Below, piece after piece: positions 1-64,000 of a stretch of DNA of 64,000 nucleotides. The number at the start of each line of letters is the position of its first letter. Positions within the stretch are counted from its first letter, which is position 1. The DNA comes from Trichosporon coremiiforme. Taxonomy: Eukaryota; Basidiomycota; Tremellomycetes; Trichosporonales; Trichosporonaceae. Both the position numbers and the translations under genes were made by a program. The notes under the pieces are model-generated. The model was not told the DNA's origin and ran no database searches. It saw only the letters and a program-made list of their open reading frames with translations. The DNA lies in NCBI GenBank assembly GCA_039545355.1, contig BCJJ01000013.1, positions 667,980-731,979 of the forward strand. The letters are read 5' to 3'.

Positions 1-3000
1 GNGCCACCCGTACTCGCCCTTTGCGATGTGGTGCATGACGCGCCGCCGGCTGAGCCGGTCCACGGCAGCCTGGTCACCGCCGGTCGACGAGACCGTGGAC
101 GCGGTGCTGCCCGCCCTCGGGCGTCCGGAAGCGACGCTGTTATCGTCGAACGGAAGCTCGCCGGCGATGAGTGCGTAGAGCACAACACCAAGCGCCCATG
201 CGTCGGTGCGTCGTCCGTCGTATAAGTTGCCCATGACGACCTCAGGCGCAGCGTACGCCTCGCTGCCGCAGCGTGTAGACAATAAAGGTGAGTCGGTCGC
301 GATGAAGCGCGACAGGCCAAAGTCCGAAAGCTTGATCAGCGGCGTGGGCAGCTGGTCCAGCGGGACGGATCCCGTTGAGGTCGCAGTCAGTTGGAACGGG
401 TTCACGGTGAACAGAATATCTGCCCTGTCAGTTGCGATAGAAGCCCACTTCAACTCACTCTCTAACTTGATGTCTCGATGCACGACTTCGACCTCATGGA
501 GCCAAGCCACTGCACGACACAGCTCGCCAAAGATGCGCCGCACGAGGCCTTCGCCCTTCGGGTCGTTCGGCCCCGGCAACAGCATGCGCTTGTGCAGGGC
601 TTGATCCTCCACCACATTGAACAGTTCGCCGCCGTTTAGCTTATCCAGAACCAAACAATGGTGCGAGTCGGTCGAGAAATGCGTGATGTAGCTCACAATG
701 CCGGGATGCACGAGATGCCGGAGCACCTCGACCTCACGACAGAACGCAATCGTAGTTCTTGAGTTGCGGGCGCAGGCGCTGCGGTCGATCATCTTGACGG
801 CAACAGCGCCAGCGTCATTGTCATCCTCACGAACGGCGGACCACACGATCGAGAATGCGCCCTCGCCGAGCGGCTCCACCAGCGTCCACTTGCCCGGGTT
901 TGACGGGACGCGGATTGGCAGCGCGGCGGTGTCGGTGCTCGGTACGAGAACGTCTCCCTCTTTCATGGGAACTGCGTCGGGGTCGTCGTGATGCGTTTCT
1001 CGCGAGATCGCAATTGGCCCGTTGCCGCGAGGGAACTGCGACTTGGGTGACGGCGGGTTTAGTAAGTCGACACGAGGATTGGTGACAGATCTGAAACCCT
1101 GAGTGTTGGTAGGGGACACAGGCGGCAAGAGGTGGTTCATGTCGAGTGCGTGGGGAGTGCCAGGGATAGTCACGACACGTGCGCGCATACTCGGCGGCAT
1201 GCCACGGCCTAACGCTGGCGTTCGAGGCGTCGCAGGAAGTGGTAAGGACGGAGGAGAAGTGGTGATCGTGGGCGAAGTGCTGCTCGCAGATGTTTTGGGC
1301 AGGGGCGATGGAGGCGTCGGTAAAACGCTCGAAGTCGACGTCGAGAAGAACGCGTCCGTCTTCGAATTGGACGCTGGCGTCGCATTTAGTGCTTTGTTTC
1401 GCACAGGCGTCGAATTTGAACCAGCCGCAGAGCCGTTGGACTCTAAACTGGACGCGACTGGCGTTCCGGAAGCGCTCCTAAGGCCTTGGAACTCTGCCCA
1501 CGAGTCGCTCGGTGCAGGCGACACTGGTCGAAACATGTTGACACCGCGGCGAAAATCCTCGAACTCGGACAGCTGCTCTCTTATAGGCGACGACGACAGA
1601 AAGCTCGCACGCGTGTCGATGGGGGAGGGGATCTCATCGAGACTCTTGAGCGACGAGTCCCTGCGGTGGGACGGTAACGGCAGGTGCATTCCTGACCCCG
1701 GGGCGCTGCCGTTCAGATCCCCACCACCGACATATCGCTTGCGTTCGGACCATGTCGGGTCGATACCGCCGTTGGAGCTCAGAGCAGAGAGCGACTCGAG
1801 TGTTAGCGTCGAGCCAATATTGCGCTTGAAGGTCTCGTAGGCTTGGGGCGAGATGGTATTTGGCAGAGGAACAGTAGTCGGGTCAAAGTTACGGCAAACG
1901 ATGAAGGCTTCCCCGCTACCTTTGCGACTACTCCTGGGCTTGCGCACCCAGACGCCGCCGCGACGCCCTACCCGGTCGTAGCCAGGCTTTCCGGCCATGT
2001 CTTCCTCGTCCTCGTCGATGTCTTGTCCGGGAGGCGGGCCGGGGAAGAATGTCGAGAGCTGCGAACGGAGGATGGCTGCTTGAGGATCAAGAGGCGACAA
2101 AAAGATCTTGAAGATGAGGGTGGCGTGAGGAGCCATTAGCGTCAACGACAATGTTAGAGCCTGGAGATGATCAGCGTTGTGCACTAAGATCCGGCACCGA
2201 GCGCCGAGCCATCGGGCGATGGGGCGCGCGCGTGCGACTGCGCGACACGCGCTACCCTGCTGCGCATCGAGCTTCGCAATCACGTACCGCCAAAATGAGC
2301 TGCGCATGGAGATGGGCGTCAAGGTCGTGGACACCGGTAACTAAGCGTCAGCTTGTCCGAAACGGGGATTGGTGCTGGCTTGAGCGTGCGATACGTACCA
2401 TCGGGGGCGCCATCGCAGACGACCAGGTCGGCCTTCCTTCCGCCAAGCGCTTCCAGGACGCGGGGGACCGTGTCCGGGCAGGTGATGTCGGTCTGCATTG
2501 TTGTGACGCCGGTTAGAGGTGCCTGCGAGATGGGTAAGTCACCCGCTAGCCGCGGCATACGCAATACGTACCATTGGCTGCAGGTCAATGGAGACGATGC
2601 GTGAGTCGGAACCAGCGCGTCCGGGCCTGTCTCCGTCAGCATACATTGAGGCTTAAGGGTTTAGGTCGAGCACGGAGCCCAGTCCAGGGAAGGCGGACAG
2701 AACATTATGTGAGGGTAGGAAGGAACGCGCGGTGCGAGGTGCGAGTCCAGCCGGAAGAAATGCGTCTGGCCGAGGAGGGCGGGACTCACTTCAGATGCGC
2801 AGCAAGTACCTGCGACCACGATCCGGGCGCGGCGCAGAGATCGACAGCGGTGTTGACGCCGGTGAACAGGTCGTACTCCTCATCTGAAGCGGGTGTCAGG
2901 ATCCAGCCAAGCTTCCAGGATTAGAACAGCTCGCATCTGACCGGACATGGCGCCGAGGACTAGCTCGGAGCGGCAACGCCCCGCACTCATGTGCTCGCCA

Positions 3001-3189
3001 TGTCCAGTACTGCAGCTGTTCGTTGCGTAGACTTACCGAGATGGAGAAGCTTGTAAGCCGACCGGGCGCGGTATCCTTGGAGCTGTGTCAATCGCAAAGA
3101 ACGAGTAAGGGAGGGCAATACTAACCGTCACTCTTTCCTTTGCGGTAGTAGACATCGCGCTTGTCCAGACTCGACTTCGAGGAAGGCAT
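1..3189 (-). CDS. FtsJ/Trm7-type tRNA 2'-O-methyltransferase fused in frame to a Ser/Thr protein kinase (3' end beyond window)
   Basis: Exons, transcript order: 3189-3126, 3075-3037, 2883-2790, 2626-2572, 2522-2399, 2340-2288, 2160-459, 419-<1 (about 850 codons visible). Residues 1-230 are an FtsJ methyltransferase: KRDVYYRK start, [20 protein letters not shown] loop, CDGAPD, LIFKIF and KPRSSR, giving the family tetrad K30-D121-K161-E227. Trm7 methylates the tRNA anticodon loop. The same exon then runs, with no stop, through a Ser/Pro-rich linker (about 250-565) into a kinase: Gly loop GEGAFS, VAVK lysine near 599, HRDIKLEN near 704, DFG near 743, APE and DAWALG. A 39-nt intron (420-458) must be removed to restore HRDIKLENIL; it is open in frame. 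The kinase looks CAMK-like; its C-lobe is cut by the window edge. Each domain is clear; the fusion is an inference from the uninterrupted frame. A promoter hidden in the linker is the alternative. Confidence 0.8.
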
Positions 3190-3242
3190 GGTGGAACGTG
3201 CGCCTCTCCTCCAGGCTGAGAGCTAGGTGGGGTAGCTGACGC

Positions 3243-3290
3243 GGAAGTGCTGGGTTCGGTGGAACGGGAAGTGCTGGGTTCGGTGGAACG
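3243..3290. repeat. Tandem duplication of a 24-bp unit (2 copies)
   Basis: The unit starting GGAAGTGCTGGG occurs twice head to tail with a 24-bp period, 54 bp upstream of the start codon of the methyltransferase-kinase gene. It probably lies in that gene's 5' leader or promoter. Confidence 0.85.
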
Positions 3291-4080
3291 GTGTCGAGGA
3301 TCGAGTCGGAGGGTCGAGTCGGTGTTCAGTGTTGGGTAAAATGATTGCTAACGAAGAAATCGTGACAGTGGGCTGATCGAATCGTGCGCGCGACGGCCTC
3401 AGGCTCGGTTCCGAGCAGACGGAGGGAGGAGCGCGAGGTCGGGTTGACTGATGGCCGCGGGGGCGGGGTCGGGAGCCGGAACGATAGAGGCGGCGGGAGA
3501 AGTGAGCCGGAACGAATGAAGGGTTGCGGCAGGTGGTATGCACAAGTGCGCAACGCGAAAAGGAAGACGCAGAGATTGACAATGGAGCGCTTGTCAAACC
3601 TGGACGGAGGCGTTAATGTGAGGGAGGGCGGCGATGTGGCTGATGGCTGAAGAGGATGGGTCCTGCAGAGGAGGAAGGTTGAAGAGGGCGAGAGGCTACC
3701 TACTGCGCGCGCAAGGGCGGGGGTAGTATCGCTTACAAGGGGAGAGGGAAGGTTGAGGGCGCGAGCCGGGATCCGACGAAAAGCGGAGTCGAGTCGCAGC
3801 TGAGAGACGGGGGAGGGGGAGTGTGCGAACGGGTGAAAATGCGTGTATGACGGTTTGTGATCGAGATGTGCAGCGATCACGGATGTGTATGGGGTGTGTG
3901 GGCTGGCGCAGTCGGTGGTCTCGAGGTCATGAAAGATTGCGGCGTACCGGTTGGCCGCTGGACCAAACAACGAGCGAGCCTACGTCGGAGATCTGATTGA
4001 GGAGTCCCCACTCGCCAGGCTGGGAGGGGCTCTGCAGGCTCTAGACCTGAGGCTGGCTCACTGTAGCCACCCAGCGCGCG

Positions 4081-4110
4081 CCCAGCAGCCCAGCAGCCCA
4101 GCAGCCCAGC
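4081..4110. repeat. 9-bp tandem repeat, unit CCCAGCAGC
   Basis: About three perfect copies of CCCAGCAGC lie in the gene-free stretch. No coding context is evident. Confidence 0.8.
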
Positions 4111-4294
4111 GGCCATTCAAGTCAGGTCAAGGTTCGCAGCCTAACAGAATTAAACGTGGTCCCGTAATCCAGTGGGATCCAGTCATTATGCCGCATTCCT
4201 AATGTTCCAAGTTCCAGAAGCTAATCCAGAGAACCGCCTCGATTACGCAGCCAACGTCCAATCACTTAATCCCGTGCGAGACATCCGAAACACT

Positions 4295-4340
4295 CAGGAC
4301 AGCCAGGACAGCCAGGACAGCCAGGACATGCAGGACACAG
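4295..4340. repeat. 9-bp tandem repeat, unit CAGGACAGC
   Basis: Three perfect copies of CAGGACAGC are followed by two diverged ones (CAGGACATG, CAGGACACA). It is a minisatellite-like tract in intergenic DNA. Confidence 0.8.
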
Positions 4341-4852
4341 GATGCAGGACAATCCGAACACCCGCGATTACCTCTCACACTTCTGGCTCCAGTCTCTCAA
4401 TACACTCCATTCGACAAGGTTGGCAACCACGAGGCGCACGAGGCGACAGATAACAAACGTTGCTCCGTCATCACGTCACACTCGATCACCTCCGATCGCG
4501 TCTTCAACTCTTCGAGTCTTCAGATTATGCATGTACGCTACTACTACATGGGCACACTCGTTTGCGTTTCGCCACGGACGCTGCAGGCCGTCCGCTGAGC
4601 TAAGCTGTTTCAGATAAGGAGGTTTCTATCAACGACACAATACACACACATTGCCTGTTCGAGGCCATCGTTCGTCACCCAGTCCAGGATAGTCGCAGAG
4701 GAAAGAAGGAAAATGGGGAATCGGAAGCGGGAGAGTCAAAGTCGGAGAAGAGAAGTCGGGAAGAAGGAACAGGTGGATCACGATGCCTGAAGGATATAGA
4801 ATGATTCGAATATAGAGAGTCGATTAAGCGTGGTTGTCCAGATCGACCAGCA

Positions 4853-7800
4853 TCAGAGGAAAGGCTCCATCGCACCAGGGTGCTCGACCTCAGCGTTGAC
4901 GAAAAGCATGCCGTTGTACAGCTGTGCCGACGGGCTCATGAGAGGGATTCGCCGCGTCGCAAACTTGTCGTTCGGGTCGAAGGCACCAGGGTGCATGCCG
5001 ACTGCGTGGGCGTGCATCGCCGTCAGAGGCGAGCGACCAAGGATGTCGCCGTCACGGGGGCTGCACTCGGGGTCGGTGTCCAGAGACCGGCACCGCGTCA
5101 GCAACGGCGTCGGCTCATCTGGGTCAAAATTTTGTTCGTTTATAAAATCATGCCAGGACTGGTCCGCAAGCGCGTCGTCCGTCTGCGCCATCAACGTGAC
5201 ACCACCCGGTCCGTCGCCGAGAGCGGGTGGCGGGGCGGGGCCCTGCGGCGGCATCATCTGCGCGGACGTCCACATGTTGAGGGCAGCGTTCATGTCGCCG
5301 TCGAACGCACCGACAGCCTGTCGCTGAGCGAAGAAGGCAGCGTTCTGCTCGCGCTCCTGCTGCGCTCCCTTCTGCTGCTGCGCGAAGTAGTCCGCGTGCG
5401 TCGCCCGAGACACGTTGATAGCGTTGCCCGAGAAACCAGCCGCCGCAGGGGTCGCTCCAGAGGTGCTGCCAGGCGTAGGAGCCGACTCCACGTTCTGGGG
5501 CGTGGGAGCAGTCGGGGCTGCGGGTGTCGGCGCCTTCTCGCTCTGGGCATCCTCCTCGGCCTTTGCTCGCTTGGCCGACTTCGGGGTCTGAGCGACGGAG
5601 CTCTTACGCTTCGCCGGTCGCTTGGGAGCTGCTGTTGATGGCGTGGACGCCTCAGCCTGCGGAGTAGTAGCAGCCGCTGGTGTTCGTGGCGTCTTCTCGT
5701 CGGCGGGCGCGGGCTTTGGGGACTCGGAGACCTTGGCCTTGCGGCTCTTCGGCAGTGGTGGTGGCTTCAGGTCCTCCTGCTTGAGCGGCCGCTTGATGAG
5801 GTTGTTGAGCATCTCGGGGCTCAGAGCGTGGGCCGCCTGCTGCGGAGTGTTGGCATTGGCGTTGGCGCTCGTCGGGGCCGGGGCGTTGTTGTTGGCCGTG
5901 TTGTTGTTGCTGGCGGCAGCAATCGCGGCAGCAGCGTTCATCTGCTGTTGCTGCTGAGCTTGTTGAGCCTGCTGGTGCTGCTGTTGCTGGGCCTGCTGCT
6001 GTTGAGCCTGTTGCTGTTGCTGTTGAGCCAGCTGCTGGGCCTGTTGAGCAGCCTGGTTCTGCTGGTTGGCAGCGGCCGCCGCAGCGCGCATCGCCTCGGT
6101 CTGGTTGTGGTTGGTGAGGGACTGCATGCGCTTGCGGATGTTCGGGTCGGTCATCGCCTGCTGCAGGTGCACGGACGCCTCGTCGATAACGAGCTTGAGG
6201 CGGTTGCGGACGCCCTCGAGCTCCTTAAGCGTCAAGCAAGGCTGGTTGCTCTTCGTCTTGTTGACAGCGGCAGAGCAGATGGCGGTGAGCTGGACAAGAC
6301 CGTGACAGCGTGTTCGGTCCTCGGCAGTCTGGGCGACAACGCTGAACAGCGGGCTCCTCTGCTTGGCCTCCGTCGCAAGGCGCACAACACTCTCAAGGAC
6401 AGAGCGGTACTCGGCCTGCTGCTCCGGCGGAATCTGAACGGTCTGCTTGCGCGTATTCAGGAACGCAGCCTCGAGCTGGGCCTCCTTGTGACGAAGGTTT
6501 GCGACAACTTCCTGGAAGCTGACGGGGTGCGGGTTCGGCTGTGGCGGCTGGTTCTGCTGCGGCGTCGGCTGCTGGTTCTGCGGTGTCGGCTGCTGCTGGT
6601 TCTGCGGCGTCGGCTGGTTCTGCTGGTTCTGCGGCGTCGGCTGGTTCTGCTGGTTTTGCTGCTGCTGGTTCTGCTGGTTTTGCTGGTTCTGTTGGTTCTG
6701 CTGGTTCTGCTGAGCCTGCTGCTGCATGCTTTGAGCGTGCGCGACGCGAGCCCGCATGATGCGCTGCTGCTCCTCGGTCAGGGTCATGCCCTGGTTCTGC
6801 GCGACGGCGTTCATGAACTCCTGCGTCAAACCGTTGGGCATGTTGGGGCGGATCTGGCCTGGCTGTTGGGGGTTGGGCGGGACGTTCATCTGCTGCTGCT
6901 GGGGCTGCTGCTGCTGTGGCGGTTGCTGGGGCTGCTGAGGTTGCTGAGGTTGCTGCTGCTGCTGCGGCAGCTGCTGAGGAGCCTGCTGGGGCGTCGACTG
7001 CTGACCAGGATTCTGCTGCGGCATGAGACCCTGGGGGCGCACGGCGTTCTGCTGGACACCTGGGTTCTGTTGCTGTTGCTGCTGCTGGTTGCGCTGCCCG
7101 GCCTGCAGGTTCTGCATCCAGAGCTCTTCCAGACGGCTCAGGAACTGGTGGTACACCTCCGAGATCTGCCGCGCGATCGTGTTGGGATCAGCACCAGGCT
7201 GGTTTGACGGGAGGAAGCCGATCGCCTGAGCGGCGGTGGTCCACAGCTTGTCGATCGGCTGGCTGTCAAACTTGCGGTAACCTCCGTAGGCGAAGACGTA
7301 AGCGAACAACCGGTAGAGGTTGACCGGTTTGCCGTTCACGAGCGGGTACTGCAGATCGGGGCGCTGGTGCAGGCTGCGCAAGACACGGAGCCAGTCTTCC
7401 TCCGGGGGGAAGTTCTGCGTCGGAGCCGTCTGCTGCATGTTCCACGGTCCGCCAGCGCCCCCGACTCCACCAGCGCCCGGCTGCTGCGCATTCTGCGACA
7501 GCTGGTTCGCCATCGGGACACTCTGTCCCATGTTCGGCATCCCCTGGTTCTGCATGTTCGGAACCTGCTGGGATGGCTGCTGCAGCTGCTGAGGCTGCTG
7601 CTGCGGAGTCTGCTGCTGGGGGGGCTGCTGTTGAGGCTGAGGCGGCTGCTGCAGTTGCTGAGGCTGCTGCTGTGGTGTCTGCTGAGGAGGGACCTGCTGC
7701 TGAGGCTGCTGCTGTTGTTGAGGCTGCTGCTGCTGGGGCTGTTGCTGCTGCTGGGGCTGTTGCGGCTGCTGCTGTTGACCAGGCTGCTGCTGCTGCGGTT

Positions 7801-9104
7801 GCTGCTGCTGCTGGTTCTGGTTACCCATCTGCGACTGCTTGAGCTGGTTGATCAGATGCTGCTGCAGATGCGGCGGCAGAGGCTGGTTGCCGTTCAAACC
7901 GAAGAGGCCGGCCTGCTGAAGCTGGGCGAGGCTGCCGGCGCTTAACGCGCGCTGTCCCTGGGCGGCACGCTGCTGCTGAGCAAGAGCGAGAAGCTGGGCC
8001 TGAGTCAGGCCACTCTGTTTGATGCGGTTGGCGAAGAGCTCCCGGCGCTGAGCCTCAGTCAATGTCTGTGCGGACTGAGGTAAGCCGGGCACTTGGGCCT
8101 GTGGCTGCAGAGGGTTATTCGTCATCAACGGCGCGTTGTTGCTGTTCGGGTCGACACCTCCGAGGCTAGAGCCTCCCGCAGCGTTCTTGTTGGCGGCCTG
8201 CTGCGCAGCCTGCACCTGCTGCCTGGAATTGTAAGCGGAGGAAAGGGGATAAGCGACTTACAATCGCTGCATCGCAGCCCTCATCTCCGGGGTGCTCATG
8301 CCTCCCTTCTGGATCAAAGCGGCGTACTGGTTGATCGTTTGCGGGGGCAAGCCACTGACGTCCTGCAGAATCAGTCAGACATGTTCGACCGACGGACTTA
8401 CCTTTGCGTTGAAGAGGGCCTCGGCAGCCTTCTGTGCCGCATTCTGCTGGAGCTGGGTCGCGTTCTGTTGCTGCATCGGCTGCTGGGGCTGGACACCTGG
8501 TCGGATCTGCTGCTGGACCTGCTGCTGCTGAGCTTGCTGGAATCGTTGCTGTTGCAGTTGCTGCTGGGCGTGCTGGATCTGCTGGGCGAGGACGGCCGGA
8601 TTCGGTGTCTGTCCCCCAGCATTTGTCACGCCCGCACGGACTGCCTGCATACGAAGCTAAAGCGGTCAGTCTGCGCACTCCAGGTGCATCACTCACGAGG
8701 TCAAACTGTGACGGCGCCGAGCCCATGAGGTTGGGCGTCTGGCCCGGGTTCTGCTGTTGCTGCTGCTGTCCCATCGCTTGCTGTTGCCGTGCTCGCTGGT
8801 CGAGTTGCTGGCTGGCGTGGGACTGGAGCGAGTTGAAAGAATTCAACCAGTTGGTGGGTAGTGCGCCCCCGCCACCGGCAGCTGCACCGCCGACATTGTT
8901 CGTGTTGCCGCCGAGCGCGTTCGAGATGGCGGCGTTGCTGAGGTTGAAGCCTTGCATACCCTGCTGCTGCTGCTGGCTCTGGTCAACGCCACCGGTCATG
9001 CCGCTGAGGGCCGCCGGGTTCACGTTGCCACCGTTGTTCGGAAGCTGGTAGAGGATGGAGGGGTCGAATCCAGCATTCTGGAAAGCCTGCCCAAAATTGG
9101 ACAT
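4853..9104 (-). CDS. Gln-rich ARID-domain protein, SWI1-like subunit of SWI/SNF
   Basis: Exons: 9104-8697, 8644-8402, 8362-8262, 8222-4853; 1373 aa. The introns are 52, 39 and 39 nt. An ARID/BRIGHT DNA-binding domain lies at about residues 521-615, with landmarks VNGKPVNLYRLF, VFAYGGYRKF and IGFLP. Most of the rest is Gln/Asn/Pro low complexity, including long QQQPQ and NQQNQ tracts, then a Lys/Ser/Thr-Pro-rich part with basic KRPAKRKSS-like patches. ARID plus Gln-rich flanks in a very long protein is the signature of fungal Swi1, the ARID subunit of the SWI/SNF remodeler that helps bind chromatin. The start is the first in-frame ATG; an upstream GTG in the same frame was not used. Paralogous ARID proteins cannot be excluded. 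Confidence 0.85.
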
Positions 9105-12100
9105 GCTGGGGGATGGATGCTGGCTTGCCACCGCTGTGGGGGGATGCGGGTTGAGGATGTATCGGTCGGACGGTCGGATGGGTCGTTACAAAGTGGAAGG
9201 AATCCGCGTGGGGGGAGGGAGCTATGGGACTCGACGGACACACAAAGGCGCACAAAGTCTTTTTCCCCGGTGGGTCACTAAGCCGCCGGACGAACGGCGA
9301 TGAGGGGGCGACGAGCGAGTCAACGATTGGCGGCGGCTAGGTCGCTTGGACCCGCGCGCTGAAGAGACAGGAGGTGCCGTCGGAGGGGTGCTGTAACTCT
9401 ATCGGGGTCAGGAAGGTTGAGGAGGATGGCGGCGCGCGGAAGAGTGAAAAGCGATGACGGAAGAAGAGAGGCGATGACCTGTCGCTGACTAGGTGGTCGC
9501 GCTGGATGCTGGATGGGATGTCAGCTGGTTCTCGAGCGAGTGTGGGGAAGCGGAAGAGTGGAAGAGGATGAGTGAGATACGGGTCTGTTCGTCGAAGGGA
9601 GGGAACATGAGCTGATCTGTCCAGGCGGGAGCCAGACTGGGGGCGGCGCAGAGTCGTGTGCTGGTAGGTGCGGGTGTGCCGCCGGGGCCTTTGTCGGCTG
9701 TCGGGTGCTCGGACGCAAACGGGAACGCGGGGGCAGGCCACTCACTGTTGCTTGTGTGCAGTGTGAGTGTAGAGGGGTTGATGTGGAGACGTTGGATGGT
9801 GTCTGGAGGAGGAAAACGGATCGCGGTGAGGCCGGAGGAGGGGGACGGCAGGCAGAGAGGGGAGGGGAGGGCGGAAAGAAGGGGTGGTGTTCGGGGGTGG
9901 ATGAATGGATGGGGGAGGGCGTGAGGTGGGTGATGGGTGATGGCAGCTGGGTCGACTCTCGCATGCAGCAACAGGCAGCAGGGCCAGCAGGGCAAGCAGG
10001 GCTGCCAGGGAGCAGGCTGCAGCCTCAAGACCTGGGTAGCCAGGGCAAACGGTTTTTCTCCAGGGGCAAGGGATGCAGACGCAGGGGCACCCAGGGCCGG
10101 CAAGGGGCACGAGACCTGCGGCAGCTGCCAATGCTCATATTCATTTGGTCCCGTCACGTTTGTAACCGGCGGTACGACCATTTAGCCCAGAGCTTAATTA
10201 TGTCTATTAGTCCGACCTTATGCTCTCTTATTCAACCAGACCCTGCGACCCAACCTCGTCTTACAACATCGTAGCTTCGGCTCGTCGAGTTCCTTATGCT
10301 GGCAGATGCAGAAGGTGAGGGCAAGCAGGAGAGGACAAGGCTTAAGCCCGTCAAGCCGTCAAGCCCTCCAGCCAGCCTTAGAGCTTAAGCATGCAGAGCG
10401 GCTTCGACGAAACGGAACCCGACAGGCAGCATTGTGAACGTGCATCCTGCAGATCCAGTTGCCATCGGGCCATCAGGCCATGATGCACCACAGTCAGCTG
10501 GCGTAACGCCCCGCGTCATGCTGTCACCCACCCCCGCAGCGGCGCAGCCGGCACGCTATACCCCATGGCTGCACCCCTCCTTCCCCATGTTCGTGGCCGT
10601 CCTCGTGGCAAATTCATGTAAATGTTACGAAGCGAGCGAGTCGTCATCTGGCTTTCGGTCCGGCAAGGAGATTAAAACATAGGACACCCATCTGGCGCCA
10701 TCCTGCGTCGACTTGGGCAAACGACGTATCTCCTCTTGTCGGCTTCGGCTTCGGCCTCTAATGGGACCCTGCAGTCCAGCAGCAGTCCGGCGCTGCGGTC
10801 CGCTCACTACAGTATTCGCGCTCCACTTGCCGTGAACAACGGCCTGCAGTCAGCTGCACCGCCGGTTCGCTCCCCGTTCGCCGCTGACAGCAGACAGGAG
10901 ACCGATCCCACTGAAGCGAGGTCCAAGGAACACACTGATCAGGCCCAGCTTATTCCAATCTGTGCTCTTGTGAATTGACAAGCTTCCAGTTCAAAAATCT
11001 GCAAACGTAATCGGCGCGTAATTTCTGCCTGCAAGCTGTAGAGGTCCCATTATAGGCGGGGCCTCGTTGCAGATGCTGTCCCATTTCCTGCAGTTCCATG
11101 ATCTGGTGACCCACTCTGTTGCATCGAACCGTGTTCTTCGCCGTGAAAGACAGGCTGCACGCCGTGAGTTGGGCGCTGAGCGCTGCCCAGAGTTGGCAGC
11201 AGCACCTTCAGGACACCCTGAGGGCGTGTATCGGCCCTGGTTTAAGCTGTCGGCGGCCCTACGAAACCCAGCGTGGAACCCTGGAGGCCCTAAAAAGGCA
11301 GACCAGAAAAGAGGCGGCAGGCCAGGGCCCAGCATGGATACCCTGGGACCGGCCCATCAGGCGGGCGAATCAGAACGAAAAGACTGAACCAGTTCCAAAC
11401 CCAGGACCTCCGGGCCCTCGGGCCTGTCAGGCCTGCCTCAAGCTCTGAGCAAGCCTGAGCAAGCTTTGAGCAAGCTTCATCACGCATCGAGCCGCCGGCA
11501 GATGGTGAGAGGAAGCACTCGAGCAGAGGCAGTGGTAGCTGGGTTCCTACCCGTACCTTTCTGTGCCTGGCGTGCAGTCGTCCTGGGCGTGAATGCTGCT
11601 CGAAGGGCAGAAGACGGGGTCAGCGTTCCTGGCCTGCATTCATGAGGCAAGAGCGTGTCCGCGGAAGCTCTACTGAATGCCCTCTCAGCCCTGGGTCCCC
11701 CCCTTGGTTCACCAAACCTGGCCCAGCCAAAGCTGCGTGCAGTGGGTTGGGTTAGGTGAGTGAGTCAATCTGCTGCGGCCGCTGCCCACAGGCGCCGCAG
11801 ATATCGCTGCTGTTGCATTTCAAGACGCAAGGTACCAGAGACAGGCAAGGGCGATGGGCCTGAGGGACAAGGGGCGACTCACCCAGTCCTTCTTCCCCTC
11901 ACGCCCCGCCCTCAGCCCCCTCCTTGCTCCTTGATTGTAGTCCGACAAGATCGACCCGAACTCAAGACTTCGGGAACACGGTGTTGTGGAGCCACAAGCC
12001 GTTGATGTCACCAAGGCATGCGCTTGGCTTGTGTCCTACGCACATCTCCCGGCCTCTCAGCTGAGCCACCTGACGAGCAGCTGAGCGGTACGCTACGGTG

Positions 12101-12965
12101 GCCCAAGTGGCCCAGAGGAGAGGAGGACGAGGAACGCGGGGCTGTGCTGCAGTAGTACCACATTCACGCCGCGATAGCACCGGTATAGCGTGTGATAGTC
12201 CCGCTAGTCCGGGATAGCGTTCTCGCCTTTGGAAGACCAGGGTGGCTAGCGCGACCTCTATTTCCCCCACTCAATGGATCCCGCACGTGCTGCACGCCCA
12301 GTGTCGAAACACGCAGATCTCAGCGCATGCAGTGCGAGCGCTCCACAAGAACGACGCGGGCCATAGAGGTCGGTTCCTCGTGTGCCGACGCCGGCAGAGC
12401 AGACGAGGCGGGGGCAAGGTGGCATCACCAGCAGCGACGATGGCCCCGCCGGGTCGTCGGTCCGCAACCACGCATACACTTCGTTCATGCCTGACTACCC
12501 TGCATTCATCAAAACCGGAGCGCGAACGTGTGGTGGACTCGTGTCCTCGGTGTCTTCCGTGTCCTCGGTCGAAATGAGCGGCGCGAGTGGCACAGGATCG
12601 CCGCGCGCGTGACGTGACATCACCAAGCGTCGATCAAGCGCTCGGCCTCCACCGTAGGTTGCTGCTTCCCGACATCCGACCCAGACTCTCGAGGAAGGTT
12701 AACGGACTGAGCCAATCTCGGCTCGGTGCGACGCTCCACTGGCCTCGGGCCGCGTCGTACAGAACTATATGAATGAGGGTATAGACCGCTCCACCGCGTC
12801 TTTGCTCATGGATACGATCGGCGCCCGCTCGGCGCCGGAATCCACGAAGAGGGCCCAGCCTCCGATGTGCTTCGTGTTTCATGTTCGGGGGTGCAACATC
12901 GCATCTCTCGCCTACAATCGGCTTCCAGTATGTACAACTACATCCCCGTCTGTTGTCGTCTATAC
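9105..12965. other. 3.9-kb stretch without recognisable genes
   Basis: The part next to 9104 is purine-rich on the plus strand (pyrimidine-rich as transcribed on minus), as expected for a leader of the SWI1-like gene. Overlapping open frames at 9489-10181 and elsewhere are Pro/Ser/His-rich with no domain, and I treat them as chance. A short repeat sits near 11444. I see no tRNA pattern and no convincing splice-linked exons. Confidence 0.5.
11444..11477. repeat. Imperfect 10-11-bp tandem repeat (CTGAGCAAGC-like, 3 copies)
   Basis: Three near-identical units around TGAGCAAGC follow one another in intergenic DNA. There is no known function. Confidence 0.7.
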
Positions 12966-14380
12966 CTAGAGCTTCGCCTTGTTGACGAAGCCGGAGTTGA
13001 AGAGCAGCAATTGGCTATTGTCAGCTGTGAATCCCTGCACGAACTCACTTGATATCCTTCAACCAGCCCTTGCCCGGCCCTCCGCCGCGCTCGATGCACG
13101 GGATCGGCCACTTGCTCCGTTTGATCACGACGTTGTCGCCCTTGCCCAGCTTGCCGACTTCGCGTCCGTCCAAACTCAGCGTGGCGGGCGCGCGTGCCCG
13201 TGGCGAGATCTGCAGCTGCACCGTCGCGTCGCCTGGCAGTACGACTGAGCGGAAGGAGAGTGAGCGAGGCGCGATCGGGGTTAGAAGGAGTGTGTCTGCC
13301 TCTGGGTGGGCTATGGGGCCACCTGAGGAGAGGTTGTACGCCGTACTTCCTGTCGGCGTTGAGAGCATGAGGCCGTCGCACTGGGGTCAGCTCTTTCACA
13401 CGGAGGTGTACTAACAATCGCCTCAGTCATGTGCTGATCGTTGAGGTACGCGTCCAGAACCGCGAGGTGACTGTACTTTCCACGATGGAGGACGACCTCG
13501 TTCATGCACTGCCAGCTCTCCGGACTTCCTTCGAGCCTGTCACCGTCCTTGTCGAGGAACCGGCACTCGATGCGCATACGGTACAGAATGGAAACACTTC
13601 CGGAAAGCGTCTGCGAGAGCACGTCCCGGAACGAAGCGATGTGGAAGGGCAGCAGGAAACCGAGGCTGCCCATCGAGAAGCAGAGGACGGGCGGGCATTC
13701 ACCCTGTCCGAACAATGAGGCTGCGTGTAGGACAGTGCCGTCGCCGCCGAGAGAGATGACAAGGTGCGTGTAGGGGAAAAGTTCGTGCGGCGTCGTTCCC
13801 TCGTCTGCGCGTTAGCTTTCATTCGTTTGACACAACTCACCGACGACGACTACGTCAAAGTTTGGGTGGTCCAGCACCGTGTGCCCCTCGACGAGAATTC
13901 GCACGCAGGGGTAGGTGTCCCGGAAATAAGTGAGGATCTCTCCGACTGCCTTCTTGACTACGTCGCTACACTCCTTGTGCACGAGCAACACGCTGGTCGG
14001 CCGCGCAGACCATGTCGACTGCTGGTGCGACACCTGGGTTGTCTTGCTCGGTGCGACGAGGCGAGGTTTCCTGCTGTCAGCGACCGTTGCGAAGGGGGGC
14101 GGGATATGATCACCACAGGTATCACTGCAGCTGAGGGAGCCCCAGAAAGGCAAATCAGGCATCTGACGGTGGACTCAGAGGCTTTGGGGCCAGCGGGGCC
14201 CAGTGACTAAAGTTGTTGTTGATCGGCGGAGACCGCCGACACCATTCCTCTCCTCAAACCTCGCGTGCGGCGATACCAGCGTCGACAGAAGAGACAGACT
14301 TACGCAGCAATCTCATCGGGAGTAAGCTTAGGCAGCTCGGACAGCAGCGTATGTCTCAAATGTCGACTGGAGGGAGCCAT
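12966..14380 (-). CDS. NAD+ kinase (ATP-NAD kinase, Utr1/Yef1/Pos5 family)
   Basis: Exons: 14380-14304, 14124-13841, 13804-13416, 13380-13049, 13014-12966; 376 aa. It phosphorylates NAD(H) to NADP(H). The GGDGT nucleotide motif ([12 protein letters not shown]), the FSMGSLGFL loop, MNEVVLHRG and the [11 protein letters not shown] motif are all present in order. Introns are 179, 36, 35 and 34 nt. Joining the last exon across the 34-nt intron gives a clean C-terminus ending in VNKAKL. The first intron acceptor was chosen because it alone keeps the frame into [10 protein letters not shown]; the short N-terminal exon is the least certain part. I see no targeting peptide, so a cytosolic (Utr1-like) form is more likely than the mitochondrial Pos5 type, but this is inference. 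Confidence 0.9.
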
Positions 14381-15181
14381 GGGGAAGTATGAGGTTGCAG
14401 AAATGTTAGGGTTGCTGCGAAGGCAGAAACATGACGTCGGAACGCGAAGATGCCGGTCCTGGGCTGGGATTCCCCACGGGGAAGGATTTTCCGCCACTCC
14501 ATCTTTTTGCGGGCTGCGTTCCAAGCCACCTTGGCCACCCGTGGCCTCGATGCGGCCGACGAGGGCGAGCTAGTGCTTACATGCCAAGAATGCCATCACT
14601 GCCAGCACGACACTTGCATACCAGGCCCCGTGGCACCACTGCGACGTAGTCGAGATGTCCACGAGATTGCTCAGCCGAGGATAGCTTTGGCACAGGCAGT
14701 GCATGCATTCAGCTGCCCGGTGCGTAGTATGCGTCAGAGCATGAGACAGGCAGGCCAGTCGAGGCACAAGGGACAGCGTTGTCCGTGTGCAGGTCCCATC
14801 TCCGATGATGGTCCGGACACCGGACTAGGACAAGTTCAGATGTTAATCTTGTCCCCGTCCTTCCTGTCCTCCCCGAAGACCGCCAAACACACAGCGGAAG
14901 GCACTGAAAGCAGCTCCTGCTCGCCCCGATACGTCTCGCCCCATTGGTCGCACTGCTGACCCACTCATGCCACGGTTCATTCGTCAGCAGCGCCACGATA
15001 TCGTCACACCAGAGTAGGGGATAGAGGAGTTGCATTAGGCCCAGCCTTCTCGTTTTCTGTTATCTTGTACATGGCTCTATAGATCGCTCGCTGGTCGCTC
15101 GCGGGTATGTCATTAATCGTCTTTTGACGGCTTTAATAAGATGTTGGTTTTCGTTGCACTCGTTACTCGCGACGGCGCCGC
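14381..15181. other. Intergenic, 0.8 kb
   Basis: This separates the NAD kinase start from the fatty acid hydroxylase stop on the same strand. An open frame continues upstream of the chosen NAD kinase ATG to 14524, but its peptide is unlike the family. Nothing else stands out. Confidence 0.5.
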
Positions 15182-16330
15182 CTACATGAACAGCTCGGTG
15201 TGGAAGACGACGTCCCAGATCTTGGACGTGACACCGAAGCCAAGCTCGTAGTTCTTGTAGTGGTGCGCCAGGTGGTAGCGCTTGAGCTCGGCGAGGTACT
15301 GCGGCAGGCGGGTGTGGTGGAGCGCGTAGTGACAGCAGTCGTAGAGGATGTAGAACGCGAACGCGCCCGCAATGATGCCGTTCGCGATCGCCTTGGGGAA
15401 GATGAAGTGCGCGAGCTTGGTGAACGGTGTCTCGAGGACGAAGAACAGGAGCGGGGGCATGACGAGACGCAGGCGGTCCATAGGCAGGTAGTGGTGGATA
15501 CCGTGCAGGAGGAAGTGCAGGACAAGCGCCCAGTTCTGGTCCGGGAGGTGGTCGTCAATGTGGAACAGGAAGCGGTGCATGCCGTACTCGAGCAGCGTCC
15601 AGATGACGTTGCCGAGCAGGAAGCAGGGGATCGTCTTGGCGAGGCCGACCGCGCTGGGAGTAGGGAGGGGCGTCGGCAGCGGCAGCTTCAGCAGGTCCTT
15701 AGCCGTGATCGCCGAGTTGGTGAACTGCAGAGCCGACAGGTAGAACAGGAACGCAGTAATGGGACCCCAGACCATGGGCACGACCCACCACTTGGTGCGT
15801 GTGAACATCTCGAGGAAGTCGGGGCCGAACAGACGCGCAGACTCCTTCAGGTGGCGTGGGTTGTGCACCTGGCTGAGGTAGTACTCCTTGGACCAAGGAG
15901 CGCCCCAAACCTGCATGAGGAGAGGACGCGAAAGGTCGAGGAACTTGTTCTTGTCAAAGTCAGACTTGACGTTGGTCTCGTCGGGGTGGAAGTCAACGTC
16001 GGGAACCCAGTCCTCAGAGACGATCTTCTCATCGCCGCCAAGCTCTCCAATCTTGAACTCGTCGAGCATCTCGTAGGCAGAGCTCGAGTGCGTGTGCGAG
16101 GTCGGGTCGGCCATGATAGCACCGACGTCCGAGCCGGCAACGTTGAGGATCAGGTCATCGCCACCCGGATGGTCCTCGAGGAACTCGGTGACATCGTAGA
16201 CGTTTCCGTTGTAGGTAATCCAGCACTGCTTGCGCGTGTTGCCTGGTGAGTTAGCGTCTGTGCCTCTTGCTTTGTAATAAGACTTACGCTTTGACACGTC
16301 GGCGTTGGCGAAAATGCGAGCCTGGTGCAT
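15182..16330 (-). CDS. SCS7: Fatty acid 2-hydroxylase (Scs7/Fah1), cytochrome b5 domain plus di-iron hydroxylase
   Basis: Exons: 16330-16288, 16242-15182; 367 aa with one 45-nt intron. The N-terminal cytochrome b5 domain has the heme motif HPGGDD near residue 40. The C-terminal half is an integral-membrane fatty acid hydroxylase with hydrophobic segments and the His clusters HRFLFH, HGIHH, HYALHH and HLAHHY that bind the di-iron centre. The enzyme alpha-hydroxylates the very long acyl chain of ceramide in the ER membrane for sphingolipid synthesis; cytochrome b5 supplies electrons. Length and domain order match fungal Scs7. It is transcribed divergently from DNA ligase IV across about 880 bp. 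The start is the first ATG that gives the short b5 leader. Confidence 0.95.
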   Translation of the reverse strand: MHQARIFANADVSKRKSYYKARGTDANSPGNTRKQCWITYNGNVYDVTEFLEDHPGGDDLILNVAGSDVGAIMADPTSHTHSSSAYEMLDEFKIGELGGDEKIVSEDWVPDVDFHPDETNVKSDFDKNKFLDLSRPLLMQVWGAPWSKEYYLSQVHNPRHLKESARLFGPDFLEMFTRTKWWVVPMVWGPITAFLFYLSALQFTNSAITAKDLLKLPLPTPLPTPSAVGLAKTIPCFLLGNVIWTLLEYGMHRFLFHIDDHLPDQNWALVLHFLLHGIHHYLPMDRLRLVMPPLLFFVLETPFTKLAHFIFPKAIANGIIAGAFAFYILYDCCHYALHHTRLPQYLAELKRYHLAHHYKNYELGFGVTSKIWDVVFHTELFM

Positions 16331-17209
16331 GTTGACAAGTGAAGTGGCTGGGGCCGTGTGTGAAGGAGAAGAGGGGATAAGAGCGTTTAGAGGTAAAAGA
16401 TAGACAGGTCGAAAGAGTGGACTGCTCAGTGAACGGTGGTCGTCACTGAAGAGGCGAAAGGTTGAAGAAGAGGAGGTCGGTGAAGATGAAGAGATAAGGA
16501 GGGGATGTTCGGAAACTTGTACGATGCGAGGCGTTAAACAGGACGAGACGAGGACGCGCAGGCCACCGTGAATTTCCGCTGCGAAAGTCAGCCTCGGGCG
16601 TGGAGCCCGTGTGTCCTCGGCCCAGCCGGGCGCCATGGCTGATCTAACCACGTTCGGCTGGCGACTTAACCCTTGGCTCTCGGCCCTGTCGCCCTGTGAT
16701 CCGCTGATTAGCTTGGTCAAATCTGCGTTTGCTCCCGCTAAACAGAATTTTAGTCTGCCCAAATCCATTCCACCCTAAGACCATTGCCGCCCCATCGTGC
16801 CCTCCGTGCGTGGCGCGTCGGGCGCATCGCTTTGCGGCAACATGCGTCGTGTGCCGTCGCACGACCTGATAGACGTTGCCGCGACCGTAGAGTAACGAAT
16901 GAAGTGCAACATGCTCCTCTTGTTCTGTGGACAGCCACTGCGCCCTGTCCGATTGCTCCGGTCAGCCCTGTGGTCTGGGTCTTGCTGAGACCTCCCATCC
17001 GGCAAACAGAAAAGAAGTCTGGGCGGAGGAGACCGGATAGTCTGTGCTACCCTCACGTGACGCCAGTCTGACTTTCCGACCGCAAGGCCACCATCTGACC
17101 GCCAGCTGGTGCCCCGCAGTTCCAGTTGACATCATCTACAGTTGCCGCTCACCTGACGTTTGTTGTCGTCTTTGCCTCCCTTACCGCTGTCCTCGACTCG
17201 CGCGCCGCC
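16331..17209. other. Divergent intergenic region between SCS7 and LIG4
   Basis: It must hold both promoters. The SCS7 side is purine-rich on the plus strand (CT-rich as its leader). I could not pick out a clear TATA box. Overlapping open frames show no domain. Confidence 0.5.
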
Positions 17210-20200
17210 ATGCCCATATATCGGGATGGCAAGGCCTATCCCTCACACACCCAGGAGGAGTCCCAGGATGCTCCGGCGCCCTCTCAGCTGGCTCCCGCTA
17301 CGCAACTCGAGCGGCCTGCGGGCTGTCGGAACTTCAACGACACACCTGCCTTTGGGATTCTGTGTTCGACGATGGACCGTCTGCGCAACGAGAAGCCGGC
17401 AAAACGTATTGACACCCTGACAAGATTCATGCAAATCTGGAGGACCAGGGTCGGCAATGACTTCTATCCACTTATCCGTCTACTGCTGCCCGACGTGAGC
17501 TTCGTCATGTATTGTGAAGCTGATCTCAGCGTGACCGGGAGCGACCTGTTTACCATCTGAAAGAAGCAAACCTTGCCCGAGCGTACACTGAGGTGCTGGG
17601 ACTCGACAAGCATGGAGATGCCGCCAAGCGCCTGAAGAACTGGAAGACGCCCGTGGACGGGCAGGTGAGTTGTCCTCGCGCGACGATCGCTGATATAAAG
17701 GAAAATGCAAGCGGTGACTTCGCTCGTGTCGCATACCACGAGATCAAGGCACGATCGACGGTCGAGCAAGGTTCTCTCACGATAGCCGACGTGAACAATG
17801 TGCTCGACAAGCTGGCCGGGCCTAACATGAAAACGTCCGTTGCTCAAAAACTACGATCTGAAAGAGCTGACAGCGCAGTGCCGACGTGATAGAGGTCCTG
17901 CGAACTGTGAATGAGAGAGCTACTGCGGCTGAGCAAGAATGGATCATCAGAATCATCCTCAAAGGTGCGATCAGCAAAGACTTGGCTGACGGCAGACCTG
18001 AGGATATCTGTAAAGGAGAAGGGCGTTCTTGCCTGTCTTCATCCCGAAGCTGGCACTCTGTTCAATGTCTGCTCTGACCTGAAACGCGTTTGCTGGACTT
18101 TGTATGAGCCGGACATCAAGCTGGAGAAGCATGTGAGCTGAACGCTAGCTGTCTTAGCTGACAAACAGCAAGCGGACATCGACCTCTTCAAGTGTTTCCT
18201 TCCTCAGCTATGCCACCGTTCTCCGAATTCCAACCACGAGGCTATCGCAAAGCTTGTGGGCGGACCCAGTCAGGAGTTCATCATGGAGGAGAAGCTAGAC
18301 GGCGAAAGAATCCAGCTTCACATGCGCGGCGGCGGAGCGGAGTGGTTCTACTGTTCACGGAAAGCGAAGGATTACAGTGAGTTCAGGGCAGAATAATATG
18401 ACTACCTCTCAGCGTACCTTTACGGCAAGCACGTCGGCGAAGGCAGTTTGACTCCATTCATATCCGCTGCATTTGAGCCTGGAGTTCAAAGGTGAGACCA
18501 GTCCTGATCGGGCTTTGCTGAGTCTCAGTGTGATCCTGGACGGCGAGATGATGGTATGGGACCCGGCTCTGGAGAAGTATCTCGCCTTTGGATCTCTGAA
18601 GACCGCTGCCCTGGGTAAGTGTCCGGCTGAATTGCTCTGCTAACTCTTAGACAAGGCAAACGATGAAAACGCACCCAGGCCATGCTGTTCGTCTCAAAGT
18701 TTAGATCAGAACTTGCTAATCCGCAGTCAAAGTCTTCGACATCCTTTACCTCAACGGCAAGTGTCTGACAGACCGACGCCTGGACGAGAGGAAGAAACTG
18801 CTCCGGTCTCCCAGATTGTTCAGCAACTTAAACGCCTTCAAGGGCCGCCTCGAGTTCGTCGAGGAGCGCAGGGGCAGGACGGGGAAGGACATCCGCAACT
18901 TCTTGGAGGAGATCTTGGAGCAAAAGTGAGCTGTTACGCCTGCTTGAGCTGACATTCCAGAGGAGAAGGATTGGTCGTCAAGAAGACTAACACTCGATAC
19001 GTGACCAATGGCCGCTCCTCCGAGTGGGTGAAGGTGAAGCCCGAGTATGCCGATCAGATGGGAGAGGTGCGTGTGATGTCTGCCTGCCGCTAACATCATC
19101 CAGAACTTGGACCTCCTGGTGCTCGGTGGCTGGTGGGGACAAGGCGGGCGCACGGGAAAGATCTCCAGTCTGCTTTGTGGTTTGCGGATCCCCCAGGAAG
19201 ACGACGGCAGCGGTGAGCGGCCGAGGTGAGATGCCGGCTTACGCACCTACTGACCGCAGATTCACTACCCTCTGCAAAGTCGGCTCGGGAATGACACTCG
19301 CCGACTACGAATGGATCCTGTAGGCTGAGTTACCCCCGCGCCTGCTGACAGGCAGCTCAAAGCATCGGAATCACTGGATCCCCTTCGACCGGGCCAAGCC
19401 ACCTTCCTGGATGGATATGGGACCTGTCGGGATCGATGACAAACGTGAGTCTGATTCGAAGCGGTTGCTGACCATCCAGCCGACGTCTACATCGAGTCGG
19501 AACACTCGTTTGTTATCGCTGTCAAGGCCTCCGAGATCGTCTTCCCGGCCACCGGCTACGGTTCTGGCTACACTCTTCGCTTTCCACGCTGTCGCTACAT
19601 CTTCTGGGACAGAGAAAGTCGCAGCCATCCCTCCTCCGACGAGACCCAAGATCGTGATATGTGGAACTGCGTGAGCTTCTTAAAACAGTCGTCGAGCTGA
19701 CCCCTCAGCTTAGTCTTCAAGAGTTCACGCAGGCCCTCACGAAGGACAACAAACGCTACACGGACGACGAGCAGGGCACGTAGGTTGAGAGCTGAGGTTA
19801 ATGTTTCGGCCAAGCTGACAGCAGCTCGCGCAAGCGACGTCAGGTAACCTCCAAGCGCAAAGTAGAGCTCTTCGAGAGCTTCAAGGGCCAGAAGCTGTCG
19901 GCCGAGGGCGTGTCAGACCGGATTTTCGAAGGAGTTACCTTCTGTCAGCTGGCCACCTCCGAGCGTAGCTAACAGTCAGTCATCCCGAAGGGAACCCCGG
20001 AGTACTCCAAGTCTGAACTCGAGTCCCTGGTCCACAAGCATGGCGGAAGCTTCACGCAAGCTCAGTTCGGTGACAATTCCGCCGTCGTCATATCTTGTGA
20101 CGATAAGAGTGAGTATTGATGACTGCTGTCAAGCTAACCTCCAGCACCTCGCGTGAGAGCCCAGATCAAGAAGGGTAACAGTGTCATCAAACCGAGCTGG

Positions 20201-21274
20201 ATTCACGAATCCATCAAGCGCAGGAAGCTACTGCCCCTGTTCAAGGAGTGAGCTGCCCGCATGAAACAGAAGCTGATGAGAAGGTTCTTTGTTGTGGCGT
20301 CCGAGGACGCTGAATCCCAACCTGCGTTCAAAAGGACTCTGGCTGAGTACGACGAGAAGTCGGCCGCTGGCACCGCCGACAGTGACGAGGAGGGGATCGA
20401 AGAGGACGATGACGACCAGTCCGCTGTGGCTGACGCGATCGACAAGGCTGATACCTTTGCCAAGCAGCTCGTGGACTGGGGTATGGGCGATGACGACGAA
20501 GAAACACACTCGCTCTCGCCAGCCCTTCACTCGGCCGCTGCCGACGACAGCGACGCCTCTAGCCACCACGAGGCAGACGACCACGAGGAGGACGAGGAGG
20601 AGGAAGAGGAATACGGGGAAGAGGAGGAACCGCGGGAGTTGTCGCCCACGCTGCCTGAGCCCTCAACTGGCTCCGGTCCACTGGCCATGCAGTCAACTCA
20701 GGAAGATGGCGGCGAGGGGTACCGGCCACTCTTCCCTGTTGGGAAAGCCGGCCCGACGTCGGAGGTAAGCTAGCCCGCCCGGAACATATAGCTAACAGCA
20801 GACGGGCGGCGAGGCGATGCACTACGATGAAAACTCGCTCTTCGCGACGTTCAAGTTCTACATCGACACGACGGAGAATGCGGAGCTGAACGAACTCGCG
20901 TCATCTACGCCGCCCTCAGCCGCGATTGAGCGGTAAGTTTTGTCGACTCCCGCGGTAACTGACACACACAGCCTTGATAAGGTCACAGGCATGCTCAAAA
21001 AGAACGGCGGGCGCATCGTGACAGACCTGATGGACGCGACGCACGTCATCATGGACGACGAGGACTCGGGGCGCTACGTGTCGATCGTGCGCAAGACGGC
21101 GTCTTTGTAAGCTGGGTGTTTGATCTGCATAGCTGACCTCAGGCCGAAACGCAAGTACATCGTGACGCCGAGCTGGGTCGAGGAGTGTGTCGACGAGGAC
21201 ACGCTGGTGGACGAGGACTGTGAGTTGTTGTCGTGCCGAGAAGTGAACTGACATCAGCGCACAAGCCGAAGTAG
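17210..21274 (+). CDS. LIG4: DNA ligase IV (NHEJ), 24 exons
   Basis: Exons: 17210-17494, 17530-17664, 17701-17834, 17879-17964, 17996-18132, 18169-18376, 18413-18491, 18529-18614, 18651-18686, 18727-18925, 18961-19066, 19104-19225, 19260-19319, 19356-19444, 19480-19670, 19709-19779, 19822-19943, 19980-20108, 20145-20247, 20284-20764, 20802-20932, 20972-21106, 21143-21219, 21258-21274; 1072 aa. It seals double-strand breaks in non-homologous end joining with the Lif1/XRCC4 partner. The N-terminal helical domain is followed by motif I EEKLDGER (adenylated Lys301), FDILYLNG, VILDGEM, GEGLVVKK and SEWVKVKPEY. BRCT1 is at about 700-795 and BRCT2 at about 960-1065, with a Glu/Asp-rich spacer between them. 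All 23 introns are 31-44 nt. An in-frame ATG 28 codons upstream would add a hydrophobic segment unsuited to a nuclear enzyme, so I use 17210. Confidence 0.93.
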
Positions 21275-21897
21275 ACTGTTGTATATAAGATGTTATGACT
21301 GTGCATTGCCTCAAGGGCAGAGTGTCAACCTGACGCTTGGTATATTAGAGTCTGCTGATGGTGGACTCGGCAGTCGCGACATATTTTAACTGACGACGTA
21401 GGACAGAGAGCCAAACATCGGTGAATAGAACCCCGACCCAGTCCGGCCTTCGCATTCCGGTCTTAATAACGCACAGCATAGCAATCACACGCGGTTCAGC
21501 GGCGTAGACCGTCGGCTTGCCAAGACATGGAGACGCATCCGGTACTGAGGAGCGGGTATGACCAGCCTGCATTCCCAAAGTTCCCGGCCGCAGCTCTCGA
21601 ATGCAGGATGCAACCGATGACGAAGATGCAAGCACCCAAGTCCAGCAGCTCCATCAAGGAACAGGAGGAGGCCGATCCCCAATATTTCGGTGCGGGGCTC
21701 TGTATGGTCGGCCATCTCCGCCTCTGGGCGCCCATATTTCGACGGCCGCGGGGCCATGTCTCCACACAAACGCGGCGAGCGCAAGTGCTATGTAAGCCGG
21801 CAATCCCTACCCGGGACAAGGCGTTCTTAGCCTTGTTTCAGTGGTCCGCTCGCAGCAGTCCGTCAGCCCGTCCAAGCCCACCTTATATCATCTTGCA
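21275..21897. other. Intergenic, 0.6 kb
   Basis: This lies between the LIG4 stop and the enoyl-CoA hydratase start on the same strand. Open frames on both strands overlap without family resemblance. Confidence 0.5.
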
Positions 21898-23064
21898 ATG
21901 ATTCGCTCACTCCTGCGCTCCCTCCCCCAACTCCCCTCGTCGCTGCCCAACCCCCTCCCCTCGCTACCTTCCCTCCCGTCTGTCCCGTCGCTGCCGTCCT
22001 TGACTGGTGGAACGCAAGTCCGAAGAAACACCACCATGTCCCCCCTCCCTGAACTGAGCGAGGTCGTCCCCGTCGTCCACCCGCAGGGCGTGCTTGAGCT
22101 CCGCCTCAATACACCCAAGAACCTCAACGCCTTCGGTGGAGAGAAGTACCTCGAGCTCATCAAGGGCTTCGACTGGGCGCGCGACAACGACGACATCAAG
22201 GCGGTTGTTGTGTGAGTCACCAGCTAGGGTGCCGAAGGACATGGCCGAGACATGTCGGAAATCGGCTCAGGCCGTAGCCTGCTGTTGTTCGGCGCTAGGC
22301 AAAGTCGAGGTCGCACGATCCGGACGACAGACTTGGCATAGTCGTTGGCGAAGGGCTGATTTCGGCGTTGGTGGAGCGAAGCTTAAGTGCACGGCAGCTG
22401 ACTCCGCAGTACCTCGACTGGCCGTTATTTCTCGGCGGGCGCCGCCATCGGTGCAGGCGGCATGGGCGCCGAGGGTGCGAAGACGCCGCGCACCGAGTCC
22501 CCCGCGACCAAGTACATTGCGATGCTGATCGATTTCCCCAAGCTCGCCGTGTGTGCGCTCCAGGGCCCAGCGTACGGAATCGCGGTCACCACGCTGCCGC
22601 TGTTCGATCTCGTCTACGCCGTCGAGAACGTTACGCTCACGACGCCCTTCTCCCGCCTCGGCATCTCGCTCGAGGGCTGCTCGTCCGTCACCTTCCCCCC
22701 GCTGTTTGGCAACTCGCTCACGACCCGCCTCCTCTACCTTGCTGAGACGATGCCGATGGACGACCTCAGGCACACCGGCCTCTTTGCTGGTATCCTGGAC
22801 CCGAACGCGTTCCAGGAGACCGTCATCAGGAAGGTCCAGGATTACCTCGAGGACCTCGCTTTCGGCTCCATCGTCGTCAGCAAGGCTCAGATCCGCACGC
22901 CGGAGCAGAAGAAGTACCTCCACAAGGTCAACATTGCCGAGATGGCCGCCGTCGACGAGAGGCACAGGTCGCAGGAGCACAAGGACGCCATCAAGCGCTT
23001 CCAGGAGAAGGCCAAGGCCAAGGCCGCTGCCAAGAAGGCTGGCCAAGCCCAGGCCAAGTTGTAA
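21898..23064 (+). CDS. Enoyl-CoA hydratase/isomerase family protein with C-terminal AKL
   Basis: Exons: 21898-22211, 22410-23064; 322 aa. The intron is 198 nt, long for this window. The crotonase fold is recognised by LRLNTPKNLNAF, the substrate loop TGRYFSAGAAIGAGG and the second oxyanion-hole segment ALQGPAYGIAVTTLPLFDLVYA. The family hydrates or isomerises enoyl-CoA in beta-oxidation; this one looks like a delta3,delta2-enoyl-CoA isomerase. The protein ends in a Lys/Ala-rich helix and AKL, a PTS1-type peroxisomal signal. The N-terminus (MIRSLLRSL followed by a Pro/Ser/Leu-rich stretch) resembles a mitochondrial presequence. Starting at an internal ATG (22036) would drop that leader. Exact substrate and location are uncertain. 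Confidence 0.85.
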
Positions 23065-23264
23065 TCTGATAGTAGTATAGCAAGTGCAAAAGTGTACGCA
23101 GGCCAGCTCACACCGACGGGTGACATCTGCTCGCCAGACAGACAGCCATCGTCCACTCTCACAGCAGCTCCGAGCCGTTCAACGCACATACATTAGGCTA
23201 CTACTTGGGTTAAAGCGTATTGTCGTAAAGAGGGTAGGGGTCACTCGAGAACACACCCAGCAGT

Positions 23265-24595
23265 TCAGGCGTACATGGGGCTTGACGACCAGCGCACAGA
23301 AGAGGGCGGTGGGCAGACGGAAGGGGCCTTGGGTGGCGTCCAGCCCTCCGCTGCCCTCGAGTTGGCGCGGGAGCGGGTGGAAACTCGCTTCACAGAGCCA
23401 GAAGGCGAGCCAACGTTCGAGTTCAACATGAAGTTCAGCATGAGCGAGTACGAGCCGTTGCCAAACGCTTGGCTAGCTGCACGTGAGTGCGTTGCCTGTC
23501 CGAAGCGTGAGTCGGAAGGCTCGTAACAGGTCGAATGCGTCGAGTGAATCGAGCTCTTGGCTGTGTGCGAGAGTCGCTCCTCCTTGTCGGGCCTGTCTGC
23601 CAGGACGGGAGCCAGACTGCAGTCACAGCAAGAGCACGGGCGACCGGAGGCAGAGCTGCAGCGCTCCTGGTTCGGCGGGCCAGACCACTGCATGCAAATG
23701 ATGCAATAGCAGTCCTTGCCATGGTGGTTACCCTTCAGAATGGCTGCACTGATCGGGGACACGTTGGTCGAGTACGAGTAAGGGTTGCAGTGGAGAGGTT
23801 CATTCGTGACGCCCTTCTCACCCCACTGAAGACAGGTGACCGAGCAGTCGCAATCCTGGGAATGATCACGGCGATGAGGGACTTGTGACACGGTGGTAGC
23901 GTCGACCTCCCACTCATGGATAAGCGATTGACGGCGCTTGCCCTTGGCTTGAGTCTTGGGTGGAACGCTCTGGGTTGCATCGAGTGGGGCTGAGGAAAAG
24001 GCAGGCGCGGAGACGGAGGTGGAAGCATAGCCCATCGCGCGCGTGGAGAGTTGGCTGAGGAAGTTTCCCAGGCGGTAGTCGAGGTAATTCTTGAGCTTTG
24101 TGAACTCCTTCTGCATCACGTCCATAGTTGCGATCTCGGACTTCGCAGTCGCGTTCTGCGCAACTTGCTTCTTCAGACGCACTTTCTCAGCCTCAGCTTT
24201 GTCCAGAGCGGCGCGCAGGACTTTGAGATCTTGCTTGGCGGTCAGCAGCTGATACTCAGCAGCAGCAAGCTGGAGAGCCTGCTGCTGAAGCTGAACGAGG
24301 AGAGGACGGTCCCCATCGGAAGGAGAAGCGGCGGACAGGTGATCAAGATAATCGAGGTCATCGACACGCGGGGCGAAGCCTTCACGGAACTGACGCAGCT
24401 CATGAACGAGAGCTTCGAGAGCAGGAATCGAAGCATCGTCTGTAGGACTATCAGTTGACGTCGTGACAGAGTCAGTGACGTACTCTTGGAGATGGCAACA
24501 GGCTCCTTCGTGGCTGAGACGGTCTCGGTGATTGTGCCGGAGTGTGACATGGTGACAGGACGAGTGAACTGGGATGACAGGCCGGAGGAAGACAT
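23265..24595 (-). CDS. Unknown protein: coiled coil plus duplicated Cys motif
   Basis: Exons: 24595-24484, 24439-23265; 428 aa with one 44-nt intron. I do not recognise the family. The N-terminus is Ser/Thr-rich (MSSSGLSSQF). Roughly residues 45-165 are Leu/Ala/Gln/Glu-rich and predicted coiled coil (VQLQQQALQL, AALDKAEAEK). The C-terminal half carries two similar Cys units, HSQDCDCSVTCLQW and HGKDCYCIICMQW, followed by CSCCDCS. The end is Ser/Arg-rich with a PPKAPSVCPPPSS stretch. The acceptor CTACAG rather than an earlier TAG was chosen because only it keeps the coiled-coil frame. It converges on the hydratase gene (200 bp between stops). Metal binding by the Cys units is a guess. Confidence 0.75.
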
Positions 24596-25384
24596 GCCCG
24601 GGTTACTACTGTTGGGAGATTAGGGAGCAAAGAGCAGGTGAGTAACGAAGGCAGGTAGGGAGTGGACGTGCGAAGAGGCGGAGAGTAGGGTCAGGAGTGA
24701 GGGGAAGGGAAGAGGACCGGGCAGGAAGGAGAGGAAGGATGTGGAATGAAGACAGAAAACGAGGAAGGAGTCGTTATATTACTGTTTCCATCGTCGGCGG
24801 CAACAGCCCGAATGGCAAACAAACACGATGGCCAGGCGTACAGCCGTGAGATCGCGTGAGACCAACGATCCAGCGATCTCCACTAGTGTCTTCGGTTCGC
24901 TCTGGGTCACATGGGTCATTTTCCGCTCGTGGATCAGCATTCATCCTGTCAGCTCCTCTGTCAGTCTTGTTGTATCTAGGGTAGACTACGCAGCCTTGGT
25001 GTGATGGGGAGCCCCCACGATCTGTGTCGGTCTGTTTAGTTCCAGTGCGACTTCCTCCCATCGATGCGCAGCCCTGGAGGCTGCTCCGCCGAGGCTCCAC
25101 CGCCGCATGAAAACCGCAATAGTCTTGAGAGTCGTTCAACAAGGTGAAATCGTCTCGATTGCTCTCCTGAGAGCCCGATCCGTGCGAGAAGATGGAGAGG
25201 AAGAGGCATCGATGTCCTTGCTAACGGACTTGGTGCTGTGAGGTCGTAGGTCTATTTGGTTCCGATTCGTGGGGCTCCGCACAACAGTCGCGAACGAACG
25301 CGTCTGGGATGTCCATGCTGCTGACACACGGTCATCGGCGTTCTGATCGTGATCGCGAACTTTCCACACAAAACACCAAGCCTT
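24596..25384. other. Divergent intergenic region
   Basis: It contains the promoters of the coiled-coil protein gene (minus) and the cofactor D gene (plus). The part next to 24595 is purine-rich on plus. An open frame at 24774-25142 on minus has no family resemblance. Confidence 0.5.
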
Positions 25385-28300
25385 ATGGTCCAACGCACTC
25401 AGCCCTCATCGCCCGCTAGGCGAGAAAACGCCCTGGCTGAGGTTGCTGACGACTCGGACCCGACCTACAGCAACTTTGGCCACCGCGATGAGTATTTGGG
25501 CTTGCTGAAGCAGTTCCTGGCCACCAATGTGCAGGCGACGCCGAGTCCAGAGGAGAGTGAAGCCGAGGACGAGCTTGTGAAGAAGATGGGAGCCATAGTG
25601 AGTTTTTTTTGTTTCCTTGGTAAACTGACTTCAGCTCGATTTCTACCTCCCCATGCCCGGGCTCCTGGACCCAGCGATGGGTGACATTGTGCCTCCACTC
25701 ATGGCGGCGCTAGGGAAGCAGCTCGCTCTCTTGACTGACGGTCGAAAGCCGGACCCAGCCCGCTTCGCACGGATAGGACGCGTAATCAACTGGGTTGTCA
25801 AAGTCCGAGGATGGAAGTCAGTCGGTGAGTGCTACAGACCGCACACGGGTAGCTGACGGCAGTGCCCTACTTCCCGAGCACATTGCCGCATCTGTCCAGC
25901 CTGATCGCCGTCCTTTCCCCACCGTCCGATCGCTCAGGACTACTCCACCACAGCCTTGTCGCCTCCGACAGCGCTTGGGAGCTAAGAGCAGTCTTGCTCC
26001 TGTGGCTCGCCCTCCTGCTGACGGTTCCCTTCAGCCTGTCGGCATTGGGCTCAGATGACATCGCGACCAACTTGGATATCCCAACGCACGAGAGGCTCTT
26101 CTCTGTGCCGATACCTCCTCTGGCTGTTCGAGTCACGCTGCTTGCTCTCCCGCTGCTGTCCAATCCCGGAAAGGACGGAGAGTACGGTGCGCTCATCCTT
26201 GCTCGACTGTTCGCGCGCGAGGACGCTCTCGCAGGTCTGCCCGGCTTCCTCAAATGGGCTGCCGCCACGCTGGAGGAAGGCGAGAGAGAGCTGGAGGCAA
26301 ATCTCGTTGCGTCTTTGTTCTCGTTCCTAGCTGTGCTCCCTGGTATGGCTCCTCAAAAGGAGCTGCCGATCCTGCGTATGTTCTTCGAGGAGAGCTTGAT
26401 CCCGCATCTGGCGGGAAGCACAACGAGTGCGACCTCTGGTCTTATCCGTAAGCTTGCGACTAAGGCGAATGGTCGCTGGTGGGTTGCCTCCCTGGGAGCG
26501 GGACTGAGGGATCAGCTCGACGCCGATCTGCCCGAGGGTATCGAGGAGGTTCTCGACGATCTCATGTCCGCTCTCGGAGACAAGGACACGATTGTGCGTT
26601 ACTCAGCAGCGAAGTACCTCGCTCGCATCGCTGCACTTCTGCCGACTGAGCTGTCGGACCAGATTGTGTCGGCAGTCATCGGGCTCTTCGCCGGAAGCGA
26701 GGACGACCCTGTCATCCTGACGAAGTTCGGCACCGTCGTCGATCCCGGAGGCAGCGCGGGAGGTAACGGAACGATGGGACTCGGAGGACAGGAGACATCA
26801 CGAGGAGAAGCTAGGTGGCACGGTGTGTGTCTCGCGGTGGCGGAGCTTGCTCGCCGGGGATTGCTTCCCGCCGAGGCCGTCGATGAGGTCATCCCCTGGG
26901 TCGTTAAGGCGCTCACTTTCGACCTGCGCCGAGCATCGCACAGTATCGGTTCCAACGTCAGAGACGCTGCGTCGTATGTGCTGTGGTCGCTTTCCCGTGC
27001 AGCCACGCCCCAGCAGATAAAGCCGTTCGCCGAGCTCATGGCGACGACTCTGGCCAGCGTGGCCGTGTTCGATCGTGAAGTCGGTGTGCGCCGTGCTGCC
27101 TCTGCCGCCTTCCAAGAGGGAGTCGGTCGCTCAGGTCTGTTCCCCGAGGGCATTGACGTCTTGGGCAAGATCGACTTCTTCTCCGTGTCCATCCGCCGCA
27201 AGGCGTTCACGGAAGCTGCGCCAGCCGCAGCCCATCACACGGTGTACCGAAAAGCATTCCGGGAGCACTTGCACAACATTACCCTCCGACACTGGGACGC
27301 CACGATGCGAGTCGCCGGAGCTACCGCACTCGCTTCGCTCCTCCAGCTGGATCATGCCGACATCCCCGACTCCGTCAGCCGCGAGCTGGCGCAGCTGTCG
27401 TCGTTCGACTCGGCGAGCGCCCATGGAGCCCTACTCGCGCTGTCCCGGATCGCGCCCATGCTCGGCGACGACGGGAAAGCTGAGCTTTTCGAGGCGCTGA
27501 CAAAGGTCCGCCCAGGTGCCCTGGTTACCTCAAACGCGGCCGACATCGTTAACGGCGGTTGTCAGCTGGCCGCTGCGGCCCTTACGTCACCCGCAGACAT
27601 GTCGCCGCTGGAGCGATTCTTCTCTGCCGCTACGCAGCGACGCGAGACAGATGTGCACGACTCGCTTGCCGCGCTGTGCCGCGTCATGAGCGAGGCGCAG
27701 CCGGACAACAGTGTCTCGTACGTACGACGATCGATGAGCGAACTCGGTGCCGCGCGAGCCTCGACAAGGCAAGCAGCTGCGCTCTGCCTCGGGAGCTACC
27801 AGTACCGCACCGCTGCCGAGATCTCTGGGCCGCTGGATGCGCTCCTGTCCCTGTTTGGGAAGGACGCGAAGGCGGACGTCGAGACGAGGCGCAATGCGGT
27901 ACAATCGCTCGCGCAGATCTCGTTGCAGACGGCCGATGGAGTGCCCCTCAGTAAGTTCTCGTAGCCGGTTTAAACTGACTCCAGTTCGTGCGATGGAGTA
28001 CGAGCGTATCCTGCGCACGCTGACGGACGCGCTCGACGACTACACGACGGACCAGCGCGGCGACGTCGGCTCTTGGGTGCGCGTCGCCTCCGCCAAGTCC
28101 ATCGCGCAAGTCCTCGCTGGCGCTGCGGGCCAGCCGAACGCACTCCAGCTCGTGCCCCAGGAGCTTTTCACACCAGCGATTGCCGGCATCGCGAAGCAGG
28201 CGTTTGAGAAGCTCGATGTCGTGCGCGAGGCCGCGACTGAGGCGTGGGGCGTCCTCCTTGCCGCCGGCGCTGACGAGGCCTGGGACTGGCCTGGCGCGGC

Positions 28301-28988
28301 GGCCATGGCCGTAACCGAGGGCGGAGAGCGGCATGTGCGCCCCTCCGCAGAGTGGTTCAGCGCCGGCCTCGAACTCCTCCAAACTTCAATTCACGCGAGC
28401 GTGGCAGCCGGACTCGTGCAGAGCGCCGGTGCAGTCGTGCACTCCACCTCGGAACGGTGTCTGCGACCCCTCATCCCGTGGCTCCAGAAGCATGACGAGA
28501 GCCAATTCGTCATCGACGTCGTCGACGTGCTCGCTGCGCACTTGGCGTCAAACCGTATCGCCGTTCCCGCACTCGCGACGCTCTCGCGCCTCATGGACGC
28601 GGGCATCGAGCCCAGCGAAGAGGAGGCTGGACGTATGTTGGGCCTCGCTGCTCGCGGTCTCACGACGCTGAAGAGCATCGAGCGCCTGCAGGCTGCGATG
28701 CGCATGATCGTCGGCGTCTTCGTCCTCCACTACCCTGACACTCAGAGGCGCGCGGCAGGCTTCATCGGCTCGCTTCTCTCGCACCGTTTCCCTCGCGTAA
28801 GCTGGATATGCCTGGATGGTCAAAGCTAACTTCAGATCCGCACCGTCACGGCCGAAACACTGTACCTCGCTGTCAGCGACGAGGCGGAGCCCGAGCTCGA
28901 GGAGCTGCTTCTTGAGACGCCCTGGGCCGAGGAGGGCGACAAGGCGATGGCGGGGCGCGCTGTCGCGCTTCTCCGCGGACTGGCGTAG
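25385..28988 (+). CDS. Tubulin-specific chaperone D (tubulin-folding cofactor D)
   Basis: Exons: 25385-25597, 25635-25824, 25863-27950, 27985-28796, 28836-28988; 1151 aa. Introns are 37, 38, 34 and 39 nt. Cofactor D captures beta-tubulin and acts with cofactors C and E to build the alpha/beta dimer; it is cytosolic and microtubule-linked. The protein is an all-helical HEAT/armadillo solenoid. Recognisable parts are the N-terminal RFARIGRVINWVVKVRG region, the LPILRMFFEESLI to GLIRKLATK segment, the KDTIVRYSAAKYLARIA repeat and the VRRAASAAFQEGVGR repeat typical of cofactor D. Length agrees with the family (about 1100-1200). Translation starts at the first ATG; only a GTG is in frame further up. 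Its stop lies 49 bp from the convergent PTPA stop. Confidence 0.9.
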
Positions 28989-29037
28989 ATCATAGAGATA
29001 CATGGCAGTTGTACATACAGCATTCGATGCAATCTAA

Positions 29038-30418
29038 TCACCTTGGACGAGTCGTGCGGCCCGGCGCGCCCGTGGCTGGAAACGGAGTAGCAACGCTCGG
29101 CGCGGCCGTGAAGGGACTCTTGGGCTTGTCGGCTTCCTCCCTCTCGACATGCGGTAAGGGGTTGCCCCACAGCCAGCCTCCGACCCATAGACCCTGCACG
29201 ACGACTCGCTTGCCCAGCACCTCGGCAGCGAACATCTTGCCCAAACCAGCATGAACCTTGACCCAGTTCGGGAACTGCGACAGAGAGTACAGCAGCGGCG
29301 AGTGTTCCGAGAACTTTGCGCCCTTCTTGAAGTACCCGACCCGGTGCAGCGCGAGGGAGTACATGTCCTCGAAGTCCTCGGGCTTCGATCCCGGCCGCGT
29401 CGCGTCCTTCAGCGCCTGGGCTGGAGTCAGGTCACTACCAAGCACCTGCGCGGAGCCAAAGTAGTAAGGAAGGAAGACATAGTCATCCAGTCCCCAGACG
29501 CCATGCGAGCCGGCCGGCTCGAGACGGTACGTCGCTTGCAGCTGTGTCGTGAGATCGAGATACCGAGGGAAGACACGCAGGACGAGGTCGTCTGCGATTG
29601 CGTCCGTGTCAGGGTCGTTGGACATGGCCAGCGACAGACCGATGCAGTATAGAGCGCAAACAAAAGCAAGCTCATGCCCTGTCCCGTAGTCAAGTCGTGT
29701 CTTGTGACCGAAGGCGTGGCTTTGGATCAGGAGCGGGAGGACCTGTCCTCGAAGCCTTTCGTTCATCCAGTCAAGCATCGGAGGAAGGCGCTGCTGTCAG
29801 CTTCACGAAAAGCCACCTCGAGCTGTCTGCGGCGCCACTCACCTGCTCTACCAGGCTAATGTACGTCCGGAAGGCCAGGTTACCGAACCGCTGCGAACTC
29901 TGCGGCTGGGGCGGTGCCTCCTCAATCCAACTCATGAGGGCGTCCAGCATGTCCATGAGCTTCAGTACACACTGTTCATCAGCTAGAAACTCCCGACGCT
30001 AGCTCACCTCGGACTGTACACCCTCTGTTCCCCGACGAATCGGCTGACCCTTAATCTTGGCACAACGCTGCTTCAGCCATGCCTGGAAAGACAAATATCC
30101 CGGCGTGCTGGGCCAGGTGGCAACGTTGCGCTCTGATGTCAAGACTGGCTGAGGGGCTGCCGGTTCTGTCGGCAGAGGAGCGAGAACGTCGCCAATGTTT
30201 CCGTTGGCCGGAAGTGTCGACGGCGGCGGAGCACCAGGAGCGCGCGTCGGCGCTGAGGTTGAAGGCAGCACACGAGCCGGTGCTTGGGTTGGTGCTTTCA
30301 TAGGCGCCATCGTTGGCGCCATCGTAGGAGCCATGGCCGGAGCTTGCGCTGGAGCTCTTGTCGGCGCCACAATTGGCGGCGGCATTCGGGTCTGCCCTGG
30401 TCGGTCGTCACTCTCCAT
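29038..30418 (-). CDS. Serine/threonine phosphatase 2A activator (PTPA/Rrd family)
   Basis: Exons: 30418-30008, 29971-29843, 29790-29038; 430 aa. Introns are 36 and 52 nt (the second acceptor could shift by one CAG). PTPA is a peptidyl-prolyl isomerase-like activator that reshapes the PP2A catalytic subunit. Diagnostic parts are RFGNLAFRTYI, LDYGTGHELAF, LVLRVFPRYLDL, EPAGSHGVWGLDDYVFLPY and FPNWVKVHAGLGKMF. The first 90 residues are a low-complexity Ala/Pro/Thr/Met region (MAPTMAPTMAPMKAP) not typical of the family core. The start is the first ATG. It is divergent from TRM11, with 277 bp between start codons, so the promoters probably overlap. Confidence 0.93.
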
Positions 30419-30695
30419 GATCGCCGTAAGTGATGAGAGAAGGGTTCGTGAAGGGTCCTGTCATGTCGCCTCCGCATCATAGCGTCATCTCGTCCTCTCG
30501 CCGCCGATAACGGAACCAGATACCGATCAGAAGCCACGCGAGCAGGTGGAGGTTTCTCCCAAAGTTTGAGGTTGAGACGCCGTCCGGTGCGGCCACTGCT
30601 GGCCAGTGTGGAGACGTCGAGAGCATTGTTGTTGCGTTGCTACAAACCTCTTAGCTGAACTACAGGCCGTGCCCAGCGACAAAAAGAAGTACACA
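30419..30695. promoter_or_regulatory. Short divergent promoter region between PTPA and TRM11
   Basis: The two start codons are 277 bp apart and face away from each other, so both core promoters and leaders must lie here unless transcription starts inside a neighbour. I see no clear TATA box. Confidence 0.6.
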
Positions 30696-32591
30696 ATGCC
30701 GCAGTACTTCCTCCGCTCCTCGATGGAGCACCTGACGTTCCGCATCCCGGAGCTGCTCAGTATCGCCAAGCTCTTCGAATTCCCTATCCGTTTCATTACG
30801 CCCGAGGAAGACCTGCAGCGCGGCGTCATCGTCATTGAGCTTGACGACGAGAAGCACATTCAGCACATCCTCGACCGCTCCATCCTGACGATGTGAGTTA
30901 TCTATTCTCCAAACTGAGCTTTCGTTACCTTGCGGACTACTAGCTGACCCGCAGCTCTGCCAACGAGCTTTACGCGAACGCGACAAACTATGACGACCTG
31001 CACGCGCGGCTGCAGGAGCGAAGAGAGCTTTTCGACCCGGACATGGACACCAGCTTCCGTATCACGGTTGAGTGTGTGAACAACCGCGCCCTGAACAAGC
31101 GCGCTCGCGAGATCATCAACTCGTTCGCGTGGACCGGGCTCAGGGGCAAGATCGAGCTGGAGAACTCCGACGTCGAGTTTGTTGTGCTCGAGGACTGTGA
31201 GTCTGTTTCCTAGCACTAGCAACTGTTATGGAGCACGGCTTCCTGTGTCTAGAGCTCCCTACGAACGAGCACTGAGCTAATCCGCAGACGACTTTGTGAC
31301 GATCCACACGAAGGACGAGCGCCTGAAGCGCGACGGCAAGTTCGAGCACGTGTACTTCGGCAAGCGTGTTGGCGTCTCCCGCGCCCGCCCGCTGATCAAC
31401 GTTCACGACATCAAGAAGCGTGCTTTCTTCGGAAACACCTCGATGGAGGCCGAGATGGGTCTGCTGACGGCGGGCCAGACGCTGCCCGCCCCGGGCAAGA
31501 TCATGTACGACCCGTTCGTCGGTACGGGATCGCTCCTGTACGCCGTCGCGCACTGGGGTTCGTACGTGCTCGGATCGGACATTGATGCGCGCCAGTTCAG
31601 GGGAAAGCGTGAGTCACCTTATTACCGGGGGGGAGGTGCCAAGCTGACGAGACAGAGAAAGGCAAGGATGTCACGCCCGGTATCCTCAGGAGTGCAGAGC
31701 AGTACGGCGTCAAGGACAAGTTCATCGACACGCCGTGCTTCGACGTGACGCAAGGACCGTGGAGGAGAGGAGGCTGGCTCGACGCGATTGTGACAGACCC
31801 TCCTTGTGAGTGATCATGCTGCAAGTCCACCCTGAAGATTAGCTGACATCAGACGGTGTGCGTGCCGGTGCCAAGCGAACGGGAAAGTCGGCGACAAGAA
31901 AGCGCAACCAGCTGCGCGATGAGCCCTTCATGCTTCCGGACGGAACATGGTCGCACGAGTGAGTACTGTTGTCCCTTTTCTTCACCTGCACTCTCCAGCT
32001 TTGTTGTTCAGCATTGAAGCTAACCCGCAGAAAGGATGGTTATCTGCCGCCTTCAAAGGCATACGAGTTGGTCGACCTGGCGCAGGACCTGGTGCAGCTC
32101 GCGCGCTACATGCTGGTTCCGGGAGGAAGACTCGTCTTCTTCCTGCCGACGATCTCGGACGAGTTCGAGCACGTCGACGTGCCCGTCGTCGAGGGCATGC
32201 GCGAGGTCAAGTTCGGAGACGGCTCGGTCCAGGACTTCGGCCGCTGGGGCCGCCGCCTCATCACGATGGAGAAGACGGCGCAGGACGACGGACCTCCCCC
32301 CACCTTCGGTGACCACTCGGACCTCATTGGCGAGGACCGCATTCCGGCGCATCACCAGTTCGCCAAGCGTGTAAGTATTGCGAGCTCGGAGGGGCAGTCG
32401 GGACCCATCCTGTGGCCACGCGACGGTGCCTCGTCGAAGCTGTTAGGACGAGGACATTCAGCTGACAACAACAGTACTTTGAGAAGCCCGAGCGGCCCGA
32501 GAAGCCGCAGTGGACCGCGCCGGGCGCGGCACTCAAGACCGAGCCTGCTGTCGAGGCCGTCGCCGCCGAGGCCAAGAAGCTCGCTCTCTAA
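30696..32591 (+). CDS. TRM11: tRNA (guanine10-N2)-methyltransferase catalytic subunit Trm11
   Basis: Exons: 30696-30892, 30955-31196, 31288-31608, 31656-31805, 31853-31958, 32031-32370, 32475-32591; 490 aa. Introns are 47-104 nt, larger than in the neighbours. Trm11 with Trm112 makes m2G10 in tRNA. The N-terminal part (YFLRSSMEHLTFRIPEL) contains the THUMP-like region. The Rossmann core has the SAM loop YDPFVGTGSLL, the acidic strand GSDIDARQFRGK and the catalytic DPPYG motif, which is only formed by splicing across 31806-31852. A further SKAYELVDLAQDLVQLA helix and GGRLVFFLP strand follow. The C-terminal tail is Glu/Lys/Pro/Ala-rich. The start is the ATG before PQYFLRS. Confidence 0.95.
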
Positions 32592-32823
32592 TCACCCTGC
32601 CACATACACATTTAGACACCCCTACACACCCTGTTGCCATATCTGAGTAGTTACAATCATGCATATGCTGGGGAGGCGAACCGCGAGCCTGTGAGGGCGG
32701 GTCCGATGCTAGAACGTGATAGACTTAGGGTTTTCGTTGCTGCTGCTTGCTGCTAGGAAGGCAGCGTCCGGGGGTAGGAGTAGGGAGGAGGGAAGGCGAA
32801 GTCGTAGGAAAAGAGGGGTGAAT

Positions 32824-33269
32824 TTACCACGATCCCTTCTGCATGCCGGGAATGTTGCCCGCGAGCGCGTTCTTGCGGAACTGGAAACGGCACTGGGCAA
32901 AGTTGGTGAGGACACCTGATTGTCAGCTTGCATGGACGTGGACACAGCATCCGGCGACGGATCTCCGTTCGAGCTCAACAACAGAGTACGCTCGGGTTGC
33001 GATTCGTGCTCTGCCGCAGCTTCTCGAAGCTCCCACTGCAGCTCTTACTCACCGTAACCCCTTCCAGTCCACATGCAGCGGTTACGAACCGAAACCATGC
33101 GTCCCTTTCCGTCGTTGTACTGGTTGAGCGCGAGCTGGGCCTTGTGCCGCGTCTGGGCGGGCAGCGTCGTGTTGCGCGCAATAGCGAGGTAAGCGTTGCG
33201 CTGGGCCTCTACCTGCGTCGCCGCAATACGCTTGTTGATGTCGCGCAGGATCCACGCCTTGTTGCCCAT
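32824..33269 (-). CDS. Mitochondrial small ribosomal subunit protein uS14m (Mrp2)
   Basis: Exons: 33269-33053, 32915-32824; 102 aa with one 137-nt intron. It is a component of the mitoribosomal small-subunit head. Family landmarks are [17 protein letters not shown], the [12 protein letters not shown] loop formed at the exon junction and the terminal [11 protein letters not shown]. Length fits S14-type mitoribosomal proteins. No separate presequence is obvious, which is common for small Mrps. It converges with TRM11 (232 bp between stops). Confidence 0.92.
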
Positions 33270-33947
33270 TGTCGATACTGGTGGTGAACGGGTAGTGGTG
33301 TGCTAGCTGAGCCAGTTGTTCTCGTGAGGGCGCCGAAAAGTGGACATTTCGGAGGTGGTTTCAGGTAAACGCGGGACGGAGGCATTGTCGCGTGGGTTTC
33401 ACGTGACATTTGCTCTGGTGAGGAGGAAGCCGCTCTTCCAAGTTACGGATATGCACTTCACAGAGTTTTCATGCATGACAACGACATGCAAGTGGTCGAC
33501 TGAGAAGCTGGGTACTCAAGGGCCGAGATAATTGGAAAGCATAGGCGAATCTGGACTGGGAGGATCGCTACCTGATCCCTTCCTGACACAATGCTCAGGA
33601 CAACCGGAGGCTGCAACCCCGGCAGACAGCGCTCGTTGCAATGATTGGAAGAGGATCAAAGCAGCCCGTTGCTGTCCCTCTTCATGGGCGTCTCCCAGGT
33701 CAGCTCCGCTTTGTGGAACAGCCTTGCTTGTTTTCCCTTCCTTTCGAATGTGTTTCCAGGCTCGTCAGTGTCGGTCAGTCGGAACACTATTGTGAGCGAG
33801 TTTCAGCTCCCAACCCTCAAACGACTTCCAGCTTCCAGGCTGCAGCGCAGGCGCTCTCCCTCCTAAGGCCCCTGTCTTCAACGCAATCGCTTCATTCAAC
33901 CCGTGCATTTACTCTTGGAGATGGATACTTCTTCAGATTGGACCGGT
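33270..33947. other. Intergenic, 0.7 kb
   Basis: This lies between the uS14m start and the rhodanese-like stop, both on minus. I see no gene or structured element. Confidence 0.5.
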
Positions 33948-34919
33948 TTACTTCTTGGACTTGGCCTCCTTGTCCTGCCAGTCCTGCCAGGCGCCCTCGT
34001 AGTTCTTGACGTTCTTGTAGCCGGCCTTCTCGGCAATGTCGGCAGCCTTCTGCAGGTTCTTGCCGTCGCGGTCGTAGAAGATCATCTTCTGGTTCTTCGT
34101 GGGCCGGGGGAAGGCGAACTCCTGTCTCTGTCAGCCCATCTGCGCTTGCAAGAGCTGTCTGAGGTCTCCGCTGGCCATCCTGGGTTTCTGTGCCGTTCTC
34201 GGAGTCTTGATCTGCGGGGAACGGGTGTCGGTAGTACTCCGCCACCGTTTCCACGAGCAAGCATGGTGCCGAGAGGACGACACGAGATCAGGCAGGAGCT
34301 GCCAGCAACAGAAACGGCAGGCTGGCCACAGCGATGGTACAGTGGCACGCTCACGCCACATGTCCAGACTCACCTTCTGGAAAGCACCGTCGGGGTAGGT
34401 ATCAGCCAGGACGTCGGCGAGACGACCGAGAGGGACGTTAACGGCCGAGGGGATGGAGCCGTTCTCGACCTCCTTGGGGTCACGGACGTCGATGATGGTC
34501 ACGTCCTGCGGTCAGCTCATGTCGCATGTAACATTCTAAGCTGGTGTTCTGCTCGGGGTTGCCACTGGTCGTCCCCCGTAGCACGATGCGCGAGGGAGGT
34601 CTGGACCAGGCAGGTCGGTTCCTCGAAGATGCCAACAGATTAGATTGCAGGACACGGCGGCGCTATCTACGCCATCCGAAGCCAATCTGCGCCATCCCGA
34701 GCAGCCGAAGACATCTTTCTAGCTCCGAGCGTAGCAGCTATTTGCCGGCTGTACTGCAGGCTCCAACCATTGCGACTGCGGTATCGGCAAACTCACATCA
34801 GTGGGCTGCTTGGTGAGGGGCTTGACGTCGTTGTAGTTGACGGAGCCGGCGGTGCGGAGGGCCGAGGCAGAGAAGGCGCGAGCCTGGGGGCGGACGGTCT
34901 GGAGGGCGGTGCGGAACAT
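33948..34919 (-). CDS. Rhodanese-fold protein lacking the catalytic Cys, probably mitochondrial
   Basis: Exons: 34919-34797, 34505-34374, 34121-33948; 142 aa. A single rhodanese domain follows a short Arg/Ala/Ser leader (MFRTALQTVRPQARAFSAS) that looks like a mitochondrial presequence. The family core is seen in VTIIDVRDPKEVENG, IPSAVNVPLGRL and KMIFYDRDGKNLQKAADIA. In active rhodaneses the loop after FY begins with Cys (CRxG or CKxG); here that position is Asp (YDRDGKN). It therefore probably cannot carry a persulfide and may bind or regulate rather than transfer sulfur. The two introns are 291 and 252 nt, far above the local norm. The nearest known proteins are small single-domain sulfurtransferase-like proteins. 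Confidence 0.85.
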
Positions 34920-35379
34920 GATGTCGATGGAGAGATGTGCAATCGAGAGAGCGGGGTGGATGGATGTCACGAAGAGCCGATCTCGCTTGCAGTTGCACAC
35001 GGTGCACGCTGGGACGCTGGTTGGCAGGCCGGGATGCTAGGTGGTTGTTCGCGAGCTTGCTAGATGCGTACGCACCCCGTCTGAGCAACACAGTGCTAGC
35101 CTAGGGTGAGACAGGGGAACGTACGTCACTACATTCCCACGGCACTTCATTGGCCTCGAACAGTCCTGAGCAATGTCGGATATTGCCACGTGCAGAGTCT
35201 CGATCGCTGACCTCCACTTTTGAGTCTTCCTCGTCCACAATCCCGTCAGCGCGTCAGCGGCGCACCCTCATCCTCATTCCTCTCCAGTGGAGAGCAGCTA
35301 GTACAGATGTACATACACGTCTCTCCCAGTTGAGCGCGAGAGACAGACCGAATTTAAAAGCAGTAGTATAGTGTCCAGT
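34920..35379. other. Intergenic, 0.46 kb
   Basis: This is between the rhodanese-like start and the GT61 stop on minus. Nothing is recognisable. Confidence 0.5.
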
Positions 35380-37387
35380 TTAGTTTTTGTAGTTCTGCTC
35401 GTAGAGCATGCGGATCTTGTCCGTGATGAGTTTCGGGTCAACGACGAGGTCGTCGCGGTTGGGACCCTTGTCGTCGATCGTCTTGTCGCATCCGCGGTCG
35501 GGACACTCGTACACCTCGCACGTTCCCTTGTCCTCGAACACCTGCCAGTGCCTGACGCCAGCGGCGGTGGCGAGTGGTCCATAGTCGTTCATGGAACAGA
35601 CTTTGGCCATGATCTCGAACACGGCCTTGCCCGGCCCGGGCGACATCCAGAGCGTGTGCGTCAGGCCGTTGCCGTGCACGCCAATGAGCACGTCCGTCGC
35701 GGCCATCTGCGCGATCTGGTCCTCGAATGGCGTCGCGTCCGTGAAGTGTAGGACTGTGAGCTCACACAGTCCCTCGTCTTACAGGCGCTCCAGCGAGTGG
35801 ATCAGGTTCTGGTGCGCCACGTCCGTGAGACGGCGGCTCGTGTCCTGACGCGTAAGGTAGGAGACGCGGGGGACGCTCTTCGGACGCATGTCAATCTTGC
35901 CACGGTAGCTCTTCAGGAGGACGTCGCGCAGGTCCGCAAGCCAGTTCGGGTCGACGGGCACACGCAGAACGTCACCCCAAGGCTTCCAGCCTGCCGAGGG
36001 ACCGGCGTGGCCGGCGAAACGGTCCGCAACAACGACCTTCTCAATGCGGTACAGCTGCTCAGTGGCGGCGCGGGCGTCCCACGTCGTCGCCGACTCGATC
36101 GTGGCGTCGGGGCTGCTGTTAGCTCTGCGGCTTGTGGTGTAGCTTCCCCTGTGCCAGTCTCTCCTGCTTATGGGACAGGAGTCGCGAAGATGTTGAAGCA
36201 ACTCACAAAAACGCCTTCATGAAGTACTCGTTCGCACCGGCATGGTCCGCCCATCCCCACGAGTGGTGCAGATCCGTCTTAGCGAGCTCTTCTGGCGAGA
36301 GCAGGCGAGAGAAAGCGATGGTCTCGAACGACGGCGGCTTGATGCCCGTTCGCAGCGCCCAGTGGTTCCAGATACGCCAGGCACCAAGGAACAGCTCGCC
36401 GATCCAGTGGTAGTCTGACGTTAGCTCACGAAAGGGAGCAGGGGAGCGCTGTAGAGTCTTCGGGCTGCTCTTGGATACTCACAGTGGTCAATGACTGTTG
36501 CACGGGTCAGCTATTTCTCATCAGAGTATCAAAACCGGTTAGGCCGACTTACAATGGTCGTCGTGAGCGATCAGCTGTCCGTTAGCGTCGACGCCCTTGG
36601 GCCCGAGAAGACGTTTTCTCTATTAGCGGCGCCGGGGGCGTGGCGCTACTCACCATGGGGCTCGGGAGGTCCTCAGCCGCCTCCGTGAAGACGACAGCGG
36701 CGGCGGGGCTGATGGTCGTGCCGAGCTGGTTGCGCTCGTCGACGTGCTTCGAGATGGCGTCCATGCGTACCGAGAGGATCTCGACATTGCCCGGCTTGCC
36801 GTGCTCGTCGTCGCGCGCGCCGCCCGTGAACATGACCTTGGTCGCCGGGAGAGCCCACGGCTGGTCCGTCACGATGTAGTACGTCCCATTGCGCCAGTAC
36901 CTGAGGTCAGCGCTGTCTGATGCTCGAAGAATCGGGGTGTGCCTCGGCGCATGCTTTCTGTCTTCCTCCATGCATGTCTCCGTGTGTGTTTGTACGCTAT
37001 TCTAGCTGTTTGGAGCCGACGCCGAAAGTCCAGGAGCGGGAGGAGGGGCTAAGGGCTGGTCTGGAACGCGGGGCGCACAGACGCGCTGCGGCGCTCGTCG
37101 AGCCCTCACATGCCTCACGCGGCCAGCCTACACCTCTGTGCACACCAGGATATCCTGGTGAGGGTGACTCACAAGTTCTCGAAGACGGTGAAGCCTGGAG
37201 CGTGCGCGAGCACGCTAGTGAGGTGGTGCTTCTGAGGGTAGTCCGGGCCGAGGGGTCCCTTGACGGTCGAAGCGGGAGTGTCGGGCAACCAGCCGAGTCG
37301 CGGGAGGCGCGAGAAGGAGGGGAGGATGAAGCCGACGAGGACGACCACGCCGAGGACGCCGAGGAGGCGCGCGAGCGGGCGGTTCAT
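35380..37387 (-). CDS. GT61 (DUF563)-type glycosyltransferase, type II membrane protein, with an in-frame TAA
   Basis: Exons: 37387-37173, 36900-36654, 36619-36553, 36494-36483, 36414-36207, 36115-35380; 495 codons including one internal TAA (35779-35781). The N-terminus (residues 8-25) is a single hydrophobic anchor, as in Golgi glycosyltransferases. The catalytic C-terminal part has RVSYLTRQD, the DVLIGVHGNGLTHTLW motif and GKAVFEIMAK, typical of GT61/EOGT-like enzymes. The exon of 12 nt (36483-36494) is needed to keep the frame between the HDDH and YYHWIGELF segments. At 35779 a TAA breaks a frame that otherwise continues the family pattern on both sides. The GTAAG donor there has no acceptor of matching phase. 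Nonsense mutation, sequence error, readthrough or odd splicing are all possible. Acceptor substrate is unknown. Confidence 0.75.
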
Positions 37388-40300
37388 GTCGATGGTGGGG
37401 GAGTGAGAGATGGTGAGTATCAGCTATCTATTCTGGTGCACAAATGATGGGACGCGGTCCGGCGGAAGACTGGACGGCTGAGCGGCTCAGTGGCCAGCGG
37501 GCACAGCGGGCAGCGGACACACAAAGTAAAGGTGCCGGGGTATGGGATGAGGCTTGAGGCTGGGGCGCGAGGCCGGCGCGACTGAGGTACACCACTGAGT
37601 GCAGTGAGTGCAGAATGACTGAGGCTGAGACTGAGCAGGCTGATTTGGCTGAGGGCGGCGGATATTATGCTTCCCTGTGGTGGATCCTTGCCACTCACAC
37701 GCAGGCGGGCGCTGGACGATCCACCATCTAGGCCCTGCAAGCTCAATGAGCAAGCCCTGGCTGGACCAGGGGGAGGTGCGGCGCGCTCTCGTTAGTCCTG
37801 GGCGAGTCTGGGTCGAATGCAGAAGTCCGTGGACATGCCCCTGCTCATCCTAGAATGATGATTCACATCCCCCAGGCTCCTGCGCGCCCTCTTCAGCGCC
37901 TCTGCCTCATGCCGGCCATGCCCCTTTGGCCCATTGGCAGAAGTCTAATGGCGCCGATTTCAGACAGCCGGGCCAACAAAAGTTCGGCGGCAGAGTCTTC
38001 CCTCGAATCCCTCGCTTCCCCTTCCCCCTTTCCCGAGCGAACGGCATCCAGGCACAGGCACCCTCCCAGGAGTTCCAGGTTCGTTTTCGTCTGCAGCCTG
38101 AAATTCAAACCTCTCGATGCCTGCAGGTAACACACATCCTCGACGCGATGGGCCATCAGCCTATCTCTGCTTGTCTTTCAGCATTGCAGTTCGCCTCTGG
38201 CGTTCCTTCGTCTACTTCTTGCCTCCCCATCATTGGATGGAGACTATGCACTCCTCGGGAGGAGGGCTCAGTCCGATGCCCGCGCGTCAAACAGCTAGGG
38301 AACACATGCAGCAGATCAGACAGCAACTTTGCGTTTGCTTTGAAGAGGAGAGATTGTGCCGAGCGAACCAACAATTCCTGGTCCGAGCGTAGAGCACGAC
38401 GCCCGCTGCTTATCCCCCTTAAGCTTCCCTCCAAGATTCTTTCTTGTCTGCGAGTTGGGTCTCCGATCTCCGACCGAGCGCGACCGAGCGTATGCTGAGC
38501 TTAAACGTTCCTCTTCCCTCAACCGGACCGTAGTTGGAACCGTGGCTGGAATTCGATCTTCTAACTGCCCGACAGCCAACGGACAATAACAACATTCAAC
38601 GAAAGATGCCGTGCATGGGACAATTAGATGGGCTGAGACTGGGCTGAGAAGACCTTGTTCGGATGCACGCCTAGACTGTCTGGACGTCTGAACTGGACCC
38701 AGCCTATTCTTGGCTTCCCTTCCCCGCCTTCATGAATAGTCCAGCTCCAGACGCCAGCGGGCTGGCATTCCATAACCGCTGCCTGAGTGCCTGTCCTTTC
38801 AACGCTGCCGGCAGCGATGCCCGCCTGCCCGGGCAGTGGTTCACACAACCTCTCTCATCCTATGGATTTCGCAACTGAGTCTCTCGTTTCATGTACTGCA
38901 TCAGCTGCCGCGCATTGCTGCACGGGACAAGCGGCCTCCATTGATGGGGAAGATGCGGTGCAGGACGAGTTCCGAAGAAGACCGGGAGGGATTGTTGTAC
39001 CGAAGCTCGAGGATCGAGGACCAAACAGTGATTATGGGCGGCTCGCGGCTCGCGTCCCGAGCGCGAGAGCAGGAACCAAAACCCGCCATTACGGTCAAGC
39101 CAGTATCCGCGCCATCCTCACTGGCTGAGTGACAGGAGCACTTCGGCGCCTCACCAAGCCATGTCACCATGTCACCCATGGACGATGAGTGGTTGCCTAT
39201 TCGCACTGCCATGCTTTCAAACCCCTCCACACACGAGCAGGAGAGTGCAAAGTCAGGCAGACGCCATCACTTTAGCGCCCGCGTCGATGGCGTCCAAGCC
39301 TCCATTCTGGATCAAGGGCCAAAATGGTGGCGTCCATTGAGGCGTCGCCAGCGGCGGCGTGGGCGGCATAGGCGGCAACGGCCGTAGTTCGGCACCTTGT
39401 GCATTCGATGACTTGTGAGCACTTCTGTGCTCTCTTGAATGTTAGATCTATGGGATGCATGCAACAATGCAGAGAACAAGACCAGATTGCCGTCGCATTT
39501 ATTATAGTTGAACTGGTCAAGGGTGGAAACGAGGACAGAGGCGAGGAAGACCCGGAACAGCCCCTGCCGTTTCCAGCGGTAGCGGCTGCGCGAGCGAACG
39601 GGATGGGCCGCAGCGCGGCAGCTGCTCAGTGGCGCGGGGTGGCGAGAGCCAGAGTGGCTTCGATGTCTCGTTGCTGTCGGTGGTCTCGCTCGGAGCAACT
39701 GATGAACGACTCAGACCGTCCGACACATGACCCAGCAAACTTCAGCATTTTGGGCTGTGCCGTTATCTAGTCATTTGAACATGAGCCACCAGTCTTTCGG
39801 GGATCAAATCCCTCCGCGAGCTGCAAGAGGAGCACAGGTATGTCAGAGGACTACTCGAACGAGTTTCGCAGTATAGTTTTGGAAGACATGACAGTGTTTG
39901 GGGACGAGAGACGGATCATATCGTGGAATGTCATGTCTCGGGTGGTCGAGGGATGATGCATCACATGTCGCAGCACAGCTATGGGAGCCGCTCGTGGGTT
40001 GTATCTGCCGTCATGCCGCTGGACCGGATGATCAGACGAGCTGTGACTTTGAACGGTGAAACATCGATCCAATCGCTGTTATCAGTGCCCTAACCCAGAG
40101 TTAGTACGCGGATGGTTCGCGGAGAGGTATCCTTCTTCACTCGATGGGAAACCAGGTTTAGCTTTCTTTTGCGCTGACCGAGATAGTTAGGCGATAATAT
40201 GAGTGGTGGGAGACGTACAGAAACGCTCGTAGAGAACTACTTGGTTCTCTCTCAGACTGTGAGTCACGTGAAGGTGCAGTTAAAGCTCAACAAGCCCAGG

Positions 40301-41884
40301 AGCAGATCATTATCAGACAGCTCTTAGCCCCATGGGTCTGCCCCTAGTCCTCCGACCAAGCCCTCGCAACTCTGCCGCATCCTCTTAGCCCTGGGTAGCA
40401 GCTCATTTGCCAAGATCCGTCGCTCCACAGAAGGCACAAAAGATGCGAACTCTTTATCTGATATATGAGTTGAGCTGTGGAGCTGTCGTGCCTTGATCAG
40501 GAGGTCCCACGTGGGCCACATGGATCGGCATTCATGCTCACGTGACCCGTCGTCCTCAGTCAACTTTTCTTCTCATCGTGTACCTGGCTGGCCAACCCTG
40601 TCGTTGTTCGGTGTCGGCGACTCCGTTCCCCAATATTGCCCCGCTCCCACTGTGATTTGACCCGCAGACGCCGGTGACGACAGAAAGGCAGCGGTGACTC
40701 GCTGTGTGCGGGGCAAATTTGCCCCTCAAGCAATGCCTTGGACCTGGCGACTCGGGCTGCCTGCACCCCGGCCATCGATGCACCCCGAAGCCGACCCCAG
40801 GCCGACCCAAGCGATACGCCGACTCGATCGCCCCCTCCGCCCGACCCTCACTGCAAGCCATGGAGCGCTGTCCTCTGGCCGTGGCCGAGTCGACGCGCAA
40901 TTTCGCGCACTACTGGAAGCATAGCTCGTTAGCTCGCTTCGCTCTTGGGCTGCATCGATTCCCATATTCCCTCGCAGATGCGGACCCACGTGGCCCCGAG
41001 TCTGCAGGTCCGAGCACAGCCGATACTACCATTTCATACAGTACCGATGGCCGCTCGCCGGGACTCGCCTGCCGAACCTCGGATCCCCGGACCCGCTGTG
41101 GGCGCCTCCGCTGGGACGCGCAAGTGCAAGTGGGCGTGCTCCGGTTGCAACGACAGCCGCATTGGGCGGGGCCGAGACACGGCAAACGCTGCGTCATTGG
41201 TAACACTGACCCCGCGGCACGCAGCATTCCAAGATTCTACTCCAACCTGCAGCGCACAGTCTGCTGGGCGCGCCGTGCGAGCTGGACAGCCGACAGAAGG
41301 ACGACATGACGCTCTGCGCACCGATTGCTCCAACACACTTCACAACACAGTTGGACTCAACGGAGCCTGCAAAGCACGCCCAAGATTGGATTCAGGCGCA
41401 GGGAACGGCGGGGACGGTGGCGCCTGAAAACCGACGAAACCGCCTTAATCCCCACCGATGCCGGCGGGCCAGACCCAAAGACGGGTCGAGAACACCGCTC
41501 CGATGGCGAAATGAGAGCACATGTGTCCAGGTCCCAGCCAACGGTCGCTGACGTTTTGCCGCTGATGTAAGCATCTCGACCCAAAAAATTCGCCGCAATC
41601 ATCGGGATGCGCAATCTGATAGGTCAAATGCCAATCTCGTGTCGCCCAGAGCTGAATCATGATGCTGATTCAGAGGCTCGGAGCGAGCCAGGCGACTACC
41701 CTTATGCCCGGACCTGGTAAACATGCGAGCGTTTAATGCGAGGCATATTCAGGGTCACCGATGTCACCGTACGGCTTGGGCGGCAGGGACGATAACAATT
41801 TCTTGGGTGTCTATATCTACTACTCCACACCCCCCGACTGGTTGTTTTCACCCAGATAATCTAGGCTACACCCAACCACTAGCC
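37388..41884. other. 4.5-kb stretch without recognisable genes
   Basis: It contains the upstream regions of the GT61 gene and of the ABC transporter. Open frames (longest about 200 codons, 40704-41309) overlap on both strands, are Arg/Ser/Pro-rich and match nothing I know. No tRNA T-loop pattern, tandem array or transposon-like inverted repeat was seen. A long 5' leader or non-coding transcript is possible. Confidence 0.5.
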
Positions 41885-44800
41885 ATGGACCAACAACGAC
41901 CAGGGGCCGAGACGCCCCACAACGACGCTTACACCCCGGGGTCCCAGACGGGCTCCCAGGCTGGCTCCCAGATCAACTTACCCGCCGCTGGGTCAAGCTC
42001 CATGCTCCAGCTCCGCTCCAGCACCCAAGTCACCCTCGTCGAGACCGCCACTGAGGCTCCCTCGTCCTACGACACCAAGGCGCCCAAGGACAGCGCCGCC
42101 CCGTCCCTCGACTCCCAGAAGGAGGAGCAGTACCACATCCCCGAGAACCTCTCCCGCCACACCTCCCCCGCGATCACCGAGGTCCGTCGGACAAGCCAGG
42201 ACACTGAGGATGGTTTCACTGAGTGGTCCTTCGCCGAGCAGTTGAAGGTGAGTCATTGGCTACCCAATCGCATGCTGACGTCTACAGGCTCGCCAGGCTG
42301 CTCTTATCGAGCGTGGTCTCCCCCCTGTTCGTAACGTCTCACTGTCGTGGCAGAACCTGTCAGTGCGCGGCGTTGGTGGTGTCGACGATGTGCAGTTCGC
42401 CCCTGACCTCGGTGCTATCGTTGCGCCGTGGACCGTGATCAAGCAGAAGAAGAAGGTTGAGGCGTATGCTCAGTCGGTCGCCGAGAAGGCATCGGCGCAG
42501 CCCGGATTCGAGCCGATGGCTTGGCAGAAGGGCATGCCCACGCCGAAGAAGGGAGAGCCCGGACTGCGCAAGGGCCAGCGTTTCCTCCTCAAGGATTTCA
42601 ACGGTCTCCTCAAGCCGGGAGAGATGATGCTCGTCGTCGGCCGTCCCGGATCCGGATGCACGACATTCCTTAAGGCCCTGTCGGGACTCACGTCATCGTA
42701 TGCCGGTGTCGACGGCACCGTGCGCTACGGATCGCTCGTGGCTGGCTCGAAGGATATGATCCCCCTCCGAGGTGAGGTCACCTTCAACGACGAGGAGGAC
42801 GTGCACGACCCCAACCTGCTCGTCGGCCGCACGATGGACTTTGCCACCCGCATGGAGACTCCCTCTGACCGTGTCCGTGCCCTTGGCAAGAACGGCAAGC
42901 CGATCTCTGAGAAGCAATACCAGGAGGAGACCAAGACGGACCTTCTCCGTGTGTTCGGCATTGAGCACACTGCCGGCACCAAGGTCGGTAACCAGTACAT
43001 CCGTGGTGTCTCGGGTGGTGAGCGCAAGCGTGTCTCACTCGCCGAGTTCCTTACTGCCGACTCGCAGATCATGTGCTGGGACCAGGCCACTCGTGGTCTC
43101 GACGCCTCGACTGCCCTCGGCTTCGCCCGTACCTGTCGCACTCTTTGTGACGTCGACAAGCGCGTCAACGTTGTCACCCTCTACCAGGCTGGTAATGGTA
43201 TCTACGACCTGTTCGACAAGGTCTCCGTCATCGCCGAGAGCCGCCTCATCTACTACGGCCCTCGCGACATGGCCCGCAACTATTTCGAGCAGCTCGGTTT
43301 CGAGCACATGGAGGGCGCCAACACTGCCGACTATCTCACTGCCGTCACTGCCCTGAACGAGCGCAAGATCATCCCCGGCTACGAGGGCAAGGTCCCCAAC
43401 ACCGCTGCCGAGTTCGCGAAGATCTACCAGGAGTCTGACCTCTGCGCCCAGATGCGCAAGGAGGTCGACGACTGGGTTGCCGACACCGCCGCTCGTGAGG
43501 CCGAGTCTGACGAGCTCCGCCGTGTCAACCAGACCTCCAAGACCAAGTACGCCATCAAGGCCCTTCCCCAGAAGGAGTCGTGGGGCAAGCAGGTCTGGGG
43601 CTGTATCGTCCGTGAGGGTCAGCAGCGCTGGGGTGACCAGTGGTCCTTCTGGGCCCGTCAGGCCACCACCCTCGTCCAGGGTCTAATCAACGGTTCCGTC
43701 TACTACAACGTCCCCGACAACACTTCCGGTCTCTTCCTCCGTGGTGGTGTCATCTTCATGCTTGTTCTGTTCCCGGCCATTCTTGCCTTCTCAGACCTGT
43801 CTGAAGCCTTCATGGGCCGTGGTGTTCTTGGAAAGCAGAAGTCGTACGCCATGTACCGCTCCTCGCTCATGTTCGTCGCCCAGGTCGTCCTCGACATTCC
43901 CATCTTCATCATCCAGCTCGCCATCTACACCCTCGTCACCTATTGGATGGCTGGTCTCCGTTCGAACGCGGGCAACTTCTTCCTCATGTTCTTCTTCACC
44001 TGGCTCAACTCACTCGTCTTCACCTCGCTCTTCCGTGCGATCGGTTACGCGTTCGACATTTACAACGATGCCTCCAAGATCGCTGGTTCGGTCTTCACCT
44101 TCTTCGTCCTCTACGGTGGTTTCGTCATCTACACGCCCTCAATGCACCCGTGGTTCAGCTGGATTCGCTGGCTCAACCCGGTGTACTACGCCATTGAGAA
44201 CCTCATGGCGACCGAGCTCACCGACCTGACTCTGGACTGTGCCCCGCCCCAGCTCGCGCCTTACGGCCCTGCCTACGCTGGCCAGCCCGCCGGTTGCGCC
44301 ATCGCCGGTGGTAGCCCCGGCACGACCTTGGTCTCCGGCACCAAGTATCTCGACCTCGCGCTCAAGTTCTACAAGTCGCACCGCTGGCGCAACTTCGGTA
44401 TCATGATTGCCCTCTGGATCGGTGCCATCTTCCTCGGTATGCTCTTCGTCGAGCGTCTCCCTGCTGCTGGCTCCAAGCCCGCCGTCACCCTCTACAAGCG
44501 TGGCGGTGGCTCTGCCTTCCGCGCTGCCGCCAAGGACGCCGAGGCTGCTGAGGGCGTTGACGGCGAGAAGCTCAATAACAACGGAAACCAGAAGATCGAC
44601 GGCACCGCTACTCCCCGCAACAACATGCGCATCGGTCCCCCTCGCAGCGGCGCCGCTACCCCCCGTAGCGGCACTGCCACTCCTCGCAGCGGCATGCAGA
44701 TCGGCCCCGTCACCAACGAGAAGAACGCCCTCAGCCGCACCTCCTCGCGCCTCGCCGAGGAGGCTCAGGGCACGACTTTCACCTGGAAGCACCTCAACTA

Positions 44801-46713
44801 CTTTGTCAAGGCCGAGGGCAAGGACAAGCAGCTCCTCCGCGATGTTTCGGGATACTGCCAGGCCGGTACCATCACCGCGCTTATGGGCTCTTCCGGTGCT
44901 GGTAAGACCACACTCATGGACGTGCTCGCCGCGCGCAAGAGCGAGGGTACGATCGAGGGTGAGGTCAAGCTCAACGGCCACTCTCTCCCCGTTTCGTTCC
45001 AGCGCACGACCGGTTACTGTGAGCAGGTCGACATCCACCTTCCCACCAGCACCGTCCGTGAGGCTCTCGAGTTCTCCGCCCTTCTCCGTCAGCCCCGCCA
45101 CATCAGCGAAGAGGACAAGCTCGCCTACGTCGACGTGATCATTGACCTGCTCGAGCTCCATGACATTGAGGACGCCATCGTCGGTGTCCCTGGTGCCGGC
45201 CTCGGTGTCGAGCAGCGCAAGCGTCTGACCATTGGTGTCGAGCTCGTTTCCCGCCCTACGCTTCTCTTCCTCGACGAGCCCACCTCGGGTCTCGACGGCC
45301 AGTCTTCCTACCAGATCCTCCAGTTCCTGCGCAAGCTCGCCGCTCAGGGTCAGTCCATTCTCTGCACGATCCACCAGCCTTCTGCCGCCCTCTTCGCCGA
45401 GTTCGATCAGCTCCTTCTCCTCAAGGCTGGTGGCCGCACCGTCTACTTCGGCCCGGTCTCCAAGGTCAAGTCGTACTTCACTGGCAACGGCGCTCCCTGG
45501 CCCCGCGACGTCAACCCTGCTGAGCAGATGATCGACGTTGTCTCCGGTGACATCTCCAAATCCAAGGACTGGTCCGAGGTCTGGAAGGCGTCGCCCGAGT
45601 GCTCCCAGATGATGATTGACCTTGACAACGTTAACGAGGAGGCCAAGAGCCAGTACCACGAGACCCAGGAGGACAGCCACAAATATGCCGCCTCCACCTC
45701 CACCCAGCTGCGCCTCGTTATTCACCGTGCCACCGTCCAGCTTTACCGCGACACCGAATACGTGAGTTCCCGCATCCGTCCATGCATCAATACGCTTTAA
45801 AATTGGCTGACAATTTCAGGTGATGAATAAGCTAATGCTTCACATAATGACGGGCTTGATTGTTGGATTCACGTACTGGAAGATGGGAACCGCCTACGCC
45901 GATCTCCAGAACAAGGTCTTCGCCCTGTTCCAGTTCGTCTTCGTCGCTCCCGGAGTTATCGTTCAGACGCAGCCCAAGTTCATCGCGAACCGCGACGTGT
46001 TCGAGAGCCGCGAGAAGAAGTCGATGTTCTACCGCTGGCAGGTGTTCTGTGCCGGCGAGATTCTCGCCGAGGTGCCCTACCTGATCCTGTGTGCCTTCTT
46101 CTACTTCGTCACCTTCTACTGGACTGCCGGCTTCAGCTCTGAGGCGGGTGTCGCTGGCCCCGTCTTCCTGCAGATGGTCTTCTACGAGTTCCTCTACACC
46201 GGCATGGGCCAGTTCATCGCCGCGTACGCGCCCAACCCCGTCTTCGCCGCCATGGTCCTCCCGCTCTTCATCTCGACCCTCGCCACCTTTGCCGGTATCA
46301 TGATCCCGTACCAGCAGCTCACTGCCTTCTGGCGCTACTGGCTCTACTGGCTCGACCCCTTCACGTACTTCATGCAGGGACTCATTACGTTCCCAATTTG
46401 GGACACCAAGGTCGAGTGCCGCCCCCACGAGTACGGCTACTTCGACCCTCCCTCTGGCCAGACCTGTGGACAGTACCTCCAGACCTTTATGAGCTACGCC
46501 TCTGGATACCTCAACAACCCCGAGGCCACTGCCAACTGCGAGTACTGTGGCTATAAGAAGGGCTCCGAGTACCTGTACAATCTCAACATCAAGCGCCACA
46601 TCATCGGATGGCAGGGTATCCTCATCACCCTCCTGTTCATCATCTCGTCTTACTCCTTCGTCTTCTTGCTTCTCAAGCTCAGGAGCAAGGGCACCAAGAC
46701 CGCCTCTTCGTAA
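41885..46713 (+). CDS. PDR-type (ABCG) ABC transporter
   Basis: Exons: 41885-42247, 42288-45761, 45820-46713; 1576 aa. Introns are 40 and 58 nt. It is a full-size pleiotropic drug resistance efflux pump, layout (NBD-TMD) twice, in the plasma membrane. NBD1 has the degenerate Walker A GRPGSGCTT, signature VSGGERKR and Walker B CWDQATRGLD; NBD2 has canonical GSSGAGKTT, the degenerate signature GLGVEQRKR and LFLDEPTSGLD. This asymmetry is typical of Cdr1/Pdr5 proteins. Two sets of six membrane helices follow the NBDs. The linker before NBD2 has repeated TPRSG units (listed in findings). Third positions are strongly C-rich, unlike LIG4, suggesting high expression. The start is the first ATG; residues 1-120 are Ser/Thr-rich. 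Confidence 0.95.
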
Positions 46714-47022
46714 GCTGCCACGTCAAGTGCAGCCGTCGCCGACTCGGCACCCACATACCCAAACATCTAGAAAACATCAACAAGGATATTATCTCATCAT
46801 GGCCCCATTTCTCTCCGCATCTCAACCTCACAGCATTTTAATTAGACTCCGCTATAGATTCTTATCCATATAGATCGCATGGCATAAGAGCTTAAACAAA
46901 CCTCACTGGTGCAACTGTCCTGGGCGACTTACTGACAGTGATTATTTGCCACAGCGACTACTTTCCTAAGACAAAGCGGGCGCCAAAAGTCGAACCACTT
47001 ACGCCAAGGAAAGACAAAAAAT
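46714..47022. other. ABC transporter 3' region
   Basis: This is the non-coding stretch from the transporter stop to the 3' end of the tRNA gene. It includes the tRNA terminator (listed separately). Nothing else is recognisable. Confidence 0.6.
47016..47021 (-). terminator. RNA polymerase III terminator (T6)
   Basis: A run of six T on the minus strand begins just after the tRNA-Pro discriminator base. It is the usual Pol III stop. Confidence 0.85.
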
Positions 47023-47144
47023 GGTCCTCGCCGGGATTTGAACCCGGGGCCACTCCCAATCCGACTCCAGAAGGAGACGAGGAGGCAAAGCTCAAGATGT
47101 TAGATCACCCTAAGAGAGTATGATAACCACTACACCACGAGAAC
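47023..47144 (-). tRNA. tRNA-Pro (anticodon AGG) with a 49-nt intron
   Basis: Mature exons are 47144-47108 and 47058-47023 (73 nt without CCA); the intron is 47107-47059. The acceptor stem GTTCTCG pairs with CGAGGAC with one G-U. The D arm matches GTGTAGTGGTTA. The anticodon stem CTCTC pairs with GGGAG, and the loop TTAGGGT gives anticodon AGG. The T arm CCGGG-TTCAAAT-CCCGG is perfect. The discriminator is C, as expected for Pro. The intron sits at the canonical site after position 37. AGG is read as IGG after deamination. Confidence 0.93.
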
Positions 47145-48293
47145 GTCCGAAGACAGGTTGTTGGGATCAGAGACGAATGTTGCCCTATCGACGCTGTCAA
47201 CAGTGGCTCGTCTATGATGCGATTGAAAAGTGAACTAGAGATGAAGATTCATACACGCTCTGCAGCGTCTTCTTATATCTACATGTAGTTCGAGAACAAT
47301 AGGCGGTGCACAGGCCACCTGGGAAGCGCCGAGAGCGTTGAGGACGGCGCTGAATAAGCGCCGAGTGACGAGAACAAAAGAGAGCGTCGCCGAGCGGTGC
47401 CGAGCGGTGCTCTATTGTCAGCACCGAGGCCATCGGGTTATAAGCGTGGTTTCCACGTGTATCCCAACAACAGGTGTTGATAGCATCGCGGCTGCTGGAA
47501 TATCAATGGCGCCACAGGTGCATCTCGCTGAAATAGGCTATGCATGCATCTCGAATGCCGACAAGCATGTGCACTGGCTGTATGCGGTGCATTTTCTGTC
47601 CTTCCCACGTTGCTCCAAGTCGTGAGAAACGGCACATAGACACCAGGGAGTTAATTGTATGACGGGCTGGCGTGGCAGACGATGGTCTCAACGAGTTTAT
47701 CTCTCCGTCACGAGTGGACGAACGGCCAGTCCAATGGTGCAGCCGCTGGTTTGTGTGAGCAGGGCCGTCATCTTTTGGTCTTCTCTGAGAAGCCTTGGTC
47801 GTGCCAGGTAACAATGCTGCGTGCTGGCTGTTCCTTGTCCGCGCCTTAGGCGATCACGACTTCAACCACAAAGTCAACGCACACCTGCTGAGCTCGTGAT
47901 GAAACAACCGAAAGGGATGCGCCAAGTATCTAAAAGTGTACGGTAAGCGAGGGTGAGAGCTGACTCTGTACATTAGATTGACTTCGGCCTCTTGGCTGCA
48001 CACAATCAAGCCATCTTCCCGCTGGCAAAGTCCCGTCTACGATGCGAACGAAAGAGAGCAAGGGGACGATCGAATTCTACTCGCAAGTATCCACATCCAT
48101 GTCTATGACAGGTCACGCACTCGACGAGCCAACTACAATCGTAACCATGAGAACCTCGAGAGGTTCCTCGAACTTGCGTGAGGTCGACTGCCTTCGGGGC
48201 CCCACTCTCTACCCGCCATACCCGGACTGTCCAGTCGGCAACAGCCCACAACCGACAACAACGTCTCACATCTACCCACACCAACTTCGACCC
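47145..48293. other. Intergenic, 1.1 kb
   Basis: This holds the region upstream of the tRNA and of the unknown gene at 48294. A short direct repeat GCCGAGCGGT occurs near 47390-47410. Open frames are short and unconvincing. Confidence 0.5.
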
Positions 48294-49040
48294 ATGGCCA
48301 CGACCGAGCACGACGCGGCTGGACCCAGAGCGGAAGGGCGGCATCTCCTGCTGAGCGGCAGCGGCGGGCAACTGGCGCTGCGTTCCCCAGTCTCCCCGAG
48401 CCGCGACCTGTGTGACCTCTCTCCTTCTGAATCGGAGTCTGCGAAGGTCCTCGCGCAGTGTGAGGTTCTCGATGTCTCGCCTGCGCTGCTCTCCCCAGAG
48501 CTAGAGGCTACAATCGGAGACGCGCTGTCACCCAAGACGGTGCGCATCGTACCCGACCCCGATGCGGGACCACCCCGAGTCTGCGCCTTCCCTCCAGCTC
48601 CCACACTGGTCTACCTCTCCGCGCCCGAGACGCTGGTCGACCTCAAGCCAAAGGCGGGGGACATGGGCCCGTTTCCTGTGTGCTCCCCCGAAACTCGCCG
48701 GATAATCTTCAACTTTCTCCCACCCACCGACGACCGGCCAAGCTACCGCCCAAAAGGACGGCGGCCAGACATCGAGCACGTCGTATGTGTCCTTCACGAT
48801 GGAGCGGGGGACGAGGCGCACTTCTGGATCAACTGGGCTGCGCGGTACGAGATTGAGACGACTGTCGTGCTCTGCGGCAGTGACTTTGACGCGAAGCGAG
48901 CGGCGCTTGGGGAGCAGGTCGACCTGCACCATATCCATGTGCAGGTACTCTCGGACGAGGACTACAGGGCGCAAACTGGCGAGGACGCATTTGCGATCGA
49001 AACGCAGCGCTACCTGACCCCCGAGGAGGCGGTGGCATAG
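48294..49040 (+). CDS. Unknown single-exon protein, 248 aa
   Basis: I do not recognise the family. The frame is open from 48042, but the ATG at 48294 sits in a good context (CCCATGG) and is preferred. The N-terminal third is Ser/Pro-rich and probably disordered. The C-terminal part from about residue 155 looks folded: IIFNFLPP, DIEHVVCVLHDGAGDEAHFW, YEIETTVVLCGSDFDAKR and VDLHHIHVQVLSDEDY, an alternating beta/alpha pattern. It lacks introns, which is unusual here. It converges with the EDEM gene (99 bp between stops). A transcript is needed to be sure it is a gene. Confidence 0.6.
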   Translation: MATTEHDAAGPRAEGRHLLLSGSGGQLALRSPVSPSRDLCDLSPSESESAKVLAQCEVLDVSPALLSPELEATIGDALSPKTVRIVPDPDAGPPRVCAFPPAPTLVYLSAPETLVDLKPKAGDMGPFPVCSPETRRIIFNFLPPTDDRPSYRPKGRRPDIEHVVCVLHDGAGDEAHFWINWAARYEIETTVVLCGSDFDAKRAALGEQVDLHHIHVQVLSDEDYRAQTGEDAFAIETQRYLTPEEAVA

Positions 49041-49139
49041 ACATAGTTAGAAAATTACGAGATGCATTTGGGTTACGTGTGCGGAGTATCGATACAATGG
49101 CAAGGTCTACTCTATGGTTATTCTATTGGCCCACTCGGT

Positions 49140-52100
49140 TCACTCCTCGTTCTTCACGACACGGACATTCACAATGTCGAACCCATTCACACTCATGCCG
49201 CCCTCCGTCGGCGTCTCGGCCGACACGTGCCTGTTATCCTCGTACAGCACGCTGAGCCCGCCCTGTCCGAACACGTTCAGGAACTTCTCGAGCGTGCTCC
49301 CGCTCTGCTTGTCGATGAGAGCCGCCGCGATGTGTTGGGCCTTCTCTGCGCCATCCCCGCTGGCGGGTTTGAAGAGATCGCCCTCCTGTGTGTCGAAGAA
49401 GAGCACGCCGGCGCCTCCGGCAGCGGCAACATTCGCCGCTTTCTGGCTGAAGTCACACCCGCCACGCGGGACAAGGTACACTGTCCCGTTCGGTCCAGGG
49501 TTGGCTATCGGGCGGCAAGCATTGGTTTTAGCATGCCAGATCGGCATCTGCGCAAACGGCTCCCAAACCCCTGGTTCGGTCGGAATGAAGGGCTTCTGCG
49601 CACTCGAGCCGGGCGAGTCGGCGAGCGAGGCGGCGAAGCGTCGTCCGAAGCCCGCCGCCGCGCCCCACACCTCGAGCAACCCGCGTGTCGGTTCTTTCTT
49701 CAAGAAAAAGCGGAGGCGCACTAGGTCTGGCGCTGGAGCTGCCGCCGAGGCAATGTAGCCTCGCATGCGGGGGTCGGTGATGACCACGGCTTGTCCTGGG
49801 CGCACGCGGTGGGGTCCGATCGTCGCTACCTCGTATCCCGTCCCGTCGAGGCGCCAGCGCACCGTTAGCCGAAGTCCGGAGACGTCGCGGATCTCCCACC
49901 CGCCTTCCGTCTGGCGGACCTTGTCCAGCGATGGCGACTTGTCCTCCGGGGCATCCTCCAGTGCTGGATCAGGCTCCGTCGGCGACAGTATCACTTGCAG
50001 GCTCCACACGGGCTCAATCGGCTCGACGCACTCGCCTAGTCCGGCGTAGTCTAACAGCGACGGCGTGAGCTTAGGCTTAGGTTTCTGCTTCCACAACGCG
50101 CTGAGCGGCGTGTTCTCATGTGAGGGGTCGTCGCCGAACACGAGCCACTGGGCGTAGTCGAAGTCCGGCCGCCCCTCGATGCCGACGGGAATACCACCCA
50201 TCGTGGCAGGCTCGTACCGGGGACACACCATGTTCTCTGCCCTTCGGTTCAGCCGGTGCTGCGGTGACGGCGGGCGCTTCAGCTCCTGCGGCACGGACAG
50301 CGGGTGTCCCTCTGTCGAGAACACTGTCGCGTCTATCGGCCGGTCTGACGGGTCAAAAAGGTGGTACAGATACTGCTGTCAGCTCAACATCGCAGCTTGA
50401 ACTCACCTTCAGCGTCTCGGAGAGGAAGAAGCTCTCCATGCGGTTCTCCTGCTTGCCCGTTTCGACATTGCCGAGTGACGCAAGACCGCAGCTCGTGACC
50501 GCGCGCCGTGTGATGTCCTCGAGCACGCGCTCACCGACCTTCAGGTAGAAGTCATCGCCTGTTGCCTGCCTGTCAGCTCACTAACAAGAAGCCTTCGCCC
50601 ACTCGATAAAGATAGTAAGTCGACTCAATGAACTCTGGCCGTCCCGGCCATCCGCCCCACGCAACGCCGCGCGAGTTCGGGTCCCATGCCTCCGGGAGCG
50701 CGGAAAACTTCTGCCACACGTTCCAGAATATCAGATGCGCCTTGATCGCACTCTGCACGTCGCCCGCCAGCACCATAACGCCAGGGAAGAAGGCAGACAG
50801 CGAGTCCACATACGACGGAGAAGCGAGCGCCGTGTTCCGCAAGCTGATCGGGCGGTACTGTCGTCAGCTGAAGCGTAGTTTAGGTAGCTTACGAAGAAGC
50901 CGTCGTCACTCCGGACGTGCGTCTGGATCGCGGCGTAGGCATCGTAGAAGATGTCCATGTACTGCGCGTCGTCTGCGGTTAGCTAACTCAGACGCCTCGA
51001 CAGCTGGGTCAGGGACCTTACCAAGCATGATAGCAGCCTTCAGAGCGTACTCAAAGTAGCTGTCAATTCCAGCTTGCACACCGGATACCAGCGGTGCGAG
51101 CCACTGGCCATTCGAAACGCTGATGCCATTACCGAGGAGGTCCTCGTCCGATCTTCGGTTCCACAGCCCCATGAATGCACGGTGTGCGAGGGACTCGAAG
51201 CGTCTGTCGCCAGTTAATCGACTCAGCAGCGCAAACTCGAGCACGAGACTACCGGCTCCAGCCGTGCCTGGCGTTAGCTATCGTCACGATAAAACTCTAG
51301 CTCGACTCACAAGTCTCCAGCGTCTCGCCCTCCAGCAGCCCTGATCGTAGGTTCACCCGCGCATACGGCAGACCCGTCGGCGTGTCGAAGGCAGGCAGGA
51401 GGCGTGTTGCGAGATCCGTCGCGAGCTCGAGCATCCGCGGCGCATACTGCTTCACGTCTGCTGGTCCCGTCGTACCAAGAGCTCGACCCTGCTCGGCGGG
51501 ATCATCGGGCAAACCAGATAACTTCTGGTAGGTCGAGAGCAGTGCTCCTACCGCGCGGATCGTCATCTCGAACACCTGCGGTCAGTTTCGCGCGAACAAC
51601 CGCCAAAGCTTCTAACTACACTTCAGAGTCACTCACCTGCACTTTGACGTCCTGGTCGAAGGAGACCTCCTCCGCCACTCGCCGCACTGCCTCGGGGAAG
51701 GCATCCGGGTAAAGCGTTGGGAGGGTCGAGAGCGTGTCGATCAGCGTGATGGAGGCGTTCGCGTGGATATCGTTAATGCCCACGTTGTCGACGTCGGTAT
51801 CCCGTAGCAGCGGGTCGCAGGTCAATGGCCGCAGCTCATCCGCCGGGTACGCATTCGCGATGTAACCGTCGAAGCCATGCTTGAACAGCTGCGATGTTAG
51901 CTCTGGTAGCGGTGATCCCCGAACAGCTTTCTGCCCGCCATAGTTCTGGCGACAGTCTCGTTGACATGAGTACCAAAAGCAGGAGTCGACTGTTCTCGTT
52001 CGACGCCGCTGTCGAGGAAGACAAACTCACATCCCGTGTTCGCTCTCGCAGCTCTATCCGCCTATCGGTCGACATGGCGTGCGCTATCCGCGGCGGGCCG

Positions 52101-52147
52101 AAGGGGGCCAGCGCCGTGCCCGCCGCCAGAAACAGCAGTGCGCGCAT
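49140..52147 (-). CDS. ER degradation-enhancing alpha-mannosidase-like protein (EDEM/Mnl1, GH47) with PA domain
   Basis: Exons: 52147-52031, 51888-51637, 51575-51311, 51267-51022, 50972-50893, 50857-50603, 50565-50407, 50372-49140; 868 aa. Introns are 34-142 nt. It trims mannose on misfolded glycoproteins to mark them for ERAD. A signal peptide (MRALLFLAAGTALAPFG) is followed by GH47 at about 45-510: LFKHGFDGYIANAYPADEL, VNLRSG, TAGAGSLVLEFALLSRLTG, GIDSYFEYALKA, STYYLYRATGDDFY and RMESFFLSETLKYLYHLFD. The GH47 segments that identify the EDEM branch are in order. A protease-associated domain lies at about 745-830 (LVPRGGCDFSQKAANVAAAGGAGVLFF split at VP), as in EDEM3 and Mnl1. No HDEL is present at the C-terminus. 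The start ATG gives a full signal peptide. Confidence 0.93.
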
Positions 52148-52802
52148 AATTGTTGACTTTCGACCTGTTCGTCGAAGGCGGCGAATGGCTGCTCTTAGTG
52201 ACGTGGGTGAGCGATGGAGTGATGCTGAGCTTCTCGGTCGTCTTTCGTGTCGATCTAGGTGTGGGGCTCCGGGAACGAAACGTGGCGGGGTCCGTTGTGT
52301 TGCGGGCACCGGCGGGGTCGCCGCACACTACCAGACCGCAGGAAGCCGGGCCTGGTCGGCATTCGGCCTGTTCACTTGACGATGGACCTCACGCGAGCAC
52401 TGACTGCGTGAGAGCCGAGACTGATGAGTATCGGGCGACGTTGTGTTAACAGAGAGTGACGCAGGTCATGATCGGCGTGAGGCGTGATCCCCAACATTCA
52501 CGGAGCCGGCGAGGCTTGGGACGCAATCATACTTTGCCACTGCCATTACGCTTGCATATAGTACGGTACAAACAACAGTCACTCCAGTGTCCGGTATTAC
52601 GCAGGGTGTATCGAGAGCATGAGGGTGTGAAGATGCACAGTTGGTGGTGCGAGTTGTCAGAACTGCGAGATATCAGGGTGAAACAGAAATCAGGTCGATA
52701 ACGAATGTCGAGGGTCACGATGGGGCGACGAAGTTACCCCGAGATCTGGATCTCAGACAGGACAAGTCATCGGTATCGGCGCAGGGTAGCCAGAGCAGGC
52801 GC
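52148..52802. other. Intergenic, 0.65 kb
   Basis: Upstream region of the EDEM gene and downstream of the dehydrogenase gene, both on minus. Nothing is recognisable. Confidence 0.5.
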
Positions 52803-53738
52803 TCAGGTCGCAGTATGACCGCCGTCGACGACGAGGTCGCTGCCAGTCATGAAGGAGCTGGCGTCCGAGAGGAGGAAGACGGCGGGACCTCTGAACTCGT
52901 CGGGCGTGGAGAGCCTGCCGATGAGACTGCCCTTGAGCCAGATGGCGGCGAGAGCGGGCTGCTGTTCGAGGAGGTCGTCCGTGAGCTTCGTCCTGATGTA
53001 TCCGGGACTGAGAGTGTTGACACGGATACCCTTGCCGCCCCACTCCATGGCGAGGTTCTTGGCGAGCTGAATACAGCCAGCCTTGGCGGCGTTGTACGCG
53101 GCGCACTCGAGGCCGGCATTGGCGACGCGCCCACTCATGCTCGCGACCATGACGACAGAGCCCATGCGCTTGCCGACAGCGTAGTCTCCGTTCTCCTTGA
53201 GGAAGTTGCGGGCGAAAGCAGCGCACATGAGGTAGCTGCCAGTCAGGTCGATGTCGACGATGCGTCGGAACTCGGCCGGAGTATACTCTGTCGCACCGCG
53301 CATGAGCTGCACGCCGGCCGCGTGGAACATGCCTCGGACGGGACGGCGAGCTGTCGCGAAAGACGCAGCAACAGCGGCCTCCACAGCCTCGGCGTCCGTG
53401 ATGTCAAGCTGGGCGAAGGAGAGCGTCACACCAGTGGTAGTCGCGGCCGCCTGGGCGGCGGACCACTCCGGCTCCACGGGCTCGAGCAGGTCGAACGCAA
53501 TCACGTCCGCGCCACTCTCGACTAGGGCATGGGCGATAGTCAGTCCGAGACCACGGGCTCCGCCGGTGACAAGGATGGTGCGGTTCGAAAGGTCGAAGAG
53601 CGCGGGGGTGGGTTGAGATGCTAGAGCTACCGTTAGCAATGCCGAAGGTTGCCACCAGAGTGGACTGGAGGAAGGATCGGACAAGCCCGAAGTTAAGTTT
53701 GGGCAGGGAAGGAGCTCACCAATGTCAGCGGCGGTCAT
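52803..53738 (-). CDS. Short-chain dehydrogenase/reductase (polyol/sorbose reductase-like)
   Basis: Exons: 53738-53720, 53626-52803; 280 aa. The first exon has only 19 nt and the intron 93 nt. The classical SDR fold shows the cofactor loop TGGARGLG at about residue 25, the HAAG motif in MFHAAGVQ, catalytic Ser in VASMSGR, YNAAK (Tyr-x3-Lys) and SPGYIRT. The acidic residue after beta2 (IAFDLLEP) suggests NAD preference. The end VVDGGHTAT is typical. Sequence style resembles fungal D-arabinitol, mannitol or sorbose reductases, but the substrate cannot be set from sequence. A TATA-like box lies upstream. Confidence 0.88.
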   Translation of the reverse strand: MTAADIGELLPCPNLTSGLSDPSSSPLWWQPSALLTVALASQPTPALFDLSNRTILVTGGARGLGLTIAHALVESGADVIAFDLLEPVEPEWSAAQAAATTTGVTLSFAQLDITDAEAVEAAVAASFATARRPVRGMFHAAGVQLMRGATEYTPAEFRRIVDIDLTGSYLMCAAFARNFLKENGDYAVGKRMGSVVMVASMSGRVANAGLECAAYNAAKAGCIQLAKNLAMEWGGKGIRVNTLSPGYIRTKLTDDLLEQQPALAAIWLKGSLIGRLSTPDEFRGPAVFLLSDASSFMTGSDLVVDGGHTAT

Positions 53739-55407
53739 TGAACTCTTCTTTCGAGGGGTGATTCTCGTTGTTGTTGTTCTCTGTGCATCGGAAAACGTCC
53801 AGCAGACATCCTTATATACACGCCGGCCGGGCCAGCGCACAGCTGATGGGCAGGTGATATTGCAGCCCACCTTGGCTGTCGTCGGTCCAGGCATCCAGGC
53901 ATTAGGCAGCCCAGGCCAAGTTGCCGTGTTTCGTCCGCCCCGGACATTACCCCAGCGACTCAGCCAGGCGGGCCAGCCCTCTACGTATTTTCGATTTTCC
54001 TCGCTGCATTTTCGCATTATTGTTGTCTGTCCCTCGCGGGCTATCGTTTACGCATTCCCTGCTTGCCCTGCTGGCCCTTTGAGTGAGTGGCGCGTGATGA
54101 ACAGCAGCACGCTCGTCCACTGGTGACAGCCGAGATCCCGGTATCCACTTGATCCACCCGTGCCAGCCTGCTCCAGACGAAGAGCTGGGGGCCGGCGCGG
54201 ACCGGTCTGTACCGCAGCACGCGCCTGGCAGATGACCAGCGGTGGCGCAGCGCGCACCACATGTCACGCGGGCCTGGCGGGTCCAGCGGGGCGGGCGAGG
54301 AACGGAGGTACAGGGGAACAACACCGACAGGGCAGAGCGCTGGTGTCTCTTGGCATGTCGTATGCGGCGTCGCGTTGCGCAGTGACGCCGTTGACGATTA
54401 TCGGAAGCGGGCAACTCTGCCACAGCAACTCTGTAAGCAAGGTCTGGCCCGGCTGACCCAGAGTTGCCAAACGGACCGAGGCGAAAGTGCAAAAGTTCGG
54501 GTTCTCGCTCTCGCCCTTGCGATTCAGACCCGAACCGAAACAAAGACTCCCAGCTTCCCAATGTACCAAAGTTAGCATTCAACCAGCCCACGGTGCGGAT
54601 CTGGGTCGGCCGGGGCGGACCGGTGCCGAGCTACGCGAGCAGGCTGAGGGCTGGGAGAGGACGAGCAGCGCATGCGGCGTCGGTGTATGCAGAGCGGCTA
54701 CGCTTCCTACGGTACGCAGTCCGTGCCTCGATCCGCCGTCCCACCGGAGCAAGCGGGCCCAACAGGCCCTGCACACAGGCCCAAAGCGACCCAATACTTT
54801 CGTCATACTCTGCATTCCGCGCTCTCACGCACCAAGGCTCACCGTCTCGCTCGAGTCAACACCGCAGTCTATCGCTCACTGTCGCTGACGTTCTCCGCAG
54901 TGGCCATTCGTTAGACTCATCTGCCCCAACTGTCGCACGGCGCTCCACACCACTACGCACGCCACCACTGACCTCACAATCAGTGGCTCCATGACGCTCT
55001 CCGCGCTCTCCACAGGCCGCAGAACTCGGCCGCATTCCGCGCCCCTCTCACAATCGCGGTCTCATGACCACGCCGAGGTCACGCCAAAAAGTGCGGTCAG
55101 AACGGCCCGACCAGGCGGACGGCCGACGCGGCCGATCGCCCGTCACGGCCCTTAACGCCAGGTCCTCGTCGGCCCGTTGAAAGTCACGAGATCTCGACCG
55201 CGAGCCGCGCTGTCCTCATGTAAACGTCACTCGCCAACCTCCGAGGCTTATCCGTGCTCCTCCTCTCGGCCCGACGGGACCGAGCCCCCGCTGCTAGATA
55301 TCGTTTCATTATCGGATGATTTTGGATTATTGCTATTGCTATGCAGATGCGATTCATCATCCTTGAATCCGATTTTGCTACGAATGGATGTCTCCCATGT
55401 TGTTTGT
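53739..55407. other. 1.7-kb stretch without recognisable genes
   Basis: Upstream DNA of the dehydrogenase gene and downstream DNA of the COX5 gene. Overlapping open frames near 54260-54990 on both strands have no domain. No RNA gene was seen. Confidence 0.5.
53811..53820 (-). promoter_or_regulatory. TATA-like box of the dehydrogenase gene
   Basis: TGTATATAAG on the minus strand lies about 75 bp upstream of the dehydrogenase ATG, the clearest TATA element in the window. It suggests a regulated promoter. Confidence 0.55.
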
Positions 55408-56730
55408 TTAGTCGCACATAACCATACCCTTGCCCTTGTAACCCTCGGACGAGATACCCGACTGTACCATGTTAGTACACGCGTTCGCCAACCACTTCGG
55501 CATTGACTCACGATCGGGTTGGAGTTCTGGGACTTGAGGTACTCGTTGGACATCTCCTGGTACTCGCGGTTCCAGGTCTTGGGGGGAGGAGGAGCTGTTG
55601 GCCGATCGCGATGAGAAAGATAACGGATAGAAGAACGGAAACGGACAGACGAGAAAAGCGAATGTCAGCAACAGACTCGGCGCGACGAGACAGAATGACG
55701 TACCCTGCGAGCGGACGAAGGCGAAGACGGAAACGGCGGCGGCAACGCAAGCGAGGACACCGGCGAAGACCTTCATCTTTCCTCCCTCCGGAAGGATGGG
55801 AGCACGAGGTCCGTGGGGGCCGAAGGCGATGAAGTAAGCTGTAGTCTGTTAGCTCACTGTTCCGGAGTCAAGGAATGCGGATCATCCTCCTTCCGACATC
55901 ATCCTGGCATTCTCCTCATGCCCTGCTTTGTCATGTCACCGAAGCCGATGTGAGAATCGGCGCGCGCAGGATTGGGAGACGAGAAGCCGGGGCTGCGAGT
56001 CGGAGAACGAGGCGCAGGGGCAACGCCACATGAGTGGGCGACCCGATCCGAGCTTGGGCAACTGAGGTCATGTGTCCTGATGCACCGAGGTCGTCATGCA
56101 CAATGCACTCGCCATTAACAGTCGCGAGTGCAATGCAACCGGCGGTGCGCTGAAATGCATGCTCGGGCGTCGTTTCAGGCGGTGGTGTTGAGACCACGGA
56201 CGTTTGGGACCTCGGCTCGAACTACACCCGATAGGTCCCGACGAAATGTCTGGCTGGCGGTTGGCCAATGAACCGTGGGCGTAATTGTGATGACCGCCGA
56301 CTCTTGGCTCCTATTCCGTCTCGGTCCTTGTCTGCATCGGTGCACTCGGTCGTGTGCGCAGCTGGAGCGTTATGTGCGCCTCGGTTCCCGCGAATCCATG
56401 CTTGCGCGATCGGTGACATGACGTTGCAAAATGGCGCACTCTTGAAGATGCGCCAAATAATTCTTCCTTCCTTCGTTCTGNATACTCACCGGCCTTCTTC
56501 TCGTCGGTGGTGAGCTGCTTCCAGTCCTTCTTCTGGGCCTCCTCGAGGGCCTGGAAGACCTCGTACTGCTCGGCGGCGGGGAGCTTGCTCCAGTGGGCCT
56601 CAATGTTGGANAGGAGNGCACCNTCCTGGTTTGAGCGCGACGAGACGACGTGAGGGGCGGTGGTCGAGGCGGCGCGGGCGAGCTGGGGGACGCGGGTAGC
56701 GCGGATGGCGGCCGTGCGGAGGAGCGACAT
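55408..56730 (-). CDS. Cytochrome c oxidase subunit Cox5 (mammalian subunit IV homologue)
   Basis: Exons: 56730-56490, 55838-55704, 55594-55512, 55461-55408; 170 aa. Introns are 651, 109 and 50 nt. It is a single-pass inner-membrane subunit of complex IV. A mitochondrial presequence (MSLLRTAAIRATRVPQLAR) is followed by HWSKLPAAEQYEVFQALE, KKDWKQLTTDEKKA, AYFIAFGPHGPRAP, a membrane helix (VFAGVLACVAAAVSVFAF), PPPPKTW and GISSEGYKGKG, all in the order of fungal Cox5. Exon 1 contains N bases (about 56612-56623), so three residues are undetermined. The first intron is unusually long and includes one N. Line-end counting leaves one base of doubt at the stop position. Confidence 0.92.
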
Positions 56731-59527
56731 TTTGGTGGCGAGGAGTGGGAGGGTGGTGAGGAGGGGAGGAGAAGGAGAGTGTGGTGTGAGCGACGAGACT
56801 CGGGGTTGAGTGGTGAGTTGGTGGTGCTTGACTTGTTGCAACTGCCTGGCCTGCCATAGGGCAGAATCGGGCCAAAGGCAGGCAGCGCTGCCTGGGTGCA
56901 ACCGCCCAGGTTGTCGGCATTACAAAAGTTCCGTCGCCCATACAGGCGATGTGGCGGGCGATCCGCCGAGTTGTTCCGTATGGGAAGCCCTGCCAGGTCC
57001 CTACACGGCCAATCATTTTCGGAAGCCGCTACTTGCTCACTACGAATCCGCAATTACGATGCTGCATCAAGCACAGAGGCCGGGGCATGCATCTGGCACC
57101 GTGCAGTGTGCTTTGGTTGGCAGAGGAATGCTCCGGTGGATGACGGACGATGCATACGGGTATCCAGCTCGGTGCAGGGCGATCTGTATTGCAGCAGCTA
57201 TCAGCGTTGATAATGCTAAGAAATTGACACGAGGGTTCGCAGTCGGCCAATCAGCGTGCACTTGAATCGGGTCCATATCAAGTGGCCGACCGTTAGGCGA
57301 GCGAAGCCGCCAAGCCCCCTAGCCCCCAGGCCATGGAAGTCCCTCGTGACCCAGGCTCACTCGATAGCCCGTCTCGGTGGAGCCAAATGGTTCCAGCCCT
57401 CGCTCCTTGGCGTCACTGTACAGCACACGTCCTCCACTTCTGCAGCTCCCATCGTCATAACCAGGAGCTCGCGATCGAGTTCTCACGCTACCAACTTCAA
57501 GCATACCGTAGATACAAGATGCTGCCGCCTACCTCCTTGCACACCTGTATGGGTCACGAGGGAGTCATAGGGCCGAATCAGCTGTCACAGGAGGTTGCCT
57601 CGAACTCGTCGCGACTGATTTCTTCTTTTCCTGCATCCCCACCCAGTCCATGCTCACAGCAGAGGAACATCAGTCAGAGAAGAGCACCCCGTCTCTATGC
57701 TAGCAATAGAGCATTGGAAGGGTAGCTGTAGTCATGGAGACTGGACATATGATGCGAGCTGTAGGTGCTCGACCGTGCGAAACCTTGACACTAGAGAACG
57801 TCGTCTCCGAATTCGAGCAGGTCCATCATATCCATCAGCGAGCACTGCACGCTTGCCCAGGCAGCGTGTTGTCCGTGGGAAATTTCGAATCTAGCGGGGC
57901 GAACCTCCGACCAGGAGACGCACCACACGGGCTCGAGCCGTTGGTGGTTGTCCTTACGATGATTTGAGCGCAGCGTGAACCAGTGTGTCTAAGACGTACT
58001 CGCGAGACATGGGCAGCGGATTCACGGGGAGGAGCCACTGGTGTAAGCACTGCTCCACTAATGGCCAGCGCCCAAGTCGTCCTGTCGCCCAGCAGGACAA
58101 ATCGGAGTGATGAGCACTGTGTGACGTTTGTTGTGGCCATATCAATGGAGGGCGCGGTTGTCACACTCGCTCATCACCAAGCAAGTGAGGACGTCAGCCA
58201 AGCGACTCCATAGACGTCGAGCGAGGACGTAAGCCAAACTGTCTCCGGCGCCCACAAATGTCTCGTCAGTGACGCATCTGACTGTCTGCGAAGTGTGGAG
58301 CGGCTCAGCGATTGGTGTCAGCAGTCGAGGCGTCTGGTTGCTGGCGGACACTGGAGCGGGCTGCCTCTATCGGTTCAGACGTCAGGCGTCAGCTTCAGCC
58401 AGTGAGCAATGGGACGTTTAGCCCGAACAATCGCGGCGGATACCGATCCTGCAAACCTGAGAGGCGCTGTGATATCAGTCGCTTCACAAACACAAACAAC
58501 CCACTCTCGAGATCTTCGCGGCGCTTAACAACGGGTGGGTCTTGCATGTCATGTTTACATGGTCGCGCGGACTTGGGTCTTGGAGGCGCCGACCGAGATG
58601 GCTTGGAAGAACCTTCTATCGATCATTGAAAGCGTGCCGTGTTTGTCGTGCCTCGTTCATATGCACAATGTGAGAGAAGCGCAACCGTCTCGGGGTGTTT
58701 GAAACCTTGTCCCCACTCTCTCGCGATCTCGCATGCTGTCACGTTTGGAATCCCCGTTTCGGCGCTCTCACGCTCCCTCTCATGTGTGTATTCAATCATG
58801 CACGAATCCAAACATTGTCGTGCACCTGCAGAGCATACAGAGGTGAAAGTGTTGAGAGCAGAATTGAGCAGCTCTAACTCCCCATTCCTGGGTCCCCCTG
58901 ATGCCCCTCGTTCCCCACACGGAATACGGCACGAAGTGATTCGCACCCCCACCGACCGGGTTCACCCCCTATCCCTCGCGTTCCCTCGCCCCCCTCGCTG
59001 TGTTTCGCCAGTTGAATGCGACACTATTCGAAACACCAGCATCGCCACGACCACTAGCCGTACGCAACGCGAGACGCACATTCGGGCACTTGGCGCGCTT
59101 CACGCATGCTCACACGTCACACTGCGTCTGCATCCGGCCGCTATGCAGCTCCGTCCGGCTCGGAAGGCACGGGACGGCATCCGGGCGTGACGCAGGCGGG
59201 TGACTGAACCCTGTGTCAGGATCGGCGCGACGCGTCGAGTGAGACTCACGTATGCCCTTGCATGTCTTGTTTCAACCAGTGGCTGCTGCGTAGACAGTCA
59301 GTATCAAGGATTTTTCTGCTCATCAGCGCCATCAGTGCATGGTCAGTCAGTTGGTCAGCTGTGTCAGTCGATGCAGTGCACAGACTTGCAGAACGGTCGA
59401 GCAAATCGCATCAACCGGTAAATTATACGCTTCTAAATGAAACTACGTGAAACTCATGCGCTGGCAGGAAGATACTCTCTTTTTAATGACCGAATGGGGA
59501 TGGTTAGGTTAGACTAGGCTACAAGAT
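56731..59527. other. 2.8-kb stretch without recognisable genes
   Basis: Upstream DNA of COX5 and downstream DNA of the PEBP-like gene. Open frames are below 190 codons, overlapping and without family resemblance. No tRNA or repeat array was found. Confidence 0.5.
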
Positions 59528-60671
59528 TTAGAAGAGAGCAGCGAGGGCACCAGCGGCGAGGGCGAGGCCGACGGCGGGGGCGGCCATGCCGGCAGCAGAC
59601 TTGCCCGCGTCACCGCCGGCGGGGGCGGAGGAGCCAGAGGGGCTAGCGGAGCCGGTAGGCGAGCCAGAGGCACCGTTGCCGCCGTTGCCGCCAGCAGCGC
59701 CACCGTTGCCGTTGCCGTCGGTGCCGTTGCCGCCGGCACCGGCGCCGCCAGCACCAGTGGTGCCGTTGCCACCAGCGGCACCGCCGTCAGTGCCGTTGCC
59801 ACCAGCGCCGGCACCGCCGACAGTGGAGTTGCCGCCAGCAGCACCGCCGGCGCCGGCGTCAGTGCCGTTGCCGGTACCGTTGGCACCAGCGGCACCGCCA
59901 GCAGTGCCAGTGGCAGCGGTGGCGTTGCCGGTCTTGTCGTTGGCGTCAACGGTGAAGTAGTTGGCGCCGACAACGTTGCCGATCTTGGAGTCGGCGATGT
60001 ACTTCTGGAGGTCGAAGTCACCGACGTTGGCGACCTGGTCGGCACGAGCGTAGTCGGCAGGGGCAGTGAACTGGTCGCCCTGGTTGAAGACGGCGAAGAC
60101 GTAACGGTGGGCGCCCTCGTCCTGGGGGCCGGGGGCGGCGTACTGCTTGACGGTGGTGCCGTCAGAGTAGTTGAGGACGTAGGGGCCACCGGCCTTGTCG
60201 GTGTCGTTGAGGTGGATGTTGTTGATCAGCCAGTGGAGCTTGGGGGTGTCAGGCTGTCCGGCACGGCCAGCGTCAACGAGCATGGCAGTGTAGGGAACAT
60301 TCTCGGCCTTCTTGCCGGGGGCGGGGTTGATGACGAGCTTGTCGGGGAAGGCGTTGGCCTGGCCGGTGGTGAAGGCGTAGCCAGCCTTGGAGAAGTCGAC
60401 AGTGCCCCAGTTGCCCTGGATGAGACCGACAATGTCGTTGATGGGGACGATGTTGGTCAGGTTGGCGGCTGCGGTAAGGTCAGCAAAACTGTGATACCAC
60501 TAGGATCGTCGCGGACAATCGCGGTGTTGTGTGGTCGCCTAGGCACCTCGATAGCGAGGAAAAGACGGCTTACTCACCAGTGAACTGGCCGACAGCCTCC
60601 TGGACCTGCTCGGCGGAGAGCTCGGCAGCAGCGCCGTTGGCGAGGAGAATAGGGATGAGAGCAGCGAACAT
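59528..60671 (-). CDS. PEBP-like secreted protein with Gly/Asn/Thr repeats and GPI-type C-terminus
   Basis: Exons: 60671-60578, 60468-59528; 344 aa with one 109-nt intron. A signal peptide (MFAALIPILLANGAAA) precedes a phosphatidylethanolamine-binding-protein fold at about 30-195: YTAMLVDAGRAGQPD, KLHWLINNIH (family LHW) and GAHRYVFAVFNQ (family GPHRYVF). Residues about 210-315 are a low-complexity tract of GGNGT, GAGG and GNGTDG units with N-x-T sequons that may be N-glycosylated. The end is Ser/Gly followed by a hydrophobic tail (AVGLALAAGALAALF), consistent with GPI anchoring. It is probably a cell-surface protein. The acceptor after CTTACCGCAG was chosen because the earlier CACAG gives a stop. 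Confidence 0.87.
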
Positions 60672-63599
60672 GGTAGTTGGAGAAACAAAGGAGTGTATGA
60701 GAGAAAGGGGAAAAGGTCAAGGTGGGGTGTTGTGGACGCGCTTTTATGTGATGGTTGCTCACTCTCGACGGTCGGGAGGACTGGAGCAGCGGCACGGCAC
60801 AGTACGGTAGTGCGGTAGGGGGGGCAGTAGGGGGAAGGGGGGACCTGGAGGGGGAGCAGTGGGGTGGGACAGCGCGGTTCAGCGAAGCGGCTCGCGGCTC
60901 GGAAGGGGCGCACAGAGGGGCATGGCCAACGAGCGCACGGGCAGAGGACAGGAGGGTAAGGGAGGGAGCAGGGCTGAGGGTCAGCGTCAGAGGGCGCTCA
61001 GCGTGAGGTCAGCGGCTGAGAGGATGAGGTCAAGGATCAAGAGGGGGGGTGGAGAGCAGGGCTGGGAGGGAGAGACTTCTGGCGTTGAGCCTTAGTGCGG
61101 CGAGGACGTGCAGCGCGTGCTCACTCGTCAGCGCCGGGGCTTGGAGCGTGACAGAACCAGAAACGACAGGAATCCTCCTTTGATCCTTTAGCCCTGTCCC
61201 TGGGATTGCGCTCATCGAGGGCTGGAGGGACGGAGGGTCTCGAGGCTCATCGAGACGAAGAGCTAACGACGTTAATTAGTTCTGAATACGGGCCGTCGTC
61301 TGTATTGCGATTGGCAGTAGGGCAGAGGAGTCCGATACCGCCCAGCGGGTCCAACTGCAGGTGGGCGCGGCACCCAGGCGGCACACAGGCAACGGAAAAA
61401 AAAGTTTGATGGAAGGGCAGGGCGCGTCAGGGCACGCAGGTCCGGCCCCAGGGTGAGCAACATGCCCTGAAAGTCAGACACGTCCGCAGCAACCAACACC
61501 GCCCCTAACCATGTACGCGCGCGGCGCGTGAACCGGCGACGGATGACGGAGGGCGCGGGCGGCGGCAGTGCTTGTCTGTGTGTTTCGATGGGCTGGAATC
61601 TGCTTCGCTGCTTCATGCTTCATCTGGGTGTGTGCTCGGCAAGCTCAGAGCATGCTTTTCAGTGAGCGTGTGTGAGCGAGCTTGCGCTTGGGCGAACGCC
61701 AAACACAGCAGCAAGCGAATAGATGAACGCCTCGGAGCTTCGGACGTGCGACCGAGCGCGCCATTAATGCCAACACGCGCTACGGACCAACATAAGCTTC
61801 CTGACTATTCTGGCGCCCGTGCGGCGCAAGCGGCGGCGGCTGCTCGGCGCGGCGTGCGGCGTCACATGTGATCGGGACGCGGTCCAGTGTGCGCGACAAT
61901 TCGCCAGAAACAGCAACAGAGACGCGTAGGAAGAACGCGCCGAGTAACGGATGTCCTAACCATGTCCTGCATGTTCAATGAGGTTTGTGCTTGTCCTGTG
62001 GTCGAGACTGGCGAACGAGGGACTGCAAGGGACTTCGACAACTTGAGTATCGGGATTGCCAGGGCCGCCCGGCGCCCAACTGACAGAACCTTCTGGGTCG
62101 CTTTCAGGTGGGTTGTTCTTTGGATCTGCCGCGCTGCCGACTCCCTCAATTCCTCGCGCAGCGTCAAGGACGTGATGTCCCTGTCTGCATTGCAGTTGGG
62201 CAGTTCTCGCGAGTGTCAGGACGCAGCAGAGCGGAGGCTCCGACGGACGGCAGTTGCGGGCGGTGGGCACCAGCGAATCTGAAACTCTCGCCTCACTCTT
62301 GACACTTGCCCAAAACAGTCAAAAGGAGCCTATTACGCATTCGTCTTATTGCATGGTGTAATCTGGATTAACGCTCGCGAACACGTTCGTCATCCGTCAC
62401 ACTAATTGAGCTTTTGCGGCCCCTCTGCCCCTCTTACCCCTTGCCTTCCCTCGACGCCGACCCCTCCGATTCAGTCGCTTCGTTTGGGCAGCTGACTCAT
62501 GAATCCTCAGAGACGTGCCGCACAGCGATTTGGCAGATACGGCGCACGAGGTATGCAAGGCAACGGAGCAGTAGCCGCTCAAAACAGCCTCGCTAGCAAA
62601 TGCAGATGCGCAAATCTAGCTCGTCTGGGTAACTAGCCTCTCCCCTTCACTCCCCCGGATCCTCGAAAAGCATCCGTCCAGACCAGGGCGCCCAGGGCGC
62701 AAACAGGGCATGGCTGCTGCGCACGAATATTGCCCCGCCGATCGCAATACCGTTCTGCCGTTCCTCCTCTGGTCCCCCGAGGTCCCTCTTACCCTCATTG
62801 ACTGTTCCTGTCGCGGTCTGTCGCCAACGGTCGCCAAAGCTGACATCTGCCTCGTCTCGGTACTCTCGGTCTCCACTGTGGGCTCTCTCGGCATGCATGC
62901 ATGATGTGCTGTCGACCTGGATGAGAAGCTCAGAGTTTCGTTCCTGCACGTCTGCGACCTGGACCTGGGCAGGACCACTTCAGTAATGCCGCAAGTGGTT
63001 TACGCGATCACTGCCGCGGAAGCAATACCCCGGTGTATGAATCGAATGTCTGGAATGAGCCTCGCGATCTCACAAGTACGTTGGGTCTGCAATGTCTTGG
63101 AGAGGGAACCAAGGCATGCTTCAACGCCGGACACCGTGCGCCCCCCGCGGAGCTGACAGCGTGCCGTGCGCCTGTCGCAGATGCAGCCGGGGTGAGTCCA
63201 GAGGTTGAAGGGGCAAGGAGCCGCGCCCGGTTGTGCGCGTCAGGCTGGCATGTTCCGAACTCTCCGGGCTCTCCCCCGTCTGTGGCGACCAGAGATACGC
63301 AGTGCCTTGGTGTGCTCTCGATTTGCCGCTGCAGGGCCAGTAATATTCATCTGCTAAGGCCGTGCAAGGTCTGACGGGCATCAGATCGATTCCAGCTCGC
63401 CTCTTGCGCAGCTTGCGCAGTCCGATCCATCCTCCTCAGCCCTCCCTATCTTCGCGCCTCTGTCTCTCGGCAGCGGCGCAGCGGCAGGGCTAGTCGGGCG
63501 TTACGTGCGCGACGTGCAGTCCTGATCTACGCTGCGCAGCCAGAGGCGCAGAGGCACCGGATCAAGGATTGATCTCAAGTTCGAAAGTGGATCACTTAC
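60672..63599. other. 2.9-kb stretch without recognisable genes
   Basis: This is upstream of the PEBP-like gene. The first few hundred bases are purine-rich on plus. Remaining open frames are short, overlapping and unlike any family. Confidence 0.5.
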
Positions 63600-63959
63600 G
63601 CGATCGTGCCCTCGACCATGCGTTCAGCAGTAGTGACGGAGTTGGTAATGACATGAGGGTAAGCACTGCCAGGTGGGTCCGCGCGAGCCGCGCAGCAGTC
63701 CTGCAATCCAGCTAAGCCCTGCCCGACGTCATTGGACCGAGCGTCAGCGTCATTAGTGCATCACAGCCAACGGGTTGCCGAAGGGAGTAGCCCCGGCCAA
63801 GGGATGCGAGTGCTACAGGGCTGGGGGGAGGATATAGAGGACTCCAGGGCAGACCGGCCGGACAGGGCCGGTCCCAGCAGGGTAAGGACGAGGGACGATC
63901 AGCTTGATCGCGCCTCGTCCGACGGACAGGCATTTTCGGCCTTGCGCACCGATACTCAC

Positions 63960-64000
63960 CATCATATCCACCTTTGTTCGTCATCATCAGTCCCCACCAG
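63960..64000 (-). other. Possible first coding exon of a gene on the minus strand
   Basis: ATG ATG at 63987 opens a short frame (MMTNKGGYD) that ends at a strong donor, GTGAGTAT, at 63959. A second donor GTAAGT at 63599 ends an open stretch reading VITNSVTTAERMVEGTIA, but I could not find an acceptor that links the two in phase. The exon may belong to an unrecognised gene between 61 and 64 kb. Confidence 0.25.

Follow-up and report, generated by a model that had tools for sequence, protein, structure and literature searches.

A predicted gene joining a Trm7-type tRNA methyltransferase and a CAMK/AMPK-like protein kinase in Trichosporon coremiiforme

Introduction

Trm7 is an S-adenosylmethionine (SAM)-dependent enzyme. 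Together with the adapters Trm732 and Trm734, it places 2'-O-methyl groups on positions 32 and 34 of the tRNA anticodon loop. Its conservation extends from yeast to humans, in whom loss of the counterpart, FTSJ1, leads to intellectual disability. The known enzyme is small and is guided by its two adapters; the PDB chains comprise 325 residues for Trm7 and 347 residues for FTSJ1. No Trm7 partner is known to be a kinase. The C-terminal region of FTSJ1 binds both adapters, and its catalytic tetrad consists of Lys28, Asp116, Lys156 and Glu191 (PMC12145424). Loss of Trm7 causes poor growth in S. cerevisiae and S. pombe, and it activates general amino acid control in two yeasts, via Gcn2 in S. cerevisiae (PMC5892943).

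Physical links between kinases and tRNA biology have been described in two other settings. In haloarchaea and methanogens, Kae1 and Bud32 of the KEOPS complex, which is dedicated to t6A, are fused in one frame, combining a tRNA-modification enzyme with a kinase-fold partner (PMC3426518); Bud32 is described as an atypical kinase belonging to the same complex as Kae1 (PMC3814370). A kinase in one frame with a tRNA-modifying enzyme is therefore not without precedent, but the Kae1-Bud32 fusion concerns t6A, and its catalytic families are unrelated to those described below. Gcn2 combines a kinase with a domain that senses tRNA (PMC13299246). Its sensor is HisRS-like and not a methyltransferase, whereas the kinase described below is CAMK-like.

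The initial annotation of the locus knew of no described Trm7-kinase fusion, and this is in line with a limited search of open-licence PMC papers, in which nothing on point was among the papers listed. The main text of a C. neoformans kinome study mentions neither FtsJ nor a methyltransferase (PMC5052723), and the text of a survey of 2'-O-methyltransferases does not contain the word 'kinase', its figure being confined to architectures that make up at least 10% of a family (PMC12155479). Such a fusion may well be present, unremarked, in the protein databases of related yeasts. Comparison of the exon-7 protein with prokaryote and virus contig collections gave 23 and 3 pattern matches, respectively, and no confirmed relative, as expected because these collections hold prokaryotes and viruses.

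Structure of the gene

The window, i.e., the whole stretch of 64,000 nucleotides that was analysed (C13:667980-731979; G+C 59.85%), contains a minus-strand gene for which the splice model joins eight exons into a single frame of 849 readable residues (Table 1). The frame encodes an FtsJ/Trm7 methyltransferase, a Ser/Pro/Thr-rich linker and a CAMK/AMPK-like kinase, in this order. The coordinates and the strand had been given correctly from the start, and the proposal that a Trm7-type methyltransferase and a kinase share one frame is borne out by the presence of both Pfam domains in one translation and by the same join in a second copy of the gene on contig C15. The details of the exons required more revision. 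All seven introns are of the GT-AG type and measure 50, 153, 163, 49, 58, 127 and 39 nt, so that the six preceding exon 7 do not correspond to the five short introns and one of 127 nt that had been annotated. The stop-free exon 7 of 1702 nt had been thought to hold a complete FtsJ domain, the linker and a kinase with HRDIKLEN and DFG. It does hold the linker and the kinase N-lobe up to HRDIKLE, but it contains the FtsJ domain only from about residue 144 onwards, the front part being encoded by exons 1-6. The 39-nt intron 7 (458-420) interrupts the kinase at HRDIKLE/N, and DFG, APE and the alpha-F Asp follow in exon 8. Window base 1 adjoins a run of at least 12,980 N (C13:655000-667979), either a gap or sequence that has been withheld, which hides the stop codon and the last part of the kinase C-lobe.

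Table 1. Positions of the features of the fusion gene in the window.
Feature	Position	Strand	Evidence
Exon 1, ATG at 3189 (21 residues)	3126..3189	-	splice model; residues 1-22 identical in C15
Exon 2 (13 residues; catalytic Lys30)	3037..3075	-	splice model and residue check
Exon 3 (12-residue SAM-binding motif)	2790..2883	-	splice model and PDB matches
Exon 4	2572..2626	-	splice model
Exon 5 (CDGAPD; catalytic Asp121)	2399..2522	-	splice model and residue check
Exon 6	2288..2340	-	splice model
Exon 7, 1702 nt: end of FtsJ (Lys161, Glu227), Trm7 tail, linker, kinase N-lobe to HRDIKLE	459..2160	-	0 gaps versus C15
Exon 8 (DFG, APE, alpha-F Asp), truncated by window edge/N run	1..419	-	splice model
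FtsJ/Trm7 methyltransferase domain, residues 23-235, introns included	1885..3073	-	PF01728; PDB 8y2o, 6jp6
Residues 256-274 (19 residues), perhaps equivalent to the adapter-binding C-terminal tail of Trm7	1768..1824	-	weak, MAFFT alignment
Ser/Pro/Thr-rich linker, about 290 residues	901..1767	-	dN/dS 0.073 over 1875-901
Protein kinase domain, 3' end incomplete	1..885	-	PF00069; CAMK/AMPK-like by PDB
TA, site of the Tc1/mariner-like insertion in C15; uninterrupted here	223..224	-	comparison with C15

The two catalytic halves

Within the 849-residue translation, the Pfam FtsJ profile matches with an E-value of 3e-41 and covers 181 of 181 profile positions. The K-D-K-E tetrad that had been noted in this domain is present as K30, D121, K161 and E227, in the same order as in FTSJ1 (PMC12145424). 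The best PDB matches of this half are human FTSJ1 (8y2o, 195 bits) and yeast Trm7 (6jp6, 184 bits), compared to 103 bits for the best Spb1 and 88 bits for mitochondrial rRNA methyltransferase 2. By these scores, the N-terminal half is a Trm7/FTSJ1-type methyltransferase, nearer to Trm7/FTSJ1 than to Spb1 or Mrm2. It shares with Trm7 and FTSJ1 the FtsJ fold, the tetrad, the SAM motif and the N-terminal DKRDVYYRK signature, and differs by about 28 residues inserted ahead of KPRSSR, by a tail that is only loosely alike and by more than 570 additional residues downstream, made up of the linker and the kinase. In a MAFFT alignment with human and yeast sequences, 11 residues of the tail after AFIVC align loosely with RNI..SLQSFDSD, and a search of the PDB with the Trm7 tail alone retrieved no Trm7 or FTSJ1 match. 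Because the stretch following the FtsJ domain aligns just loosely with the FTSJ1 tail, adapter binding may be altered in the fusion.

The Pfam Pkinase profile matches residues 569-805 with an E-value of 7.3e-45. Of its 263 positions, 2-201 are covered; the remainder, towards subdomains X-XI of the C-lobe, lies in the N run. The third Pfam match, PK_Tyr_Ser-Thr, overlaps the kinase. A G-loop starting at residue 575, VAVK, HRD, DFG, APE and an alpha-F Asp are seen, and the residues of the Lys, alpha-C Glu, HRD, DFG, APE and alpha-F Asp motifs are K599, E619, D706, D743, E770 and D783. The best PDB matches are Ssp2, SIK3, AMPK, Snf1 and similar proteins (best 60 of 2126), and by these best 60 of 2126 matches the domain is placed as a CAMK/AMPK-like Ser/Thr kinase. 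The sequence of its activation segment and alpha-F helix is common to CAMK/AMPK kinases such as S. pombe Ssp2 (3h4j), SIK, MARK and Snf1, although about 19 more residues than in Ssp2 lie between HRD...ENIL and the DFG strand. Unlike the members of the CAMK/AMPK family, the fusion kinase is attached to a methyltransferase.

A second copy in an apparent hybrid genome

The assembly comprises 42.04 Mb in 134 contigs, and C15 aligns with window positions 223-12087 at 84% identity. The FtsJ-family matches, the DUF2428 matches and many of the kinase matches occur in pairs on different contigs, a pattern that a hybrid or duplicated genome would be expected to show. As the FtsJ matches pair across contigs and C15 aligns at 84%, the genome looks like a two-subgenome hybrid, with the C15 copy as the apparent homeolog. 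Hybrid genomes have been reported in Trichosporonaceae for T. ovoides, T. coremiiforme and C. mucoides (PMC12113199 and PMC7026411), and the genome size and the G+C content of the window are in line with them. The upstream neighbour of the fusion gene (window 4853-8257, also on the minus strand) is a long open frame with a high content of Gln, Asn and Pro, and perhaps encodes a SWI1/ARID-type chromatin protein, as judged by reading its sequence. Its tblastn match in C15 is limited to the last 338 residues (96.7%), and the DNA aligns throughout.

The C15 copy encodes the same fusion in the same frame, has GT-AG borders at all seven introns and differs from the window copy by 10% of the DNA in exon 7. 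In this copy, the reading frame is lost at a TA that follows EVVMGNL (L776), the point at which one end of a repeat sets in. The kinase is interrupted by this element (L010:5511-5823, the C15 contig end), and the contig stops inside it. Sixteen matching places were obtained for the 310 bases that run to the end of the contig; 10 of them, including the position of the 310 bases themselves, are identical over the full length, and the three other repeat copies examined start at the same base after TA. One of the repeat copies (L035) has 30-bp terminal inverted repeats that match imperfectly (83%), together with a frame resembling a Tc1/mariner transposase, and the element, judged by reading, looks like a member of the Tc1/mariner-like family. 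The kinase piece downstream of the insertion point, searched for with window 3-260, was not found a second time elsewhere in the assembly.

Neither copy is assembled through to the end of the kinase. In C15, a Trm7 half that is still open stands next to a truncated kinase, so both copies need not supply a kinase half. A whole fusion protein could come from the window copy alone, the end of which lies in the N run.

The linker as coding sequence

The linker was measured as 975 nt or 325 codons (window 1875-901, residues 239-563), and Ser, Pro and Thr account for 126 of the 325 residues; it is probably disordered. It contains 16 SP/TP sites, all of which are common to C15, where one extra site is present. 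Shuffled linkers contain 11.3 such sites on average and 6% of 2000 reach 16, so the count is not clearly above what the composition of the linker provides.

When the bases of the linker DNA were shuffled singly, none of 2000 sequences of 975 nt was stop-free in frame. This and the codon pattern, compared to random placement of the substitutions, rule out an open frame that arose by chance. Of the 112 substitutions that separate the linker from C15, 89 fall on third positions, and the 21 codons of 325 with an amino acid change contrast with a mean of 72.3 and a minimum of 55 in 1000 random placements. Nei-Gojobori counts between the window copy and the C15 copy, a comparison of two copies within one genome, yield dN/dS values of 0.024 for the Trm7 part (238 codons, dS 0.31), 0.073 for the linker (325 codons, dS 0.46) and 0.018 for the kinase (window 900-250, 204 codons ending short of the insertion at 224/223, dS 0.49). 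Values this low point to strong purifying selection on each part compared. The four quarters of the linker reach 0.082, 0.057, 0.136 and 0.031. Four of its five other frames have values from 2.2 to 4.9, and reverse frame 1 has a value of 0.15; this frame was rejected as coding, since it contains four stop-bearing codons and owes its value to the third-position bias of the actual coding frame.

Exon 7 aligns with C15 without a gap event over 1702 nt (identity 0.900), compared to 13 gap events per 567 aligned nt in the 5' flank (3800-3190) and 30 per 1716 aligned nt in the partly coding region 5600-3800. Introns are 0.796-0.925 identical to C15 and three short introns are gap-free. As raw identity fails to separate exon from intron, it is the codon pattern that carries the argument. 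According to this pattern, a single coding exon spans the end of Trm7, the linker and the start of the kinase in each copy, and no intergenic stretch is hidden in between. The low dN/dS means that the linker is coding; an internal start or proteolysis would give the same signal.

Other Trm7-type genes and kinases

The genome was searched exon by exon and the best candidates were scored, a procedure that may overlook an additional Trm7 or kinase. The 12 FtsJ-family matches form four pairs, among which C13/C15 alone is Trm7-like: four matches belong to the fusion pair, two are Spb1-like, four Mrm2-like and two correspond to a generic methyltransferase. The other pairs were rejected as stand-alone Trm7 genes. 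C6/C5 is Spb1-like by reading and 31-32% identical to Trm7, while C10/C9 is Mrm2-like by reading, with 42-43% over 75-79 residues versus Trm7. C1/C25 reads as a generic SAM methyltransferase; the C1 piece gave no match to Trm7, and the C25 piece was left out. A second Trm7-type gene was thus not found among the 12 FtsJ-family matches of the assembly and, because no other was found, the fusion most likely provides the Trm7 function of the cell. A pair of DUF2428 genes of the Trm732 type is present, with four matches on C6 and C12. In the search for kinases, three of the 96 scored rows represent the two fusion copies; the best row after them reaches 36% identity (E 1.7e-17), which leaves the fusion kinase without a close paralog among the 96.

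Possible functions of the fusion and alternative explanations

The locus almost certainly represents a single fused gene. The best overall explanation, in which we have good confidence, is one nuclear gene that would give rise to a bifunctional Trm7-linker-kinase protein. The N-terminal half would serve as the Trm7 of the cell, methylating tRNA positions 32 and 34 with the Trm732 and Trm734 adapters, and the long, conserved, Ser/Pro-rich linker would tie it to the CAMK/AMPK-like Ser/Thr kinase. Both activities would remain in one polypeptide, and both domains are likely to be catalytically active. The kinase would thereby be delivered to Trm7-Trm732/Trm734 complexes, where it would most likely phosphorylate the linker and partners in the complex, and this phosphorylation could adjust methylation of the anticodon loop to cellular conditions. 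Such a coupling of methylation to signalling, or the phosphorylation of a partner, which had been suggested at the outset, is plausible. A role of the kinase at the Trm7 complex or in translation, as opposed to an action on unrelated targets, is nevertheless put forward tentatively. It is also conceivable, if unlikely, that a sole Trm7 with a built-in kinase senses or reports the status of tRNA or adapters by phosphorylation, separately from Gcn2.

The coupled model is held with reserve, and about the same weight is given to a fusion of convenience, in which neighbouring genes merged through loss of a stop and a spacer and both halves kept their old, independent jobs without cross-talk. As far as the sequence reaches, either half is complete on its own, 126 of the 325 linker residues are Ser, Pro or Thr, and the open Trm7 half next to a broken kinase in C15 suggests that Trm7 may work alone. 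However, a linker dN/dS of 0.073 and the retention of all 16 SP/TP sites seem to reflect more constraint than expected of a spacer, unless the selected linker serves the kinase alone. This uncoupled fusion is a serious possibility that falls short of being probable. A locus with two products, i.e., a fusion mRNA plus a shorter kinase starting within exon 7, for example at Met352, or a cleaved linker, appears unlikely. Met352 is in frame and common to both copies, yet the coding pattern extends through every quarter of the linker without indels or an intergenic-like stretch, and a Trm7-only protein would need a different splice, as exon 7 has no stop.

Decay of the kinase half in this genome, lost in one copy and possibly incomplete in the other, would agree with the Tc1/mariner-like insertion in C15 and with the unseen end of the window copy. 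It is nonetheless distinctly improbable, considering the kinase dN/dS of 0.018 between the copies over window 900-250 and a window copy that is open to its edge and contains all motifs. The position of the window copy beside an N run and of the C15 copy at a contig end could also hint at two separate genes that were joined by a sequencing, assembly or gene-model error. A sequence error as the source of the joining frame had been named in the initial annotation among the results that would overturn the fusion, and it is excluded by the C15 copy: two copies that are 10% apart in exon 7 keep the same frame without indels or stops. Any joining error is thereby refuted unless both copies were mis-assembled alike, and its probability is minimal.

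Significance

A lineage whose only recognisable Trm7 is welded to a kinase suggests that direct kinase control of anticodon-loop methylation is possible, and one gene accompanied by a natural copy with a broken kinase offers a handle for testing such control. If the less likely role of sensing or reporting tRNA or adapter status were true, tRNA modification would be wired to signalling separately from Gcn2.
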